A stretch of 64,000 nucleotides of DNA, from assembly GCA_030529385.1 (NCBI GenBank), contig JAUMWY010000001.1, forward strand, positions 88,479-152,478, written 5' to 3'. The translations under genes were made by a program, and so were the position numbers. Source of the stretch: Candidatus Saccharimonadota bacterium. Lineage in GTDB: Bacteria > Patescibacteriota > Saccharimonadia > Saccharimonadales > Saccharimonadaceae. Of this stretch, positions 1 through 64,000 are shown piece by piece. Within the stretch, counting starts at the first letter, position 1. The number at the start of each line of letters is the position of its first letter. Under the pieces are notes generated by a model. That model searched no databases and was not told the DNA's origin. It saw only the letters and a list, made by a program, of their open reading frames with translations.

Positions 1-910
1 GCGCATCAGCTTTCGCGCCAACAATCTCCACCTGCTTTTTCGGCTCTTTTGTCGTGACACTGGCGATCTCTTTGCGACTGATTTCTTTACCATCACGCAT
101 CTCAATTTCATAGGTTACTTTGCGATGGCCCGGCTCACCCGCCTCTTTGACTTCGCGAAAGCCTATCGGACGATTAGCATCGCGAATTGTTTCTGTTGGC
201 GGCGCCACCTCCTCTTCAAGTGTTACTGTCTGTTTGCCATTTCGCCACACGGCAATTGACATATTGGCGGTAATTGGCGCTGTTAGTGGCACGGAGACAG
301 TATCGTCCACCCCTAAGGCAACACCCTTTTCCTGCAATAGATCACCGACCGTCCGCGCCATAGTCCGCACCGTTGCTGCCGCGCCATATAACTGCAGCTG
401 CACAGGTGTCGCGCGATGAATTTCCACGACCGTATCAGCACCCAGCAACACCACATTGCCAATCGTTGTCATATCAACAACATCTTCAGGATGGACCGTC
501 ACGCCGGCCGTCCGAGCAATCAACGCTGGCGTCTGCTGCGCTGTCGTCACCCGCACGCGCCGCTGACCGTCAATCACCGTCACTGGCCGCGCTCGATAAA
601 TATTCACCTGATACTTCGTTGAAACCAATTCAGTCTGCAGCGCCGGCTCAATCACATCACGCTCAGCATCAACTGTGATACCGGCCGCCTGCAATGCTTC
701 GCCAACCGTCCGCGACGCCGTCACAATCGTCCGCTCCTGCCCGCGGTCATAAATCTGCATCAGTCGCCTGCCGTCAGTTGGCGCTGGCTGCTCATCACTT
801 TTGGCCAGTGCTTGATCAACCAACTGCATCCCGACAGCACCAGACAATACTACCGCTAGCAAAAGCAGCCCGGTCCGAATTCGTCGATGTATCTGATGTG
901 AAATCTTCAT
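1..910 (-). CDS. G5/DUF348 domain surface protein, C-terminus cut by window edge
   Basis: An open frame runs from an ATG at 910 off the left edge (about 303 codons seen, no stop). A basic N-terminus (MKISHQIHRRIRTG) and a hydrophobic stretch ending in ALAK at about residue 37 look like a signal peptide. Three units resembling DUF348 (ubiquitin-like) follow, with cores such as RTVGEALQAAGITV, QTPALIARTAGVTV and RTVGDLLQEKGVAL. A G5-like domain follows (about residues 235-295, TYEIEMRDGKEISRKE). DUF348-G5 proteins such as YabE and Rpf-like factors are exported and act at the cell wall, often with a C-terminal lytic domain; that part would lie outside the window. It is the last gene of a minus-strand run after uvrD (43 nt gap). 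A cell-wall or adhesion role is inferred. Confidence 0.8.
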   Translation of the reverse strand, partial: MKISHQIHRRIRTGLLLLAVVLSGAVGMQLVDQALAKSDEQPAPTDGRRLMQIYDRGQERTIVTASRTVGEALQAAGITVDAERDVIEPALQTELVSTKYQVNIYRARPVTVIDGQRRVRVTTAQQTPALIARTAGVTVHPEDVVDMTTIGNVVLLGADTVVEIHRATPVQLQLYGAAATVRTMARTVGDLLQEKGVALGVDDTVSVPLTAPITANMSIAVWRNGKQTVTLEEEVAPPTETIRDANRPIGFREVKEAGEPGHRKVTYEIEMRDGKEISRKEIASVTTKEPKKQVEIVGAKADA

Positions 911-952
911 AGCTCTTACAGTGCCACCCAGCGCACTCATCTACTTAGTATA

Positions 953-3058
953 TCAAAGTTTCTCCAACCGCGCGAACTCAACATTGAGCTTTTTGATGAC
1001 ACCATTATCAAACCGCACCGTCACACCAAGCCCCTCGCTGTCAATCACTTCGCCATCACCAAACCGCGAGCTGCGCACCCGATCACCAACATCAATACCG
1101 CTATCGTCTGAGAAAAAATCCGACTCATAGCTTGGCGGTGCGGCCGGCTTGTCAAGCCCGGCGGTCTTCAGTAGCCCCATCTCGTCCAAAAAACGCGATG
1201 GCAGATTATAGCCAATCTGACCAAACTGGGTGCGCGAACTGGCGCAACTAATGAACAGTTCCTCACGCGCCCGTGTGACGCCAACATAACAGAGGCGGCG
1301 CTCCTCCTCGATATCATCAGATTTGCCCGAATCAAACACCCGAGCATGCGGCAAAATCCCCTCTTCCAGCCCCGCCATAAACACCACCGGAAACTCCAGG
1401 CCTTTCGCGGCGTGCAGGGTCATCAGGGTGACTTGCCGTTCCGCGCGGTCATCGCTGGCCGACATTAGTGCCATTTCCTCCAAAAAAGTCGGTACATCAG
1501 CATAGGCCTTAGCTTCCGCAATCAACACGCCGAGGTTTTCCTGTCGCTCCTCGGCCTGCACGCTACCGTCATTGATATAATCGCCATAGCCCGTACGCTG
1601 AATAATCTGCTCCAAGATATCGGCGGGCGCACCGTCCAGTGATTGTTGTAATTCTTGCAATAATTTACCGAGCGCCGTCAGCGGCGTAGTAGTGCGTGCC
1701 GCCAGACCATCAGCCTCGTCAGCTCGCGCTAGATCCTCAACAATACTTCGCCCCGTGCCCTCATGCCACGCCAGAAATTTCGCCACGCTCACCGCACCAA
1801 TGCCGCGCTTCGGCAAGTTAACGATACGCGTAAAGCTCACCCGATCATAAGGCTGGTAGAGCAGCCGCAGATACGCCAAGACGTCTTTAACTACCGCCCG
1901 ATCCAAAAAACGCAGGCCACCGACAATTTTATACGGAATGTAAGTTTGGCGCAGCGCTCGCTCAATGGCGTAACTCTGGGCATTAGTACGGTACAGCACC
2001 GCCATATCGTCATACCCGCGCCCCGCTGCCGACTGTCGGGTGATTTCATTGGCAATCGCCAACGCTTCCTCGGCCTCTGAATACAATTGCCATAACTGCG
2101 GCCGTACGCCTTCGCCCGCCTCAGTCCATAAGTTCTTATCTGTCCGATTGATATTGTGCTGAATGAGGGTGTTGGCGAGGTTCAAAATAGCACCAGTTGA
2201 GCGATAATTTTGCTCCAGTTTGATTACGACCGCGCCTGGGAAATCGCGCTCGAAATTGAGAATATTGGTGTAATCAGCACCCCGAAAACTGTAAATTGAC
2301 TGGGCATCATCACCCACCACACAGAGATTACGCTCCGGCCCAACCAATAGTTTAATCAGCGCGTACTGTACGGTGTTAGTGTCCTGATACTCGTCAATCA
2401 AAATATGCTGAAATTGCTGCTGCCATTTGTGGCGAATATCGGCGTGATGGCGGAGCAGTGCAACGACCTTAATTAGTAAATCATCAAAATCAAGCGCCTG
2501 AGCCGTCTGCATCGCCCGTTCATAGTCGGCGTATAGCTCAGCGATCCGCTGCTTGGTCGCCCCAGTAGCCGACGCCGCGTACTCATCGGCGGTGAGCATA
2601 TCGTTCTTGGCATTGGAAATAGCGCCAGCCACCGCCCGCGGCTTGATATCACGATCGCTTAAGCTCCGTGTCCTCATCAACTGCTTGATCAGCCCCAACC
2701 GATCGTCCTCATCATAAATCACGAAGTTTGGCGCAAGACCTATTGCCCGCCCATCCATCCGCAACAAGCGCACGCAAATACTATGAAACGTCCCCATCCA
2801 CGGCATAAACTGCCGATCATCAGCACCCTCGCCAACCAACAGCGCCAGCCGCTCGCGCATTTCACGCGCCGCCTTATTAGTAAACGTCACCGCCAAAATT
2901 TTACTCGGCCACACACCACGCTGACTAATCAGATAAGCAATACGATGCGTTAGCGTCTTCGTCTTACCGCTGCCCGCACCAGCCAAAATCAGCAGCGGAC
3001 CAGTGTTATGATCCACCGCCCGTCGCTGCTCTGGATTTAAGCCTGTCAATATATCCAT
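953..3058 (-). CDS. uvrD: UvrD/PcrA-type superfamily 1A DNA helicase
   Basis: A 701-residue 3'-5' DNA helicase for nucleotide-excision repair, replication-conflict resolution and control of RecA filaments. Visible motifs are the Q motif (Q11), Walker A GAGSGKT (27-33), Walker B IDEYQDT, motif III GDDAQSIYSFRG, motif VI VGVTRAREEL and the C-terminal tudor-like GDRVRSSRFGDGEV segment typical of PcrA. A longer frame starts at 3118, but it would overlap the preceding gene. I chose ATG 3058 because the protein then begins at the family N-terminus (MDILTGLNPEQ) and a -10 box TACAAT ends exactly 6 nt upstream. That -10 lies inside the last codons and stop of the preceding gene, so a leaderless transcript is likely in addition to operon read-through. 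Confidence 0.95.
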   Translation of the reverse strand: MDILTGLNPEQRRAVDHNTGPLLILAGAGSGKTKTLTHRIAYLISQRGVWPSKILAVTFTNKAAREMRERLALLVGEGADDRQFMPWMGTFHSICVRLLRMDGRAIGLAPNFVIYDEDDRLGLIKQLMRTRSLSDRDIKPRAVAGAISNAKNDMLTADEYAASATGATKQRIAELYADYERAMQTAQALDFDDLLIKVVALLRHHADIRHKWQQQFQHILIDEYQDTNTVQYALIKLLVGPERNLCVVGDDAQSIYSFRGADYTNILNFERDFPGAVVIKLEQNYRSTGAILNLANTLIQHNINRTDKNLWTEAGEGVRPQLWQLYSEAEEALAIANEITRQSAAGRGYDDMAVLYRTNAQSYAIERALRQTYIPYKIVGGLRFLDRAVVKDVLAYLRLLYQPYDRVSFTRIVNLPKRGIGAVSVAKFLAWHEGTGRSIVEDLARADEADGLAARTTTPLTALGKLLQELQQSLDGAPADILEQIIQRTGYGDYINDGSVQAEERQENLGVLIAEAKAYADVPTFLEEMALMSASDDRAERQVTLMTLHAAKGLEFPVVFMAGLEEGILPHARVFDSGKSDDIEEERRLCYVGVTRAREELFISCASSRTQFGQIGYNLPSRFLDEMGLLKTAGLDKPAAPPSYESDFFSDDSGIDVGDRVRSSRFGDGEVIDSEGLGVTVRFDNGVIKKLNVEFARLEKL

Positions 3059-3062
3059 CGTT

Positions 3063-4178
3063 CTATTGTAACAAGAGGAAGTACGCCGCCGCACCACCAG
3101 CCACGCCAAGTAGCGCAAACAGCAGAATTAGCAACACCGTCAAAATGCCCGATTTCTTTTTTGGCGCCGCCATATCATGTCCCGGTGTCAGCGATGCCGC
3201 ATCAAACATCGGCGCAGGCTCCGGTGCTGTGTCTACCTCCGGCGTGTACTGCTGCGGAATATCAGCACCAATGATTGGCGTAGCCGCCATCGTGTCAGAT
3301 GACACCGCTTCGCCTGATTCAATCGCCATAATATCTTTACTCAGTTCCGGCGCCAAAACATCACCCTTTGCTGTCTCTTGCCATTCAGCTGCAGCGTCCG
3401 AATCAGACGGCTGCACGGTCACAGTCTCATCGGCTACCTCAGGCGTGGCTACAGCATTCGCTGTCATGGTATCCGGCGCTACTGTTTCTGACGCACTCCC
3501 TAGCGGACGCTTTTCCACCACCGCATCGGTCAAGAATGGCGATTCAAGCGGCGCGGTCGTCGCTGATGCTTGCAGTGATGCGGCAATTTTTTCAGTCAGA
3601 TCATCAGCAGTCGGGACTGGTGTTGGCGCAGCTTGTTCGGTCGGCTCGGGCTCTGGCGTTGGCTCAACCGCCACTTCCTGCCCAGCGACCGGCATCGTAT
3701 CCAGCGCGTCAGCCATGGCCAACTCGGCCGCTGTTGGCGCTGGCGTGGCGGCCGTATCAGATGATACTGATTGAGCTTCAGTTGACGGCGTAGTGGCAGC
3801 CACTTGACTGGCTGGCTGCAAGGATACGCCGGTACGCGACGGCCGCGGCGATGCTGGACGATTATTCGTCATATCAGAAGACGGGTGAACGACGTCCATA
3901 AAGCGGCCAGCTGGACGCTTGGCAATAGCCGGCGCAGGCGCAACGAACGCCTCAGTCGGCGGCGTGCTGACAATTGGCGCAGTCGGAGCGGGCGCAGGAG
4001 CAGCAGATGGAGCTGGGGTGGCCGATGCGACTGAAGACACCGGCGCAGTAGCAACCGTTGTCGCAGAGGCAGCAGCAGGCGCGGTCACTGACGCAGCAGG
4101 TGATGACGACTCATCACCGCGTTGATTCATCAGTGAATTCACTGCCTTATCTAGTTCATCAAAATCAATATCCGTCAT
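3063..4178 (-). CDS. Ala/Pro/Thr-rich tail-anchored protein of unknown function
   Basis: 371 residues with no family I recognise. A short conserved-looking acidic head (MTDIDFDELDKAVNSLM, residues 1-17) is followed by about 320 residues of low-complexity Ala, Pro, Thr, Val and Glu sequence. The C-terminus has a KKK patch and one hydrophobic helix of about 23 residues (about 345-371) ending in YFLLLQ. This suggests a cytoplasmic, mostly disordered protein anchored by its C-terminal tail. The ATG is preceded by a good Shine-Dalgarno site (GGGAGG). It lies 12 nt downstream of tpiA and 4 nt upstream of uvrD in the same run. Low-complexity coding DNA gives long shadow frames on the other strand. 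Function unknown; the lipid-anchored topology is inferred only from hydrophobicity. Confidence 0.75.
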   Translation of the reverse strand: MTDIDFDELDKAVNSLMNQRGDESSSPAASVTAPAAASATTVATAPVSSVASATPAPSAAPAPAPTAPIVSTPPTEAFVAPAPAIAKRPAGRFMDVVHPSSDMTNNRPASPRPSRTGVSLQPASQVAATTPSTEAQSVSSDTAATPAPTAAELAMADALDTMPVAGQEVAVEPTPEPEPTEQAAPTPVPTADDLTEKIAASLQASATTAPLESPFLTDAVVEKRPLGSASETVAPDTMTANAVATPEVADETVTVQPSDSDAAAEWQETAKGDVLAPELSKDIMAIESGEAVSSDTMAATPIIGADIPQQYTPEVDTAPEPAPMFDAASLTPGHDMAAPKKKSGILTVLLILLFALLGVAGGAAAYFLLLQ

Positions 4179-4190
4179 ACACCCTCCCTT

Positions 4191-4949
4191 TTACTTTTTG
4201 TGCGCCTTTTTTACAATGCCCAAAAACTGATGCGCGTCAAGACTAGCGCCACCAATCAACAGCCCATCAACGCCCGACACCGCTAGATAACCGGCCGCAT
4301 TATCACTGGTCACGCTACCGCCATACAGCACTCGCACGTCAGCTGCTGCTTTCTTACCAAACAACTGCGCCATATGGTGGCGAATGGTTTTTACTGCCGC
4401 CGCTACATCGTCCGGATTGGCGCATTCACCAGTGCCAATCGCCCATACTGGCTCATAGGCGATCACGACTTTGGCCAGTTCATCAGCCGTCACATTCGCC
4501 AAACCACCCACTAGCTGATCATGCAGCGCGTCATTGGTTTCACCCAGCGACCGCTCATGCAGCGTCTCGCCAATACACAAAATCGGCTGAATGTGGCTGC
4601 GCAAGGCCGCCTGCACTTTCAAACGCACTTCTCGGTCATCCTCCAAAAACAGATAGCGCCGCTCCGAATGACCAATAATCGCATAATCGGCAATCCCCCG
4701 CAGATGGGCCGCCGGCACCTCACCGGTATATGGGCCGTGATCACGCCAATAGCAATTCTGCGCCGCCAACTTCACCTTACGACGATTTACCTGAAAACTT
4801 AAACTTTGCAGTGTCAGCATTGATGGCGCGACCACTGTCTCCACATCGCGATACGCCGGCAACATCGCCATGAGCTTATGCAAATACAAACTCGCCTCTT
4901 GCATATTGAGGTGCATTTTCCAGTTGCCAATGATTAATTTCTTGCCCAT
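4191..4949 (-). CDS. tpiA: Triosephosphate isomerase
   Basis: A 252-residue cytoplasmic glycolytic enzyme interconverting dihydroxyacetone phosphate and glyceraldehyde-3-phosphate. The N-terminal GNWKMH holds the substrate-binding Asn and Lys, IIGHSERR holds the catalytic His (about residue 95), and AYEPVWAIGTG holds the catalytic Glu with the flexible loop. LYGGSVTSDN and GLLIGGASL form the phosphate-binding end of the barrel. Full family length. ATG 4949 has an AAGGAT Shine-Dalgarno about 7 nt upstream, and a weak -10-like box lies further up in the 26 nt gap after pgk. Its position after pyk and pgk gives a lower-glycolysis operon. Confidence 0.97.
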   Translation of the reverse strand: MGKKLIIGNWKMHLNMQEASLYLHKLMAMLPAYRDVETVVAPSMLTLQSLSFQVNRRKVKLAAQNCYWRDHGPYTGEVPAAHLRGIADYAIIGHSERRYLFLEDDREVRLKVQAALRSHIQPILCIGETLHERSLGETNDALHDQLVGGLANVTADELAKVVIAYEPVWAIGTGECANPDDVAAAVKTIRHHMAQLFGKKAAADVRVLYGGSVTSDNAAGYLAVSGVDGLLIGGASLDAHQFLGIVKKAHKK

Positions 4950-4975
4950 AGAAATCCTTATGCTTAGTGTATCAC

Positions 4976-6205
4976 TTATAGCCCGTGCGCGTCCAGTAAT
5001 CGCTCAATTCCCGGCAACTTTTTGCCAGCCATAAGCTCCATACTGGCGCCACCACCAGTGGAAGTGTGCGTGAAGCTCGCACCGTCATGCCCATCCCATT
5101 TCAGCACAAAATCAGCCGTATCACCGCCACCGACAATTGAGGTAACCTTTTTATTTTGGGCAATCGCCAGCGCCACCCGCGCCGAACCAATTGAAAATAC
5201 CTCCTGGCTAGCATACCCCATTGGCCCATTCCAAATCACCGTCTTCGCCCCAGCAATCACCGCTGTAAACCGCTCAATCGCCTGCGAACCAATATCCAGC
5301 GCCATATCCTCCGGCCCAATTGCATCAACCGTCACTTCGCGGCGTGTCTGACTATCAACATTCGGCGCCACCGCCACATCAGTCGGCAGCACCAACAACT
5401 CATCAATCTTCGCCGCACCAACCTTGCGCGCCGCCGCTTGGTAAATTTTACGCAGCACCGCTGTCTGACCCGGCTCAGTAACGCTCTTACCGATCACATG
5501 GCCGCGATACTGCAAAAACGCATTGGCCATCGCCCCGCCAATTAAAATCGTGTCCGCCTGGTCAATCAACCGATGAATCAGTTCAATTTTATCCGACACT
5601 TTGGCGCCACCAATCACCGCCACTAACGGCCGTTTTGGCGCGCGCATCGCTTCGGTGATAGTGACATATTCCCGAGTCAACAAATCGCCGGCCACCCCAG
5701 GAATACATAGCGCCAAGGCGTCGGTGCTCGCATGCGCTCGATGCACCACGCCAAAGCCGTCTTGGATAAAATAGTCAGCGCCCGTCGCTCGGGCAATCGC
5801 CCGGGCAAAAGTCTCGTCATTGGCTTCTTCTTCGGCGTAAAAGCGCAGATTCTCCAGCACAATCACCCCGCTCGGCATCCGCTTGACCATTTGCCGCACT
5901 TTATCGCCAACACAATCATCAACAAACCGCACTGGCCGACCCAATAACTCCGCCAAATGCTCAGCCACTGGCGCCAAACTATACTTGGCCTCTCGCCCCT
6001 TTGGCCGGCCGAGGTGGCTAATGACCACGATTTTACACTGCTGCTCCAGCAAATACTGCAATGTCGGCAGGCTGGCGCGAATCCTGAGATTATCAGAAAT
6101 CGTTCCGTCCGCCGTCAGCGGCACATTATAATCAGCCCGCACCAGCACCGTCCGGCCGCGCAGATCAACATCGTGTATCGTCTGTTTATAAAATCGCTTG
6201 CCCAC
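4976..6205 (-). CDS. pgk: Phosphoglycerate kinase
   Basis: 409 residues; transfers phosphate from 1,3-bisphosphoglycerate to ADP. The N-terminal domain shows VLVRADYNVPL and SHLGRPKG (3-phosphoglycerate binding). The C-terminal domain shows GGAKVSDKI, WNGPMG and the GGGDTADF nucleotide-binding loop. The start is a GTG at 6205, preceded at 9 nt by an AAGGGG Shine-Dalgarno just after the pyk stop (13 nt gap), so it should be translated from the pyk transcript. The protein ends in a normal C-terminus (GIERLLDAHGL). This is one of the two substrate-level ATP-forming steps in the run. Confidence 0.97.
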   Translation of the reverse strand: MGKRFYKQTIHDVDLRGRTVLVRADYNVPLTADGTISDNLRIRASLPTLQYLLEQQCKIVVISHLGRPKGREAKYSLAPVAEHLAELLGRPVRFVDDCVGDKVRQMVKRMPSGVIVLENLRFYAEEEANDETFARAIARATGADYFIQDGFGVVHRAHASTDALALCIPGVAGDLLTREYVTITEAMRAPKRPLVAVIGGAKVSDKIELIHRLIDQADTILIGGAMANAFLQYRGHVIGKSVTEPGQTAVLRKIYQAAARKVGAAKIDELLVLPTDVAVAPNVDSQTRREVTVDAIGPEDMALDIGSQAIERFTAVIAGAKTVIWNGPMGYASQEVFSIGSARVALAIAQNKKVTSIVGGGDTADFVLKWDGHDGASFTHTSTGGGASMELMAGKKLPGIERLLDAHGL

Positions 6206-6218
6206 CCTTATTTACCCC

Positions 6219-7640
6219 TTACTCTAAGGTTAACACGCGGATTGTATCAGCCCGACCAACGCCTGGCTGATGGCCACGCACCAGCACCAGCTTCACTGGA
6301 CCTTCGCCAAAATAGCCCTCATCCATCAGCTCACGCGCCACAATATCGCCCTTAAACTGATCGCCAGTCCGCACATACGACCGCGTCGCATAACTCAGCG
6401 CCAACTTCTGTGCCGTCTTTTCATTATCAGTCACGCTAATAATCGGCATATTTGGTCGGAATGCGCCAACATGCACCGCTGTTGCGCCAGTTTCCGTTTC
6501 AGCGATAATTGCTTCAGCGTCAATTTCCTTGGCTAGTTGCGCCGCCGTGTAACTTAAAATCGCGTTGGTTTTTTTACGATTCTCGCCCTTCTCTACTGAC
6601 ATGACGTCGCTGTGCTCCTGGGTGTAGAGAATGGTGCGACGCATCGCCTCAACTGCCTCAATTGGGTATTTACCATTGGCCGTTTCATCAGACAGCATCA
6701 CTACATCAGCACCCTGAATCACCGCATTGGCCACATCGCTGACTTCAGCACGAGACGGCTCTGGATTATCCACCATGCTACCCATCATCTGGGTCGCCAC
6801 GATCACCATCTTGCCGTGTTTGCGACACAGCGCAATAATCCGGCGCTGAATCACCGGCACGATTTCCGCGCCCGCTTCCACCGCCAGATCACCACGCGCC
6901 ACCATCACACCATCACTCAACGCAATAATCTTTTCCAAATTCTCCGGCGCAATAGCTGACTTGGTCTCAATTTTCGCTACAATCTGCGCTGTTGAGCCAT
7001 GTGTCAACAATCGCTGGCGCAAATCAACAATATCTGATGCCGACTGCACAAAACTGAGCGCCACAAAATCAAAGTCCTTATCGGCCGCCCACTCAAGATC
7101 TTCAATATCTTTCGGCGTCAAAATATCACCACCGAAATCAGTATCCGGCAGATTCAGACCCTTGCGGCTCATCAAAAAGCCGTCATTCATAATTTCTACC
7201 CGAATGGCGGTAGGGCTGACAATCTCCCGCACCATTGACTTGACCTTACCATCAAACATATAGAGCGGCTCACCGACTTTCATCTTCTCAGCCAAGTTGT
7301 ACTGCACCGGCAGCGTTGCACTACCATCATGCTCAGTCACTGACGAATCAAGCACCAGCGTATCGCCAGTCTTCACCGTAAACATATTATCCTTCAGAAC
7401 ACCGAGGCGGATCTTTGGCCCCTGGAGATCCTGCAGAATCGCTACTGGTTTACCCTGTTCACGGGACGCAGTACGCACCCACTTCAATTGCTCAAGGCGC
7501 TCCTCAAAGGTACCGTGGCTGAAGTTCAGGCGAAACCCGTTAACACCAGCCTCCATCAACGCGGCGACTTTCTCTTGACTCATGGTTGCTGGCCCGATGG
7601 TGGCCAGAATTTTGGTTCGTTTGAAATTAGTATTGCTCAT
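6219..7640 (-). CDS. pyk: Pyruvate kinase
   Basis: 473 residues; converts phosphoenolpyruvate and ADP to pyruvate and ATP. Visible are the N-terminal KILATIGPAT, FRLNFSHGT, the active-site region KIETKSA followed by MVARGDLAVE, and VATQMMGSMVDNPEPSRAEVSDVANAV-type sequence. The C-terminal allosteric domain includes AIIAETETG. The ATG at 7640 follows a -10 TATAAT by 7 nt. That box lies inside the last codons (Tyr-Asn) of the upstream glycosidase gene, which pyk overlaps by 14 nt. A leaderless start from an internal promoter is likely, and this promoter would drive pgk and tpiA too. Confidence 0.97.
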   Translation of the reverse strand: MSNTNFKRTKILATIGPATMSQEKVAALMEAGVNGFRLNFSHGTFEERLEQLKWVRTASREQGKPVAILQDLQGPKIRLGVLKDNMFTVKTGDTLVLDSSVTEHDGSATLPVQYNLAEKMKVGEPLYMFDGKVKSMVREIVSPTAIRVEIMNDGFLMSRKGLNLPDTDFGGDILTPKDIEDLEWAADKDFDFVALSFVQSASDIVDLRQRLLTHGSTAQIVAKIETKSAIAPENLEKIIALSDGVMVARGDLAVEAGAEIVPVIQRRIIALCRKHGKMVIVATQMMGSMVDNPEPSRAEVSDVANAVIQGADVVMLSDETANGKYPIEAVEAMRRTILYTQEHSDVMSVEKGENRKKTNAILSYTAAQLAKEIDAEAIIAETETGATAVHVGAFRPNMPIISVTDNEKTAQKLALSYATRSYVRTGDQFKGDIVARELMDEGYFGEGPVKLVLVRGHQPGVGRADTIRVLTLE

Positions 7641-8655
7641 TTTTTATATTATACCGTAAAACACCCCGCTCGACCATAGCAGCGGCCTGCCATATCGGAT
7701 CAACGCCAGATTCGGCCTTATATGACCAATAGCACATAGCGATAGCCGAAGTAAATGCTCGTTGCTGCGCCTGAATGTGCCATAGCAATAGATTCTCCTG
7801 ATACACTGCGTCACCGATCCGTTCCGCCGCCAATAATTCATGCCCCAACACGCCCGACCATTCACCAATTATCACCGGCTGCACCCAGCTTAATCGCTTC
7901 ACCAACTGCCCACGCCACCACAGACGCCATTTATATAACCGTAGCGACAGTCGCGACAGTCGCACATATTTTGTAGCAAATTGATAATGATGTACATCCA
8001 TCACCGCCCGCGGCCGACGCCCCAGTGCGCCGTTCATTAACCGCGGCCGAAAGCCGTCGCTAAACACAATTTTCACCCCTGACGGCAACAACTCATCAAT
8101 CGCATCATAAGCTCGTCGATACCACTGCCGCAAGCGCCGCGGATGCAGCCCAACATGCGGCTCGTTGAGAAGTTGTATGCCCCACAGCGCCGGCGAATCA
8201 CCGTAGCGCTTAGCCATGATTTTCAACACTTCAATCGCCTGATCTTGATAAGCAACATCATCCCAAAACTGAATCGGCCCAACACGCCCGCTATGATCAT
8301 TGCCATTCTGCGATCCCGGCACCGCATGAAGATCCAGCAGCACCCGCATCCCATGCCGCTCGCACCACCGCATACACCGGTCCAGTGGCTCAGTCCCGCC
8401 GACAAATGGCGCCGCATCTATAAACAGCCAATATCCCACCGGAATTCGCACCATCTCTACACCCCACTGACGCAGCCGTGTAATATCTGCCTCAGTAATA
8501 AATTCCCGCCGATGCTTTACGATGCGAGCCCGACCCTTGGCCGTCTGCGACAGAGTGTATTCGTCAATCGCGTCCACGCCGGTAAACAACGCTGGCGTCA
8601 TCCATTTTTCTACCACTAACCATCCGCCAAGATTTACTGCTTTTATCTGTGTCAT
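7627..8655 (-). CDS. Glycoside hydrolase family 5-like (cellulase/exoglucanase fold)
   Basis: 342 residues of a (beta/alpha)8 glycosidase of the GH5 type. It opens with AVNLGGWLVVEKWMTP, the usual start of fungal and bacterial exo-glucanase-like GH5 members. The acid/base Glu sits in LLNEPHVGLH and the nucleophile Glu in VIIGEWSG; DVHHYQ between them also fits the fold. No signal peptide is visible, so it is probably cytoplasmic, acting on imported beta-glucosides or another glycan; the substrate cannot be told. An upstream start at 8727 would run into tRNA-Glu. ATG 8655 is preferred because a TATACT box ends 6 nt before it (leaderless pattern). Its 3' end carries the pyk promoter. Confidence 0.85.
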   Translation of the reverse strand: MTQIKAVNLGGWLVVEKWMTPALFTGVDAIDEYTLSQTAKGRARIVKHRREFITEADITRLRQWGVEMVRIPVGYWLFIDAAPFVGGTEPLDRCMRWCERHGMRVLLDLHAVPGSQNGNDHSGRVGPIQFWDDVAYQDQAIEVLKIMAKRYGDSPALWGIQLLNEPHVGLHPRRLRQWYRRAYDAIDELLPSGVKIVFSDGFRPRLMNGALGRRPRAVMDVHHYQFATKYVRLSRLSLRLYKWRLWWRGQLVKRLSWVQPVIIGEWSGVLGHELLAAERIGDAVYQENLLLWHIQAQQRAFTSAIAMCYWSYKAESGVDPIWQAAAMVERGVLRYNIKNEQY

Positions 8656-8715
8656 AGGTTTAGTATAGCGCAGATACGAAAAACGCCCGCCATATAACAG
8701 GCGAGCGACTTTCGC

Positions 8716-8790
8716 TGGTGACCTCACGGGGAATCGAACCCCGATTGCCAGGATGAAAACCTGGTGTCCTAACCGTTAGACGATGAGGCC
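8716..8790 (-). tRNA. tRNA-Glu (TTC), CCA encoded
   Basis: Cloverleaf on the minus strand. The acceptor stem is GGCCTCA/TGAGGTC, discriminator A, CCA encoded. The anticodon stem CCAGG/CCTGG encloses loop TTTTCAT, giving anticodon TTC. The T arm GGGGTTCGATTCCCC is perfect. Confidence 0.96.
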
Positions 8791-8891
8791 AACAGTCGGT
8801 ATTGTAGCAGGTTTACCGCCTCTTGTCCACCCCGTTTTTCGCCCCAGGCAAGCATAAGCGTTGCGTTATCGTATATATTATGGTGTAGTTA

Positions 8892-8920
8892 TTGACTTTT
8901 TTTATTTTTTGTGATAGACT
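8892..8920 (+). promoter_or_regulatory. Sigma70-type promoter (TTGACT-17-TAGACT)
   Basis: -35 TTGACT at 8892-8897, a T-rich 17-bp spacer, and -10 TAGACT at 8915-8920. It should start transcription near 8927 and give a leader of about 35 nt before the micro-ORF and about 330 nt before the lipoprotein gene. Most genes in this window show only a -10 box, so the good -35 stands out. A similar promoter with the same spacer length and a similar T-rich start lies at 40842-40870. Confidence 0.65.
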
Positions 8921-8961
8921 TAAGGCACCATTTGGCTTTGGGTGGAGACCCGGGAGGACAG

Positions 8962-9090
8962 ATGCGCAACTTGACAATTAGGCTATAACAATTCGTACTA
9001 ACCGCTGCGAATGTAGCCACGGTCATTGAAGTCGTCACTCCAATCTCCCTGGCTGCATTTGCAGCACTGCTCGGCTTTTACGAGCCTTGA
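8962..9090 (+). pseudogene. Micro-ORF interrupted by TAA at codon 9
   Basis: ATG 8962 follows a very good Shine-Dalgarno (GGGAGG, 5 nt spacing). The frame reads MRNLTIRL, then TAA, then continues open for 33 more codons to TGA at 9088. The second part is hydrophobic and could be one membrane helix (VATVIEVVTPISLAAFAALL). It may be a short 8-residue leader peptide, a broken small membrane protein, or chance. No homologue is recognised. It lies between the promoter at 8892 and the hairpin at 9133, upstream of a lipoprotein gene. Confidence 0.35.
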
Positions 9091-9132
9091 GCAATGAGTA
9101 CACGAATAAACGCGAATGATGGACTCCTTTAT

Positions 9133-9185
9133 CGGGAGCAGTGCGTCAGCTTAGCCCCACGCGCCGAGTTGTCGCACTGCTCCCG
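9133..9185 (+). repeat. Perfect 13-bp inverted repeat (stem-loop) in the lipoprotein leader
   Basis: The arm CGGGAGCAGTGCG (9133-9145) is followed 27 bases later by its exact complement (9173-9185). It has no T-run after it, so it is not a normal intrinsic terminator. It sits between the interrupted micro-ORF and the lipoprotein start at 9260, in the expected mRNA leader. It could stabilise the mRNA or bind a regulator. A second small hairpin (CCCC-GCGT-GGGG) lies directly before the Shine-Dalgarno at about 9235-9250. Confidence 0.7.
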
Positions 9186-9259
9186 ACCACCGGGGTGCAG
9201 TTCTCGTTCTGGAAAGCCTAGGATGAGTCACCTTCCCCGCGTGGGGAGAGGAGTCTATC

Positions 9260-10450
9260 ATGTTTAAAAAAGCCTGGCTGCTGCTCATAGCAGCAGCCTT
9301 CGCTCTGGCCGGCTGCGCCGCGCAGTCAGCACCGGCCACCGGCCAGTCTGAGGCGAGCCAGTCGGCCACTGTGACCGACCAAGGCCAATCCTTGCCGAAC
9401 TACGGCAAGGAGGTCGGGGTCCTGGACCCCAGTAAGGACGGCAGGGGGGCACCCAGGGCTAATGTGCCTTGGGTAACCGACCTGCCCGGCACTAGGCCCA
9501 GCGCCGACACTGTCGCCGCTGGCGCCCCTGCATCCATCCTGGGATGTGAGGGGTATCTGCGAGGGTGGGATACCCTCGTAGAGTGCGTCGAGAATACCAG
9601 GGCGACCTGGTACATCGACGAGGTGAACGTCCGCAAAAGTCAGACTGGCTTCGGCTGGTCTGATATTGAAAAGTGGGCCTCGGCCCGCGACGAGAATGGT
9701 CGTTTGGCAGAATCTCGAGTAATCGAGATTTTCGGACATAGCGTATCCGACGAGGAGGCTCGCCGCAGGGCGGCCGAAATCCTTGAAGGAATAGAGGTAG
9801 CAGAAAGACTTCCCATTGTTCGTCATAGCCGGGCGTTTATGAACACGTGGACGCCTGATGCGCGAAGTCTTCAGGACTATCTGTTTAGCCCTGAAGAAGC
9901 CCACGCGGTGCGAGTGAGTCTCGCACCGCTGAAGCTGGACGACAAAGGGCGCGTCATTGGCCTCTACATTAATGCCCCTTCGGGTATCTTTGCAGATTGC
10001 GCCAATGTCTGGTGGATCCCCTTGGCGGTGAACACCGCCAGCGGCGAACCACCGACGCCGACGCCAGCACCAACACCAACGCCATCGGCGCCACCGACGC
10101 CAGAACAGCCGACGCCCGGCGGCAGCACGCCGCCGACCCCGGTGCCGCCAGCGCAAAAAAATCCGGCGTTGGACCCCGCCCTGCGGGGTAATGCCGGAAA
10201 CGGTGACGGCATTAATGAAAACCCCGGACCCGGGGCCTTCATTCCGCCGTCGGCAATGGAGCAGCCCCCAGTTGCTCCGCGAGTCAACCCAGACCCGCCG
10301 CCAGTAGCCCCTGCCCCGGCAATTCCCGCTCCGGCACCACCGGCGCTGGAAATCCCTCCGGCACCAGCACCGCCCCCCGAACAGGGGGCACCGACGCCGG
10401 ACGACCCAGCGGAGGGTTGTGTCCCCGCCCCTGGCGAGGACACCTGCTGA
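9260..10450 (+). CDS. Secreted lipoprotein with long Pro-rich C-terminal half
   Basis: 396 residues. A lipoprotein signal peptide (MFKKAWLLLIAAAFALAGC, lipobox LAGC, lipidated Cys19) is followed by a soluble region to about residue 255. Its CEGYLRGWDTLVECVE stretch has two Cys that may pair; I do not recognise the fold. Residues from about 258 to the end are dominated by Pro, Ala and Thr (TPTPAPTPTPSAPPTP type) and end in EGCVPAPGEDTC. The Pro-rich tail suggests a stalk that crosses or projects from the cell wall. The Shine-Dalgarno is GGGGAGAGGAG. It is the first intact gene of a plus-strand surface locus with the LPRTG protein downstream. Codon use is rich in GC-ending codons. Confidence 0.8.
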   Translation: MFKKAWLLLIAAAFALAGCAAQSAPATGQSEASQSATVTDQGQSLPNYGKEVGVLDPSKDGRGAPRANVPWVTDLPGTRPSADTVAAGAPASILGCEGYLRGWDTLVECVENTRATWYIDEVNVRKSQTGFGWSDIEKWASARDENGRLAESRVIEIFGHSVSDEEARRRAAEILEGIEVAERLPIVRHSRAFMNTWTPDARSLQDYLFSPEEAHAVRVSLAPLKLDDKGRVIGLYINAPSGIFADCANVWWIPLAVNTASGEPPTPTPAPTPTPSAPPTPEQPTPGGSTPPTPVPPAQKNPALDPALRGNAGNGDGINENPGPGAFIPPSAMEQPPVAPRVNPDPPPVAPAPAIPAPAPPALEIPPAPAPPPEQGAPTPDDPAEGCVPAPGEDTC

Positions 10451-10472
10451 AACTCCTTTTCTTATTCGCGTA

Positions 10473-10549
10473 CTCAACGAAAATCGCCAGAGAGTTTGAT
10501 CTCGTTGAGGAATAACTTTTTCTTCCGATGATCCTCTCTGGCGGATCAT
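10473..10549 (+). promoter_or_regulatory. Mutually exclusive hairpins between lipoprotein and LPRTG genes
   Basis: Three perfect inverted repeats interlock. A is CTCAACGA (10473-10480) with TCGTTGAG (10502-10509). B is GCCAGAGAG (10486-10494) with CTCTCTGGC (10534-10542). C is GATGATCC with GGATCATC, about 10527-10549. The left arm of B lies in the loop of A and its right arm overlaps the loop of C, so the RNA can fold as A plus C or as B, but not both. This is the geometry of an attenuator or switch. No U-run follows C. No known riboswitch family is recognised. Confidence 0.5.
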
Positions 10550-10635
10550 CACCTTAGCACGAAGTGTTGTGGCATAATTGTCAGATCTTTAACAATTTAC
10601 ACCGAGGTATGGCTCTATTTTTAACCATTTTAACC

Positions 10636-10664
10636 GATTGGCGTTCATGCGAGACTCGCCAATC
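10636..10664 (+). promoter_or_regulatory. Stem-loop next to the LPRTG gene ribosome-binding site
   Basis: GATTGGCG (10636-10643) is exactly complementary to CGCCAATC (10657-10664). The stem ends 4 bases before the AAGGAG Shine-Dalgarno of the gene starting at 10681. It could affect ribosome access or mRNA decay. Confidence 0.5.
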
Positions 10665-10680
10665 AGTAAGGAGAAACGCT

Positions 10681-12675
10681 ATGGGTAAAATAGTTACCAC
10701 ATTACGCTCGATCCCTCTGCGCAATTACGCACTCTTCGCTATACTAGCAAGCGTTATTGCCATCCCTGCTGCTCTATGGGCATGGGGGCCAGATCGACCA
10801 ACCTACACAATTGAAAAACCTGCAACACGGGTAGCCTTTAACTCAATCACCAATAACCCACACATTGGTGATGAACGCAACTTTGTCGGTATCCGCGAAG
10901 ACGGCACAAACGGCAAGTGGCAAGACAACCAAAAAGTTGAACGCGGTAAGCAATATGTCGTCCGCATGTATGTTCACAACAACGCGGCAGCCAGCCTCAA
11001 CCTTGTGGCTAACAATGTTACGGCAAAGTTCCGCGTGCCAACAAACACCGCCAAATCACTGCAAGTGAACGGTTTTTTGAGCGCCAGCAACGCTACACCG
11101 CGCGAAGTGTATGACCACGCGGTATTTACCGGTGCAGAGGATTTCAACCTGGCAGTTGTTCCGGGTAGCATCAAGTACTTCAACAACGCCGGCACTTTCA
11201 CAATTCCAGAAAGCATCTTTACCGCTAACGGCGCCAAGCTTGGCTACAGCAAAATGGATGGCAATATTCCAGGCTGCTTCCAGTACGCCGGCTATCTCAC
11301 ATTTATCGTGAAGCCACAATTTGCGCCAAAACATGACTTTACCATGGAGAAGAAGGTCAGCAAGCACGGCGCCAACAAGTGGACAAAGGACTACCAGGCA
11401 CAGCCGGGCGAAACTATTGACTTCTTGGTAAAGTACAAAAATACTGGTGAAGTACAGCAGAATAATGTCACCTTCCGCGATAAGTTGCCAGCAGGGCTGC
11501 AGTATGTCGCTGGCTCAACCGTACTTGGCAACTCGAAGACTCCAAAGGGCGCCAAGGTGAGCGACAACCTAACAACAGCCGCTGGTATCAATGTTGGCTC
11601 GTACGCCAAGGGCGCAAATGCCTGGGTTATCTTTAGTGCGAAGGTTGCCGAAAAAGAGCAATTGGCCTGCGGCGCAAACAGCCTGCGCAATGTCGCAGCT
11701 GTTGTTCCAGAAGGCGCTGGTCAAAAGGAAGATGATGCAACTGTTACTGTCACCAAAGACTGCCCACCAGCTCCACAGCCAAAGGACATCACCGTCTGCC
11801 GCCTGAGCGACAAACAGGTTATCACTATCAAGGAAAATCAATTTGATAGCGCCAAGCATTCAAAGAACCTTGATGACTGTAAAGAGGCACCAAAGCCAGT
11901 CTACACTTGCGACGCACTGACTATCGTGAAAATTGCCCGCGACGAATTTAAGTTTAAGGCAACCCACAGCCTGTCTAACGGCGTAGCTCATAAATCAACC
12001 GTCTTCAAGGTATTTGATGCCAACGGCAAGGAAGTGTATAACTCAATCAACGGCGAGTTCAAGGGCTTCGCGGCCGGATCATACACCGTAAAGGCCTTTG
12101 TGACTTTCACTGTCAACGGCAAAGACGAAACCGTCACTAGCCAAGGCTGCGAAAAGCAGTTTACTATTGATCAGCCTGAGCCAAAAGACATCACTGTTTG
12201 CCGCCTGAGCGACAAAACATATCCGGTGACAATCAAGGAAACTGAGTTTGACAGCAAGCTTCACTCCAAGAATCCTGCCGACTGCCAGGAAGCACCACAG
12301 CCAAAGAAGATTACCGTTTGTGTGATTGAAACTGGTGTCGTGACACCTATCAACGAGCAGGACTTTGATGCAAAAAAGCACACCAATGACCTGAGTAAGT
12401 GTGAAAAGGTACAGCGCTGCTTCATCCCAGAAAAGCGCATCGTAGAGATTGCCCGCAAGGACATCACTGACCAACACACCGAAGATCTCAGCAAGTGTGC
12501 TCCAGCGCCTGTGACCCCACCAGTCACGCCACCAACCCCACCAACACCGTCAACGCCACCTGTCGTGCATGAATTGCCACGCACCGGTGCTGACCTGTTG
12601 GTTGGCGGCCTTGGCCTTGGTGCACTGATTACCGCTGGCGCTGCGTACGTCGCCAGCCGCCGAACACTCGGCTAA
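10681..12675 (+). CDS. Large LPRTG sortase-anchored surface protein with DUF11-like domain and Cys repeats
   Basis: 664 residues. The N-terminal basic-hydrophobic segment (about 1-34, ending AALWAWG) is a signal peptide or anchor. Residues to about 220 form an unrecognised beta-type domain. About 225-340 resemble DUF11 (TIDFLVKYKNTGEV, FRDKLPAGLQYV). Next come related units with the pattern ITVC-x-(14-17)-FD-x-KHS/TxxxxxC (KDITVCRLSDKQ, KDITVCRLSDKT, KKITVCVIETG and a fourth divergent copy), with a PKD/Ig-like module between the first two. A Pro-rich linker leads to ELPRTG (about 631-636), a hydrophobic helix and a basic tail (ASRR), a classic sortase signal. Start ATG 10681 follows AAGGAG at 7 nt. 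Likely a host-contact adhesin (inference). A strong terminator follows at 12724. Confidence 0.88.
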   Translation: MGKIVTTLRSIPLRNYALFAILASVIAIPAALWAWGPDRPTYTIEKPATRVAFNSITNNPHIGDERNFVGIREDGTNGKWQDNQKVERGKQYVVRMYVHNNAAASLNLVANNVTAKFRVPTNTAKSLQVNGFLSASNATPREVYDHAVFTGAEDFNLAVVPGSIKYFNNAGTFTIPESIFTANGAKLGYSKMDGNIPGCFQYAGYLTFIVKPQFAPKHDFTMEKKVSKHGANKWTKDYQAQPGETIDFLVKYKNTGEVQQNNVTFRDKLPAGLQYVAGSTVLGNSKTPKGAKVSDNLTTAAGINVGSYAKGANAWVIFSAKVAEKEQLACGANSLRNVAAVVPEGAGQKEDDATVTVTKDCPPAPQPKDITVCRLSDKQVITIKENQFDSAKHSKNLDDCKEAPKPVYTCDALTIVKIARDEFKFKATHSLSNGVAHKSTVFKVFDANGKEVYNSINGEFKGFAAGSYTVKAFVTFTVNGKDETVTSQGCEKQFTIDQPEPKDITVCRLSDKTYPVTIKETEFDSKLHSKNPADCQEAPQPKKITVCVIETGVVTPINEQDFDAKKHTNDLSKCEKVQRCFIPEKRIVEIARKDITDQHTEDLSKCAPAPVTPPVTPPTPPTPSTPPVVHELPRTGADLLVGGLGLGALITAGAAYVASRRTLG

Positions 12676-12723
12676 TTCTGAGACTGACCGCTCATTCTTT
12701 CTGACGCATCAGCCTCAGACAAC

Positions 12724-12754
12724 AGCACCCCTTCCTCGCGAAGGGGTGCTTTTT
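12724..12754 (+). terminator. Intrinsic terminator after the LPRTG gene
   Basis: AGCACCCCTTC (12724-12734) pairs perfectly with GAAGGGGTGCT (12740-12750) across a 5-nt loop and is followed by TTTTT. Confidence 0.92.
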
Positions 12755-12772
12755 GTGGTATACTACTGCTAT

Positions 12773-12997
12773 ATGGCGAAGGTGAAGAAAAAGCGCACCA
12801 AAAAGTATAGCGGGGTTGATGCGTCATCTCAACAACCGAGCATTCGGCGTATTTCGGCGGTACAGCGCTCACGACTCGGTCAGTGGCTGCACGACAAACG
12901 GCCGCTCCTGAAGGCAATTGGCACAATGATCGGCATCATACTGTTAATCGCCCTACTGATTGCTGGTATTAGCAGCCTGTTTACTCGCCCATCATAG
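12773..12997 (+). CDS. Small basic single-helix membrane protein
   Basis: 74 residues: a highly basic N-terminus (MAKVKKKRTKKYSG), a second basic patch, then one strong membrane helix (about 47-68, IGTMIGIILLIALLIAGI) close to the C-terminus. No family recognised. The start at 12773 has a TATACT -10 box 8 nt upstream and no Shine-Dalgarno, so it probably has its own near-leaderless promoter right after the terminator at 12724. Its stop overlaps the convergent histidine kinase gene by 6 bases. Confidence 0.7.
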   Translation: MAKVKKKRTKKYSGVDASSQQPSIRRISAVQRSRLGQWLHDKRPLLKAIGTMIGIILLIALLIAGISSLFTRPS

Positions 12998-15130
12998 CGG
13001 CAACCGAAAGCCAAAGGTGCTGCCCTTGCCTTCTTCTGAGCTAAAGAGTATCTCGCCCTCATGCGACAAAATAACCTTACGCGCCAAAAACAGCCCTACG
13101 CCTGTGCCGTCCGGTCGACGCTTACGGGCGTTAGTGGCACGGAAAAACTTGCCAAATAGATCAGCCTGCTCAGTCTTCGGCACACCAATGCCGGTATCCT
13201 TGACTGTGAAATGAATTGCCCCCTTCTCCGCCGTCAGCCGCACCGTAATCACCGTATCAGGGTGTGAATAATACACCGCATTGTCCATAAAATTCATCAC
13301 CACCTGGCGAATTTTCTCCTCATCAAGCAGCAGCGACGGGATATTGCCATGCACATTATAATCAATGGTGATATTGCGCTGCTTCGCCACCACCTCAATC
13401 AGCGCCACTTCCTCCTTGACGATTGCCGCCAAATCAGCCGGCCGCCGATCAATCACAAACTTCCCCGTCTGTAGTCGCGACACGTTCAAAAAATCGTTAA
13501 TCAGCCGCACCATGCGCTCACTGGAAGAAAACGCCTCTTTCAGCACCGTACGCTGCGTCGGCGTAATTCGCCCCAAATCGCCCTCTAGCACCATATCAAG
13601 ATAGCCCTTAATACTAGTGAGCGGCGTGCGTAGCTGATGCGACGCCATAGAAATAAACTCATTTTTCGCCTCATCCAGCCGTAGCAATTGCTGATTGCTG
13701 GCGCGCAGTTCTTTGGTGGCGTCGTCAACTTTTTGCTGCAGTGTTTCATTCAGCCGCCGCACCTCGTCAATCGCCAAAGCATTAGCCACGGCCGCCGACA
13801 ACTCCCCGACCACCGCCTCAACCATCCGAATGTCCCGCGCCGAAAACCCGCGGCTTTTGTGCTCGCCAACAAATAGCAGGCCGATAGCATGTCCGTGTCG
13901 CACCAGTGGAATCGCCATCGCCGTACGATGCAGCACAAATAACTGGCGTAGCGCTGGATCGGTAATGCGCCGCACACACAACGCTTCAGGAAAAGTATAG
14001 TGCTTACGATAATACGACAATATCCGCTGAATGTCCTCATCAACCACCGCCCGTCGTCGTCGCGTGCCGAAAATTCCCTGCCCGGCAATATAAAACGACA
14101 CCCGCTCAGCGTGCAGCGACCGCCCGATATAAGCGCCGGCGCGCCGCAACAACAATCGCAAATCGCTGTTTCGCGACAAAATCTGACCAATGCCGCGAGT
14201 GAAATCGTCTAGACGGGGCGACTGAAAATAAAATAGCCGGTCAGTCGCCTTGTCAAAAAACCGCTTCACCGGCTGAAATGCCAGCGCCACAATCACCACC
14301 AATACAATATTAAGCGGACTGACCACTAATGTCGCCGCCTGCGGACTAGCCGTCAGCACCAAAGTAACGACAGCCACCGCAGCGAGGTATACCACCGTCA
14401 TGCTAATCGCCAACAGCACATAAGCCACCGTTCGCGCCGTCGCTAGTCGCATATCCATCATCCGATAGCGCACCATCCCATACGCCACCGGCGCCAAAAA
14501 TGCCATGATACCAACCGGCCCAATCCATATTAACGAATAATTTCCCAGCGCCGGCAGCCACAAGTCAACCATAAATCCCGGCAGTGACGCCAACACCAAT
14601 CCCGCAACATACGTCGCCACCTGCTTTCTCTGAATGCCCGCCGCCCGCCGCCACGCACGCACACCAATCCCAATCGCTGCTATAAAATACGCACAAAAAA
14701 AGACGCTAAATGCCAAATAGTGGTCATGCCTGATCGTTATAGCAGCGACCTGCGGCGCGCTATGCTGGGCAATGATAAATTCTGGCGCGGCCGCGATATA
14801 GCCAATCATCGCCACTGTCAACACCGCGGTAATCTTCACAAACCAGCGCCGCTCTGGCCGATCCCGACCAAACGTATAGGCCATAAACGCGGCAGTTGCG
14901 GGAGAAAATAACGCCGCCGCTCCGTAGAACCATCGTGAAACATTATCAAGTTCCACCACCGTCTGCATCAGCAAAAAAGTCTCAAGCGACACCGACCACA
15001 CCGCCAAGCAGCAGCACATCACAAAAAACACCAACCGTGCAGCGCGGTGACGAGACGAATGGCGCAACGCCGCCACGCCCATCACGAGCGCCGCCAACGC
15101 AATCCCACCCAATATCACTGATCGTATCAT
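12992..15130 (-). CDS. Membrane sensor histidine kinase with 7-helix sensor and GAF-like domain
   Basis: 712 residues. Residues 1-240 hold about seven hydrophobic helices like the 7TM histidine-kinase N-terminal module. A GAF-like region (about 290-440) and a coiled-coil linker follow. The HisKA H-box is FISMASHQLRTPLTS, with the phospho-accepting His near residue 497. The ATPase domain has the N-box (NFMDNAVYYS), G1 (DTGIGV) and G2 (GTGVGLFLA). It should autophosphorylate on a signal sensed at the membrane. The single-domain response regulator at 16536 is the likely partner, with only a methyltransferase between. A TATAAT box lies 11 nt before the ATG. The signal is unknown. Confidence 0.9.
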   Translation of the reverse strand: MIRSVILGGIALAALVMGVAALRHSSRHRAARLVFFVMCCCLAVWSVSLETFLLMQTVVELDNVSRWFYGAAALFSPATAAFMAYTFGRDRPERRWFVKITAVLTVAMIGYIAAAPEFIIAQHSAPQVAAITIRHDHYLAFSVFFCAYFIAAIGIGVRAWRRAAGIQRKQVATYVAGLVLASLPGFMVDLWLPALGNYSLIWIGPVGIMAFLAPVAYGMVRYRMMDMRLATARTVAYVLLAISMTVVYLAAVAVVTLVLTASPQAATLVVSPLNIVLVVIVALAFQPVKRFFDKATDRLFYFQSPRLDDFTRGIGQILSRNSDLRLLLRRAGAYIGRSLHAERVSFYIAGQGIFGTRRRRAVVDEDIQRILSYYRKHYTFPEALCVRRITDPALRQLFVLHRTAMAIPLVRHGHAIGLLFVGEHKSRGFSARDIRMVEAVVGELSAAVANALAIDEVRRLNETLQQKVDDATKELRASNQQLLRLDEAKNEFISMASHQLRTPLTSIKGYLDMVLEGDLGRITPTQRTVLKEAFSSSERMVRLINDFLNVSRLQTGKFVIDRRPADLAAIVKEEVALIEVVAKQRNITIDYNVHGNIPSLLLDEEKIRQVVMNFMDNAVYYSHPDTVITVRLTAEKGAIHFTVKDTGIGVPKTEQADLFGKFFRATNARKRRPDGTGVGLFLARKVILSHEGEILFSSEEGKGSTFGFRLPL

Positions 15131-15173
15131 TGTTATGCTTTATTATACAGCACCGTGCCGAAAGCGACTATGC

Positions 15174-16496
15174 TTATTTGACTGAAGCAAATACGGTATA
15201 GACACCGCTCGGGACAACCTGCGCCTGCATTGATGAAGTAGGGATGCCGGCCGCTTGATGAAGCACCACGCCCTCTTGAATTGTCCGATGCTGCACTGGG
15301 ATTGGCCATCCCATCAGCCCATGCAAAAATGCCTTTTGTGGCCGATGCGCGTTCATATTGCTCGTCACCATCAAACCACCCGGCCGCAGCGCCGCATACG
15401 CATCACGCGTCAAATCGCGATACACCGCATCCGGCAAATACTCCCGCAAACCGGAATCCTCTACGATATCAAGCTGCCGACCCTGCAATACTTCATGTAC
15501 GTCAAGCAGCCGGCCGCGTGTATCAAACAGCTGACGACACTGAATTTCAATTACGTCCTCTAGCTGATATTGCGCCGCCAATTCCTCCGCCAACTTCAGC
15601 GCAATCGGATCCTGATCCAACAAAATTAACTGCGGCGCCTGATTCGTCTCTTGTTTGATGCGCGCCATCGCCTCCATCACCGGCAGCGCCGTCCCGCAGC
15701 CAACACTCATCATTACCATATCTTTCACTGGACGCTCCGTCGCTCGCTGCCGCAACTGTTCCGTAATCAGCTGATTCACCGCCTCTTTGCGCTCACGAAT
15801 CCCAATGCCGTCCCAGCAGTATTGAACAATGTCACGAAACCCATCAGTAATTGGCGCTTCAAGAAATTCATGCGTCGCCCGCAGATGCTGCGCTGTCTTT
15901 TCCGGGGACCGTTGTGACACCGCCTGGGCCATATCAAGTGCCGTCGCATCCTGTGCATTACCGGGCGCAGTAAACGGCAAGTGCAGCGCCGCCTCAGCAA
16001 GCGGCCCGCCCATCGTATCATACCCGCCACCCGACTCGCCCTCCGTTAGTAGCTCAGGTGCGCTGGTAATTGTCGCCAGAGCCGCCGCCCGACCGCACTG
16101 CTGAAACCATGGCTCAGCATCAATCGGTGCATAGAGCATCTGCCGCCGCTGTTCATTTAATTCTTGTTGCAACCGTTTCACTGGTCCGCGCAGCTGCCGC
16201 GGCAGCATCACGCCCGCCCGCTCCAGCACCGCGCCACCCCAGCGCCGCCTTCTCGTGTACGCGGCCTCGTCCTCATATGCTCGCTGCAGCCGGTCCAGCC
16301 GCCCATTCACTGCCTGCAACTTCTCACCAGTATACGCCCCGTCACGCGGCAGTGAAGCAACACTCACCTCAATACCAGCTTCCTGAGCAGCCACAATCTC
16401 AGTCTCTAGTGCTTGATAGACCTCTGGATCATACGCCCGCACTTCTGGCGCCAGATTACTCGGCAATTGCGCCAACTCACCATGCATATTTCTCAT
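15174..16496 (-). CDS. Class I SAM-dependent methyltransferase-like protein
   Basis: 440 residues from ATG 16496. The first half is alpha-helical and unrecognised. The second half has a Rossmann methyltransferase core: motif I MMSVGCGTALPV, an acidic residue at the end of beta-2 (LILLDQDPIALKLA), then DIVEDSGLREYLPD and a LRPGGLMVTSNMN stretch. The methyl acceptor cannot be predicted. A TTG 9 bases upstream extends the frame, but it lies in the promoter; TATAAT ends 8 nt before ATG 16496, so a leaderless start is likely. It sits back to back with the response regulator at 16536, and a role in the same signalling output is possible but unproven. Confidence 0.75.
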   Translation of the reverse strand: MRNMHGELAQLPSNLAPEVRAYDPEVYQALETEIVAAQEAGIEVSVASLPRDGAYTGEKLQAVNGRLDRLQRAYEDEAAYTRRRRWGGAVLERAGVMLPRQLRGPVKRLQQELNEQRRQMLYAPIDAEPWFQQCGRAAALATITSAPELLTEGESGGGYDTMGGPLAEAALHLPFTAPGNAQDATALDMAQAVSQRSPEKTAQHLRATHEFLEAPITDGFRDIVQYCWDGIGIRERKEAVNQLITEQLRQRATERPVKDMVMMSVGCGTALPVMEAMARIKQETNQAPQLILLDQDPIALKLAEELAAQYQLEDVIEIQCRQLFDTRGRLLDVHEVLQGRQLDIVEDSGLREYLPDAVYRDLTRDAYAALRPGGLMVTSNMNAHRPQKAFLHGLMGWPIPVQHRTIQEGVVLHQAAGIPTSSMQAQVVPSGVYTVFASVK

Positions 16497-16535
16497 AGTC
16501 AGCAATTATACCAGCACCTGTGATATAATCAAACC

Positions 16536-16925
16536 ATGATCAAAATCGCCATTATTGAAGATGACCCAACCATTAGCCAGATGTACCGCATGAAATTTGA
16601 GGCCGACGGCTTTGATGTGCGGTTGGCGGATAATGGTGCTATTGGTGTTGAGCTGGCTGAATCATTTCGTCCTGACATCATTCTGCTTGATATGCAAATG
16701 CCGGAGATGAACGGCGCCGAGGCGCTGGCGGCAATTCGCCAACAGGAATGGGGCAAAGCTATTCCGGTGATTGTGCTGACTAACTTAGGCGAAGAGGAAG
16801 CGCCGGCCGAACTCAAAGACCTTAACGTCGCCAGTTACATTGTCAAAGCCAATATGACACCGCGCCAGGTTGTTGCCGCTGTTAAGACGCTGATTGATTC
16901 GCGCGCCTCAGGCAGGCCTGAATAA
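16536..16925 (+). CDS. Single-domain (CheY-like) response regulator
   Basis: 129 residues consisting only of a receiver domain: acidic pair EDD (residues 8-10), phospho-accepting Asp52 in LLDMQMPEMNG, Thr in IVLTN and Lys in YIVKANM (about 102). There is no output domain, so phosphorylation must act through protein contacts. ATG 16536 lies 6 nt after TATAAT with no Shine-Dalgarno (leaderless pattern). The likely input is the histidine kinase at 12992-15130. Its 3' end overlaps the convergent folD gene by 44 bases. Confidence 0.9.
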   Translation: MIKIAIIEDDPTISQMYRMKFEADGFDVRLADNGAIGVELAESFRPDIILLDMQMPEMNGAEALAAIRQQEWGKAIPVIVLTNLGEEEAPAELKDLNVASYIVKANMTPRQVVAAVKTLIDSRASGRPE

Positions 16926-17697
16926 GATTATCAAATAACGCCACGACGGTGAGCGGCCCGACGCCGCCTTTTTCTGGCGTGATGTGAATATCCTGACGAG
17001 CCCGCACTGCCGGGGCAACATCACCGACAATTTTGCCATCTTCACTAGCCGTACCGGCGTCAACCACCACCGCCCCAGAGCGCACCATATTACTGGTAAT
17101 CAGCCCAGCCACACCGGTCGCCGACACAATCACATCATAATCACGCAGCACCGCCAAGTTGTCACCCTTCTCAAACACCGTCACTTCATGCCCAGAATTA
17201 CGCCACATACGAGCCAATGGTCGGCCCACCAGTCGCCCGTGCCCAACAATCGCTAGCCGCTTGCCAGCCAGCTCAATACTATAGCCCGCCAACAGCCAAT
17301 TAATCGCCGTTGGCGTGGCGGCATCAAAAGTCGTACCCTGCGGATTCAGCCCGTCAACATCTTTATCCGGCGTCACTAAACTCAAAATCTGATCGGTCAT
17401 TGCTGGGTCGGTTAACGGCAACTGGACAATAATCCCCTGGACATCATCACGCTGATTCAGGTCGGTGATGGTCGGCACCAACTGCTCAGCGGCCACCTGA
17501 TGAATTTCTACATCAATCAAAATATCAGCGCCATACGACTGCTTGAGGCGCATATAGGTCTGAATCACTGGATTATCAGAATCGGTCACAATCGCTAATT
17601 TTGGCAGAATGTGCCACGCCTGACGTAAGCCGCGCACCTGCTTTGCTTGGCGCTCTTTGATAAAACTGGCGAGTTCTTGACCATTTAATACTTTCAC
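16882..17697 (-). CDS. folD: Bifunctional methylenetetrahydrofolate dehydrogenase/cyclohydrolase
   Basis: 271 residues; oxidises 5,10-methylene-THF and hydrolyses the product to 10-formyl-THF. Visible are YMRLKQSYGADI with the catalytic Lys region, the QLPLTDPAM substrate loop, DKDVDGLNPQG, the NADP-binding IVGHGRLVGRPLA and the C-terminal TPEKGGVGPLTV motif. The upstream frame to 17718 begins within the promoter. I chose GTG 17697 (VKVLNGQEL) because TACAAT ends exactly 6 nt before it. It belongs functionally with glyA (50230) in one-carbon metabolism. Confidence 0.94.
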   Translation of the reverse strand: MKVLNGQELASFIKERQAKQVRGLRQAWHILPKLAIVTDSDNPVIQTYMRLKQSYGADILIDVEIHQVAAEQLVPTITDLNQRDDVQGIIVQLPLTDPAMTDQILSLVTPDKDVDGLNPQGTTFDAATPTAINWLLAGYSIELAGKRLAIVGHGRLVGRPLARMWRNSGHEVTVFEKGDNLAVLRDYDVIVSATGVAGLITSNMVRSGAVVVDAGTASEDGKIVGDVAPAVRARQDIHITPEKGGVGPLTVVALFDNLIQACLRRANQSAS

Positions 17698-17746
17698 CGC
17701 CTTATTGTACCAAATCAACCATCTTGAGTACAGGCGGCGGCTATGC

Positions 17747-17752
17747 TATAAT
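17747..17752 (+). promoter_or_regulatory. -10 box (TATAAT) for tRNA-His
   Basis: TATAAT 18 nt upstream of tRNA-His, divergent from the folD promoter. A separate TACAAT at 17895-17900 precedes tRNA-Lys. Confidence 0.55.
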
Positions 17753-17770
17753 CAGGAAAGCTTGGAACAT

Positions 17771-17848
17771 GGCGGATGTAGCTCAGTTGGTTAGAGCGCT
17801 GGATTGTGGCTCCGGAGGCCGTGGGTTCGAATCCCATCATTCGCCCCA
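17771..17848 (+). tRNA. tRNA-His (GTG), G-1 and CCA encoded
   Basis: Anticodon loop TTGTGGC gives GTG. An extra 5' G pairs with discriminator C73, the His identity feature, and is encoded in the DNA. CCA is encoded. Confidence 0.96.
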
Positions 17849-17914
17849 AGTAATGTTTTGTTGTGGGCATCTTTACTTCTACAGTGATTTGTGCTACAAT
17901 GAAATGAGTGATAT

Positions 17915-17991
17915 GGGCCAGTAGCTCAGCTGGTTAGAGCACCTGCCTCTTAAGCAGGGTGTCGAGGGTTCGAGTCCCTCCTGGCCCTCCA
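17915..17991 (+). tRNA. tRNA-Lys (CTT), CCA encoded
   Basis: Acceptor GGGCCAG/CTGGCCC, anticodon loop CTCTTAA giving CTT, perfect T arm GAGGG/CCCTC, CCA encoded. Confidence 0.96.
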
Positions 17992-18003
17992 CGATTGTTA
18001 TGT

Positions 18004-18031
18004 AAAACCACCCTAGCGTAGGGTGGTTTTT
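18004..18031 (+). terminator. Intrinsic terminator after tRNA-His/tRNA-Lys
   Basis: AAAACCACCCTA pairs perfectly with TAGGGTGGTTTT around a GCG loop. The A/T ends make it usable from both strands, so it can also end the minus-strand gene at 18052. Confidence 0.92.
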
Positions 18032-18051
18032 ACTGCCATAGCGTAAGAGTT

Positions 18052-18420
18052 TCAGGCGTATGGATTATAGCCACGACTTGGCGGCTCCTTAAAGCCAGCT
18101 GACGGACGATTTTGACCAGTATCAATGCGCTCTGGTGTATCGGTTGATTGCGGCGGCGTTGCCAAGCGACTACGCGTCGTACTCCCGGCCGCACCGACTT
18201 CCTCTTTATAGTTCTGCACCCCTAAGGTGGACTGCTGATACGAACCAACCAACTTCCGTTGTCGCTCCAAGCGCTGCCGCTGGGCAAATGACTGCGGCTG
18301 AGCCGCGTTGCCTGCCACCCCATCGCCCGACGGGCTAGTTGCCGACACCGTCGGTGGCTGCACCGCCATCAGTCGCTTCAGCATTGCCCGGGACATGATC
18401 GGTTTACCGCTTGCATCCAT
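18052..18420 (-). CDS. Hypothetical hydrophilic protein
   Basis: 122 residues, rich in Gln, Arg, Ser and Pro and probably disordered, with the C-terminus ending in SRGYNPYA. No signal peptide, membrane helix or known motif. Translation starts at ATG 18420 after AAGGTG and is 12 nt downstream of the cupin gene, so the two form an operon. Function unknown. Confidence 0.65.
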   Translation of the reverse strand: MDASGKPIMSRAMLKRLMAVQPPTVSATSPSGDGVAGNAAQPQSFAQRQRLERQRKLVGSYQQSTLGVQNYKEEVGAAGSTTRSRLATPPQSTDTPERIDTGQNRPSAGFKEPPSRGYNPYA

Positions 18421-18432
18421 ATTGTCAGCACC

Positions 18433-18867
18433 TTACCCGTGATGTTCGCCGTGTTCCAAGGCTTCCGCCTCATCAGCCTCAGCTCGCGTGGCGTGCACTG
18501 TGCCGGCTGGGTGATGTGATGGCGCGTAAATTGAATACAGTTTCAGTGGCTGATCGCCAGTATTAATCACATTATGCCATGTGCCTTTTGGAATAAAAAT
18601 GCCAAAATCATCAGAGGCTGGCGTATCAAAGGTAAGATTATCCGGACCATCGCCCATCAACACCCGCGCCTCACCCTGCTCAATGCGCAAAAATTGGTCG
18701 TTTTCATCATGTAGCTCCAGGCCGATGTCGCCACCAACCGGAATGCTCATCACCGTCATCTGCAACTGTTCACCCGTCCACACTGCAGTGCGGAAATTGT
18801 TGTTGGCAACGGTCAATTCTTCAATATCCACTACAAATGGCTGCTTGCCGTGATCGTCTTGTGTCAT
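18433..18867 (-). CDS. Cupin-domain protein
   Basis: 144 residues with a single conserved beta-barrel. The two cupin motifs are visible: GGDIGLELHDENDQFLRIEQGEARV (motif 1, with His and Glu metal ligands) and FIPKGTWHNVINTG (motif 2, with His). Mannose-6-phosphate isomerase-like small cupins look like this, but the substrate cannot be assigned. The C-terminus is Glu/His-rich (EALEHGEHHG), perhaps metal binding. A strong Shine-Dalgarno (AAGGAGGG) precedes ATG 18867, and the hypothetical gene at 18052 follows. Confidence 0.85.
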   Translation of the reverse strand: MTQDDHGKQPFVVDIEELTVANNNFRTAVWTGEQLQMTVMSIPVGGDIGLELHDENDQFLRIEQGEARVLMGDGPDNLTFDTPASDDFGIFIPKGTWHNVINTGDQPLKLYSIYAPSHHPAGTVHATRAEADEAEALEHGEHHG

Positions 18868-18886
18868 ATTCCCTCCTTATGGATTA

Positions 18887-18963
18887 TGGCGCCCCGAGTA
18901 GGATTCGAACCTACGACCTTAGGCTTAGAAGTCCTCTGCTCTATCCAGCTGAGCTATCAGGGC
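18887..18963 (-). tRNA. tRNA-Arg (TCT), CCA encoded
   Basis: Acceptor GCCCTGA/TCGGGGC with one G-U pair, discriminator G, CCA encoded, T arm GTAGG/CCTAC perfect. Loop CTTCTAA gives anticodon TCT. The anticodon stem (GAGGA/GCCTA) pairs at only three of five positions, with A-G at the loop end and G-A at the outer end. Confidence 0.9.
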
Positions 18964-18993
18964 ACGCCTATTATTAGTATAACACTAGTAGTG

Positions 18994-21252
18994 CTAATAA
19001 AACACACTATGGCGCATTGGTTGATTAGTGTATTCGCCGCGAACCGGTGTTGTCCTATTGATCCGAGTGCCGTCACCGAGCTGCCCCTGATGATTACGAC
19101 CAACCGTATACACCTGGCCGTCCTTGGTGAAAATCACCGTCGTACCATTACCACTCTGCACCGACGCCGCCTTTGGCGAGGTAGCTATCGTACCAAATTC
19201 TCTCATCTCGACAATTTGCCCCAATGCGGTCTTATGGAACGTTGTGCCATTGCCGAGCTGACCATGGCCATTATGCCCAGTGCCATACACCCTACCATTA
19301 TCACCAACAATAAAGACATTGTTATCATTCGCGCCGTACGCTGTGGCATAGATATCCACCGCCTTTACGCCCGGAGGCATATTAAATTTGATTGGCTTAT
19401 TAATATACCCTTCGTCAGCACTTGGATCGGAGTTGGCTAGTACATGCTGTTCGTTGTAGCCAATCCCCCACACCTCACCATTGCGCAAACGAAACACCGC
19501 AAACATTTCGTCGGATGAAACTTGCACGACATTTGATAGGCCTGGAATCTCCCTCACTTGAGGCAGCTGAAAACGCATTTGCTGCCTAGTATTTCCAGCA
19601 TCGCAGTTCTCAAGAGCTAGTTTCAGGGATCGTGTATCAACTAATGTAACACATTTGTTTATGCGAGAATTATCATCCCTACCCAAGGCTATTCTATTAG
19701 ACTCCTTCCTGCCGCCATCCAGCAACACCCTCCATTGCTGCGCTGGCGTCCCATTACAGTTAATAAACCGCAAGTCTCTCAGATTATGGCCAGTATTATC
19801 AAGGCACTTGCCATTTGCCTTTATTGCGCCCCGGTGATCCATTTCTAGCATCATGCCCGTCGGATTTCCTGTCTGGCAGGAGTAGGCGCTGGCCATTTCT
19901 GTCGTTCCCGCGCCATATCGATCCATGCAAACGCCATGATGGTAGAAATAACCATAGAACTGCTTTCCAGCTTCACCTCGTGAACTAAACCCTACGGTAT
20001 ACACCTTACCGTTATCTGCGACCGTATAGAAAGTATTGCCATTAAACGCCATCTGAGTCGCCTTCGGCCGGCCTGGCTGCCCAAAATTACCAATCCGAAC
20101 TGGCGTTGAGAAATGCGACACACCCGGCCTTTCAAGCTGATAGTTGACATTACTTCCCCAACCATACACTGTGCCACCCTGCATACGAACATACGCCGTA
20201 CGATTATCCGTCACGATCTCCTCTGTCGGAATGGTGTTCGGGTCGGATGGATTCGGCGTTGGCAGAGCAACACGCACCGGGCGGCGCACTGGCGGGCAAT
20301 GGTCCAGCCCAACCGACGCGCCATTGCCAATAAGGCCGGCCCGGCAATCGCCTGCGGCATAAATATTATTGTCAGAACCGAGCACAAAAGTCGCGTATCC
20401 TGTCGTCACGCTCCGAGCTTTAACACCGGCCGGAAGCTGAAACTTGACTGGCGTTTTCACCGCCCCGAGCGGCGCAGTGTCGTTGCCAATTAACCCTAGT
20501 TGATTATCACCCGATCCCCAAATATCACCATCGGTATTGCGAACAAACAGCGCGTAGCCGATGGATAGAAAATTCGTATACGATTGCACCGCCACGCCAA
20601 CTCCCGCCCCGGGCATTGTACTACCAAATACCACTGGATGAACTTCACCGTATATATTAGTCGCGCCGCTGCCAAGCTGGCCATGGCCATTAGCGCCCAC
20701 GCCGCGCACCTTGCCTTGCCCGTCTATCGCAGCAAAGAAAGTATCGTTATTAGCGCCGGCATAACGATATCCGAAGGTAACCGTATTCACTCGCTGCTGA
20801 GAGCCGATGATGATTTTCTGCGCATAACTATACGTCTTCATAACCTGGCCATCACCCACGCGCAACAATTCAGCATATCCAGTCGTCAGCACCGCCTGCG
20901 AGGCAGGGCCGCTATCCGGCAAAGACACAACAAAGCGAGTCCGTATATTGCCACTCGTCATGATATCCGCTCGCTCGCCCGATACGACTGTCCCGTCACA
21001 GCGAGATTGCGGCGTCAGCGGCTTACTATTTGTCCAGGCAGCGAGCATATTATTGCTTTGAAGGCAAGCTGTCGCCATAACAGAACCAGCCTCCGCCGCC
21101 TCTTTCGCAAGTTGATTGTAATATTGTTCGCGCAAGGCGGCCGCTGCTGACGACGCCAGTTGCAATGCAGCGACCAGCACCATTAGCAAAACAATACTCG
21201 CAACAACCACCGTCGGCAATACAAACCCTTGCCGCCGCACAATTCCTCTCAT
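18994..21252 (-). CDS. Exported RCC1-repeat protein with inserted ricin-type lectin domain
   Basis: 752 residues. A pilin-like N-terminus (RRQGFVLPTVVVASIVLLMVLVAALQL-type helix) is followed by a helical region like a prepilin stalk. Several RCC1/alpha-tubulin-suppressor-like blades follow, each with a GxGxNGxGQLGxG-type loop (for example GANGHGQLGSG, GTGHNGHGQLGNG, GRNHQGQLGDG). A beta-trefoil lectin-like segment with QQWRV and paired Cys (about residues 440-570) is inserted before the last blades. This suggests a surface or pilus-tip sugar-binding adhesin (inference). Start ATG 21252 is 6 nt after TACATT. Its promoter spacer is a run of ten G on the coding strand, which could vary expression. 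Confidence 0.85.
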   Translation of the reverse strand: MRGIVRRQGFVLPTVVVASIVLLMVLVAALQLASSAAAALREQYYNQLAKEAAEAGSVMATACLQSNNMLAAWTNSKPLTPQSRCDGTVVSGERADIMTSGNIRTRFVVSLPDSGPASQAVLTTGYAELLRVGDGQVMKTYSYAQKIIIGSQQRVNTVTFGYRYAGANNDTFFAAIDGQGKVRGVGANGHGQLGSGATNIYGEVHPVVFGSTMPGAGVGVAVQSYTNFLSIGYALFVRNTDGDIWGSGDNQLGLIGNDTAPLGAVKTPVKFQLPAGVKARSVTTGYATFVLGSDNNIYAAGDCRAGLIGNGASVGLDHCPPVRRPVRVALPTPNPSDPNTIPTEEIVTDNRTAYVRMQGGTVYGWGSNVNYQLERPGVSHFSTPVRIGNFGQPGRPKATQMAFNGNTFYTVADNGKVYTVGFSSRGEAGKQFYGYFYHHGVCMDRYGAGTTEMASAYSCQTGNPTGMMLEMDHRGAIKANGKCLDNTGHNLRDLRFINCNGTPAQQWRVLLDGGRKESNRIALGRDDNSRINKCVTLVDTRSLKLALENCDAGNTRQQMRFQLPQVREIPGLSNVVQVSSDEMFAVFRLRNGEVWGIGYNEQHVLANSDPSADEGYINKPIKFNMPPGVKAVDIYATAYGANDNNVFIVGDNGRVYGTGHNGHGQLGNGTTFHKTALGQIVEMREFGTIATSPKAASVQSGNGTTVIFTKDGQVYTVGRNHQGQLGDGTRINRTTPVRGEYTNQPMRHSVFY

Positions 21253-21258
21253 GCTTAT

Positions 21259-21310
21259 AATGTAGCACCCCCCCCCCGACAAAAGTCCACCCTGTCAGCT
21301 TTTGTCGGGG
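21259..21310 (-). promoter_or_regulatory. Promoter with C10/G10 tract and 12-bp inverted repeat
   Basis: On the minus strand the -10 TACATT (21259-21264) is separated from a -35-like GACTTT (about 21282-21287) by 17 bases that include ten consecutive G (plus-strand C, 21268-21277). CCCCGACAAAAG (21274-21285) is exactly complementary to CTTTTGTCGGGG (21299-21310), so the tract overlaps an inverted repeat in the divergent promoter between this gene and tRNA-Arg(TCG). The tRNA has its own TATAAT at about 21316. Confidence 0.55.
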
Positions 21311-21332
21311 TGTGGTATAATACTGATGGTAT

Positions 21333-21409
21333 GCGCCCGTAGCTCAGCGGATTAGAGTGCTTGGCTTCGAACCAAGTGGTCGCACGTTCGAATCGTGCCG
21401 GGCGTACCA
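21333..21409 (+). tRNA. tRNA-Arg (TCG), CCA encoded
   Basis: Acceptor GCGCCCG/CGGGCGT with a G-U first pair, anticodon stem CTTGG/CCAAG, loop CTTCGAA giving TCG, CCA encoded. A TATAAT box lies about 12 bases upstream. Confidence 0.95.
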
Positions 21410-21417
21410 TTTTTTCT

Positions 21418-21494
21418 GCCCCGTTAGCTCAACTGGATAGAGCGTCGGTTTCCGGTACCGAAGGTTGCAGGTTCGATTCCTGTGCGGGGTACCA
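21418..21494 (+). tRNA. tRNA-Arg (CCG), CCA encoded; recombinase attachment locus
   Basis: Acceptor GCCCCGT/GCGGGGT, anticodon stem TCGGT/ACCGA, loop TTCCGGT giving CCG, T arm GCAGG/CCTGT with one G-U, CCA encoded. The convergent serine recombinase frame ends inside this tRNA, which marks its 3' end as the likely integration site. Confidence 0.94.
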
Positions 21495-23154
21495 CGATAC
21501 TCTTACACGAAACATTGTCAGAGTGAATATTGAGCTGAACCCCCTTGGCTAGCCCCGAGGGGGTTTCTGCACGGGCAGCCTTCCTAACTGGAGCTGACAG
21601 TAGCTGGTTGAAAGGTTGTCGGGGTGTTGCTGTGATGGTGCGTAGTGGTTCTGGGGCGGCATCATCATGCGGGTTGACCGCGATGTGATCAAAGAAGACA
21701 TTATTGAGCAATTTCTTCAGAGCGTCCGGCGCACTGACATAGAGCCGGTAGCAGTCTTCGAGGAGGTTGAGTGCCTCCGTGAGATGGTTTTCGACTTCCT
21801 CCTTATCGGCACTTAGTGTCTTAATCTCATGATCAATAAGTCCGAGCTGCCTTGAGATGCGCTCTTGCTCCTGCTTCATGAGTTCGATGGGAACTGCGTC
21901 AGCATAGTGAGCCTGTAAAAGCTTGGCTTGTTCGTCCTGGAGCTTGTTCCGTTGTGCCTCGAGATTCTTCGTGTAGCTTTGCTGCTGCTGGTAGATGCGG
22001 TCGAGTTCTGCCCGCAGGTAGACCTCTATGGACTCCCGGTCTTTGTGAGTGAATTGGATGGAGTGGTAGAGCGATGCGATCCTCTCTTCTACCTCTTCAA
22101 TGAGAACGGCTTTGAAACTACAACTGCCCCGATTGCGTTGCCGGTAGGAGCAGACGAAGTATGGATAGATGTCGCCGCTGCGTGCTTTGGCCATGTGGAC
22201 AATCAGCCTGCCTCCACATTGTCCGCACCGGATGGTGGTCTTGAGGTGGTGGTTGTGAGTTCGCTGCCGTTCGCCGCTGCGGTGCTGCGACAACACGCTC
22301 TGAACGGTATGCCAGGTGTTCTCATCAATCAGCGGCTGATGCTGACCTGGATATTCAATCCCTTGGAATACCACTACTCCCCGGTAATACGGGTTGCGCA
22401 AAAGATCAAGGAGCCTGTTTCGGTCAAGCGTGCGAGCAGGGCGCGATGGCGTGGGGAGCGTTGTGAGGCCTTGTGCCATGAGGCGTTCAGCAAGCGAGGA
22501 AAGTGTCCATTCTCCCGTAGCGTAGAGTTCGAAGGCTTGGGTGATAAGGGGGCCGCGGGTGGGGTCGGTGTCGACCCAGCGGGTTTCTCTGCCTTGAGGG
22601 TCGCGGCCTTGTTTGTTGAGGTAGCCTAGGGGTGCTTTGCCGATGGTGCCGCCGTTTTTGGCTTTTTGGCTCATGCCTTTGATGACTTCGTTGGCGAGGT
22701 TGCGTGAGTAGAATTCGGCGATGGAGGCCATGATGCCGTGCATGAGGATGCCGCCGGGGGTTTGGTCGATGTTTTCGGTGGTGGAGATGAGGCGGACGCC
22801 TGCTTGTTCGAGGGCGCGGTTAATGTCGACATCGTCGGCGCGGTTGCGGGCGAGGCGGTCGAGTTTGTGGACGATGACGAAGTCGATGTCGCCGCGTTCT
22901 TGGATGTAGGTGAGCATTTTTTGGAGTTCGGGGCGTTTGGCGCTGCGGGCGGATTCGCCTCGGTCGACGAATTCTTTGACGATGAGGGCGCCGATGCTGG
23001 CGGCTTTCTTTTTGTTGGCGTCGCGTTGGGCGGGGATGGAGAAGCCTTCGAGGGCGCCGCCTCGGGCTGCTTGTTCGCGGGTGGAGACGCGGATGTAGGA
23101 GATGGCGCTTTTGGGGGTCATGGCTTGGGTCATGGCGTCGAGGGGGTCAGTCAT
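21424..23154 (-). CDS. Large serine recombinase/integrase
   Basis: 576 residues. The resolvase N-domain starts ISYIRVSTREQAARG (catalytic Ser about residue 23) and includes VDRGESARSAKRPEL and HKLDRLARNRADD. A recombinase domain follows (about 190-300), then a zinc-ribbon (IRCGQCGGRLIV ... FVCSYRQRNRGSC) and a long coiled coil (about 360-450). Such enzymes integrate and excise mobile elements. Shine-Dalgarno AGGAGG precedes ATG 23154. The N-terminal half uses almost only C-ending codons, unlike its neighbours and like actinobacterial DNA. The last residues (PRTGIEPATFG and beyond) are antisense of tRNA-Arg(CCG), so the original C-terminus probably ended earlier, near the terminator at 21538. 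Confidence 0.92.
   Translation of the reverse strand: MTDPLDAMTQAMTPKSAISYIRVSTREQAARGGALEGFSIPAQRDANKKKAASIGALIVKEFVDRGESARSAKRPELQKMLTYIQERGDIDFVIVHKLDRLARNRADDVDINRALEQAGVRLISTTENIDQTPGGILMHGIMASIAEFYSRNLANEVIKGMSQKAKNGGTIGKAPLGYLNKQGRDPQGRETRWVDTDPTRGPLITQAFELYATGEWTLSSLAERLMAQGLTTLPTPSRPARTLDRNRLLDLLRNPYYRGVVVFQGIEYPGQHQPLIDENTWHTVQSVLSQHRSGERQRTHNHHLKTTIRCGQCGGRLIVHMAKARSGDIYPYFVCSYRQRNRGSCSFKAVLIEEVEERIASLYHSIQFTHKDRESIEVYLRAELDRIYQQQQSYTKNLEAQRNKLQDEQAKLLQAHYADAVPIELMKQEQERISRQLGLIDHEIKTLSADKEEVENHLTEALNLLEDCYRLYVSAPDALKKLLNNVFFDHIAVNPHDDAAPEPLRTITATPRQPFNQLLSAPVRKAARAETPSGLAKGVQLNIHSDNVSCKSIVVPRTGIEPATFGTGNRRSIQLS
21538..21565 (+). terminator. Intrinsic terminator of the tRNA-Arg pair
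   Basis: AACCCCCTTGG pairs with CCGAGGGGGTT (one G-U) over a 6-nt loop and ends in TTT. It lies inside the 3' end of the recombinase frame, which suggests those codons were not originally part of that gene. Confidence 0.75.
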
Positions 23155-23276
23155 TGGTGTCCTCCTCTGTTGTGTGGTTGCCGGTGGCGTTGGGGGTGGT
23201 GAGGGTGTTTCTTATATTCTTTCATGATTGGACGAAATAGGGCTGCTGTGGTTAAATGGAAATAGGAGAAAAGCGT

Positions 23277-23714
23277 ATGGATAAAGTCTTAGATGAACTG
23301 CAAAAGATAAATGGGCGTTTGGATAGCATGGAAGCCAAGTTTGAGGCTCGCTTTGAAAAGGTGGAGGCGCGCATGGATGCCATGCAGCAGGACTCCAATG
23401 AACGCTTCGAGCGGCTCGAAGGCGGGATGAACGACATGCGTAACGACTTCAATGAGCGCCTTGAAGATGTTGAGATCAACATCAAAGATATGCAGCTCGG
23501 TATCGATACGCGACTTGAGGTGCTGTCGGCAGGTCAGGCAAAGATCCGTGCTGAGATAAAGGCTTTGCGTCATGACTTGTTCATCGAGGAGGGATCGCGT
23601 GCTCATGCTGACGATATGCTTTTTGGTGAGCAGCATGAGGATTACAAGAAGTTAGAGCAGCGTGTGCGCATGCTCGAGGCAAAGTTCCCTGATCTCGCTC
23701 AGCAGACGGCCTAG
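23277..23714 (+). CDS. Coiled-coil protein of the mobile element
   Basis: 145 residues, almost wholly heptad-patterned coiled coil (MDKVLDELQKINGRLDSMEA, FERLEGGMNDMRNDFNERL) with repeated ER/KLE segments, followed by RHDLFIEEGSRAHADD and a short C-terminal helix. No membrane helix or catalytic motif. ATG 23277 is preferred over the in-frame ATG 23256 because AGGAG lies 9 bases upstream. It is divergent from the serine recombinase and ends in a clear terminator, so it is probably cargo of the same element. Function unknown. Confidence 0.75.
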   Translation: MDKVLDELQKINGRLDSMEAKFEARFEKVEARMDAMQQDSNERFERLEGGMNDMRNDFNERLEDVEINIKDMQLGIDTRLEVLSAGQAKIRAEIKALRHDLFIEEGSRAHADDMLFGEQHEDYKKLEQRVRMLEAKFPDLAQQTA

Positions 23715-23762
23715 CCTGCATCATTGGGTGGGGGAGTGTCTTCCCTGCCGGTTTGGTGAAGC

Positions 23763-23790
23763 AAGCGTCCATATATATGGACGCTTTTAT
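23763..23790 (+). terminator. Intrinsic terminator after the coiled-coil gene
   Basis: AAGCGTCC pairs with GGACGCTT through a self-complementary ATATATAT centre (a 24-bp palindrome, 23763-23786), followed by TTAT. Confidence 0.85.
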
Positions 23791-23865
23791 GTGACCCATC
23801 GTGGAAGTAGCGTTCTTTGAAGGTGCCTTCGTGAGCGAAGCCCAAGGCGGCAAAGGTATGGCAGG

Positions 23866-24093
23866 ATGTGGTGTTGTCTGCAAGGATCCATGCTTCCAGG
23901 CGGTGACCATCTCGTTATTTCACGCTACGGCATATTCTGCGTTGAAACAAAGGGTTGGACTGGCAAAGTTTACGGCAACGGTAACAATAGCCATATATCG
24001 GTGTTCTATAGCAACAAAAGGTATTGCCAATATAGCCCATTTGCACAAAATCAAGGTCGCATTGATTGCAGCTACGATTCAGGAGGGATATAA
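23866..24093 (+). pseudogene. Truncated NERD-domain remnant
   Basis: The frame contains GGDHLVISRYGIFCVETKGW followed by GKVYGN and, further on, SPFAQNQGRID. This is the core of the NERD (nuclease-related) domain, where the normal form is a QIDHLVxSxxGIFVIETK stretch with Asp, Glu and Lys catalytic residues. Only about 65 residues of the domain are present; the N-terminal alpha/beta part is missing and the frame stops at 24093. There is no clear Shine-Dalgarno. It lies between the recombinase element and the Clp gene, so it is probably debris of a larger gene disrupted by integration or excision. Confidence 0.6.
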
Positions 24094-24142
24094 TCAGTCA
24101 AACAACACAGCAGCAGTTCAGGCACATCGCCAGTGCGTCGCC

Positions 24143-26563
24143 CTATTGACCCGCTAATACACCATCGCCCACAATCCCCCGAATCTGCTCAGCCGTAATA
24201 ATTGTCGTCGAGCCGGGTGTGACGGTGCCGGCCAACAATTGTTTAGCAACGGTATTTTCTACAGCGCGCTGCACCACGCGACGCATCGGCCGAGCACCGA
24301 GGCGCGGATCATAGCCCGCATCCACCAATAACTGCTTGCCGGCCTGCTCCACGGCGACTTGAATTTTTTGCGGCGCCAGCGTTTTGTTAATCCCCGCCAA
24401 AATCAAATCCACCACTTGCAACAACTCTGCTTTTTCCAGCGGCCGAAATACCACGATTTCATCAAAACGGTTGAGGAACTCTGGCCGAAAATCACCACCG
24501 TCAATCAATTCATTCACCAACTGCTGCTCAAATTGCTCTAACTGATACCCGCGCTCGATATATTCGCGAATCCGCTCCGCGCCAGCATTTGACGTAGCGA
24601 TGATAATCGCATCACGAAAACTAATGTCGCGGTTCTTCTCGTCGCGCAAAATCCCCTCGTCCAGCACCTGTAGTAGCGTCGTCAGCACCTGCGGATGGGC
24701 CTTTTCAATTTCGTCCAGCAGCACCACCGAAAACGGCCGCTTACGCACCTGCGCCGTCAAACTGAGCGGATCGTCAGCCGCATCAGCAATCAGCCGCGCC
24801 ACATCTTCCGCCCGCACAAACTCGTTCAAATCAAGCCGTATAATCTGCTCCTCGCCGCCAAAATAGACATCAGCCAAGGCTTTGGCGAGCTCCGTTTTGC
24901 CAACACCAGTCGGGCCCAAGAACAGAAACGTGCCGATTGGTCGGTCTTGGTTGCGCACACCAGCCCGTGCCCGACGAATCGCGTCACACACCACCGACAC
25001 CGCTCGCGACTGATTAATCATCCGCTGATGAATCAGCTCCTCCAGCTGCAACAGCCGTTCACGCTCATCAGCCTGCGACGCCACGGCAATCTTAATACCC
25101 AGCGTTTTTTCCACTGCTTCATCAACTGATTGCGCCGTCACCAACCCATCGCGCGCCGCACCGGCCGCCGCTTCCAATACTTTGAGCGCCTTACCCGGCA
25201 TTGCCATATCCTGCACATACCGATCACCAACCCGATACGCCTCCGCCAACGCCTGGTACATATATGTCACCTTATGCTGCGCCTCAAATGTCACTAATTG
25301 ATCGCGCATAATTGCCATCGTTTCATCTCTGTTTGATGGCGCAATCATCAGCGCGTTCATAGCATTCGCCAAGCCGGCGCTGCGCTGCGAAATCTGCAAA
25401 AATCGCTGCTGATCCATCGCCAATATCAACCGCAGCCGTCCCGCCTCCAGAATCGGCTGCAGCATCGCCGTCAAATCAACCGACCCGACGCCTTCCTCAA
25501 AAAACAGCTGCGCATTCTCAAGGCACAAAATAATATTTTTTGACGCATAGGCCTCATTGAGCAGCCGCGTCACCAATGCCTCCAGCTCACCGCGGCTACC
25601 CGCCACTGAAATCAGCGCCGCCGCATCAAGCAAAAAGACTTGTTGATACAGTAGCGACGACGGCACATTGACATGACCATCAATCAACGCCTCGGCAAAC
25701 GCCGCGATCACCGTACTCTTGCCCGCCCCGTCCGGCCCAATCAGCGCCACATTTTGTCGTCCGCCGCCGCCAAATGTCGCCATCATCTGATCCAGCGCCT
25801 CCTGATGGGCCGCTAGCTTTATCATAATCGTGCCACCCGACACCTGCTGGCTGAGATTCTGCGCAAACCGACTCAAGGTCGGCGTATAGCCAAACGACCA
25901 ATCCCGCGCAATCCCACCAGTACGCAGCGGCTTCTCCTGAAACTGTTGCACCAGTGATTTTAGCCGTTCATACCAGCGAATCCCCTCCAAAACATCAGCT
26001 ATATCAAGCTGCATGCTGGCCAGTAAGCTATCATGACTCGGAAACTGCCGAATCAGTGCCGCAATCACCACCGCGCCAGTCACCTTCTCACTGCCAGTTT
26101 CCTGTCGGATCGCCAGCGCCTCGCGCCACACCGCTGCCGGATCAATCGGCACTGCACTCACCATGTTGCGCACTATATTCGGCGTCAGCCCCAGCCGTAC
26201 CGCCAAAAACTGCCCAGCTCGCGACTGTACCGCCGCTTCGGCAATATCGCTTGCTCGTGGCCGCATCGGCAGCCGACCCAGCACATCCGCCGCCATCACC
26301 CCGTCAATCGTCGTCACACTCGGCTCCACCGCCATGGTTTTGAGATCAACCTGCCACCACACCGCCACCATAATCATCGGCCCGCTCAGCCCCATTAACA
26401 CCCAGCCAATCGCGCCATGCTCCAGCACCGCCCATATGCCGCCAGCCACCAATGCCAAGCTTGCCGCAATCGCAACACCATGCCAGCCACGACCAAACCG
26501 TGCCGTAAATCGCGCCTTACGCGCCCGACGAGAGTAGTAGTTACACTCAGGCTGCACCGTCAT
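24143..26563 (-). CDS. Membrane-anchored Clp-family AAA+ ATPase
   Basis: 806 residues. After a basic N-terminus there are two hydrophobic helices (about 30-70), then a Clp_N-like helical region (RASDIAEAAVQSRAG, VTGAVVIAALIRQFP). The first AAA module has Walker A GPDGAGKST, but its Walker B is LCLENAQ rather than DEIH, so it is probably not catalytic. The second has [21 protein letters not shown], sensor-1 ATSNAG and the C-terminal GARPMRR of ClpA/B/C. It is presumably an unfoldase facing the cytoplasm at the membrane; substrates unknown. The start is an ATG overlapping the stop of the upstream membrane-protein gene (TAATG), indicating coupled translation and a functional pair. An upstream frame to 26629 is rejected. 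Confidence 0.88.
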   Translation of the reverse strand: MTVQPECNYYSRRARKARFTARFGRGWHGVAIAASLALVAGGIWAVLEHGAIGWVLMGLSGPMIMVAVWWQVDLKTMAVEPSVTTIDGVMAADVLGRLPMRPRASDIAEAAVQSRAGQFLAVRLGLTPNIVRNMVSAVPIDPAAVWREALAIRQETGSEKVTGAVVIAALIRQFPSHDSLLASMQLDIADVLEGIRWYERLKSLVQQFQEKPLRTGGIARDWSFGYTPTLSRFAQNLSQQVSGGTIMIKLAAHQEALDQMMATFGGGGRQNVALIGPDGAGKSTVIAAFAEALIDGHVNVPSSLLYQQVFLLDAAALISVAGSRGELEALVTRLLNEAYASKNIILCLENAQLFFEEGVGSVDLTAMLQPILEAGRLRLILAMDQQRFLQISQRSAGLANAMNALMIAPSNRDETMAIMRDQLVTFEAQHKVTYMYQALAEAYRVGDRYVQDMAMPGKALKVLEAAAGAARDGLVTAQSVDEAVEKTLGIKIAVASQADERERLLQLEELIHQRMINQSRAVSVVCDAIRRARAGVRNQDRPIGTFLFLGPTGVGKTELAKALADVYFGGEEQIIRLDLNEFVRAEDVARLIADAADDPLSLTAQVRKRPFSVVLLDEIEKAHPQVLTTLLQVLDEGILRDEKNRDISFRDAIIIATSNAGAERIREYIERGYQLEQFEQQLVNELIDGGDFRPEFLNRFDEIVVFRPLEKAELLQVVDLILAGINKTLAPQKIQVAVEQAGKQLLVDAGYDPRLGARPMRRVVQRAVENTVAKQLLAGTVTPGSTTIITAEQIRGIVGDGVLAGQ

Positions 26564-26937
26564 TACACCGCCACTCCCATCTGCCACAGTACCACGCCAA
26601 TCACTGGCGTTAGTGGCAACACGAGCCACACAATCATTCCCATTAGCGACATCACCGCCCGCAGAAGCAACGCCACCAATCCAACAATAATTACCAAACT
26701 GCGCAACATCGCGCCAAACAGCCGCGAAAATGTCCGATCAAACCATGCCCGTAATTGCACAGGCAGCGCGCCCTGCACACCGCCAGCATCAATTTGCCGA
26801 AACGGTTGAAATAGCGTCCGTGCCAACAAACCAATTGAGAAAAAATCCGCCGTCCGTAGCATACCGAGCGCTAGACGCCGTACCCACCACTGCAAACCAG
26901 CGCCATACCACCACTGCACCATTCCCACCATTAGCAT
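26563..26937 (-). CDS. Small membrane protein translationally coupled to the membrane Clp ATPase
   Basis: 124 residues: a Trp-rich N-terminus (MVQWWYGAGLQWWVRRL), an amphipathic middle with RTLFQPFRQID, and two hydrophobic helices at about 78-122 ending LWQMGVAV. No family recognised. The longer frame to 27240 is only antisense of murT. ATG 26937 has TACAAT ending 6 nt upstream (leaderless pattern), divergent from murT. Its TAA overlaps the ATG of the Clp gene, suggesting the two products work together at the membrane. Confidence 0.75.
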   Translation of the reverse strand: MLMVGMVQWWYGAGLQWWVRRLALGMLRTADFFSIGLLARTLFQPFRQIDAGGVQGALPVQLRAWFDRTFSRLFGAMLRSLVIIVGLVALLLRAVMSLMGMIVWLVLPLTPVIGVVLWQMGVAV

Positions 26938-26983
26938 ATAATTATTGTAACAAGCCGCGACAAATAATGCTATAATACCCCTT

Positions 26984-28246
26984 ATGATACGACAGCGCAT
27001 CACGACGATGATCGGCAAGTCAGTCAAGGCAGCAGCGCGACTGCGCGGCGGCGGCTCAGCCTTACCCGGCCTGGTTGTTGAGCGAATTGACCCGGGATTT
27101 ATTCGACGCACCCTAGCACAGTTGCCGCAGGGCGTGGTGATTATTTCCGGCACGAACGGTAAAACCACCACCACGAAAATCGTTGTGGAGCTGCTTGAGG
27201 CAGCGGGTCTGCGAGTATTCACCAACCGCACCGGCAGCAATTTTTCACGTGGCGTGGCAGCGGCGCTGCTCGGGGCGGTCGATCATCGCGGGCAGCTACA
27301 TGCCGATATTGCCGTGCTAGAGCTAGATGAGGCCTGGGCGGTCAAGTTTGTGCAAATGGTCAAGCCGCACTATTCACTACTGCTGAATGTGATGCGCGAT
27401 CAACTGGATCGGTTTGGTGAAATTGATGCCACGGCAGAACTACTTGGCCATATCGCCAAAGCAACAACCGATACTGTCGTACTGAATCGTGACGATCCGC
27501 GAATTTTCGCTCTACAAGAGCACGCTTCATGCCAGGTAGCCTATTTCGGCACAACTACCGAACTATTACAGCTCATGCCAACCGACGATGCACTTAAAAC
27601 AGGCGGCGCGACGGCTAATGAGACGGCCGAGGCCGAAGTGCTACTAACAAAAGCCGACGGCGCAAGGGCTGGATTTAGGATTGGTGATGGCGAGTTTGAA
27701 GTGACAATGCAGCTAACCGGCGTCTACAATCTCCTGAACGCAGCAGCAGCGCTGAGTTTGGTGCGCTACATTACGCCAACAACACCGACCGCCACCCTAC
27801 TGAATGCCGTATCGGCCGTACAGCCAGCCTTTGGCCGCGGCGAGACGATCATGCTCAATGACGCGCCGATTGAACTTATCTTGGTCAAAAACCCCAGTGG
27901 CTTTCGCCTGAGTCTGCTGTCGTTTGCGAACAAGGAGGCCAAAACGATGATTGCCATCAACGATAATTACGCTGACGGCCGCGACCTGAGTTGGCTGTGG
28001 GATGTTGAGTTTTCAGCACTGCAGTCAGTCGCCATGGTAAGTGGCGACCGAGCACATGACATGGCACTAAGACTTGGCTATGATGAAGTGTCAGTTACTA
28101 CTATTGTGCCAGATTTGCGTAGTGCGCTCAATACTTTCCTCCAGGCACACCCTGACGCGCCAAAGCATATCTACTGTAGCTATACCGCCATGACGACTAT
28201 TCGTAAAATCTTGGCAGAAAAAACAGAGCTGGAGGATATCACATGA
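26984..28246 (+). CDS. murT: MurT, lipid II isoglutaminyl synthase (Mur ligase subunit)
   Basis: 420 residues. With GatD it amidates the D-Glu of lipid II to D-isoglutamine. The Mur-ligase ATP loop ISGTNGKTTTTK, SNFSRG, ELDEAW, the middle-domain LLLNVMRDQLDRFGE, YNLLNAAAA and a C-terminal DUF1727-like half (LILVKNPSGF, IAINDNYADGRD) are visible. The segment between about 185 and 245 holds only one Cys, so the four-Cys zinc ribbon known from staphylococcal and streptococcal MurT is absent. ATG 26984 follows TATAAT by 7 nt. The stop overlaps the gatD ATG (ATGA). Confidence 0.93.
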   Translation: MIRQRITTMIGKSVKAAARLRGGGSALPGLVVERIDPGFIRRTLAQLPQGVVIISGTNGKTTTTKIVVELLEAAGLRVFTNRTGSNFSRGVAAALLGAVDHRGQLHADIAVLELDEAWAVKFVQMVKPHYSLLLNVMRDQLDRFGEIDATAELLGHIAKATTDTVVLNRDDPRIFALQEHASCQVAYFGTTTELLQLMPTDDALKTGGATANETAEAEVLLTKADGARAGFRIGDGEFEVTMQLTGVYNLLNAAAALSLVRYITPTTPTATLLNAVSAVQPAFGRGETIMLNDAPIELILVKNPSGFRLSLLSFANKEAKTMIAINDNYADGRDLSWLWDVEFSALQSVAMVSGDRAHDMALRLGYDEVSVTTIVPDLRSALNTFLQAHPDAPKHIYCSYTAMTTIRKILAEKTELEDIT

Positions 28247-28962
28247 GCCCGATACGAATTGTGCAATTATACCCTCGTGATATGAATCTGTATGGCGACT
28301 GGGGCAATACATTAGCGTTGAAGAGGCGGCTGGAGTGGCGCGGCTTTACGGTTGAGGTAATTGATTATAATGTTGGCGATGCGCTCCCTGATGATATTGA
28401 TATTGTTGTCGGCGGCGGCGGCCAAGATAGCGGGCAAAAGCGTGTCGCTGAAGATTTGCAGCGAATTGCGCCACGCTTGCAGCAACTAGCGGACGACGGC
28501 GTGCCGATGTTGATGATTTGCGGCATGTACCAATTATTTGGCCAGCGATTTATCACCAAAGACGGGGCGGTATTGCCGGGCGCTGGCATTCTTGGCGTGG
28601 AAACTCGCGGCGGCGATGAACGGCTGATCGGTAATATTGTACTGGAAAGCGAGGAATTCGGTACGATTGTTGGTTATGAAAATCACAGCGGACAGACGAC
28701 ACTCGAGTCTGGTGTGCCGGCGCTGGGTGTGGTGCGTCTAGGCGCTGGTAACACAGCGGCTGGCGATACTGAGGGCGCACGCTACCGAAATGTCATTGGC
28801 ACCTATCTGCACGGCTCACTGCTGCCGCGCAATCCGAAGATTGCTGACTTTTTAATTGCCAGGGCGCTAGAGCGGCGCGACGAAACGACTGATTTGCAGC
28901 CACTCGAGATTGACGAAGTTGCCGAGCAGGCGCACACGGCGGCACTGCAACGCAAACGCTGA
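28243..28962 (+). CDS. gatD: GatD, glutamine amidotransferase subunit of lipid II isoglutaminyl synthase
   Basis: 239 residues of a class I (CobQ-like) glutaminase that feeds ammonia to MurT. Visible are IVQLYPRDMNLYGDWGN, the oxyanion region VVGGGGQDSGQ, the nucleophile Cys in MLMICGMYQLFG (about residue 93) and the catalytic His in IGTYLHGSLLPRNP. It shares a 4-base overlap with murT, so the two are made in fixed ratio. The stop (TGA) is directly adjacent to that of the convergent Nudix gene. Confidence 0.94.
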   Translation: MSPIRIVQLYPRDMNLYGDWGNTLALKRRLEWRGFTVEVIDYNVGDALPDDIDIVVGGGGQDSGQKRVAEDLQRIAPRLQQLADDGVPMLMICGMYQLFGQRFITKDGAVLPGAGILGVETRGGDERLIGNIVLESEEFGTIVGYENHSGQTTLESGVPALGVVRLGAGNTAAGDTEGARYRNVIGTYLHGSLLPRNPKIADFLIARALERRDETTDLQPLEIDEVAEQAHTAALQRKR

Positions 28963-29427
28963 TTATAATTCGCTCAGCAGCGTCACCGGCGCCACTTCGC
29001 CAATCAGTCGCTGCACATCTATCTCTGTCAAAAACGATGGCAAAATCACCGTGCTTTCTGGGTCAACAAACCCGCACACTGCAACTTCAAGCGTGCCATG
29101 CGTCGTTGCCGCCAGGTCAATCTGCCGATAGTCCTGCCAATTGGTGATATGAAAGAAAAACTCCAATTGCTCACTCGGCCCATGCGCTGATTGGTCGCCA
29201 CTCTCAGTAAATTGCTGCACCAACAGCAGCCGCCCAATCTCCGGCGCCACGCCAGTTTCCTCAATCATTTCCCGCCGTAAACCGTCCAGCAAGCTTTCGC
29301 CCATATCAAGCCCGCCACCTGGCGTACACCAAAAATCACGCCCATCCCGATCGCGCGCCGTCAGTCGCTGACAAAACAGCTCACCCTTATCATTGATAAT
29401 AATGCCGCGCACATTGACTCGTCGCAT
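28963..29427 (-). CDS. Nudix hydrolase
   Basis: 154 residues. The Nudix box is complete: GGGLDMGESLLDGLRREMIEETG (about residues 39-61), with the REMIEETG metal-binding helix. It cleaves nucleoside diphosphates linked to another group; the substrate is not predictable, and house-cleaning of damaged nucleotides is common. ATG 29427 follows a textbook AAGGAGG Shine-Dalgarno with a TATAAC box a little upstream. The longer frame to 29511 enters that promoter. Confidence 0.9.
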   Translation of the reverse strand: MRRVNVRGIIINDKGELFCQRLTARDRDGRDFWCTPGGGLDMGESLLDGLRREMIEETGVAPEIGRLLLVQQFTESGDQSAHGPSEQLEFFFHITNWQDYRQIDLAATTHGTLEVAVCGFVDPESTVILPSFLTEIDVQRLIGEVAPVTLLSEL

Positions 29428-29532
29428 TAATCCTCCTTGGTTATAACAATATCGCCCACTGACATTTGGGCGTAAACGAGCGGATCGTCGGACGATCATC
29501 GATACCTCCACTATACCACACTACTGCACAAA

Positions 29533-29558
29533 AAATCCCCCACGAACATGGAGGATTT
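29533..29558 (-). terminator. Intrinsic terminator of tRNA-Pro
   Basis: On the minus strand AAATCCTCC pairs with GGGGGATTT (one G-U) and runs into a TTTTTT tract. Confidence 0.8.
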
Positions 29559-29571
29559 GGTGGTTTCGTAG

Positions 29572-29648
29572 TGGTCGGGGTGAAAGGACTCGAACCTTCG
29601 ACCTCACGGTCCCAAACCGCGCGCGCTAGCCAACTGCGCCACACCCCG
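29572..29648 (-). tRNA. tRNA-Pro (TGG), CCA encoded
   Basis: Acceptor CGGGGTG/CACCCCG, anticodon stem CGCGG/CCGTG, loop TTTGGGA giving TGG, CCA encoded. A TATACT -10 box lies upstream at about 29681. Confidence 0.95.
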
Positions 29649-29703
29649 AAACTGAGGGTAATCACTTACCTTACTCATCAGTATAGCACAGTTTACAGAA
29701 AAA

Positions 29704-29736
29704 ATCCAGCACCGTCCGCCACAGACAGTACTGGAT
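29704..29736 (-). terminator. Intrinsic terminator after gpmA
   Basis: On the minus strand ATCCAGTACTGTC pairs with GACGGTGCTGGAT (two G-U pairs), followed by TTTTTTC. Confidence 0.85.
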
Positions 29737-29751
29737 GCTGTCGCAGATAGT

Positions 29752-30387
29752 CTACGCGTTCACTGGCGCAATCTCAACCGAGCGCACCTCTTTGTCAACT
29801 GGCAATGCATGCTCGTTATCAAACCGATACACCAACACCTGGCCAAACGACATTTCCACATGCGCCATCTCAGCTTCATCAATCTGATCCAGATGCTTCA
29901 TAAGAGCGCGAATAGAATTGCCATGCGCTACCAGGAGGATATTTTCACCCGCCTGCAATCGCGGCAGCACCTCCCTCTCAAAATAGGGCAGGACACGGTG
30001 ATAGACATCCTTGAGCGTCTCGCCACCCGGCACTGGATAGTCCCAGCCACGCCGAATACTGTTAAACGCCTCTTCGCCAATCTCTTCCTTGACTTCCCAC
30101 TTATTTTTACCGGTTAAATCGCCATAATCACGCTCATTCAATTCCGCCGCTCGTACCACTGGCAGCGCAGCAATTCCTGCACCTTCCAGTAGCGCATCCA
30201 GTGTCTGATGCGTTCGCTTCAGGGCCGAGGTATACGCTGCGTCAAACTGGATGTCTTTAAGTAGCGCACCGAGCCGCACCGTATCAGCCACCCCCTTGTC
30301 CGTCAGACCAACATCCGTCCAGCCAGTCCACTTGCCCAGTACATTCCATTCACTTTCGCCATGTCGGCTAATGACCAATACGCCCAT
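29752..30387 (-). CDS. gpmA: 2,3-bisphosphoglycerate-dependent phosphoglycerate mutase
   Basis: 211 residues; converts 3- to 2-phosphoglycerate. The phospho-His is in VISRHGESEWN; ERDYGDLTGKNKWE and VLLVAHGNSIRAL (second catalytic His) complete the active site. It is slightly shorter than the E. coli enzyme at its C-terminus. The long frame from 30486 overlaps rny. ATG 30387 starts one base after the rny TAA, so translation is probably coupled to rny. Together with pyk, pgk and tpiA it covers most of lower glycolysis; gapA and eno are not in the window. Confidence 0.94.
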   Translation of the reverse strand: MGVLVISRHGESEWNVLGKWTGWTDVGLTDKGVADTVRLGALLKDIQFDAAYTSALKRTHQTLDALLEGAGIAALPVVRAAELNERDYGDLTGKNKWEVKEEIGEEAFNSIRRGWDYPVPGGETLKDVYHRVLPYFEREVLPRLQAGENILLVAHGNSIRALMKHLDQIDEAEMAHVEMSFGQVLVYRFDNEHALPVDKEVRSVEIAPVNA

Positions 30388-30388
30388 A

Positions 30389-31879
30389 TTACTTCGCAAA
30401 CTCAATCGCCCGCGTCTCACGGATAACATTAACCTTAATGGTGCCAGGATATTGCATGGTACTCTCAATCTTCGTTGCCATATCACGAGACAGCTTGATA
30501 GCGCTCAAATCATCAACCACCTGCGGCCGGACAATCACCCGAATTTCACGACCGGCCGAAATCGCATAGGCTTTATCAACGCCTTCAAAACTAGTGGCCA
30601 CATTTTCCAGATCGCGCATTCGTTCAGCAAAGTTCTCAGCCGACACGTTGCGCGCACCAGGACGAGCCGCCGACGCCGCATCAACCACCCGCACCACCAA
30701 CGCCTCTGGCGTTGTCGCCTCAATGTCGTCGTGATGTGCCTCAATAGCGTGGGCAATCCGCTCATCCATACCGTACTTACGCGCCAGCTCCGCACCAATG
30801 TGATGATGCTTGCCGTCAATTTTATGCGTCACCGCCTTGCCAACATCGTGTAGCAGCGTGGCAATCTTCGCAATCCGCACATCAGCACCAATCTCTTCCG
30901 CCACCATACCAGCCATCTGCGCCATTTCCGTCGAATGCTTCAGCACATTCTGGCCATATGAAGTACGGAATTTCAACTCACCCAGCAAGCGCAGCATCTC
31001 CTTCGGAATACCGACCACGCCCGTTTCGCGCATCGCATCCTCGCCGGCCTGTTTAACTTCCTTGTCAATCTGTTTTTTCGCCTTCGCGACAACTTCTTCA
31101 ATGCGCGCTGGATGAATCCGACCATCCTTCATCAGCATCTCAAGAGCCAGCCGCGCCACCTGACGACGAATCGGATCAAAGCTAGAAAGAATAATCATAC
31201 CTGGCGTATCGTCCACCAAAATATCAACACCCGTTTCGCGCTGCAGCGCCTGAATATTGCGGCCTTCTTTACCAATAATGCGGCCTTTCATCTCATCATC
31301 GGTCAACTTCACCGCCGTCACGGTGCGCTCGGCTGTCACTTCACTACTCATCCGCTCCATAGCGGTCAGCAAAATTGTCTGCGCGCGCTCTTCAGCATCA
31401 TCCATCGCCTCCTGCTGCAGCTTCGCCACCAAGCCAGCCAAATCCTCCTTGATATCGCGTTCGGTCATCTGCATCAACTTCTGAGCAGCGTCCTGCTTCT
31501 TCAGGCCGGCAATCTTCTCCAGCTTTTCCTGTTGCCGGACTCGAATATCGCGAATCTCGTTCTTTAACTCTTCAACTTCGCTTTCTTGTTTACGCAATTT
31601 CTCAGCGCGCTTATCAAGCTCATCCAGCTTATTATCCAGCGTTCGTTCGCGGTCCGCCAAGCGATTTTCAGTTTTCTGCAGTTCCTTGCGACGCTCCTTT
31701 TCAATACGCACCGCCTCATCCTTCGCTTTTAGAACAATGTCACTCGCTTTGGTTTTTGCGGCCGCAATATCGCGCTCAATCTGTGTCTTGCTGTTGGCCT
31801 GACGCACTCGTTGCACGCCGAAAAATCCGCCCGCGCCTAAGCCAATGCCAGCCAGCGCAGCAATCATCACTTCTACCAT
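30389..31879 (-). CDS. rny: Ribonuclease Y
   Basis: 496 residues; membrane-bound endoribonuclease that starts mRNA decay. An N-terminal hydrophobic helix (about 1-22) is followed by a long charged coiled coil (30-190), a KH domain (GRIIGKEGRNIQALQRETG, about 205-225) and an HD domain (LLHDVGKA, IEAHHDD). Full family length. ATG 31879 follows AAGGAA. The mRNA leader is about 115 nt long with stem-loops; the leader may permit autoregulation (inference). gpmA is co-transcribed downstream. Confidence 0.95.
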   Translation of the reverse strand: MVEVMIAALAGIGLGAGGFFGVQRVRQANSKTQIERDIAAAKTKASDIVLKAKDEAVRIEKERRKELQKTENRLADRERTLDNKLDELDKRAEKLRKQESEVEELKNEIRDIRVRQQEKLEKIAGLKKQDAAQKLMQMTERDIKEDLAGLVAKLQQEAMDDAEERAQTILLTAMERMSSEVTAERTVTAVKLTDDEMKGRIIGKEGRNIQALQRETGVDILVDDTPGMIILSSFDPIRRQVARLALEMLMKDGRIHPARIEEVVAKAKKQIDKEVKQAGEDAMRETGVVGIPKEMLRLLGELKFRTSYGQNVLKHSTEMAQMAGMVAEEIGADVRIAKIATLLHDVGKAVTHKIDGKHHHIGAELARKYGMDERIAHAIEAHHDDIEATTPEALVVRVVDAASAARPGARNVSAENFAERMRDLENVATSFEGVDKAYAISAGREIRVIVRPQVVDDLSAIKLSRDMATKIESTMQYPGTIKVNVIRETRAIEFAK

Positions 31880-32006
31880 ATCTGTTCCTTTCTTTCTGGC
31901 ACGCCGCCCCGGGTGTTCATCCTCGGGAATGCATCAACGGCAGGCCATTCATAGCTTATCCATCATGCAGCCGCGAAGCTATGTCGCGCGCCACTCTTTT
32001 ATTGTA
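31880..32006 (-). promoter_or_regulatory. rny promoter and structured leader
   Basis: TACAAT (plus-strand ATTGTA at 32001-32006) predicts a start near 31994 and a leader of about 115 nt. The leader holds a perfect 8-bp stem (31950-31957 with 31976-31983) and a second GC-rich helix around a CCCGAGG/CCCGGGG segment before the Shine-Dalgarno. No known RNA family is recognised. Confidence 0.5.
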
Positions 32007-32041
32007 GCGCACTCGGTATAAAATTACGACCCACAGTTATT

Positions 32042-32101
32042 TTTTGGCATCGTAATATGTGCTTCACCGCCATATTCCAGAAGCACAATTGTGTCGGGGT
32101 C
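32042..32101 (-). pseudogene. Remnant of a second tsaB 3' end
   Basis: The minus strand reads DPDTIVLLEYGGEAHITMPK here. The intact tsaB ends ESDTIVLPEYGGEVHITRPR (32961-33020): 14 of 20 residues match and the DNA is clearly related but diverged. There is no start codon or upstream part. It lies on the far side of the membrane-protein gene at 32118, so that gene is flanked by two diverged copies of the tsaB terminus. Confidence 0.8.
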
Positions 32102-32117
32102 GCCTGTGCTTAATGCA

Positions 32118-32906
32118 TCATCCCTTATATTCACTAGCATACACCAATCCCATGCCAATAATAGTGAATATTAGCCATGTTGGGTGTGCGAATAGGAGAC
32201 TTTCTATCGTGACCGCCAACACTACAAGGCTTGACGCCCCATCGAAAGCAGCCAAAAAATGCATAGCACTAGTCAATATCAAGCACACTACAGGCAGCGC
32301 CATAATATAAATACCGTATTCACGATAGGACGATAATCGCGACAGCTGGCGCCGCCCCGCCTCTGACGCATCTTTTGGCGTTTTAAGTATCCATACTAAT
32401 TTATCTTTTTTTATCAGTAGGTGCCACAACCATACCAAGGAAACACATGATGTAGCAATACTTGGAAATAGCGACAAAGACCCCAGTAGATATGTCAACT
32501 CCATCGCCCCTGACGCCTCAAGCAACTGGGTGCCGCCTAGCCTCTCAACAGAACCCAACGCGCGAGACAAAATAAAAGTAGCATAGCCCAATATAAACGG
32601 AATCAATGCACCATATATCGCCATTAAGCGCTGCTTATATCGATCGACGCGACGAACCTCACCCAGCACCTTGATGCCCACAGCAATACTAACGATAGCA
32701 TATGTCAATACACCCATAGAAAGGGGTATCCCCACGACAGTCATTCCAGACATCGCGGCGGCCATCAACAAAGCCACGAAACCCTTCGTTGCAACTAGTA
32801 CCCCCAATCCTACCAGCCATAGCCCACCGAATATAATGGCGATCTCAGCGCCAATCTGCGGTGATGGTTTCTGGTTTTTGCTGTTTTTAACCCGCCTTGC
32901 GCTCAT
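32118..32906 (-). CDS. Polytopic membrane protein, probably a recent insertion
   Basis: 262 residues with about six hydrophobic helices (starting at about 20, 42, 62, 105, 155 and 215) and a basic N-terminus (MSARRVKNSKNQK). No family recognised. ATG 32906 lies 9 nt after CATACT, with no Shine-Dalgarno. It separates tsaB/tsaE from rny and is bracketed by the true tsaB end and a diverged tsaB remnant, which suggests it arrived by recombination. Codons are more AT-rich than those of its neighbours. Confidence 0.7.
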   Translation of the reverse strand: MSARRVKNSKNQKPSPQIGAEIAIIFGGLWLVGLGVLVATKGFVALLMAAAMSGMTVVGIPLSMGVLTYAIVSIAVGIKVLGEVRRVDRYKQRLMAIYGALIPFILGYATFILSRALGSVERLGGTQLLEASGAMELTYLLGSLSLFPSIATSCVSLVWLWHLLIKKDKLVWILKTPKDASEAGRRQLSRLSSYREYGIYIMALPVVCLILTSAMHFLAAFDGASSLVVLAVTIESLLFAHPTWLIFTIIGMGLVYASEYKG

Positions 32907-32954
32907 AATGTCTTTAGTATGACATGACCATACGGCACTAGCAAGTGATTATCG

Positions 32955-33341
32955 CTATTTCCGCGGGCGCGTAATATGTACTTCACCGCCGTACTCAGGC
33001 AGCACAATCGTATCGCTTTCACCTCGCTCAAGTCGCGCCAGCGCTTCAGCCTGCCAATCATCGCCCGTCGCACCAACAATTGGCACACCAAGTCCGTCAG
33101 CCAGCGTATTGGCCACGGATAATCCAATCCTGAGACCGGTAAAACTGCCCGGCCCCTTCATGCCGCCAATTCCCGTAACATCTGTTATCTCTGCGCCCTG
33201 CTCCGCCAGCTTGTCACGCAAAAACGCCAACAAATAGCGCGCCAATGTCCGATCTGCCTGCCACTCATGCGACACCCGCCGTCCGCCATCAACAATCGTC
33301 AGCCGGCACACTGGCGTCGCGGTATCAAGCAGAATAATCAC
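32955..33341 (-). CDS. tsaB: TsaB, t6A biosynthesis subunit (short form)
   Basis: 128 residues. TsaB is the ASKHA-fold partner that holds TsaD in the N6-threonylcarbamoyl-adenosine (t6A37) tRNA modification complex. The N-terminal LLDTATPVCRLTIVDGG and GGMKGPGSFTGLRIGLSVAN-type motifs are present. It is only about half the length of E. coli TsaB (about 230); the second subdomain is missing, yet the end is clean (HITRPRK). GTG 33341 overlaps the tsaE stop by 4 bases. A diverged second copy of its 3' end lies at 32042. Confidence 0.88.
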   Translation of the reverse strand: MIILLDTATPVCRLTIVDGGRRVSHEWQADRTLARYLLAFLRDKLAEQGAEITDVTGIGGMKGPGSFTGLRIGLSVANTLADGLGVPIVGATGDDWQAEALARLERGESDTIVLPEYGGEVHITRPRK

Positions 33342-33799
33342 GCCACCTTCTCCTGAACGGCCGCCAAGAACATCCGTGACTTTGGCCCACCAGCTGCCAT
33401 CATCACCTCTCGCTCATCTTCACTAGTAGTACGAATCGTTACCGTCAAGCGATCAGCGGGCAGCGCCTCATTGACCGTACCCGCCCACTCAATCACTGTC
33501 ACAGTATCGCCCCGCAACATCACCTCACTAATTTCATCAGCCATAATACCAGCCTCCTGTAGACGGTAAAAATCATAATGCGCCAGCGTTAGTCCGCGTG
33601 GCGACTGATACACTCGGGAAATAGTAAAAGTCGGACTTTGTACCGGCTCAGTAATCCCCAAGCCTGCCGCCAAACCCTTGGTAAGCGTCGTTTTGCCAGC
33701 CCCAACATCGCCGATCAGCTCTAACACTTCACCGCCCTGCATTGCTTGCCCCAACATTTGCCCCAGCCGCTTCATCTGTTCATCACTTGCTATAATCAC
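33338..33799 (-). CDS. tsaE: TsaE, t6A biosynthesis ATPase
   Basis: 153 residues; P-loop ATPase that drives cycling of the TsaBD complex. Walker A GDVGAGKTTLTKGLA (about 31-45), SPTFTISRVY, the LAHYDFYRL segment and VTVIEWAG (Walker B-like) match the family. The start is GTG 33799: TATACT ends exactly 6 nt before it, so it is probably leaderless, divergent from pilB. It overlaps tsaB, making a two-gene unit. Confidence 0.94.
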   Translation of the reverse strand: MIIASDEQMKRLGQMLGQAMQGGEVLELIGDVGAGKTTLTKGLAAGLGITEPVQSPTFTISRVYQSPRGLTLAHYDFYRLQEAGIMADEISEVMLRGDTVTVIEWAGTVNEALPADRLTVTIRTTSEDEREVMMAAGGPKSRMFLAAVQEKVA

Positions 33800-33868
33800 T
33801 TCTATAGTATAGCACGCAGTAGTGGGTAGTATTTTGTAAATAAGTGGCGTATACTAGCCATAAGTATT

Positions 33869-35650
33869 ATGCGAATGTCTGATACAACCATTGCAAAAAT
33901 TCTGCGCCGGGGTGAGGCCATATCTGAAGAACAATTGACCGAGCTAACCGCCGAAGCGGAGCGCACGCACCAATCGCTACAAGCGGTAGTTTTGGAGCGC
34001 AAAATCCTCAGTGAAAATGAGCTTGGGGCGATGATCGGCGACTATATTAATGTGCCATTTATCACCATTGAGCCTAAGGACATCGCTGATGAAGTGCTGA
34101 AGAAAATCCCGGAACATATTGCCCGACAGTACAGTGTAGTGCTGTTTGCGATTGATGAAGACGGCACCTTGAGCCTCGCCATGGAAGACCCGGACGACGT
34201 GCAGGCGCTGAACTTTATCCAGAAGGAAATTGGCTATAATATCAAGGTTTTTTTGGCGACAAAGAGCAATATCCTTGATTGTCTTGAGAATTATCGTGGC
34301 GATATTACCGATGAACTTGACGAAGTGGTGTCTATTCAAACAGATGCCAGCGCTGAATCACAGGCCACCAACGAAGAGGAGTTTGCCGAAAACTCACCAA
34401 TCGCGCAGACGGTTAACCTGCTGCTGGAATACGCCATTAAATCTGGCGCCTCCGACATTCACATTGAGCCGCGTGAAGAATACGTGCAGGTGCGCTACCG
34501 CATTGACGGTGTGCTGCGAGAGGTCAATAAAATGCCGCGCAATGTTCAAGGCGCCCTGACAAGTCGCATTAAAATCCTCTCAAACCTAAAGATTGACGAA
34601 CGGCGCGTGCCACAGGACGGCCGCTTTAAGATTAAAGTATCCGGCAAACAGTATGCCTTGCGCGTCTCCACTCTGCCAATCACTGACGGTGAAAAGATTG
34701 TGATGCGCGTGCTTGACGAGTCAAATCAGGCCATCGCGCTGGATAGTCTTGGCTATTGGGGGCTGTCACTGAGCACCCTGAAAGATGCGATGGCGCAACC
34801 AAACGGCATGATTTTGGTGACCGGGCCGACCGGATCCGGTAAGTCCACCTCATTGTTTAGTGTGCTGTCGGAGCTCAACACGCCAGACGTCAACATTTCA
34901 ACCATCGAGGATCCAGTTGAATACAAGATCCCCGGCGTCAATCAAACGCAGACCAATGCCAAAGCGGGTATGACTTTTGCTTCGGGGCTGCGTGCTTTGC
35001 TGCGTCAAGACCCGAACATTATCATGGTCGGTGAGATCCGCGACGGTGAAACCGCCAACCTTGGCGTCCAAGCGGCGCTGACGGGACACTTGGTGTTTTC
35101 AACCCTCCACACCAACAACGCCGCGACCACCTTGCCGCGTCTATTGGATATGGAGATTGAGCCATTCTTGATCGCCTCAACTGTCAAGGCGGTGATTGGT
35201 CAGCGCCTAGTGCGTCGCCTGTGCATGCACTGTCGCCAAGGCTATGCGCCAGACGCCGAAGAACTAACCTACCTCGCTCAGATGTTTAACCTCAAACCTG
35301 AAGCCATGAAGCGCATGCATGAGCTCGAGCAGCAAGCCGCCACTGCTAAAATCGGCGGCGAAACACCGCTCGGCACAACAGAAAATGGCATCGTTCAGCT
35401 GTGGCGACCATCACCTGAAGGCTGCGACGAATGTGGCCATAATGGCTTTAAGGGTCGCGTCGGTATTTATGAAGTGCTCGGTATTTCTATTCCAATCCAG
35501 AAAATGATTACCGCTAACGCCACCAGTAACGAAATTCAGGAACAGGCAATTTCCGAAGGCATGGTAACGATGCAGACTGATGGATTTATTAAGGCACTAC
35601 GCGGCGTGACAACCGCTGAAGAAGTACTACGAGCAACCAGGGAGCAATAA
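33869..35650 (+). CDS. pilB: Type IV pilus assembly ATPase PilB
   Basis: 593 residues; cytoplasmic hexameric motor that extends the pilus. It has an N-terminal GspE/MshEN domain (about 1-150), Walker A GPTGSGKST (about 320), the Asp box IEDPVEY, Walker B IMVGEIRDGET, the His box LVFSTLHTN and a four-Cys zinc site (RLCMHCRQG ... CDECGHNGFKG). First gene of a six-gene pilus operon, with pilC 2 nt downstream. ATG 33869 is 13 nt after a TATACT box in the divergent promoter shared with tsaE. No pilT retraction motor is in the window. Confidence 0.96.
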   Translation: MRMSDTTIAKILRRGEAISEEQLTELTAEAERTHQSLQAVVLERKILSENELGAMIGDYINVPFITIEPKDIADEVLKKIPEHIARQYSVVLFAIDEDGTLSLAMEDPDDVQALNFIQKEIGYNIKVFLATKSNILDCLENYRGDITDELDEVVSIQTDASAESQATNEEEFAENSPIAQTVNLLLEYAIKSGASDIHIEPREEYVQVRYRIDGVLREVNKMPRNVQGALTSRIKILSNLKIDERRVPQDGRFKIKVSGKQYALRVSTLPITDGEKIVMRVLDESNQAIALDSLGYWGLSLSTLKDAMAQPNGMILVTGPTGSGKSTSLFSVLSELNTPDVNISTIEDPVEYKIPGVNQTQTNAKAGMTFASGLRALLRQDPNIIMVGEIRDGETANLGVQAALTGHLVFSTLHTNNAATTLPRLLDMEIEPFLIASTVKAVIGQRLVRRLCMHCRQGYAPDAEELTYLAQMFNLKPEAMKRMHELEQQAATAKIGGETPLGTTENGIVQLWRPSPEGCDECGHNGFKGRVGIYEVLGISIPIQKMITANATSNEIQEQAISEGMVTMQTDGFIKALRGVTTAEEVLRATREQ

Positions 35651-35652
35651 TA

Positions 35653-36876
35653 ATGGCGAAATTTACCTTTACCGCACTAAAACCAACCGGCGAAACCTTG
35701 TCAGGCAACTTGGAGGCGACCAATCGCGCAGCCGCCATCAACCTGATCAAAGGACAAGACCTAAAACTTATTGACTTAAAAGAGGATACCGGCGGCAAAT
35801 CAAGCCTGTCATTCAGGCGCAAAAAATCAGTCAGCAGTGACGAGCTGGTCGCCTTCACTCGCCAGCTCAGCGCCATGGTGTCAGCCGGCGTGCCGATTCT
35901 GCGCTCGCTCACCTCGATGGCCGAACATGCCGAAAGCCCGCATTTTAAAGCAGTGCTCAACGGCGTTTCTAAAGAAATTGAGGGCGGTACCTCATTTGCC
36001 GACGCGCTGGCAAAATACCCCGAAGCATTTAGCGATGTTTATATCAATATGGTGCGCGCCGGTGAAGCTGGTGGTGTTTTGGATGATATTTTAAAGCGCC
36101 TTGCCCTGCAGCAGGAAAAAAATGCCTCAATTAAAAAGAAGGTAAAGGGCGCCATGACCTACCCGATGGTGCTGGTGTTTATTACTATCGGCGCTTTCTT
36201 TGGCCTGATGCTATTTGTTATTCCGGCCATCGGTAAAACTATCAAAGATCTTGGCGGCGAAGACGCGGAGCTGCCGGTCATCACCGAAATTATGCTCGGT
36301 ATCAGCCACTTCTTTGTCAATTTTTGGTTCATTGTCTTTCCGGTTATTGGCGCTGGCATATGGTCTTTACTGCGCTATATTAAATCACCGACTGGCAAGA
36401 AAAAGTTTCATCGCTTTATCCTCAAAGCACCAATCATCAGTAAAATCATTAAAAAGGTGGCCGTGGCGCGCTTTACCCGCACCTTCTCTGCCCTGATTGG
36501 CGCTGGCGTGTCGGTGTTGGAGGCGCTAGAGGTGACGGCGCGGGCTATTGGTAATACTGTCTATGAAGAGTCGCTGCTTGATGCTGCTAATCGCATTAAA
36601 AACGGTGAAGTATTGTCAAAGATTATCAATGAAAACCCCGATTTATACCCACCAATTGTTGGACAGATGCTGGCAGTCGGTGAAGAGACGGGTCAAACTG
36701 ATATGGTGCTGGTGAAGGTGGCGGATTTTTACGAAGAAGAAGTTGACACGGCAATTGCCGGCATTAGTTCGGTGATTGAACCGGTGATGATTGTGTTTAT
36801 GGGCGGCATGGTCGGTTTGATTGCCGCCAGTGTGATGATGCCAATTACTGGCCTCGCAAATCAAATTAAACATTAG
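35653..36876 (+). CDS. pilC: Type IV pilus inner-membrane platform protein PilC
   Basis: 407 residues of the GspF/PilC family. The N-terminal part (FTFTALKPTGETLSGNLEA) is followed by two GspF domains (about 70-190 and 270-395), each with the FTRQLSAMVSAGVPI / FTRTFSALIGAGVSV signature, and three membrane helices (about 170, 220 and 375). It is the platform on which PilB acts. 2 nt after pilB. Confidence 0.96.
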   Translation: MAKFTFTALKPTGETLSGNLEATNRAAAINLIKGQDLKLIDLKEDTGGKSSLSFRRKKSVSSDELVAFTRQLSAMVSAGVPILRSLTSMAEHAESPHFKAVLNGVSKEIEGGTSFADALAKYPEAFSDVYINMVRAGEAGGVLDDILKRLALQQEKNASIKKKVKGAMTYPMVLVFITIGAFFGLMLFVIPAIGKTIKDLGGEDAELPVITEIMLGISHFFVNFWFIVFPVIGAGIWSLLRYIKSPTGKKKFHRFILKAPIISKIIKKVAVARFTRTFSALIGAGVSVLEALEVTARAIGNTVYEESLLDAANRIKNGEVLSKIINENPDLYPPIVGQMLAVGEETGQTDMVLVKVADFYEEEVDTAIAGISSVIEPVMIVFMGGMVGLIAASVMMPITGLANQIKH

Positions 36877-36920
36877 CGGAATCTATGCTATACTAACAAC
36901 AAGAAAGTTGTGGGCACATT

Positions 36921-37973
36921 GTGGGAATGATTTTTTACAAACACAAACCAATTATCGGTATTGATATTAGCAAGACCAGTATTAAGGTGGTGTCGGCTGA
37001 TATGACAAAAATGTTGGTGCATGGCTATGGGTCAATTGAGCTTGATCCGGCCAAAACAACTGACGATGCAGATGATCGAGCCGATTACCTCAAAGAGCGC
37101 ATGAACGAACTGTTTCGTCACCATATTGTCGGCAAGCTTGACAGCAACCGGGCAGTTGTCGGCATTCCGACGGCGCGTACCTATGCGCGCACCTTTGTCT
37201 TGCCCGCAGATCAAGAGGCGAAAATCACCGAAGCGGTTAATCTTGAGGTGGAGCAGTATGTGCCGATGCCGCTTGAATCGCTCTATGTTGATCATCAAAT
37301 TCTGCGCCGCGACAAACAGGGGCTAACAGTACTTATGTGTGCCGTGCCGCGCAAAGCGGTTGATGAGGTATTAGCGGTTGCTGAAGCATGTGGTGTTGAG
37401 GTGGCGATGATTGAGCCATCCATTAACTCAGTGGCCCGCTTGCTTGACAATACTCGCGAAGGCGGCTTGCCAACAGTTATCGTTGATATTGGCCCTGCTA
37501 GCACCGACATCGCCATTGTTGACGGCGGCATTCGCGTGACTGGTGGTCTTAATATTGGCGGCAATACACTGACGCTTGATATTGCGAAAAAATTAGATAT
37601 TCCGCTTGAGAACGCCCATCAGTTCAAAGTACTGAATGGCCTCAGCGCTGGACCGCGACAGAAAAAACTGGTTGCTGCATTGAAGCCAAACCTGGCACGT
37701 ATTACCGGCGAGGTGCAAAAAGTCATGCGCTACTACACCGACCGCTTCCCTGACGAGCGAAAGATTGAGCAAATATTGATTGTTGGTAGCGGCAGTAATA
37801 TTCCGGGTATCGGTGAGTTTTTCACTAATGAGCTAGTTATGGCCGCCCGCGTTGCTAGCCCATGGCAATCACTCAATTTCGGTCCGCTGTCGCCGCCAGC
37901 CAAGCAGCTACGGCCACGATATATGACTGCGGCCGGCCTTGCACTTGTGAAAACAGAGGAGATTTGGCGATGA
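36921..37973 (+). CDS. pilM: Type IV pilus assembly protein PilM
   Basis: 350 residues, actin-like (ASKHA) fold: phosphate-1 IGIDISKTSIKVV, VEQYVPMPLESL, phosphate-2 VIVDIGPASTDIAIV and adenosine loop IVGSGSNIPG. It binds the cytoplasmic N-terminus of PilN and links the platform to the alignment subcomplex. The start is GTG 36921 (an ATG two codons later is possible). A TATACT about 25 bases upstream could be a secondary promoter. The TGA overlaps the pilN ATG. Confidence 0.94.
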   Translation: MGMIFYKHKPIIGIDISKTSIKVVSADMTKMLVHGYGSIELDPAKTTDDADDRADYLKERMNELFRHHIVGKLDSNRAVVGIPTARTYARTFVLPADQEAKITEAVNLEVEQYVPMPLESLYVDHQILRRDKQGLTVLMCAVPRKAVDEVLAVAEACGVEVAMIEPSINSVARLLDNTREGGLPTVIVDIGPASTDIAIVDGGIRVTGGLNIGGNTLTLDIAKKLDIPLENAHQFKVLNGLSAGPRQKKLVAALKPNLARITGEVQKVMRYYTDRFPDERKIEQILIVGSGSNIPGIGEFFTNELVMAARVASPWQSLNFGPLSPPAKQLRPRYMTAAGLALVKTEEIWR

Positions 37974-38542
37974 TTAATCTATTGCCACCCGACGCCAAGC
38001 GCCAAATTCGCGCTGGACAATCAAATGTATTGCTCCTGCGATACTGTATTGCCACGCTGATGCTAGCTGTAGTGCTGGCGATTGCTATTGTTGGCGTATA
38101 TTACGTTATCACGGTGTCGCAGCGCACCACTGAGCAGGAAATCCAAAAGAGTAATCAAAAAATTGCCTCATATCAGGAATCGCAGCGTGAATATGTCGAG
38201 TTTTCAAGCAACCTCGCAACCGCAAAAACGATTATTGACAAAGACGTTCGCTACTCAATCATTAGCCAAAAAATTGGCCAGGCATTGCCGGCAAATGTTG
38301 TGCTTGAATCACTGGCGCTTGACGCTACAAAGTTCGGTACGCCGCTAGTACTAAACGCTCGCGGTAAGTCATACGATGACGCGATTGCACTCAAAACAAA
38401 GTTTGAAAAGTCATCGCTATTTGACGATGTCCATCTTGTCTCCGTCGCTCGCGCCGCGTCTGAAAATACCACTGGTGACTATCCGATCAGTATCGCTATT
38501 AGTGTTGTTATCCGACAGGAGGTCGCCAAGCAATATGAGTAA
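37970..38542 (+). CDS. pilN: Type IV pilus assembly protein PilN
   Basis: 190 residues. The conserved head MINLLPPDAKRQIRAGQ (PilM-binding INLLP motif) is followed by one membrane helix (about 24-48) and a coiled-coil/ferredoxin-like periplasmic-side domain. I use ATG 37970, overlapping the pilM stop, instead of the longer frame from 37862. It forms a complex with PilO. Confidence 0.93.
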   Translation: MINLLPPDAKRQIRAGQSNVLLLRYCIATLMLAVVLAIAIVGVYYVITVSQRTTEQEIQKSNQKIASYQESQREYVEFSSNLATAKTIIDKDVRYSIISQKIGQALPANVVLESLALDATKFGTPLVLNARGKSYDDAIALKTKFEKSSLFDDVHLVSVARAASENTTGDYPISIAISVVIRQEVAKQYE

Positions 38543-39185
38543 AGCACGCAGTAAAAAATCCGCACCTTTCACCCTTAACGCCGTCACTATGCGCTATATT
38601 TTGTCAGCGCTACTCCTATTATTGCTCGCGGGCATGGCCGGTAGCTTCTACTTTGCCTACACCATGCTCCATGACAGGGCGACCGAAGCCGCTAATAAAC
38701 AAGCGGAACTAGGGTCAATTGATTTGCGAGTTCAGGCACTAGACACACTGAAGAAAGACCTTGCAAAATACAAACCAAGCGTTGAACGGGCCGCGAATAT
38801 CGCTGCCAGCGCCAAAAGCTACCAATACCAAAATCAAATTATTGACGATTTGAAGTTTTACGCCACAACCGCTAGCGTGTCCATTGATTCATTCTCATTC
38901 AAAGACGAGAGCGGATCAAAGCCGGCCGCAAAACCAGCTGGCAGCACACCGGCAACGAGCGCGCCCAGCCCTACGTCAGGATCAGGCGGCGCTGCAGCAC
39001 TCAAAAGTACCCAGGTGTCAATTCAGCTTGGGAAAAATGTCGGTTACACTAATTTGCTCCACTTCTTGCATTTGATTGAGAAGAATCTAACTCGTATGCA
39101 GATTGCCGACCTTTCGCTTTCTCGCGGTGAAGACAATGCCAACGTCTCAGTGCAAACCTTGACCTTGGAGGTATACATCAGATGA
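38535..39185 (+). CDS. pilO: Type IV pilus assembly protein PilO-like
   Basis: 216 residues. Basic N-terminus (MSKARSKKSAP), one membrane helix (about 21-43), a coiled coil, then a two-part globular region split by a Pro/Ser/Ala linker. The second part ends TLEVYIR. Topology, size and position match PilO, though sequence conservation is low in this family. It overlaps pilN by 8 bases and the next gene by 4, so the cluster is translationally coupled. Confidence 0.85.
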   Translation: MSKARSKKSAPFTLNAVTMRYILSALLLLLLAGMAGSFYFAYTMLHDRATEAANKQAELGSIDLRVQALDTLKKDLAKYKPSVERAANIAASAKSYQYQNQIIDDLKFYATTASVSIDSFSFKDESGSKPAAKPAGSTPATSAPSPTSGSGGAAALKSTQVSIQLGKNVGYTNLLHFLHLIEKNLTRMQIADLSLSRGEDNANVSVQTLTLEVYIR

Positions 39186-39469
39186 AAAGTTCACCATCAG
39201 TCTCACAGCTCGGCGGCATTATAGCAACCTTTTTGCGTACGTATCATATCATTCTATATTCGCTGACTATTGTTATCGGCGTATCGGCAGCCATCTTCTT
39301 CCTCAGCAACCTCGTGACCCTGTCAGGAACCGCCAGCAACGCCGAACAAAAAACCTACCCTATTGATAAAAACACCATTAAACAGATTGACAACTATCAG
39401 TCTCGCCATGAGGCATCTGGGCGCAGTTTTTCACCAAAGAACGGACGCATCAATCCGTTTGTTGAATAG
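39182..39469 (+). CDS. Small membrane protein of the pilus operon (PilP-like position)
   Basis: 95 residues with one membrane helix (about 22-48) and a short extracytoplasmic tail ending GRINPFVE. PilP lipoproteins occupy this operon position in diderm bacteria; here there is no lipobox and no C-terminal beta domain, which would suit an organism without an outer membrane. The NPF near the end may be a docking motif. ATGA overlap with pilO. Function inferred from context only. Confidence 0.75.
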   Translation: MKSSPSVSQLGGIIATFLRTYHIILYSLTIVIGVSAAIFFLSNLVTLSGTASNAEQKTYPIDKNTIKQIDNYQSRHEASGRSFSPKNGRINPFVE

Positions 39470-39493
39470 TATTGAACCAAGTATAATAAGGGT

Positions 39494-40078
39494 ATGTTAA
39501 TCACCGCTGATCGTTTTTTGCAAATGCCCGTTATGAGTCTGCAGACGGGCTCGGAATTGGCGCGTACCGTCGGTGAGGTAATTGATCCGCGCGACCTAAC
39601 AATCGTGGCCTATGAGTTGACCGGCCCGCTACTTGATCAGGATCCGACGCTACTGCTGGTGCGTGATATTCGTGAGATTGGCGCACTAGGAGCGATTATT
39701 AACTCTTCCGACGAACTCATTGCGCCCAGTGATGTTGTGCGCATCAAAGAAATCTATGATTTCCAGTTTCAGCTCCGCGGCAAACCCGTGGTTGATCAGC
39801 GGCGCAAGAAAATAGGCAAAGTTGTCGGCTACACCATTGAAGCGGGACACTTTACCATTCAGCAACTACAAGTTAAACGGCCGCTGTTTAAAAGTTTTAG
39901 CGATACTGAAATCCTAGTGCATCGTTCGCAAATAACCAAGGTGACGGATGATTTTGTGATGGTAAAATCAGCCACCGTAGCCCATCAAGTCAAACCGCAA
40001 CAGATCACCGGCCTGCCAGCCTACGATAATCCTTTCCGCAGCCAGCCAGAGAGCGAATCAGAGCCTGACGCGGCGTAA
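39494..40078 (+). CDS. PRC-barrel domain protein
   Basis: 194 residues with two PRC-barrel-like halves: TGSELARTVGEVIDPRDLTIVAYE near residues 18-40 and KPVVDQRRKKIGKVVGYTIE near 95-115. PRC barrels bind RNA or protein partners (RimM, photosynthetic reaction centre). The C-terminus is acidic and disordered. TATAAT ends 6 nt before ATG 39494, so it has its own leaderless promoter and is not strictly part of the pilus operon. It converges on recX with a single base between the stops. Confidence 0.8.
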   Translation: MLITADRFLQMPVMSLQTGSELARTVGEVIDPRDLTIVAYELTGPLLDQDPTLLLVRDIREIGALGAIINSSDELIAPSDVVRIKEIYDFQFQLRGKPVVDQRRKKIGKVVGYTIEAGHFTIQQLQVKRPLFKSFSDTEILVHRSQITKVTDDFVMVKSATVAHQVKPQQITGLPAYDNPFRSQPESESEPDAA

Positions 40079-40079
40079 T

Positions 40080-40730
40080 TTATGCATCACCATCAACTGC
40101 CGCCACGATATCATCATATGAAAATCCCTGACGCGCCAAATAAGCTAGCAGTTTTTGCCGATCAGGATATTTATGACGCTTTTTGGCAATGATTTTTTGC
40201 AGTTCTTCAGTGTCAGAGCGAATATGTTCGCTGGCTAATTGCTCAACTATATCGCGATCAATACCTTTCTGCGCCAATTCCAATTTCAGTCGCCGCAGAC
40301 TGGTGCCTTTTTTAACAAACCGATGCTCAAACCAAAAGCGCGCAAATTGCTCGTCATTGAGATATTTTTTATCAATGAGGCGCTGCAGTACTCGTTCGGC
40401 AATAGCTGAATTCACTCCTGGCCGCTCAATCAATTCACCAGTTTTTGGCGAACGGCGTCTTACGGGCCGCGTCTTACGCCATAGGTAATCGCGCATCTCC
40501 TTAATGGCGCGCGGCCGCAGCATGCAGTACTCTAAGGCTCGGGCATATAGCTTGCCAAATTGGCTCTCTTGCTCCAGCAGCACCAGATCGTCAGCGTTCA
40601 GCTCCTGCCCGACCTTAACTCTCAGGTCAGTCACCTGGCTAATATCCAAACTGAGCCGGTAGGCGCCGTCAATCGACACATTCACCCGGTCAGGGTTACG
40701 AAGCTGGGCTGAAAGTGCGGTAATCTGCAT
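40080..40730 (-). CDS. recX: Regulatory protein RecX
   Basis: 216 residues, longer than E. coli RecX (166), with an N-terminal beta-rich extension (about 1-55: ITALSAQLRNPDRVNVSIDGAYRL). The three-helix repeats follow: ALEYCMLRPRAIKEMRDYL, RVLQRLIDKKYLNDEQFARFW and KLELAQKGIDRDIVEQL. RecX modulates RecA filaments. A TATAAT lies 9 nt before the ATG. recA is 0.7 kb upstream on the same strand, separated by a lipoprotein remnant on the other strand. Confidence 0.92.
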   Translation of the reverse strand: MQITALSAQLRNPDRVNVSIDGAYRLSLDISQVTDLRVKVGQELNADDLVLLEQESQFGKLYARALEYCMLRPRAIKEMRDYLWRKTRPVRRRSPKTGELIERPGVNSAIAERVLQRLIDKKYLNDEQFARFWFEHRFVKKGTSLRRLKLELAQKGIDRDIVEQLASEHIRSDTEELQKIIAKKRHKYPDRQKLLAYLARQGFSYDDIVAAVDGDA

Positions 40731-40841
40731 AGTAGGTTTATTATATCACTCCCTATCACCGCACCGGTGTGCTGAATGGCTATCTATATAATTCGGGGTT
40801 TATTTTTAACAACAAAGGTTTGGGAGTTGACGGAAGCGGGA

Positions 40842-40870
40842 TTGACTTTTGTTTTGATTATTGATATATA
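40842..40870 (+). promoter_or_regulatory. Sigma70-type promoter (TTGACT-17-TATATA)
   Basis: -35 TTGACT at 40842-40847, a 17-bp T-rich spacer and -10 TATATA at 40865-40870. It drives the lipoprotein frame at 40923. Layout and spacer composition resemble the promoter at 8892. Confidence 0.65.
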
Positions 40871-40874
40871 TCAG

Positions 40875-40900
40875 CTTTTTGCACAATCCGGTGCAAAAAG
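40875..40900 (+). promoter_or_regulatory. Perfect 10-bp hairpin at the transcript 5' end
   Basis: CTTTTTGCAC (40875-40884) and GTGCAAAAAG (40891-40900) pair across a 6-base loop. The stem begins about 5 bases after the -10 box, so it would form the very 5' end of the mRNA or act as an operator, and it ends 11 bases before the GGAGGAG Shine-Dalgarno. Confidence 0.65.
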
Positions 40901-40922
40901 AGATCTTTTGGAGGAGAAATTC

Positions 40923-41231
40923 ATGAAGCGATCATTTTTTGCCATCCTCGCCCTGCTAATCGCAGGAGGACTGGCCCTATCGGGTTGTAAAGAGGGCGGA
41001 AATAGCGGTACTCCGCCAGCATCAAGCCAGGCCGAAGAGGATAACAACAGCAACCGTATCATCCTTATCTAGGGCTGGACAGATATCGATAAATGGCATT
41101 CTATTAAGAAGGTCTGCGATGGCACGACATTGATTTATTTGTCGACAGGAGCTTATGGCAGTTCAGGCATCACGGCGATCCCGGACAGCCCCGAGTGCGA
41201 GGCCGTTGCTAAGCCGTCACCAGCAGAATAA
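40923..41231 (+). pseudogene. Small lipoprotein gene with an in-frame TAG at codon 50
   Basis: ATG 40923 follows GGAGGAG. The first part encodes a clean lipoprotein signal (MKRSFFAILALLIAGGLALSGC, lipidated Cys22) and a Ser/Asn linker to NSNRIILI, then TAG at 41070-41072. The same frame stays open for 52 more codons to TAA 41229, reading GWTDIDKWHSIKKVCDGTTL and later IPDSPECEA, a compact domain with two Cys that looks like real protein. A single C-to-T or A-to-T change at codon 50 would explain it. Either a 49-residue lipopeptide is made, the gene is dead, or the stop is read through. A strong hairpin follows at 41251. Confidence 0.65.
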
Positions 41232-41250
41232 CCTCCTCTCGCCCGCCGCC

Positions 41251-41310
41251 GAAAGAGCCTGCCGGCCGCCCTAGCGCCTGGCGCACCGCTCATCGGAGGC
41301 GGGCTCTTTC
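41251..41310 (+). terminator. Long hairpin after the lipoprotein frame
   Basis: GAAAGAGCCTGCC (41251-41263) pairs with GGCGGGCTCTTTC (41298-41310), 13 pairs with one G-U, and a 34-base GC-rich loop. The T-run is short (TTTC). Its place 19 bases after the distal TAA, not after the internal TAG, suggests the longer frame was once the functional unit. Confidence 0.7.
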
Positions 41311-41429
41311 ATGCTCACGATTACCGTCGTCACCGCTTCAGCGCATCACACGCACCGCCAGCTGCGCTTCATCTACCCCCCCTCAAACGCCACTTCCATA
41401 AAGAGTGATAGCAGAAATTCAAGCACTAA

Positions 41430-42473
41430 TTACGCGTCCGCTTCCTTCACCTTCTCACGCACCTTGGCGTCAATCTCCGCCAGCACCTCTGGATTCTGCT
41501 TCAAATAATCCTTCGCCTTATCGCGACCCTGGCCGATTGTCGCGTCATTATACTTATAAAACGCGCCAGACTTGGCCACAATCTCGTGCTGCACCGCCAA
41601 ATCCAAAATGTCACCAGTCTTAGAAATACCCTCATTATACATAATGTCAAACTCAGCCACGCGGAATGGCGGCGCAATCTTGTTCTTCACCACCTTAATC
41701 TTGGTGCGGTTACCGATAATATCATCACCGACTTTGATCTGGCCAATCCGGCGGATATCCACCCGCTGCGACGCATAAAACTTCAGCGCATTACCGCCGG
41801 TGGTTGTCTCAGGATTGCCAAACATCACGCCAATCTTCATGCGAATCTGATTAATGAAAATCACCGTCGCCTTTGACTTATTGATGATGCCGGTCAGCTT
41901 GCGCAGTGCTTGACTCATCAATCGCGCCTGCAGACCCATGTGCGAATCACCCATATCGCCATCAATTTCCGCCTGTGGCGTCAAGGCCGCCACTGAGTCC
42001 ACCACGATGAGATCCACCGCATTTGAGCGCACCAAGGTTTCGGTAATTTCCAGCGCCTGTTCGCCGTTGTCCGGCTGCGCTACCAGCAGATTATCGGTGT
42101 CGACGCCCAGTTTCTTGGCGTAGCTTGGATCCAGCGCATGCTCCGCGTCCACAAAGGCCGCCGTGCCGCCCTGCTTCTGAATTTCAGCAATAGCGTGCAG
42201 CGTCAGCGTCGTCTTACCGCTTGACTCTGGGCCATAAATCTCAATAATGCGCCCCTTTGGATACCCGCCACCCAAGGCCAAGTCCAAACTCAAAGCACCC
42301 GACGGAATCACCTCTACATCCGCCTGATGAAATTCACCCAACTTCATAATAGAGCCGTCACCAAACTGCTTGGTGATCTGATCCATCGCCAGGCCCAGCG
42401 CCTTCAACTTACCCTCATCAACTTTCTTCTCTACCGCTACCTCAGCCGCCTTTTTATCATGTGCTTTTGCCAT
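41430..42473 (-). CDS. recA: Recombinase A
   Basis: 347 residues; strand exchange in repair and in recombination of imported DNA. Walker [10 protein letters not shown] (about 75), VDAEHALDP, Walker [11 protein letters not shown], the loop-2 region with [12 protein letters not shown] and a C-terminal domain ending [10 protein letters not shown] are all present. Shine-Dalgarno GGGGGAG precedes ATG 42473; TATAAT about 30 bases up lies in the divergent promoter with the pilin-like gene at 42539. No SOS (LexA) box was seen by eye. Confidence 0.98.
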
Positions 42474-42538
42474 ATTACTCCCCCTTTACTACTAGCTTTA
42501 TTATACCGTCAAAGCAAAAAATTTGCTATAATACCCCT

Positions 42539-42931
42539 ATGGATCAGCAAAAGGGCTTTACGGTTATTGAAATTATTATTGTTATTGCATTTCTCCTGGT
42601 CGCGGCGGGTGTTGGCCTTAGTCAGCACACTCGCGTCACCAATGAAACCCATAACGCCCAGAAGCGCACCGCCATTAATGCCATCTACTACAGCCTGGAG
42701 GAAGACTTCTACAAGCGGCAAAAATTCTACCCAGAAACCATCAATGACGACACGCTACCAACTATGGACAAGGAGCTACTGACCGACCCGCAGGGCAAAA
42801 AAATTGGCGATGGCGCGTCAGCATATCGCTATGAACCAACCAATTGTCGTGACGGCAAATGCACCGCGTACACCCTGCGCGCACTACTACACAATGAAGC
42901 CGACTTCGTGAAAGAAAGCCGCAATAAGTAG
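42539..42931 (+). CDS. Prepilin-like protein (type IV pilin N-terminus)
   Basis: 130 residues. The prepilin peptidase site KGFTVIE (cleavage after Gly6) is followed by the usual hydrophobic helix (IIIVIAFLLVAAGVGL). The C-terminal domain has one Cys pair (NCRDGKC). ATG 42539 sits 6 nt after TATAAT and has no Shine-Dalgarno (leaderless). It is divergent from recA, far from both the pil operon and the pilin cluster at 51.5 kb; a minor pilin or DNA-uptake pilin role is possible. Confidence 0.88.
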   Translation: MDQQKGFTVIEIIIVIAFLLVAAGVGLSQHTRVTNETHNAQKRTAINAIYYSLEEDFYKRQKFYPETINDDTLPTMDKELLTDPQGKKIGDGASAYRYEPTNCRDGKCTAYTLRALLHNEADFVKESRNK

Positions 42932-43774
42932 CTAATCATCAACTGGCCGGCCATTTTTAAAGGCTTCAATGGCGTTATTGAGAATAGCGATTTGTCGCTT
43001 TGGGTTGGCGACATAGTGAAACACATAGGTCGTTTCCTCGCCCTCAGTACTGAGGCGGATGGTACCGTAATTAAACAGCATCTGCACAATGCCATCCTGT
43101 CGGAAGCTAGCGTCCTCAATGCTACCCAGACTGACCGTCTGTTCATGACGGGAAAATAAACTGTGTTGGATTTCCTGAATCACACTTTCGTTGGTCATGA
43201 AAAACTGATTCTGCAAATAAACCCATAGCGCCACCGCACCACCCATCACTGTCAACAAAACGAACAGTAGCGCAATGCCGAAAATCATCTCTGGACTTGG
43301 CATCATGGTTACCGTCATGGTGGTAATGAGTGATGGGTACAGCGCAGCAAACGCCAAAATCGCAATCGCCAGCACCGCCGTAATCATCATAGGGATAACA
43401 ATACCGATTGGATGCCGCTTAATATCCAAAATAACGTACTCCGCCTCACTAAGATTCAAAAACGGGTAGCGACGAACCGATGCCTCATGCTTTTGGCGCA
43501 CCTCATCGCTCACCTGAAAGGGCTGCGGATCAAGCGGGCGAGTAGTATGGACAACTTGCGGCTCATTCGCATACTGAGTACGAATTCGCGGATCAAAATT
43601 ATGACCATCAGCCACTTCTGGCCGCGCTGTCACGTGCGACGAGCGCATTGATGGCTCGGGCGAGATTGGCGGCGCCTCTGATGGAGTTGCTGGCGGATGA
43701 AGATAGAGCGGCCGACCCTGCGCGTCATACGCCACCGGCTGCGGCGTGTTGTCATGTGGGTTCGGCGTATTCAT
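42932..43774 (-). CDS. Membrane protein with PH-like (bPH/YdbT) domain
   Basis: 280 residues. The N-terminal 100 residues are Pro-rich and hydrophilic. YPFLNLSEAEYVILDIKRHP leads into two or three helices (about 120-150 and 165-185) and then a bacterial PH-like domain (FMTNESVIQEIQHSLFSRHEQTVSLGSIEDASF), followed by GTIRLSTEGEETTYVF. Such proteins are often membrane-associated and of unknown role. TATAGT ends 6 nt before ATG 43774. The stop is directly adjacent to that of the convergent pilin gene. Confidence 0.8.
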   Translation of the reverse strand: MNTPNPHDNTPQPVAYDAQGRPLYLHPPATPSEAPPISPEPSMRSSHVTARPEVADGHNFDPRIRTQYANEPQVVHTTRPLDPQPFQVSDEVRQKHEASVRRYPFLNLSEAEYVILDIKRHPIGIVIPMMITAVLAIAILAFAALYPSLITTMTVTMMPSPEMIFGIALLFVLLTVMGGAVALWVYLQNQFFMTNESVIQEIQHSLFSRHEQTVSLGSIEDASFRQDGIVQMLFNYGTIRLSTEGEETTYVFHYVANPKRQIAILNNAIEAFKNGRPVDD

Positions 43775-43798
43775 ATGATTACTATACTACAATTCCGC

Positions 43799-44797
43799 CT
43801 ATTTTGCTAGGTGTCGTTTGGCTTTCGGCGTCACCCGCCGGCCGCGTGGAGTGCGTTCAATAAAGCCGATTTGCAATAGGTACGGTTCATAAAAATCCTC
43901 AATAGTCGTCGCTTCATCACCAGTCAGCGCTGCAATCGTCGTCAGCCCCACAGGATTGTCGCCATAATGCTCAAGCATAGCGCCCAGCAAATGCCGATCC
44001 GCCGCGTCCAGTCCCAGCTCATCCACCTCCAACATCGTCAAGGCTTTTGTTGTCATTTCCACATCAATAATGCCATCACCGTTGACATCGGCATAGTCGC
44101 GCACCCGCTTCAAAAGGCGGTTGGCAATACGCGGCGTCAGGCGCGCCCGGGTGGACAGCAATGCCGCCGATTCATCGTGAATTGACGACTGCAAGATACC
44201 GGCCGCCCGCTGGATAATTTGCGCAATCTCCGCCGGTGTGTAAAATTCCAACCGATGTACATGCCCGAACCGATCGCGCAGTGGCGCCGCCAGACTCCCC
44301 GTCCGTGTCGTCGCACCAATCACCGTAAAACGCGGCACATCCAGCCGAATTGAGCGCGCTGCTGGACCCTTACCGATGACGATGTCCAATTTAAAATCTT
44401 CCATCGCCGAATACAGCACCTCTTCAACCGACCGGCTCAAGCGGTGAATCTCGTCAATAAACAAAATATCACCGTCCTGCAGATTGGTTAAAATTGACGC
44501 CAAATCACCGGCCTTTTCAATCGCTGGCCCGGCCGTCACCCGAATATTGGCGCCCATTTCATTGGCAATCACCGTCGCCATAGTGGTCTTGCCCAGCCCT
44601 GGCGGCCCATAAAGCAGCACGTGATCCAGCGATTCAGCGCGCTTTTTAGCCGCCTCAATCGCCAAACGCAAATTGCGCTTCAGTCGTTCCTGCCCGATAT
44701 ACTCATCAAACCGCTGTGGTCGCAGACTCACTTCAACCGCCTGTTCAGCGGCATCGTCGGCGTGGGTGCTGGTATCAACAATCCGTTCAATAGCCAT
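43799..44797 (-). CDS. ruvB: Holliday junction branch-migration helicase RuvB
   Basis: 332 residues: Walker [10 protein letters not shown], Walker [11 protein letters not shown], sensor-1 IGATTRTG, the arginine finger region PLRDRFG, and a C-terminal winged helix ([16 protein letters not shown]). TACAAT ends exactly 6 nt before ATG 44797, and that box is made of the last codons and stop of the upstream HD gene, 4 nt away. ruvA and ruvC are nearby but in separate units. Confidence 0.97.
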
Positions 44798-44801
44798 ATG
44801 A

Positions 44802-45590
44802 CTATTGTATCATCTGCGTCACGCCCGGCCACTCATCCTCAAGCGCAGGCTCCTCAAGGCCATCCTGTGTGATATACCGACGATTTTGCTGCACACGCGC
44901 TACCATTGCTTGAATGGTCGCCCTAGGAACTTGTAGTGCATGCATGTCCCACTCTAATGCAATCGCATAAGCGTCAAGAAACTTTGCCTCCAGCTCCTGA
45001 AACTCCGGCCATGACAAATGCTGACATTCCTCATGCCGAAACCGCAGCGCGTATTGCGTGAACTGCGCTTCATCGCACGACCAAACATAGCCAAGATCAG
45101 CGTGATGTAGCAGCTTAGCACGGGCGGTATCACGCCGCTGTTTCTCTGGATCCATAATCGTGCCTAAAATAGCCTCCGTTGCTATCAACAACTGATCAGA
45201 ATCCAGCACCATACCGCCCTCATTCCACAGCTGGCCTGCCGCATAGATCTCATTCGTCTCGTGACGCGCCGCCTCGGCAGTATATAGCCCCGCATCATGT
45301 GCGGCCGCTGCCAGTAGCAGTACTGGCCACTCGTTTTTGTCCTGCAGCTGCGGCGCGCCGGCCCTATCAAGCAGCCACTTGGTTGCACGCATCACATCAA
45401 GCCCGTGCGCCGCTTGATGGTAGGCTTCTTTTGGATATTGCCCCAGTAAGCGCACCGCAATCAACTGATGATCCCGGTCAGGCAACAGCTCCTCCAGCGT
45501 TTGTGCACAGTAATCAACAAGCTGCTCGCTCGTCGCCTGCTTATTCTCAACATGCTTCTCAATAGGCCACGCGGCCGCCGCTTCACTCAT
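44802..45590 (-). CDS. HD-domain phosphohydrolase-like protein
   Basis: 262 residues. HD superfamily pattern: [14 protein letters not shown] (first His), [13 protein letters not shown] (HD pair) and [11 protein letters not shown] (downstream His/Asp). Likely a metal-dependent phosphohydrolase of a nucleotide or phosphodiester; substrate unknown. TATAAT ends 6 nt before ATG 45590 (leaderless). It lies between ruvA and ruvB on the same strand and its 3' end supplies the ruvB -10 box. Confidence 0.8.
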
Positions 45591-45626
45591 ACTTTCATTA
45601 TAGCAGATTTTATATATTTTGTCAAA

Positions 45627-46205
45627 TTAACGAGTCTTGAGCGCTTCTGTTACTCGCTGGGCTGTCGGCAGATTCGGATCAATTCCCTCCAGGGCTTTTG
45701 AGGCGTCCGCCAGCGTGTAACCCAGCGCCATCAGCGCCTCCAGCGCCTCATCAGCCGTAGCTAGTTCCGTTTGCACTGGCGCATCCTGACGGCCATACTG
45801 CGTCGGCAAGCCAACCTTATCGCTCAAGTCCACCACCACGCGCTCGGCGGTTTTCTTACCGACACCGGCCGCCTTTTGAATAAATGCTGCGTCAGCATTG
45901 GCGATGGCATTGCGCACCGCCTCGGCATCACCCAGACTCAAAATTGCCAGCGCTGCCTTTGGCCCAACTCCCTGCACCGTAATCAGTAGCTCAAACAACT
46001 TTTTGGCCGCCAAAGTAGAAAAACCAAACAATTCCTCGGCCTGCTCGCGCACATGATGATAGGTGTAGAGCTTCAGCGGCTCGCCCAATACTGGACCATC
46101 AAAATCACCGGCCGGCACCGCTACTTCATAGCCAATACCGCCAACATCAATCACTAGCGCGCCATTAAACTTCTCCGCTACCGTACCTGAAACATGTGCA
46201 ATCAT
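45627..46205 (-). CDS. ruvA: Holliday junction DNA-binding protein RuvA
   Basis: 192 residues: N-terminal OB fold (MIAHVSGTVAEK ... YEVAVPAGDF), double helix-hairpin-helix (LITVQGVGPKAALAIL and KAAGVGKKTAERVVVDL) and a C-terminal RuvB-binding domain. An ATG three codons earlier (46214) lies inside the TATAATG of the -10 box, so ATG 46205 is the likely start (7 nt spacing). Divergent from HTH-murA. Confidence 0.96.
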   Translation of the reverse strand: MIAHVSGTVAEKFNGALVIDVGGIGYEVAVPAGDFDGPVLGEPLKLYTYHHVREQAEELFGFSTLAAKKLFELLITVQGVGPKAALAILSLGDAEAVRNAIANADAAFIQKAAGVGKKTAERVVVDLSDKVGLPTQYGRQDAPVQTELATADEALEALMALGYTLADASKALEGIDPNLPTAQRVTEALKTR

Positions 46206-46230
46206 ATGATTCATTATACCATTTGGATTT

Positions 46231-46248
46231 TATATCATGTTTGATATA
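46231..46248 (+). promoter_or_regulatory. Putative operator overlapping the murA -10 box
   Basis: TATATCA and TGATATA form a perfect 7-bp inverted repeat with a TGTT centre (46231-46248). It overlaps the TATAAT (46245-46250) of HTH-murA and lies in the divergent promoter with ruvA. Its place and symmetry fit binding by a dimeric XRE-type helix-turn-helix, such as the one fused to MurA itself. Confidence 0.5.
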
Positions 46249-46256
46249 ATTGACGT

Positions 46257-47780
46257 ATGAAAACGAATCGCTACCTTGCAAAAATCGGCGCGCTGATCGC
46301 CGAAAATCGCCAACGAAAAGATATGACACAGGCGCAGCTGGCTGAAGCGATTGGCACCTCACAAAGCGCCATCCATCGCATTGAAAACGGTGGTCAAAAT
46401 GTCAGTTTGGAGATGCTAGCCCGCATTAGCGATGTACTAAGTAGCAGCGTCGTGACGCTGAATAAATCGGGCAAGGTTAATTTCCGGGTACACGGCGGCA
46501 CAAAGCTGTCCGGTGAGATACGAGTGAAAACTAGTAAAAATGCCGCAGTCGGATTACTCTGTGCCAGCCTGCTCAACAAGGGCAAGACGACGCTGCGCAA
46601 GGTGGCGCGGATTGAAGAAGTCAACCGGATTATTGAGGTGCTTAATTCTATCGGCGTGAAGACCAAGTGGCTGGACGATAATGACCTGGAAATTGTACCG
46701 CCAGCACGCCTCAAACTGGAGGATATGGACATTGAGGCGGCCAAGCGCACCCGATCTATTATTATGTTCCTCGGCCCACTGCTGCATCAGTATGCTGATT
46801 TCCAGCTGCCATTTACCGGCGGCTGTAACTTAGGTAAGCGCACGGTAGAGCCGCATTTGAGTGGCTTGGCAGCCTTTGGCTTGTCGGTTACGGCGGAAAC
46901 AGATTATTATCACGCCACTACTAACCCTACGACTGGCGACCGGACCATCCTACTAACCGAGCGCGGCGACACAGTGACGGAAAATGTCATTATGGCAGCG
47001 GCTATGTCACCGCATACCACGATAATCCGTAACGCCAGCCCGAATTATATGGTGCAGGATATTTGTTTTTACTTGCAAAAACTGGGAGTGAGCATTGAAG
47101 GTATTGGCACCACGACACTGACCATCACCGGCCGAGCGACGATTAATAAAAACCTTGATTATTATCCAAGCGAGGACCCGATTGAAGCGATGAGTTTTAT
47201 CGCGGCGGCAGCGGTGACTGATTCGGAAATCACGATTCGCCGAGCGCCGATTGAGTTTTTGGAAATTGAATTGGCGACATTAGCGGGTATGGGATTAGGG
47301 TTTGAGCTAAGTGAAGAATATCGCGCTAATAATGGCAAAACTCGGCTGGTTGATATTCATCTGCGCCATTCAACGCTGCACGCACCAAAAGATAAACTGC
47401 ATGCCCTGCCATTCCCGGGGATTAATATGGACAATCTGCCGTTTTTGGGGCTGATTGCCACGGCCGCTAAGGGGCGAACGCTAGTGCATGACTGGAGTTA
47501 TGAAAATCGAGCGATTTATTTTACGGAGCTGAGTCGGCTGAATGCGCAGATTGAGCTGGTTGATCCGCACCGAGTCTATATCACCGGACCAACTCGCTGG
47601 AAGCCGGCGGATATGGTGGCGCCACCCGCCCTGCGACCAAGTGTAGTGATTTTATTGGCGATGCTGGCAGCACCAGGTGAGTCAATGCTGCGTGATGTCT
47701 ATTCAATCAACCGTGGCTATGAGGAATTGGCCGAGCGACTCAATTCGCTGGGAGCGCGGATTGAAGTGGTGAATGAATAG
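46257..47780 (+). CDS. murA: XRE helix-turn-helix fused to UDP-GlcNAc enolpyruvyl transferase
   Basis: 507 residues. Residues 1-65 are an XRE/HTH_3 DNA-binding domain (MTQAQLAEAIGTSQSAIHRIENG). Residues 72-507 are MurA, the first committed step of peptidoglycan synthesis: KTSKNAAVGLL (catalytic Lys near 94), active-site loop PFTGGCNLGKRTVEPH with Cys190 equivalent to E. coli Cys115, and C-terminal DVYSINRGYEELAERL. The Cys indicates the fosfomycin-sensitive type. TATAAT ends 6 nt before ATG 46257. The fusion to a DNA-binding domain plus a palindrome on its own -10 suggests feedback control, which is inference. Confidence 0.93.
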   Translation: MKTNRYLAKIGALIAENRQRKDMTQAQLAEAIGTSQSAIHRIENGGQNVSLEMLARISDVLSSSVVTLNKSGKVNFRVHGGTKLSGEIRVKTSKNAAVGLLCASLLNKGKTTLRKVARIEEVNRIIEVLNSIGVKTKWLDDNDLEIVPPARLKLEDMDIEAAKRTRSIIMFLGPLLHQYADFQLPFTGGCNLGKRTVEPHLSGLAAFGLSVTAETDYYHATTNPTTGDRTILLTERGDTVTENVIMAAAMSPHTTIIRNASPNYMVQDICFYLQKLGVSIEGIGTTTLTITGRATINKNLDYYPSEDPIEAMSFIAAAAVTDSEITIRRAPIEFLEIELATLAGMGLGFELSEEYRANNGKTRLVDIHLRHSTLHAPKDKLHALPFPGINMDNLPFLGLIATAAKGRTLVHDWSYENRAIYFTELSRLNAQIELVDPHRVYITGPTRWKPADMVAPPALRPSVVILLAMLAAPGESMLRDVYSINRGYEELAERLNSLGARIEVVNE

Positions 47781-47798
47781 CGTCATCTCTTTGCTGCA

Positions 47799-49577
47799 TT
47801 AGCGACAACGCGGCAACGTCGGCTGTTCCGGAAACAGGAATCGCAAATAATCCTTCAGCATGCGGGCGCCGGAAATGATTGGCAGATAGGCCTTTAGCTG
47901 CCGGCGCACCTGCTTTTGTAGCATTGCGTCAGTTTGCACGATGGCCGCTGCTTTATACATCGCCACATACAGCGACGCTACCTCGGCGTCATAGTCCTTA
48001 CCATTTACCTCCAAACAGGCGATTGGCTTAATATCAGCCACGCCACCGTCACTGGTGCTAATCAACACCTTCAGATTGGCAATATCCTTCTCCCATGAAG
48101 TACCACAAGCCTCCAGGCCGATCACCGGCACATTAATGGCAATATCAGAACCAATCGCCAGGGCGCGCCCTAATTCTTCGTCGTAATCCTGAATATAGTG
48201 CACTCGTTCGCGCAGAATTGGATCGCGGTCAATCAACTGCAAAATCTCCAGCAGCCGCTGATACATCACCGTGTCACCCTGGTGCACCTTGCCGGCCAAG
48301 ATATAATGCGCATTATGGCTTATCAAAATTTGCTTGAGCGTTTCTGGCTGTTCAAACGGCATATATGGCCGTTTATAATTGGCAAATCGTCGCTTAAAGT
48401 CAAACACCACGGCGCCGTCCGGAATCTGGACCGACTTGCCATACTGATCACGCCGATGCGCCAACACGCGGTTTAATTCCGTCCGGCCCGCCGCCTTCAA
48501 ACGGCGAATATCGGCCATATCCAACATATCTATCTGCGCCTCATACGTCTCGGTTGGCAAGCCAAACTTGTCCAAAATACCCAGTTCACCATACCGCGCC
48601 ATAATCTCCGGCAGCACCCAAGTGTGCATATCAATACCATTAGTTACCGCGTGGAACTTCACCCGCTCATTATTGCGGTCGCGAAAATTCGCTACCCGCG
48701 CATGCAGTTTTGACACACCATTTTTAGCCTCAGTAAGCTCAATCGCTAGTAAGTTTGGTCGCAATTTCTCATCACGGAACTGCTCCAGTACCCACTGCCG
48801 CACCGCATTACTACGAATATTTGGCAGCACCAACTTTTCAAATTGACTGCGGTGGAACTCTGGTTCAGCGGCCTGCAGCAGCGTATGATTAGTATACAGC
48901 GTATGCTTACGCACATAGACAATTGCCTCATACAGATTCATACCATTGCTGCACAACTCATCCAGCCGCGCCAGTGCTGCAAAAATCGTTGCCGTTTCAT
49001 TCAGCTGAATCACCGCCGGCTTAGCTCCGACCAGCTTCAGCGCCTTATAACCACCAAAACCCAGAGCGACTTCTTGATACAGGCGATGATCGCCCGACCC
49101 CTCCCCCTCATACAATTGGCCAAAGTTCGGCTCGGAAATAGTCACAAATTGGGTTGAGCCAAGGGTTTTGGTAAACACGCTCAAACTAGTATCAGGAAAG
49201 CCGGCCGACGAAATACTGACCTCGTCAATATACTGAAAACCATGCTCCTGCGGCGATACCGCCTCGCTATATTCAGTCTGCGCCAAACCATCAATCCGCT
49301 GATGCGATTCACTGCGATAAAATGGTGTCACGACCACAAAGGGCACTTCCAGCCGCTCGGCGACACGTCGCGTATCCGCCGCCAACACCCCCAGGCCGCC
49401 GCCGCCCTTTATGCCATTAGCCTTGTCATAAATTTCCATCGTCCAGTAAACATAGGGCCGGCTGTCCGACAACTGATGCGTTAAACTAGAACGATTAATC
49501 AGGTTATAAAATTCCGAGGCATCCTCAATGTCTTGCGGCTGATATTTCGGTGGTTCAGTATACGAATATGGATCCAT
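47799..49577 (-). CDS. Alpha-glucan (glycogen/maltodextrin) phosphorylase-like GT35 protein
   Basis: 592 residues. It shows signatures of the short phosphorylase branch: YWTMEIYDKANGIKGGGGLG near 45-64 followed by VLAADTRR, VIQLNETATIFAALARL, YTNHTLLQAAEPEFHRSQ, FHAVTNGIDMHTW, RRFANYKRP and LKVLISTSDGGVADIKP. It would release glucose-1-phosphate from alpha-glucans and feed glycolysis. At 592 residues it is shorter than E. coli GlgP (about 815). Shine-Dalgarno AAAGGG precedes ATG 49577. The pyridoxal-phosphate Lys could not be placed with confidence, so activity is not certain. Confidence 0.85.
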   Translation of the reverse strand: MDPYSYTEPPKYQPQDIEDASEFYNLINRSSLTHQLSDSRPYVYWTMEIYDKANGIKGGGGLGVLAADTRRVAERLEVPFVVVTPFYRSESHQRIDGLAQTEYSEAVSPQEHGFQYIDEVSISSAGFPDTSLSVFTKTLGSTQFVTISEPNFGQLYEGEGSGDHRLYQEVALGFGGYKALKLVGAKPAVIQLNETATIFAALARLDELCSNGMNLYEAIVYVRKHTLYTNHTLLQAAEPEFHRSQFEKLVLPNIRSNAVRQWVLEQFRDEKLRPNLLAIELTEAKNGVSKLHARVANFRDRNNERVKFHAVTNGIDMHTWVLPEIMARYGELGILDKFGLPTETYEAQIDMLDMADIRRLKAAGRTELNRVLAHRRDQYGKSVQIPDGAVVFDFKRRFANYKRPYMPFEQPETLKQILISHNAHYILAGKVHQGDTVMYQRLLEILQLIDRDPILRERVHYIQDYDEELGRALAIGSDIAINVPVIGLEACGTSWEKDIANLKVLISTSDGGVADIKPIACLEVNGKDYDAEVASLYVAMYKAAAIVQTDAMLQKQVRRQLKAYLPIISGARMLKDYLRFLFPEQPTLPRCR

Positions 49578-49608
49578 GATGCCCTTTTGGATTTAATCTT
49601 TGCAAAAA

Positions 49609-49683
49609 TGGTGCGGGCGGCGAGAATCGAACTCGCATCACTTGCTTGGAAGGCAGGTATATTAGCCATTATACGACGCCCGC
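49609..49683 (-). tRNA. tRNA-Gly (TCC), CCA encoded
   Basis: Acceptor GCGGGCG/CGCCCGC, T arm GCGAG/CTCGC, loop CTTCCAA giving TCC, CCA encoded. The anticodon stem has one C-A mismatch. Confidence 0.95.
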
Positions 49684-49723
49684 AACTCCTCCTATTGTAA
49701 CAAAAGAGTGGTATGATGAAAAG

Positions 49724-50200
49724 ATGAGGATTATTGGTATTGATCCAGGAACGGGCATTTTGGGGTTTGGTGTGATTGATGTACACGGTGGCCACTATCA
49801 ATTGGTAACGGCCGGCGTGATTCGCACACCAGCACATACACCATTAGACGAGCGGCTGGAGGAGATTTTTGATGGCCTAACGGATATTATCGCCGAAACT
49901 AAGCCGGACTGCATGTCAATTGAAAAACTGTTTTTTGCCCGCAATGTCACCACCGCTATCAGCGTGTCGCATGCTCGCGGTGTGGTGATGCTGGCGGGAC
50001 GTAAGGCGCACCTGCCTATCGCTGAATATACGCCGCTACAGATCAAGCAAACCCTGACCGGCTACGGTAAGGCCGATAAGAAACAGGTGCAGGAAATGGT
50101 GCGGCTGAATCTGCGGCTGAGTGAAGCACCGAAGCCGGATGATTGCGCCGATGCACTGGCCGCAGCCATTACTCATGCGGCAATGACGCGGATATCGTAG
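49724..50200 (+). CDS. ruvC: Crossover junction endodeoxyribonuclease RuvC
   Basis: 158 residues: IIGIDPGTGILGFGVID (first catalytic Asp), SIEKLFF (Glu), and the C-terminal PDDCADALAAAITH with the last Asp residues. It resolves Holliday junctions. The longer frame from 49646 runs through tRNA-Gly antisense. TATGAT ends 6 nt before ATG 49724 (leaderless). glyA follows after 29 nt with its own Shine-Dalgarno and a TATACT box. Confidence 0.96.
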   Translation: MRIIGIDPGTGILGFGVIDVHGGHYQLVTAGVIRTPAHTPLDERLEEIFDGLTDIIAETKPDCMSIEKLFFARNVTTAISVSHARGVVMLAGRKAHLPIAEYTPLQIKQTLTGYGKADKKQVQEMVRLNLRLSEAPKPDDCADALAAAITHAAMTRIS

Positions 50201-50229
50201 TATACTAAAAGAATAAGGGAGACAATACG

Positions 50230-51498
50230 ATGCAAGATGAGACAATTGCGGCCTTGATTGCGGCTGAAGCTAAGCGACAACAGACGGGGTTAGAATTAAT
50301 TCCCAGTGAAAATTATGTCTCGCCAAGTGTACTGACGGCGCTGGGCAGTGTGTTCACCAATAAATATTCCGAGGGCTATCCCGGCCGACGCTATTATGGC
50401 GGGCAATATAACACCGACCGGATTGAGCAATTAGCCATTGACCGCGCCAAGCAGTTATTCGGGGCGGATCACGCCAATGTCCAGCCGCATTCTGGCGCCC
50501 AGGCTAATGAGGCGGTATATTATGCCTGGTGCGATCCGGGCGACACAATTCTGGCGATGGATTTGGCGCACGGCGGGCATTTGACGCATGGAGCGCCAGT
50601 GACGCGCTCGGCCAGGGAGTATAATTTTGTGCGCTATGGCATGAAAGATGCGACAACTGGCGAAATTGATTATGATGAGCTGCGTGAATTGGCGTTGCAG
50701 CACCGACCAAAAATTATTCTGGCGGGCTTTTCGGCCTATCCACGGGAACTGGACTACGCCAAGTTTGCCGAGATTGGACGCGAGGTTGGCGCGCTGCTGG
50801 TGGCTGATATGTCGCATATTGCCGGGTTAATCGCCGGCGGCGTAGCGACCAATCCGTTTGACTACGGCTTTCACGTGATTACGACGACGACGCATAAAAC
50901 GCTGCGCGGGCCACGCGGTGGATTGATCTTATCAAAGGGCGTGGTGTCAAATCCACTGAAACGCCCAGAAAAAACCCTGGAAAATATTCCGACACTGATC
51001 GACCGCGCTGTCTTTCCTGGCACCCAGGGCGGCCCGCATATGCACACCATCGCCGCTAAAGCGGTGGCGTTTGGCGAAGCCTTGCAACCAGCATTCCGTG
51101 ACTATGCAGCACAGATTGTTGCCAATGCGGCGGCGTTAGCGGAGGAGTTACAGAATGGTGGCATCAAGCTGATTACCGGCGGCACGAGCAATCACCTGAT
51201 TTTGGCTGATATCTACGGCAGCCTAGGGATTGATGGCAAAGAAGCGCAGGAGCGACTGGAGGCCTGTGGCATCACCACTAACGCCAATACTATCCCAAAC
51301 GACACCCTACCACCATTTCGCCCCAGTGGCCTGCGCCTTGGCGCGCCAGCCATGACTACCCGCGGTATGAAAGAAGCCGAAGCGCGACAGATTGGCCAGT
51401 TGATTGTTGCAGCCCTGCACACCGACGATTTAGCCGCTCACGCCGCTATTCGTCATCAGGTAATCACCCTGGCGAAGCAGTTCCCGCTACCCCACTAA
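50230..51498 (+). CDS. glyA: Serine hydroxymethyltransferase
   Basis: 422 residues; PLP enzyme that makes glycine and 5,10-methylene-THF from serine, partner of FolD. LIPSENYVSPSVLTALGS, KYSEGYPGRRYYGG, the HSGAQANEAVY pocket and the PLP Lys in TTTTHKTLRGPRGG (about 223) are present. Shine-Dalgarno AAGGGAG precedes ATG 50230, with TATACT about 23 bases upstream. It ends 17 nt before a bidirectional terminator. Confidence 0.98.
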   Translation: MQDETIAALIAAEAKRQQTGLELIPSENYVSPSVLTALGSVFTNKYSEGYPGRRYYGGQYNTDRIEQLAIDRAKQLFGADHANVQPHSGAQANEAVYYAWCDPGDTILAMDLAHGGHLTHGAPVTRSAREYNFVRYGMKDATTGEIDYDELRELALQHRPKIILAGFSAYPRELDYAKFAEIGREVGALLVADMSHIAGLIAGGVATNPFDYGFHVITTTTHKTLRGPRGGLILSKGVVSNPLKRPEKTLENIPTLIDRAVFPGTQGGPHMHTIAAKAVAFGEALQPAFRDYAAQIVANAAALAEELQNGGIKLITGGTSNHLILADIYGSLGIDGKEAQERLEACGITTNANTIPNDTLPPFRPSGLRLGAPAMTTRGMKEAEARQIGQLIVAALHTDDLAAHAAIRHQVITLAKQFPLPH

Positions 51499-51514
51499 AC
51501 AAGCCGTAAAGAAA

Positions 51515-51545
51515 ACCCCGGGAGCAATCTCGGGGTCTTGTAATT
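51515..51545. terminator. Bidirectional terminator between glyA and the pilin
   Basis: ACCCCGGGA (51515-51523) and TCTCGGGGT (51528-51536) pair with one G-U. On the minus strand the stem is followed by TTTTCTTT, so it is strongest for the pilin transcript. Confidence 0.88.
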
Positions 51546-51560
51546 AATGCGTTAATGGGA

Positions 51561-52007
51561 TTAACAACCAGTACCGGTGCCGGTAGAGAGGGTATCGAGC
51601 TTGTTCCCATCCTCTTTCCAGTAAGTAACCTTTACACCTGTATTAGCTGCCGCTCCGCCGCCGCTACCTGCTGTAGTACAGAATTCATATTTGTACTTAT
51701 CGTCTTTGTTGCTTGCAGAAATGGTAAGCGACGCGCCATCATCAAGACGACTTGCAGCAGTACCAGACAACTTAACGGTATTAAACGCCTTTAGCTCAGC
51801 AACCGTTGGCCACTTGCCATTTTCTGCGTTATATGCAGCTGCAGCTGAGGTGATATTGCGAACATCTGAGATGCGCTGGTCATCACGAGACTTCTGTGTC
51901 ACACCGTTGTAAGCAACGATTGAGATCGCAGCCAAAATACCGATAACCACGATGACGATCAACAGCTCGACAAGCGTGAAACCTTTTGCTTTGTTTGAAG
52001 AAATCAT
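51561..52007 (-). CDS. Major-type type IV pilin
   Basis: 148 residues. The prepilin site KGFTLVELLIVIVVIGILAA (mature Phe after Gly9, Glu5 present) is canonical, followed by NGVTQKSRDDQRISDVRNI. The globular part is Ala/Gly-rich and ends GTGTGC with a C-terminal Cys that may pair with the Cys in EFCTTAGSG, a type IV pilin D-loop. A leader with GGGGGC before ATG 52007 and TACAAT about 55 bases upstream give it its own promoter, unlike its leaderless neighbours, consistent with a highly expressed major subunit. Confidence 0.92.
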   Translation of the reverse strand: MISSNKAKGFTLVELLIVIVVIGILAAISIVAYNGVTQKSRDDQRISDVRNITSAAAAYNAENGKWPTVAELKAFNTVKLSGTAASRLDDGASLTISASNKDDKYKYEFCTTAGSGGGAAANTGVKVTYWKEDGNKLDTLSTGTGTGC

Positions 52008-52085
52008 TTCTGATTTGCCCCCTATTTTTGATTATGTTTTATAGTAATTTGATTGTAGCAAAGCATTTTTAAAAGCACAAGCATT

Positions 52086-52739
52086 TTATGGTGTATTCAA
52101 TGATTTTACGAAGAGCCTCCCGGTAAACGAGACATCTTCGCCGGCAACTTTCTTTGTCGCGGTAAGCTCAACATCAATACCGCCACTACTGTTAGTAAAG
52201 CGCACATTTGCGGTTGTCCCGTCACCGCCAATCAGCGCCTCCTGCGTCAAAGGACGCTGAAAAATCGCATGATTGTTATTTTCACAGTGACGCATATTGG
52301 AGTGCTGTGTAGAATCGCCGGTACCATATTTCGCGTATCGCCCAAACTTGCCACTATTTACCCAATACACATTCCAGTACGTGGCCACTTCATCAATGGT
52401 GATGCGGGTATCAGCCGGCTGGCAGGTGTCTTTGCGTATCAGCTTACGCTCCGCATCAAACGGGTTGCGGTCAGTTGCGAAAGTAGCCAGGTGTAGGCCG
52501 CCATTATGTATCGTAAGGCTTTTGCTCAGCTTTACATCCGCCTCAATCCGATCAAGCGCCGCCAACACCTCATACTGCAGCTGCGAACGAGCGCTTGAGC
52601 GCATGGCTGATCCGGTGGAGAATACGATAGTCGCTACTAACCCCGCCAGTACTAAAATCACCACCGGCGCGATGACGAGTATTTCTACCAACGTAAAGCC
52701 TGTCTGCGACGTTTTATTTGCGCGGAATATAGGTAGCAT
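52086..52739 (-). CDS. Minor pilin/pseudopilin (PilW/GspJ-like)
   Basis: 217 residues. Prepilin site TGFTLVEILVIAPVVILVLAG after a 14-residue leader (Pro in the helix), then a beta-rich domain with ALDRIEADVKLSKSL, as in GspJ/PilW minor pilins. Three Cys. It overlaps the preceding pseudopilin gene by 26 bases and lies 78 nt upstream of the major pilin. Confidence 0.85.
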   Translation of the reverse strand: MLPIFRANKTSQTGFTLVEILVIAPVVILVLAGLVATIVFSTGSAMRSSARSQLQYEVLAALDRIEADVKLSKSLTIHNGGLHLATFATDRNPFDAERKLIRKDTCQPADTRITIDEVATYWNVYWVNSGKFGRYAKYGTGDSTQHSNMRHCENNNHAIFQRPLTQEALIGGDGTTANVRFTNSSGGIDVELTATKKVAGEDVSFTGRLFVKSLNTP

Positions 52740-53094
52740 GGACGACTGAGTCTCCTTTCTGGCCGTATTTCACTGTGACAGTTGCCTTCACCACTTTAGC
52801 GTCAGTAAACGGCAAACAGTGCCGCACCTCTATTCGCACCGGCTTTGGCAAGGTTGTCGTACGCGACACAATTGATGGATATGGATCACTGCTACTGCAC
52901 ACGGGAAGATACGCTGTATGATTTTGCGCCTCTTTACGCAGCACACCATATCCGACATTGCCCGCCTCTGACATTTCCCGCGCCTCTGTATTGCGCAGCT
53001 GTACTACTTGATATAACTGAAAGCCGCTCAGTAAAAATATCCCAGCAATACCCAGCGTTATCATTAGCTCAACGATTGTAAAGCCTTTGGTCAT
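52714..53094 (-). CDS. Minor pilin/pseudopilin
   Basis: 126 residues. Prepilin site MTKGFTIVELMITLGIAGIF with cleavage after Gly4, then SGFQLYQVVQL and a short beta domain with two Cys. It overlaps the gene before it (53091) by 4 bases and the one after by 26, so the three minor pilins form one coupled unit. Confidence 0.87.
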   Translation of the reverse strand: MTKGFTIVELMITLGIAGIFLLSGFQLYQVVQLRNTEAREMSEAGNVGYGVLRKEAQNHTAYLPVCSSSDPYPSIVSRTTTLPKPVRIEVRHCLPFTDAKVVKATVTVKYGQKGDSVVHATYIPRK

Positions 53095-53672
53095 TTATGC
53101 TTACCTTCCACTACCTTCCAGACATTCGGCTCAGTTTCTAGGTGATATAGCAACAAATATTCACGACACCCCTCAAGCGCTTTGCACGCCACGCCGTTAT
53201 TATGCGCGAAATACACATACGCGCCGTTAGGCCGGCCGGTAATTTTACTGTTATTGTAATTAGCAATGATCGCATCTATGTCGTTTTTTCCATAAATCCT
53301 GCGCCATCCTCCAAACGTAATGCCCTGATGTGGCGAAATAAGCTCCTCATCCTGCTGCGGACCTTTTTTGGCCGATGCCGCGACATCCTTAAATAGTTCG
53401 TTAAAATATGCTTGCGTCACCGGTGATGGAGAAGTGCCAAAATATCCCGGGTAGGTACCTGCCGATTTAAGAATAGTGCCGTTACTGTGGCGAATTTCTC
53501 GCGGATAGATACTTTCTAGATAGTTTTGGATTGCGGCAATATCCGCCTCGCGCTCTTTATCACGCGCATGCGCCATATAGCTGCGGAAACCGAGCGTTCC
53601 GAGGGTGAGCAAAATTGCCATAATTGCCATGACAATTGCCAATTCAATAATCGTAAACCCCCGCTGTCGCAT
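53091..53672 (-). CDS. Minor pilin/pseudopilin (GspG-like)
   Basis: 193 residues. Prepilin site RQRGFTIIELAIVMAIMAIL with cleavage after Gly5, then SYMAHARDKEREADIAAIQNYLE, the GspG-type stalk. TATCAT ends 6 nt before ATG 53672, so the pilin cluster probably begins with a leaderless message here. Confidence 0.88.
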   Translation of the reverse strand: MRQRGFTIIELAIVMAIMAILLTLGTLGFRSYMAHARDKEREADIAAIQNYLESIYPREIRHSNGTILKSAGTYPGYFGTSPSPVTQAYFNELFKDVAASAKKGPQQDEELISPHQGITFGGWRRIYGKNDIDAIIANYNNSKITGRPNGAYVYFAHNNGVACKALEGCREYLLLYHLETEPNVWKVVEGKHK

Positions 53673-53712
53673 AATCTTATGATACCGAGGCGGGCAAAAA
53701 AGCGCAAGCGGT

Positions 53713-54741
53713 TTAGATTCGGGTCATTTCCAGCGGTTCTTGCTCAATTTGGATGTGGAACATATCATAGACGGCCTGAATGATTTCTTGGCGCGCCGCC
53801 GCTAAATTAGCATAGCTTTCGGCAGCCTCATTAATGAGCACGAGAGCGTTTTTATCATGCACCCGCATACCGTACAGTAGCTGCCCTTTCATGCCGGCCT
53901 GTTCAATCAGCCAGCCTGTTGGCACTTTGACGCGATCATTTGGCATATCGTAGTGCGGCATCGCCGGATACTTTTGCAACAATTCCTCCGCCTGCCAACG
54001 GTCAATAATGGCGTTTTTAAAGAAGGAGCCGGCATTTGGTTTTATGGCGGGATCAGGCAGTTTATCAGCCCGGATTGCCATGACGGCGTCACGAACCACT
54101 TGCGGCGTAAACTGCGTGATGTGGCGCTCCTCAAAATAGCGCTCCAGTGCAGAGTAAAATGGCGGCTTCGGCAGCGCCCGATACAGCTCAAGCGTAATCG
54201 CCGTAATGCAGTAGCGACCAGCTTGCTCGCCGCGGAAAATGCTATGACGATAAGCGAATTGACATGCCTCATTCTCTAGCGTCACAAATTGATCAGTCAG
54301 GCTATCGTAGGCCTCAACACTCACCAGCGTATCGGCCACCTCTTGTCCATATGCGCCAATATTCTGCACCGGCGCCGCACCAGCAGTGCCAGGAATCGCC
54401 GACAGCGCCTCAATACCGCTCAGTCCCATCGCCACCGTTCGCGCCACTACTTCATCCCACACCTCACCGGCCGCAATACGAATCGTCGTTGTCGCCTCGG
54501 TCTGGCCGACCACTTCAAATCCCTGCAAGCGATTCAACAGCACAATACCATCAAACCCCTCATCACGCACCAGCACATTACTGCCGCCACCTAGCACAAA
54601 CACTGGCAGATGTTGCTGCTCGGCCGTAGCGTATAGTGACCGCACCTCTTCCGGCGTCGTCGCCACCGCCATAAAACGAGCATCGCCACCCAGCTGCATT
54701 GTTGTATAAGGTTTCAGATTAATTGCCGTGCGTACATCCAT
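53713..54741 (-). CDS. murB: UDP-N-acetylenolpyruvoylglucosamine reductase
   Basis: 342 residues, FAD enzyme reducing the MurA product to UDP-MurNAc. TTMQLGGDAR, the FAD loop LGGGSNVLV, LSAIPGTAGAAPVQNIGAYGQE, the proton-donor Ser in KPNAGSFFKN and WLIEQAGMKG are present. A long frame from 55113 is antisense of the Cys-repeat gene and is rejected. ATG 54741 lies exactly 6 nt after TATAAT, starting 17 nt downstream of the upstream gene. Confidence 0.96.
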   Translation of the reverse strand: MDVRTAINLKPYTTMQLGGDARFMAVATTPEEVRSLYATAEQQHLPVFVLGGGSNVLVRDEGFDGIVLLNRLQGFEVVGQTEATTTIRIAAGEVWDEVVARTVAMGLSGIEALSAIPGTAGAAPVQNIGAYGQEVADTLVSVEAYDSLTDQFVTLENEACQFAYRHSIFRGEQAGRYCITAITLELYRALPKPPFYSALERYFEERHITQFTPQVVRDAVMAIRADKLPDPAIKPNAGSFFKNAIIDRWQAEELLQKYPAMPHYDMPNDRVKVPTGWLIEQAGMKGQLLYGMRVHDKNALVLINEAAESYANLAAARQEIIQAVYDMFHIQIEQEPLEMTRI

Positions 54742-54757
54742 ATACTTATTATACCAG

Positions 54758-56524
54758 CTATACCGACCGTCGTAGCCAGCGCCACAATTCCCAGCGCCAT
54801 TCCCACGCCGCATAGCCGAGCGCCAGCAGCCCAACCCCGCCAGCCACCCACCAACCCCACACTGCGCCGGCGACTTGCTGGACTGGTTCGGGCTGAAAAT
54901 CAGCCTTTGGTGGCGTAGTGGCTTTGATTTTACGACAGCGATTAGTTTCAGGATTACGTTCAAAGCCTTCCGGGCACTGTTTCGTGATATCGCTCGCAGC
55001 GGCAATCTTTTTACAGCGGCCGGTCGCTGGGTTGCGGAATTCACCATCAGGGCATGGCTTGAGAGTTTTGGCGGCAGCCGAAGCGATTGACCGACAGCGA
55101 CCGGTCGCCTCACTGCGATAATAGCCTTCTTTACACGGTGCTACTGCTTTCGCCGCAGCCACCTTGCGACAACGGCCAGTCTCGGGATTGCGCACCTGAC
55201 CTGCCGGACATGCTGCAACTTCCTTCTCTGCTGTTATCTTACGGCAGCGGCCAGTTTCAGCACTCCTTTCCTGGCCCGGTGGACACATTGCCGGAGGCTT
55301 CACCTCAGAAAGCTTGCGGCAGCGTTTTGTTTCCGGCGAACGATACCATCCATTAGGACACGGCATCAGCTCTTCATCCGGCCTCAGCGGCACAGCTTTC
55401 CGGCACCCATCCGCCGTCATTTCATAACCATCTTGGCACGCTTGATAGATATTTTCCCTCTCTGGTGTTAGCGCAAAACTCCACCGCCACCCATCATCAT
55501 ACTGCCCCCATGACGCACCGCTCAGCGCCTCTTTATACGTAACCTCCTGTACCTCATTCCCCGCACCATTCACTATATAGAGAGTATCGCCAGCGGGATT
55601 TAGCTTGAGCTTCGCTTTCGCTAAGTCAATCAGCAAAAATTCGCCAGCCGGCAATTCAACATCCGGCAGCGCGTAATGAGTCTTGGCCTGCTTTGTCGCA
55701 ACATTACAACCGCCCGTCATGATTGGCGCAGCGCCGACATTCTTCAGCTCAATAAACCGCCGCTCGCCTCGGGCCGCCTTCATGGCAATTTCATAAATCC
55801 GAAGATGCTCACAGGTGTTTAGCGGCGGCACGGGTGTTGGTGGATTGTCGCCCGGCAGGGCTGACTGACCATTGTTTGGCGTGTCTTGCGGCGGCGACGG
55901 ATCTGAGCCAGGTGTTGGATTGGACGGTTCAGGCGGAGGTGCGACCGGCGCAGCACCGGCACACCAAGGCTGCGCCAATGGCGCGCTGCCCTCATACTTC
56001 GTTACCAGAAAGTCGGCCACAGTGCCAGTCATCGACAGCATCTCATTGGCCGCCACACAACGCTGCAACAGCCGCTTCGCTCTGGTTATTTTCAACAGCG
56101 CCTCGCTCTTTTCACCAAAAGACACCACTTCATGACGCTGGCCATCGCGCAGCTCAATCCGTCCGCTCAGCTGCAACAGATTATCTTTCTGCTCTGCAAA
56201 CGCCACCGCCGCATCAGGATGCTCGCCAATCGTCAATGTCTTTGCCGGCGCAATCCGCTGCCCGTCCAGCCGTACAAGCACCACCTCCTTACCTTTCGCT
56301 GGCACAAACACCAGAGACGCATCATCCAGCAGCACCGGCTCATTGCCTGGATTATACAACTGAATAAACTCTGGCACGTCAAGATGAACATTCAGCACCA
56401 CGACCCGCGGCAGCTCCGTAGTATTGGCAGCAGCATCTCCGGCTGCCCGCACACTGGCACTCATCAAAGTCGCCACCATCATGGCCAAGAAAGACATAAG
56501 AAGTGTTCGCCGTATATACTTCAT
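54758..56524 (-). CDS. Surface protein with lamin-tail-like domains and seven Cys repeats
   Basis: 588 residues. Signal peptide (about 1-27, ending SVRAAG). Two LTD-like beta domains: about 38-120 (VVVLNVHLDVPEFIQLYNPG) and about 235-345 (LRIYEIAMKAARGERRFIELKN), with a Pro-rich linker of about 50 residues between. From about 360 to 535 come seven units of the pattern C-x2-G-x2-R-x2-(E/A)T-x-RC(R/K). A C-terminal helix (about 553-573) with a basic tail anchors it. Probably a wall-exposed rod on the cell surface; the repeats may be disulfide or binding modules. ATG 56524 has no strong Shine-Dalgarno. Confidence 0.85.
   Translation of the reverse strand: MKYIRRTLLMSFLAMMVATLMSASVRAAGDAAANTTELPRVVVLNVHLDVPEFIQLYNPGNEPVLLDDASLVFVPAKGKEVVLVRLDGQRIAPAKTLTIGEHPDAAVAFAEQKDNLLQLSGRIELRDGQRHEVVSFGEKSEALLKITRAKRLLQRCVAANEMLSMTGTVADFLVTKYEGSAPLAQPWCAGAAPVAPPPEPSNPTPGSDPSPPQDTPNNGQSALPGDNPPTPVPPLNTCEHLRIYEIAMKAARGERRFIELKNVGAAPIMTGGCNVATKQAKTHYALPDVELPAGEFLLIDLAKAKLKLNPAGDTLYIVNGAGNEVQEVTYKEALSGASWGQYDDGWRWSFALTPERENIYQACQDGYEMTADGCRKAVPLRPDEELMPCPNGWYRSPETKRCRKLSEVKPPAMCPPGQERSAETGRCRKITAEKEVAACPAGQVRNPETGRCRKVAAAKAVAPCKEGYYRSEATGRCRSIASAAAKTLKPCPDGEFRNPATGRCKKIAAASDITKQCPEGFERNPETNRCRKIKATTPPKADFQPEPVQQVAGAVWGWWVAGGVGLLALGYAAWEWRWELWRWLRRSV
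54920..55441 (-). repeat. Tandem coding repeats of a two-Cys motif (seven copies)
   Basis: Consecutive units of about 25-29 codons inside the gene at 54758, each like CPAGQVRNPETGRCRKV. The first unit (CQDGYEMTADGCRKA) is the most diverged. Copies differ at many synonymous sites, so this is an old expansion. Confidence 0.85.
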
Positions 56525-56566
56525 GCGCCATCTCGCTTATGTTTGTACTCTTAGTGTATCACAAAG

Positions 56567-56590
56567 AATCGCCCTCCGAAAAGAGCGATT
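56567..56590 (-). terminator. Probable terminator of yebC
   Basis: On the minus strand AATCGCTC pairs imperfectly with GAGGGCGATT across TTTTCG, followed by CTTTG. The T-run is weak. Confidence 0.5.
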
Positions 56591-56609
56591 ATATTGTTAA
56601 TTAAAAATC

Positions 56610-57329
56610 CTACACTTCCACTGTAATATCGGCGTTAGTGTGGACATTCACCACATCATCCAGGTCGTCCAGCGCGTCCATGACTTTCAGAAGTTTCTGC
56701 GCCGTTTCAGCATCCGCCACTTCAACCGGCGTATTGGCTACATATTGCAATTCAGCGTCTTTAATGGTCAGCCCCTGCTCGGCCAGCGCGCTGCGTACCG
56801 CCGCCAAATCTTTCTGGTCGGTGTAGACAATCATCTCGCCATCTTCTTCTACTGCGTCCTCGGCACCGGCGTCCAAGATCTGCAACAATAACTCTTCACC
56901 CGTGCCCTCCACCGTGATCACGCCCTTGCGGGTAAACTGAAAGGCCACACTACCAGCATCAGCAATCCGTCCGCCGTTTTTGACCAGCGCCGTTTTCACC
57001 TCCGGGAAAGTGCGGTTGCGGTTATCGGTCGCCGTCTCAATAATCAACCCCACGCCGCCCGGACCATAGCCTTCATAAGTAATTTCTTCCAGCGCCGCTG
57101 CGTTTTTATCGGCCACGCGATCGATGGCGCGCTGAATATTAGCGCCCGGCATATTAGCCGCCTTGGCTTTTTCAATCGCCAGCGCCAGCGCCGAGTTCAT
57201 ACTCGGATCAGTGCCGCCGCGCGCCGCAATGGCAATTTGATTGCCCAGTTTAGTAAAAATCGCCCCACGCTTGGCGTCGTTCGCACCCTTATCGCGCTTA
57301 ATTTTCGCCCATTTACTATGTCCAGCCAT
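56610..57329 (-). CDS. yebC: YebC/PmpR family protein
   Basis: 239 residues. Begins MAGHSKWAKIKRDKGANDAKRG, the hallmark of the family, with FTKLGNQIAIAARGG, the middle-domain GYGPGGVGLIIE and TDNRNRT. Members act as transcriptional regulators and, in recent work on the family, as ribosome factors relieving proline stalls; the second would suit a proteome with very Pro-rich surface proteins (inference). Shine-Dalgarno AAGGAG precedes ATG 57329. The gap to comEC is 48 nt. Confidence 0.96.
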   Translation of the reverse strand: MAGHSKWAKIKRDKGANDAKRGAIFTKLGNQIAIAARGGTDPSMNSALALAIEKAKAANMPGANIQRAIDRVADKNAAALEEITYEGYGPGGVGLIIETATDNRNRTFPEVKTALVKNGGRIADAGSVAFQFTRKGVITVEGTGEELLLQILDAGAEDAVEEDGEMIVYTDQKDLAAVRSALAEQGLTIKDAELQYVANTPVEVADAETAQKLLKVMDALDDLDDVVNVHTNADITVEV

Positions 57330-57377
57330 GTTCGCTCCTTCGTTTTCACTACTATCTCAATCTGTCCTTATTATACA

Positions 57378-58829
57378 CTACTCCACAATATTGCTCTTTC
57401 GTACATCCACTCGCGTCTGCCGCTGCATCCACCACATGGCCGCCGCAATCACTGCATACGCCACCACCGCCTGCCACCACACAATTTTTATCTCCATCTG
57501 CGCCCATTCCTGCCCCGCCAGCCACTGCGCCACATGAATCATGTACTGCAGTAACCACTCTGTCGGCGCTGCCAGCAGATCCGCCACCACCGGCACATCA
57601 CTCACCACACCAACCAGAAATGTCAACAGCATCGCCAGCGGAATAAACGGCAAAATCAGCATATTAGCAATGAGCGCCACATTACTCACCGTGCCGAATG
57701 CCAGCACCAGCAGCGGCAGCGTCATAATCTGCGCCGACAGGGTTTCGCCAAAAATTTGCCGCACCGTGCCCGGTGGCTTTTTGCCAAAGAAATAGGCGTG
57801 CAGTAATGGCGCCAGCAGCATCACCCCGGCAAAGGCCGCAAAACTGAGTTGCCAGCCCAAATCGCCCCACGCATATGACGGATTGATCAGTAGCGTCACG
57901 GCGGCAGCAAACGGCAGTAGCACTAGCGGATGTGTCTGCCGGCCATAATACCACACCGCCAAACTCAGCCCCGCCACCAACCCGGCGCGCGACATACTCG
58001 GACTCATGCCAGTCAGCGCCATAAAACTCAGCACCATCAGCCCTGCACTCAGCGTCGCCAGATATTTTGACAGCTTCACAAACAAACGCCGACTCAGCCG
58101 CACCAAAATCGTCAGATTATAGCCACTAGCTACGATGACATGCGTCAACCCAGCGATTTGCAAGGCCTCATTCAGGTCAGTCGGCAGCGCGCGTCGCAGG
58201 CCCGTCAAAAATCCCATCCCCAGCGCCGCCGCTGGCTCGGACAAATGTCGCCGCACCCGCTCAGAAAACCAATCCCGCACACCAACCGCCACATCACCCG
58301 GGGTTGGCCGCTCTACCTTGACCACTTTCGCCCGACTTATTCGTCCAGCAAAGGCCGCAAAACCCTCGCTCATTTTGCCCTCAATCGTTACGATGTCGCT
58401 ACGCTTGATGGTCTGATTTTTGGCTGTCACTACCCAAACTTTTCCTGGCAAATTGCGGCCCTGCACTTGAATGTCGCCGAGTCGCAGCAAAGTCTGACCC
58501 CGCTTATCAACATCTGGATCCTCCAGCACCCGACCCGACAACTGCACCGTCTGACCAATCAATCGCTCATACTGCTCCAGCCCCACTTGCCCAACACTAC
58601 CACGCCATAACCCAAGCAGCAGGCCAGCGATCAACGCCGGCATAAGCACCCAGCGCTGCTGTTTTACAAATAGCGGCAATAGCGTCAATCCCGCCACCAA
58701 CCACGACCAGTGCGCAAAGTAACCATACGGCGCGGCCACCACCGCCATCACACCAGCCACCAGCCCCACACCTGCCGTCGCGATCAACCACGACACGTGC
58801 AAGCGCTTAGTGAGAAGCTGGCGCATCAT
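57378..58829 (-). CDS. comEC: ComEC/Rec2 DNA-uptake channel (without nuclease-like domain)
   Basis: 483 residues. N-terminal helices, an OB-type DUF4131 region (about 60-150: TVQLSGRVLEDPDVDKRGQ) and the Competence domain with about eight helices (GLRRALPTDLNEALQIAGLTHVIVASGYN with the typical LxHIxAxSGxN signature). The C-terminal metallo-beta-lactamase domain found in Bacillus ComEC is absent; the protein ends soon after the last helix. It imports single-stranded DNA across the membrane. TACAAT ends 6 nt before ATG 58829, and the CIRCE element lies right behind it in the divergent promoter with clpB. Confidence 0.93.
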   Translation of the reverse strand: MMRQLLTKRLHVSWLIATAGVGLVAGVMAVVAAPYGYFAHWSWLVAGLTLLPLFVKQQRWVLMPALIAGLLLGLWRGSVGQVGLEQYERLIGQTVQLSGRVLEDPDVDKRGQTLLRLGDIQVQGRNLPGKVWVVTAKNQTIKRSDIVTIEGKMSEGFAAFAGRISRAKVVKVERPTPGDVAVGVRDWFSERVRRHLSEPAAALGMGFLTGLRRALPTDLNEALQIAGLTHVIVASGYNLTILVRLSRRLFVKLSKYLATLSAGLMVLSFMALTGMSPSMSRAGLVAGLSLAVWYYGRQTHPLVLLPFAAAVTLLINPSYAWGDLGWQLSFAAFAGVMLLAPLLHAYFFGKKPPGTVRQIFGETLSAQIMTLPLLVLAFGTVSNVALIANMLILPFIPLAMLLTFLVGVVSDVPVVADLLAAPTEWLLQYMIHVAQWLAGQEWAQMEIKIVWWQAVVAYAVIAAAMWWMQRQTRVDVRKSNIVE

Positions 58830-58846
58830 ACCCTCATTGTAGCAAA

Positions 58847-58873
58847 CTAGCACTCTTGACCCGCGAGTGCTAA
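58847..58873. promoter_or_regulatory. CIRCE element (HrcA operator) within the clpB promoter
   Basis: CTAGCACTC, a 9-base spacer (58856-58864), then GAGTGCTAA. This matches the CIRCE consensus (TTAGCACTC-N9-GAGTGCTAA) at 17 of 18 arm positions. The spacer begins with the clpB -35 (TTGACC), so HrcA binding would block the promoter. It also lies just behind the comEC -10 on the other strand. Confidence 0.9.
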
Positions 58874-58884
58874 TTTGCTACAAT
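58856..58884 (+). promoter_or_regulatory. clpB promoter (TTGACC-17-TACAAT)
   Basis: -35 TTGACC 58856-58861, 17-bp spacer, -10 TACAAT 58879-58884. The leader to the ATG is about 105 nt and holds a perfect 7-bp hairpin (GGGCGCA 58952-58958 with TGCGCCC 58968-58974) shortly before the AAAGGAGG Shine-Dalgarno. Confidence 0.8.
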
Positions 58885-58995
58885 CAAAGCTATCAATATC
58901 CCCTTTCGGTCGGCGGCGCGGGGCGATAAAAACTTTAACCACCGTACGCTCGGGCGCACCTACCTGCTGCGCCCACCTAACGCAAAGGAGGACAT

Positions 58996-61137
58996 ATGCC
59001 ACCAAATATGCAAGAAGACTTAAAGCAGCCGCTGGAACAATTTGGCACCGATATTACCGCCCTGGCACGCGACGGCAAGCTCGACCCAGTGATCGGTCGA
59101 GACGAAGAAATTCGCCGCACCATGCAAATTTTGAGCCGGCGCACCAAGAATAACCCGGTGCTAATTGGCGAGCCAGGTGTAGGCAAAACAGCCATTGTTG
59201 AAGCACTAGCTCAGCGCATCATTAAGGGCAATGTGCCTGATTCGCTCAAAGATAAACGACTGATTTCTTTAGAGATTTCTAGCTTGCTGGCGGGTGCGAG
59301 TTTTCGCGGCCAGTTTGAAGAACGCCTGAAGGCCATTTTGAAAGAAGTTGAAGAAGCGGCTGGCGAAATTATCCTGTTTGTTGATGAAATCCACACCATG
59401 GTGGGCGCCGGCAAAACCGAGGGTAGTATGGATGCGGGCAATATGCTCAAACCCGCTCTGGCCCGTGGTAAATTGCACATGATCGGCGCGACGACGCTGG
59501 CGGAATATCGCCAATATGTCGAGAAAGACGCCGCCCTGGAGCGCCGTTTTCAGCCGGTGTATGTGGGTGAACCTGGGTTTGATGACACGGTGGCAATTTT
59601 GCGTGGACTCAAAGAAAAGTACGAGGTGCATCATGGCGTGAATATTGCCGACGATGCGATTGTGGCGGCGGCGCGGCTATCGACTCGCTATCTGCCGGAT
59701 CGCTTTTTGCCAGACAAGGCCGTGGACTTGCTCGACGAAGCCACCAGCGCCTTAAAGATGCAGCTGGAGAGTGTGCCGATTGCTCTTGATCGGCTTAATA
59801 ACCGCAAATTGCAACTGGAAATTGAGGCAGCCGCCCTAAAGAAGGATAAATCTGATCACGCTAAAGCCCGCAAGGATGAGATCAACCAACAGATTGAGAA
59901 GATTAGTAGCGAGGCAGCTACCATTGACCGCAAATGGCAACACGAAAAAGACATCCTACGCACTGTTAATACTGCCGCCGAAAAAATGGATGAACTGCGT
60001 GGTGAACTAGAGCGAGCCGAACGCGACGCCGACCTAACCACCGCTAGTCGCATCAAATACGGTGATATGCCTGAACTAGAAAAGAAATTGGCGGCCGCTC
60101 GTGATGAATTGGCCCAGATTCCACCGCGCGATCGCTTACTGCGAGAAGAAGTCACGCCAGATGATATCGCGGCCGTGGTAGCCCGCTGGACAGGTATTCC
60201 GGTGGAGCGGCTAATCGAAAGTGAATCAAGCAAGCTAACCAAGTTGGAAGAATCAATTAGCCAGCAGGTAATTGGTCAAGATAAGGCCGTGACGGCCGTG
60301 GCAAGCGCCATTCGTCGTTCGCGCGCTGGCCTGGGCGACCAACAACGCCCGATCGGCTCATTCCTCTTCCTTGGCCCGACTGGTGTTGGTAAGACTGAAG
60401 TAGCCCGCAGCCTGTGCCGCGAGTTATTTGATGATGAACACGCCATGATCCGCATCGATATGAGCGAATATATGGAGCAGCACGCCGTCGCTCGATTGAT
60501 TGGCTCGCCACCAGGATATGTTGGCTACGAACAAGGTGGCCAGCTAACCGAAGCAGTGCGGCGTCGTCCGTACAGTGTAGTGCTGTTTGATGAGATCGAG
60601 AAAGCTCACCCTGATGTGTTTAATGTACTACTGCAAGTGCTGGACGATGGTCGCCTGACCGACGGACAAGGTCGAACGGTTGACTTTGCCAATACCATCA
60701 TTATTATGACCAGCAATGTTGGCTCGCAGGCGATTATGGACTTTACTGGCGATGATCTTTCAACACTCGATAATCAAATGCTGGATGTACTGCGGCAACA
60801 CTTCCGCCCTGAGTTCCTCAACCGCATCGACGACATCGTGCTGTTTGATCGCATCCGCCCAGAAGCCATGCGGGCCATTGTTGATGTGCAGCTCGCCCGG
60901 GTGGCGCGCGGCATCAAGCACTCCCGCGACATCACCCTGGAGTTTGATGATACGGTGCGTGATATGTTGGCGACTGATGGTTATGACCCGGCCTTTGGTG
61001 CACGGCCACTCAAGCGTTTGATTCAGAAACGAATTTTAGACCCACTGGCGCTACGGCTCATCGATGGCAAACTACATGATGGACGGACAGTAGAAGTCAA
61101 CCTAAAAGACAAGAAGGTGTGGTTTACGGCTCATTAG
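58996..61137 (+). CDS. clpB: ClpB-type disaggregase lacking the N-terminal domain
   Basis: 713 residues. It starts almost directly at AAA1 ([26 protein letters not shown]); the usual 150-residue Clp_N domain is missing. AAA1 has GEPGVGKTA and [10 protein letters not shown] coiled-coil middle domain follows (about 275-405, [22 protein letters not shown]). AAA2 has [35 protein letters not shown] and sensor-2 GARPLKR. It resolubilises aggregated proteins with DnaK. Control by CIRCE/HrcA is indicated. Two tandem Walker pairs are intact, unlike the membrane Clp at 24143. Confidence 0.94.
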
Positions 61138-61158
61138 GCGTACATCCCCACCCTACTC

Positions 61159-61182
61159 AAAACCACCCCCTGGGGTGGTTTT
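61159..61182. terminator. Bidirectional intrinsic terminator after clpB
   Basis: AAAACCACCCC (61159-61169) and GGGGTGGTTTT (61172-61182) pair perfectly over a 2-base centre. It serves clpB and the convergent gene at 61200. Confidence 0.92.
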
Positions 61183-61199
61183 ATACCCCCTTACTACTG

Positions 61200-62291
61200 C
61201 TACGGTGTATCTTCAGCAAAACGCGTCGCCCGCACCGGACACTCACTCATCGCAAACAACGCTGCCGCCATATCGGCAATATCCGCCTCGTCATGCAGCT
61301 CTTCGCGCCACTCTTCAGGGATTGCCTCGTAGCCATAAAAAGCGCCCGCCAATTGCCCATAAATCGCACCGTTTGTATCAGCGTCACCACCCAGATTGAC
61401 CACCGCCAGCATGCCTTCCTCGAACGAATCGTACTGTTGAAATGCCCACCACGCCACTTGCAGACTGTGAATAATATAACCGCTCGTCTGCAGCTCATCG
61501 ACTTTCGACACGCGGCGCCAGACATCATCAAACTGCTCACCGGTGCTTAATAGCTCGACACCCTCCACCTCTGACTTCCTGCCCTCAACAGCCTGCATCG
61601 CCCGAATCAGCATCGCCGCAAACACCTCAGTCGCTGCTTCGGCCTCATATGAATAATGCGTCTCCCGCGCTGAAATGCGCGCCATCTCAACAATACTTTT
61701 CGCCGACCGACCACGATACGCCGCCAACACCACTGGTGCCAGTCGCATAATTGCACCGTTGCCAGCATGCTCAGTTCGTGGCTGATCCGCTAGCACCACC
61801 CGCTGCGGATCCTTTTCAAATTCGTTCAGCTCCGCCTGAATTTGCCCGCCACAATCAAAACAAAATCCGATCGAGCTCAGATACCCCTCATTGCGCCATT
61901 TGACATATTTATCCATCACATCAAACGAATCATACCCCTGCTTTTCAAGCAAACTCGCTGCTAAACACAGTGCCATTGAGGTATCGTCCGTCCAATGTCC
62001 TTTCGGCAAATCAAACGGACCGCCGGCCCGCATGCCGTCAACATATTCAAACTCACCTGGCCGGGCAAATTCACACACCATACCCAGCGCATCACCAACC
62101 GCCAGGCCGACCAGCATACCCTTCACTTTGCTAAGAAACTCACCCGACTGCGTCAGCGTCATCACTGAAGCAACTCGCCGCGAGAACTCTTCAATATCCT
62201 CACCCTCTAGAAATCCCATCAGCATCTTACCAGGCTTTGAACCGCCCGGTATCTGCGCAAACGGCACATGATTATCATTGCCGGTCTTCAT
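61200..62291 (-). CDS. ADP-ribosylglycohydrolase (DraG/ARH family)
   Basis: 363 residues; removes ADP-ribose from proteins or other targets. Metal-binding motifs are present: GLAVGDALG, GHWTDDTSMALCLA (Thr-Asp-Asp) and the C-terminal LGGDADTNGAIYGQLAGA. The first 55 residues (KTGNDNHVPFAQIPGGSKPG) are an extra N-terminal segment. ATG 62291 follows AAGGAT and lies inside the true 3' end of the DUF262 gene upstream, so the two would be translationally coupled. Its job could be to reverse an ADP-ribosylation in a toxin/defence setting; this is inference. Confidence 0.88.
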   Translation of the reverse strand: MKTGNDNHVPFAQIPGGSKPGKMLMGFLEGEDIEEFSRRVASVMTLTQSGEFLSKVKGMLVGLAVGDALGMVCEFARPGEFEYVDGMRAGGPFDLPKGHWTDDTSMALCLAASLLEKQGYDSFDVMDKYVKWRNEGYLSSIGFCFDCGGQIQAELNEFEKDPQRVVLADQPRTEHAGNGAIMRLAPVVLAAYRGRSAKSIVEMARISARETHYSYEAEAATEVFAAMLIRAMQAVEGRKSEVEGVELLSTGEQFDDVWRRVSKVDELQTSGYIIHSLQVAWWAFQQYDSFEEGMLAVVNLGGDADTNGAIYGQLAGAFYGYEAIPEEWREELHDEADIADMAAALFAMSECPVRATRFAEDTP

Positions 62292-63983
62292 ATCCTTGCA
62301 CCCCTTTCTCGATTCCCAGTGTTTGACAAATCTTATCAACAATCAACTGGCTGCGTTTTTCCTCGAATTCTTGGATATTTTCCCATGTCAGCTCCACACC
62401 CTCAGGCAGCAGTGAATCCTTTCGTCGCGGATCGTCCTCGGGTAGCCCCTAACCCACTCAACAGGATCGACATCATTTTTATGCACATTCTCCGAGCCGT
62501 CAAGAAGGTGCAGATTGAACAGATAATCGCCTTGCGTTCGATACTCCTCGGGCAGTGCCTTGTTTGATGTCTTAAACTTTGAACGCGGATAAATGTGGTC
62601 AACATGAAACTTCTTATCAGCGTAATTAAAGTCCGGCTGCATCAACTGAAGTGCCGCAACCGTCCCCGGCCTGCCATATTTGCGGTTTAGCAGTTCCTCA
62701 ACACTCTCCCGGGTCATATACAGAGGGTAGCTCTTGTGCGTTGCCAGAAAATCATTAAACTCCCCAAAAGAGGCAGTCCTGCGCAATAGATCGCGCACCA
62801 CACCAAGTCGCGTATCCGTTGAGCCGCTGAAATACCCTCGAGCCTCAGATAATCGCACGAACCGAAGCATCGCCCGCTTATCTTCGACACTCAGCCGTTT
62901 TGTCTGCCGCTGCAAATAATATGCCAGCACTGCTACGATATAGCCCTGGCTCAGCGCATTCTTAAAACCAAATTTAGACAGCAAGTCAAGCGCTTGCTGA
63001 ACAGCTTTTACTGAGTCGTCCCAGCTATTTTCAATAACGGCAATATTTTTACGATTCAAATTCTTTACCAGCAATTTCGTCGGGAAATCGTTCAGGAACA
63101 GTAGCGTACGCAATAAATGATCCCGAGAAAACACACCAAACCCCTGCGCTTTATAGTCATCAACGAGCAAATTCACTTCTTCGCGAATATCGTTCGTTGA
63201 GTATGCCGTTAACACCGACATCAACAGATCAGAGTAAGACAATTGCATGCCACCGCTATTAACGCGCGTAAAGATAGTGAGCATCTGATCAAGAGTACGA
63301 CCTTCTTCGCAGTGAATCACGATACTCGTCACCGAGCAGATACGCAGGTGGAGTTTATCTAGTATCTTCGCCGCGGCAGTATCAATCTTATGGTCCATAG
63401 CATAATTGAGCGGGCTAAATTCCTGGCTTTTCAGAATATCCGACACCCGAAACCAATGATTCTCTTCATCGTTTGCCGGCACTTTGCTTTCTTCAAAAAA
63501 CTCAAACTGGTACGAGTCTTCGATATCATCAGGATCTGGCTGATGCATTAGGTTGAGGTATAAGTGCCGACGCATAATTTTCGCAACTCGCGTCTGACCT
63601 TGGCGGCGCACCGCTATTGACCCACAAAGTCCAATATAAAGTGAGGTTGCTCGCTGTTGACCGTCAAGTAATAGCAACACTTCATCTCGGTCAATATCTT
63701 GCACATCTTGCTTGTCATTATGCGGCGCGTTTTGGTCATAGTAGTCAATAAACCGATAGAGCTCCATCTTCTCATTTCCGCTTGCAACCTCTTTTTTCTT
63801 GCGCTTCCACGCCAAAAAAGTACCGATTGGGTAATCCTTCATGATGGAGTCAAAAAGATTTTCAATTTTCCGCTCCCGCAGGTTGGACAGCCACACATAT
63901 TCCCGCTGGATATCCGGCAAGAAATATGAGTCGTTAATATGTTGCACTAAATCTCTGATTGTAATATTTTCTACCTTGGCCAT
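62275..63983 (-). pseudogene. DUF262-HNH (GmrSD-like) nuclease with a C-terminal frameshift
   Basis: The uninterrupted frame covers 62388-63983 (531 residues). The N-terminal DUF262 domain has DIQREYVW and the LLLDGQQRAT motif (ParB/Srx-like NTPase of GmrS). The C-terminal DUF1524 HNH nuclease has KFHVDHIYPRSKF and LFNLHLLDGSENVHKND. After WVRGYP the frame shifts into nonsense and stops. If one C is added to the CCC run (plus-strand GGG 62440-62442), it continues PEDDPRRKDSLLPEGVELTW and on to a TGA at 62275-62277, as expected for the family. TAGAAT ends 6 nt before ATG 63983. Sequencing error, mutation or a recent pseudogene are all possible. Confidence 0.82.
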
Positions 63984-64000
63984 ATCCTCATTCTAGCACG

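What the first reader, a model, noticed from the sequence alone, without database searches (positions are those of the whole stretch)
21252..21310. Ten-base homopolymer in the promoter spacer of an RCC1-lectin surface gene: possible phase variation
The gene for a pilin-headed RCC1/ricin-lectin protein has a run of ten G (coding strand) between its -10 (TACATT) and a -35-like GACTTT at 17 bp. Poly-C/G tracts in promoter spacers switch expression by slippage in Neisseria (opc, porA). The tract also lies at the edge of a perfect 12-bp inverted repeat. A switchable adhesin would suit an epibiont choosing or escaping hosts.
Basis: partly seen in the sequence, partly recalled or inferred. Interest (0 to 1): 0.78.

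Follow-up and report, generated by a model that had tools for sequence, protein, structure and literature searches.

The report
Poly-G promoter switch for Saccharibacteria adhesins
A run of ten Gs sits in the promoter of a host-attachment-type pilus protein in a tiny parasitic bacterium, and the same kind of G-run, with lengths that differ between otherwise matching promoters, stands before adhesin genes across its relatives, so these bacteria probably switch their surface proteins on and off by slippage.

Summary
The G10 tract is real (21268-21277, coding strand minus) and unlikely by chance: about 0.08 ten-mers of G or C expected in this 657-kb Saccharibacteria genome, two runs seen. It lies between a -10 (TACATT) and its -35, upstream of a pilin-headed RCC1-propeller/ricin-lectin gene.

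The strong evidence is comparative. TTGACA-N-G8+ occurs in 66 of 394 genomes of the family (290 matches, 5 for the reversed pattern). In loci read, 72 of 84 such tracts run straight into TA of a -10. Ordinary promoters nearby peak at 17-bp spacing; tract promoters spread. Targets are enriched for pilins and exported proteins. Matching promoters differ in tract length (G9/G11/G12; G10/G14; G10/G11), and tract-free orthologues have a 17-bp spacer. MutS was found in none of 54 genomes.

So porA-type promoter-spacer phase variation is the best reading, here probably of a PilX2-like tip adhesin. Length or expression change at this very locus was not shown. I found no earlier report for Saccharibacteria. 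The inverted repeat is real but unique to this locus and unexplained.

The parts
21268..21277 (-). G10 homopolymer (C10 on +) in the promoter spacer
21259..21264 (-). -10 box TACATT, 3 nt after the tract, 6 nt before ATG
   Evidence: same layout as pilin promoters of relatives
21284..21289 (-). best -35 candidate TGGACT (4/6), 19-bp spacer
   Evidence: weak on its own
18994..21252 (-). pilin-headed RCC1 beta-propeller protein with inserted ricin-type lectin domain (ATG start, probably leaderless)
   Evidence: Pfam RCC1 and Ricin_B_lectin; 38-40% full-length relatives; long N-terminal helix in a weak model
21274..21285 (.). left arm of the 12-bp inverted repeat, overlapping four bases of the tract
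21299..21310 (.). right arm of the inverted repeat, in the spacer of the tRNA-Arg promoter
21292..21321 (+). divergent tRNA-Arg promoter CTGTCA-18-TATAAT (TG before the -10)
21333..21409 (+). tRNA-Arg (TCG), divergent neighbour

Best explanation
The G10 tract is a contingency locus of the Neisseria porA type. Replication slippage changes the number of Gs between the -35 and -10 boxes; this moves the spacer away from or back to the 17-bp optimum and so changes how strongly RNA polymerase transcribes a pilus-tip adhesin (PilX2-like minor pilin with RCC1 propeller and ricin-lectin insert). At G10 the spacer is 19 bp, predicted weak; G8 is predicted strongest. Shown here: tract, layout, recurrence before surface-protein genes in the family, tract-length differences between closely matching promoters, a 17-bp optimum for ordinary promoters, and no MutS found. 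Inferred: that slippage changes expression, and that this locus switches in living cells.
For: TTGACA-N-G8+ in 66/394 family genomes, 290 (overlapping) matches vs 5 for the reversed pattern; poly-C version in only 12/394. TA directly after the tract in 72/84 TTGACA-linked tracts vs 12/39 others. Ordinary TTGACA promoters in the same loci peak at 17 bp (17 of 39); tract promoters spread, mode 18-19. Orthologous promoters G9/G11/G12 with matching flanks, tract-free orthologues at 17 bp; paralogous promoters G10/G14, G10/G11. Own genome: two further tract promoters, a pilin (TTGCCA-17-TATAAT, G8) and a secreted-type protein (TTGACA-19-TACGAT, G9). Pilin-type targets have ATG 13-14 nt after the tract; window 15. 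Targets enriched for hydrophobic N-termini, 25/48 vs 118/480, p=1e-4. No MutS_I in 54 genomes. PilX2, an RCC1-propeller minor pilin of TM7x: deletion more than halves host binding (PMC12206443). porA poly-G precedent with graded expression and mutS effect (PMC3639595).
Against: The window's -35 is weak and no better than shuffles. No run of 6 or more G/C was seen upstream of the 40% relative in G016. No second strain or reads of this species are on hand, so length variation at this locus is unseen. MAG consensus tract lengths are uncertain: four of five coding tracts of 8-10 G in this genome coincide with frame changes, which may be real off states or assembly errors.
Confidence: 0.72

Rival explanations
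1. The tract acts in translation, not transcription: the frame opens at a TTG (21282) upstream of the Gs, so slippage would shift that upstream start in and out of frame with the pilin ORF.
For: The ORF as listed starts at TTG 21282 and reads through the tract.
Against: The pilin signal starts at ATG 21252 or a GTG just after it, and homologues align from there; a start inside the promoter would need a different transcript; relatives place the tract before the -10, 13-14 nt from the ATG.
Confidence: 0.07
2. The tract is a fixed promoter spacer element (stiffness or bend) without meaningful switching; lengths drift neutrally.
For: Only consensus lengths are known; no expression data.
Against: Spacers of tract promoters spread widely whereas ordinary promoters hold 17; tracts are enriched before surface-protein genes; orthologues do without the tract.
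Confidence: 0.13
3. Sequencing or assembly artefact: G runs overcalled or lengthened (two-colour chemistry, polymerase slippage).
For: Some family tracts lie at contig ends, and coding tracts in this genome break frames.
Against: Artefacts would not choose the gap between TTGACA and TATAAT, mostly on one strand, in 66 genomes. Exact lengths may still be wrong.
Confidence: 0.05
4. The inverted repeat is the functional element (operator or cruciform shared by the divergent promoters) and the G run is incidental expansion of one arm.
For: Perfect 12-bp arms overlapping both promoters; strong hairpin; arms would match over 14 bp if the tract were G4.
Against: CTTTTGTCGGGG occurs in no other locus held, so the many other tract promoters work without it.
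Confidence: 0.08

Closest known systems
Neisseria meningitidis porA promoter (poly-G between -35 and -10)
   Same: Poly-G in the spacer of a surface-protein promoter; tract lengths of the same size (9-11 G in porA, PMC3639595); expression graded by length there.
   Different: Here in Patescibacteria. The tract usually abuts the -10, and in pilin genes the ATG follows 13-15 nt later (probably leaderless). Many genes per genome in some species. Expression effect not shown.
Nanosynbacter lyticus TM7x PilX2 (T4P-2 minor pilin, RCC1 beta-propeller)
   Same: Pilin head, non-canonical signal, RCC1 propeller; Saccharibacteria; probable host-binding role.
   Different: The window protein has an additional ricin-type lectin insert; no direct sequence comparison with PilX2 was made; tract control of pilX2 is not mentioned in the passages read of PMC12206443.
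Coding homopolymer contingency genes (Campylobacter, Helicobacter, Neisseria)
   Same: G tracts subject to slippage.
   Different: Those switch reading frame; this one lies upstream of the start. The same genome also has coding tracts with frame changes, not proven to switch.

Membership tests
Promoter-spacer homopolymer phase variation (porA type) | Homopolymer of about 8 or more between -35 and -10 | tested here: met
   Window G10 before TACATT, with a weak -35 (4/6); clear-cut in relatives
Promoter-spacer homopolymer phase variation (porA type) | Tract length differs between strains or copies with unchanged flanks | tested here: inconclusive
   Met in relatives: G9/G11/G12, G10/G14, G10/G11; not testable at the window locus
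Promoter-spacer homopolymer phase variation (porA type) | Controls a surface-exposed product | tested here: met
   Predicted: pilin head + RCC1 + ricin lectin; relatives: pilins, LRR, collagen, TIG proteins
Promoter-spacer homopolymer phase variation (porA type) | Expression depends on tract length, reversibly and at high frequency | not testable with these tools
   No reads, strains or transcripts on hand
Type IV pilin with class III signal | G-F cleavage site followed by a long hydrophobic helix | tested here: met
   G9-F10 invariant in the alignment; helix 14-66 in the model (mean pLDDT 53)
Type IV pilin with class III signal | Glu at +5 / Pfam N_methyl | tested here: not met
   The site reads GF[VAT]LP, without the Glu; no N_methyl hit. 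PilX2 is likewise described as lacking a predicted PilD signal
PilX2-like T4P-2 tip adhesin | RCC1 beta-propeller fused to a minor pilin | tested here: met
   paralogue in L025 has the same plan without the lectin insert
PilX2-like T4P-2 tip adhesin | Sequence orthology with TM7x PilX2 | not tested
   The PilX2 sequence was not on hand

The most novel reading that the evidence does not exclude
Saccharibacteria of this family carry a phasome: a set of poly-G promoter switches, probably uncorrected for want of MutS, that randomly combines host-binding pilins and secreted adhesins so that each population holds cells ready for different hosts. The same design recurs sporadically elsewhere in Patescibacteria.
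Probability: 0.55. Interest if true: 0.85.

Novelty: new member of a known kind. Interest (0 to 1): 0.7.

Why it matters
How episymbiotic Saccharibacteria recognise and change hosts is an open question; a PilX2-type pilin was only recently shown to matter for host binding. If such adhesins are under random slippage control, clonal populations would be mixtures of attachment types. That would bear on variable infectivity, on failed host assays with single clones, and on MAGs that break at these loci. It would also be, as far as I found, the first slippage-based promoter phase variation described in Patescibacteria, and it is testable at once in existing reads.

Tried and rejected
A close second genome for the window locus was not found: the other genomes of the genus match only the tRNA part or distant homologues, and the genome-contig scan gave two distant relatives. 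Intrinsic terminator: rejected, no T run after the repeat and no terminator call there. Att-site idea (TTGTCGGGGTG at 21302 and again at 21616, near a serine recombinase): not pursued, no element boundaries shown. The test on the window's own -35/-10 words alone is not significant. MutS presence could not separate tract-rich from tract-poor genomes, as none of the 54 has it. Structure model too weak for a fold search (mean pLDDT 53). The contrast of targets with background for hydrophobic N-termini is real but moderate, as a class of acidic, apparently cytosolic proteins is also targeted.

Full report
What is there. The window lies on a 154-kb contig of a 657-kb genome (G000, completeness 87%, 27 contigs) of Saccharibacteria: a same-genus genome, G004, has a contig equal in length (190,358 b) to a record titled Candidatus Saccharibacteria bacterium S35M_Sa_11. 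The ten-C run is at 21268-21277. On the coding strand (minus) the order is TGGACT (21289-21284), TTTGTC, G10, TGC, TACATT (21264-21259), ATAAGC, ATG (21252). On the other strand the divergent tRNA-Arg(TCG) has a good promoter, CTGTCA-18-TATAAT with TG before the -10, so the inverted repeat lies across both promoters.

Chance. G or C runs of 7 or more in the genome number 16: eight of 7, four of 8, two of 9, two of 10. Extrapolating the decay of shorter runs in the window gives 0.08 ten-mers expected. The long runs are therefore in excess. The inverted repeat is also not chance (hairpin z -5.9), but its arm sequence occurs in no other locus held.

The gene. Pfam finds RCC1 repeats and a ricin-type lectin domain. 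The N-terminus MRGIVRRQGFVLPTVVVASIVLLMVLV is pilin-like with proline in place of the usual glutamate at +5, and GF.LP is invariant in homologues. Two 38-40% identical full-length relatives are in G016 and G006; both have residues in the lectin-insert region, while the paralogue on C13 (L025) lacks it. The AlphaFold model is weak (mean pLDDT 53) but shows the long N-terminal helix and propeller-type strands. In TM7x, PilX2, a minor pilin with a seven-bladed RCC1 propeller and no predicted PilD signal, is needed for normal host binding: 4.6% of host cells bound against 10.6% for wild type (PMC12206443). The window protein looks like a member of that type with a lectin added; direct orthology was not tested.

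The same promoter design in relatives. A search for G10 alone in 151 genomes of the family found it in 37, very unevenly. Of 30 loci taken without any promoter criterion, 10 had a -35 of at least 5/6 and 14 had both boxes at 4/6 or better, against 3 and 3 for the mirrored control. A direct search for TTGACA, 2-12 nt, G8 gave 66 of 394 genomes and 290 (overlapping) matches against 5 for the reversed pattern; the poly-C version gave 12 genomes. At order level 12 of 107 family genomes and 1 of 188 others matched; in a phylum-wide sample 4 of 24 family genomes and 15 of 356 others, some with several copies (G679, G610, G894, G731), and in loci read the geometry is the same.

Geometry. Of 84 TTGACA-linked tracts in held loci, 72 are followed at once by TA and 79 have TANNNT within 12 nt; tracts without TTGACA: 12 and 10 of 39. 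Tract-free promoters in the same loci peak sharply at 17 bp (17 of 39); tract promoters spread with mode 18-19. This is what is expected if length drifts about an optimum. In pilin-type targets the ATG follows the tract by 13 nt (six cases) or 14 (one); in the window by 15. The close ATG implies leaderless or nearly leaderless mRNAs (inference).

Length differences with matching flanks. Orthologous secreted-protein genes (MSKxTKIIAALGVV...) in different species have G9, G11 and G12 between nearly the same flanks, while tract-free orthologues have 17-bp spacers. Paralogous promoters within one genome differ as G10/G14 (G364) and G11/G10 (G058, G312). Other copies have equal lengths (G007 all G8; G254 G10/G10). 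These are consensus lengths of MAGs; a paper on a meningococcal strain gives the same caution about short-read tract lengths (PMC4577077).

Targets. Of genes directly downstream, 25 of 48 have a hydrophobic N-terminal segment against 118 of 480 other genes in the loci (p = 1e-4); 6 of 48 against 13 of 480 are pilin-like. Domains found include N_methyl pilins, LRR and BspA-type LRR, Listeria-Bacteroides repeats, TIG, collagen and a glycine-rich domain. A further class of acidic, apparently cytosolic proteins is also targeted; one such protein has a GNAT domain.

Own genome. Of eight tracts of 8 or more, three are in promoter spacers: the window gene, a pilin at C23 (TTGCCA-17-TATAAT, G8) and a small protein with a signal-peptide-like N-terminus at C9 (TTGACA-19-TACGAT, G9). 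One is in the signal-peptide codons of a Big_8-domain protein, in frame. Four are in coding regions where the reading frame changes across the tract, one of them in a gene next to a PilB-type ATPase gene. Whether these are off states or assembly errors is open.

Why slippage would persist. MutS (PF01624) is absent from all 54 family genomes tested, tract-rich and tract-poor alike, while the control search found it in 11 of 14 named genomes. In Neisseria a mutS mutant has a higher phase-variation rate at the porA poly-G, where 11G, 10G and 9G give graded surface expression (PMC3639595).

Assessment. The mechanism is of a known kind (porA). I found no paper in the held open-access library that describes slippage-based promoter switching in Saccharibacteria or other Patescibacteria; one paper reports repeat-array hypervariation by slippage in a gracilibacterial gene, which is a different thing (PMC6851277). 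Subscription papers and preprints were not searched. For the window locus itself the reading is inferred from the family pattern plus its own layout; the weak -35 and the lack of any direct length variation are the main reservations.

Noticed in passing
window 21424-23154 (-): A large serine recombinase ORF runs antisense into tRNA-Arg(CCG) (21418-21494); its last codons read the tRNA. Possible integrated element next to the tRNA pair.
   Followed up: no
window 21302-21312 and 21616-21626 (+): TTGTCGGGGTG occurs exactly twice in the genome, both here, 314 bp apart, one in the inverted-repeat arm and one near the recombinase gene end. Possible att-like repeat.
   Followed up: partly
L022 7327, L023 4728, L025 5868, L077 4992: G8-G10 tracts inside coding regions of the same genome coincide with a change of reading frame; L023 lies next to a PilB-type ATPase gene. 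Off-phase genes or assembly errors.
   Followed up: partly
L101, L106, L140, L152, L153, L157, L160: A class of acidic proteins, often with a tryptophan motif near the N-terminus and no signal peptide, is also under poly-G promoters; one further protein (L102) has a GNAT domain.
   Followed up: partly
L065, L125, L127, L092, L138: Proteins starting M[TP]RLP[TH]PG.D.G.WG, collagen-like in L065, are under poly-G promoters, sometimes in several copies per genome.
   Followed up: partly
G679, G610, G894, G731 (other Patescibacteria families): Several TTGACA-N-G8 promoters per genome outside the family, with the same geometry in loci read.
   Followed up: partly
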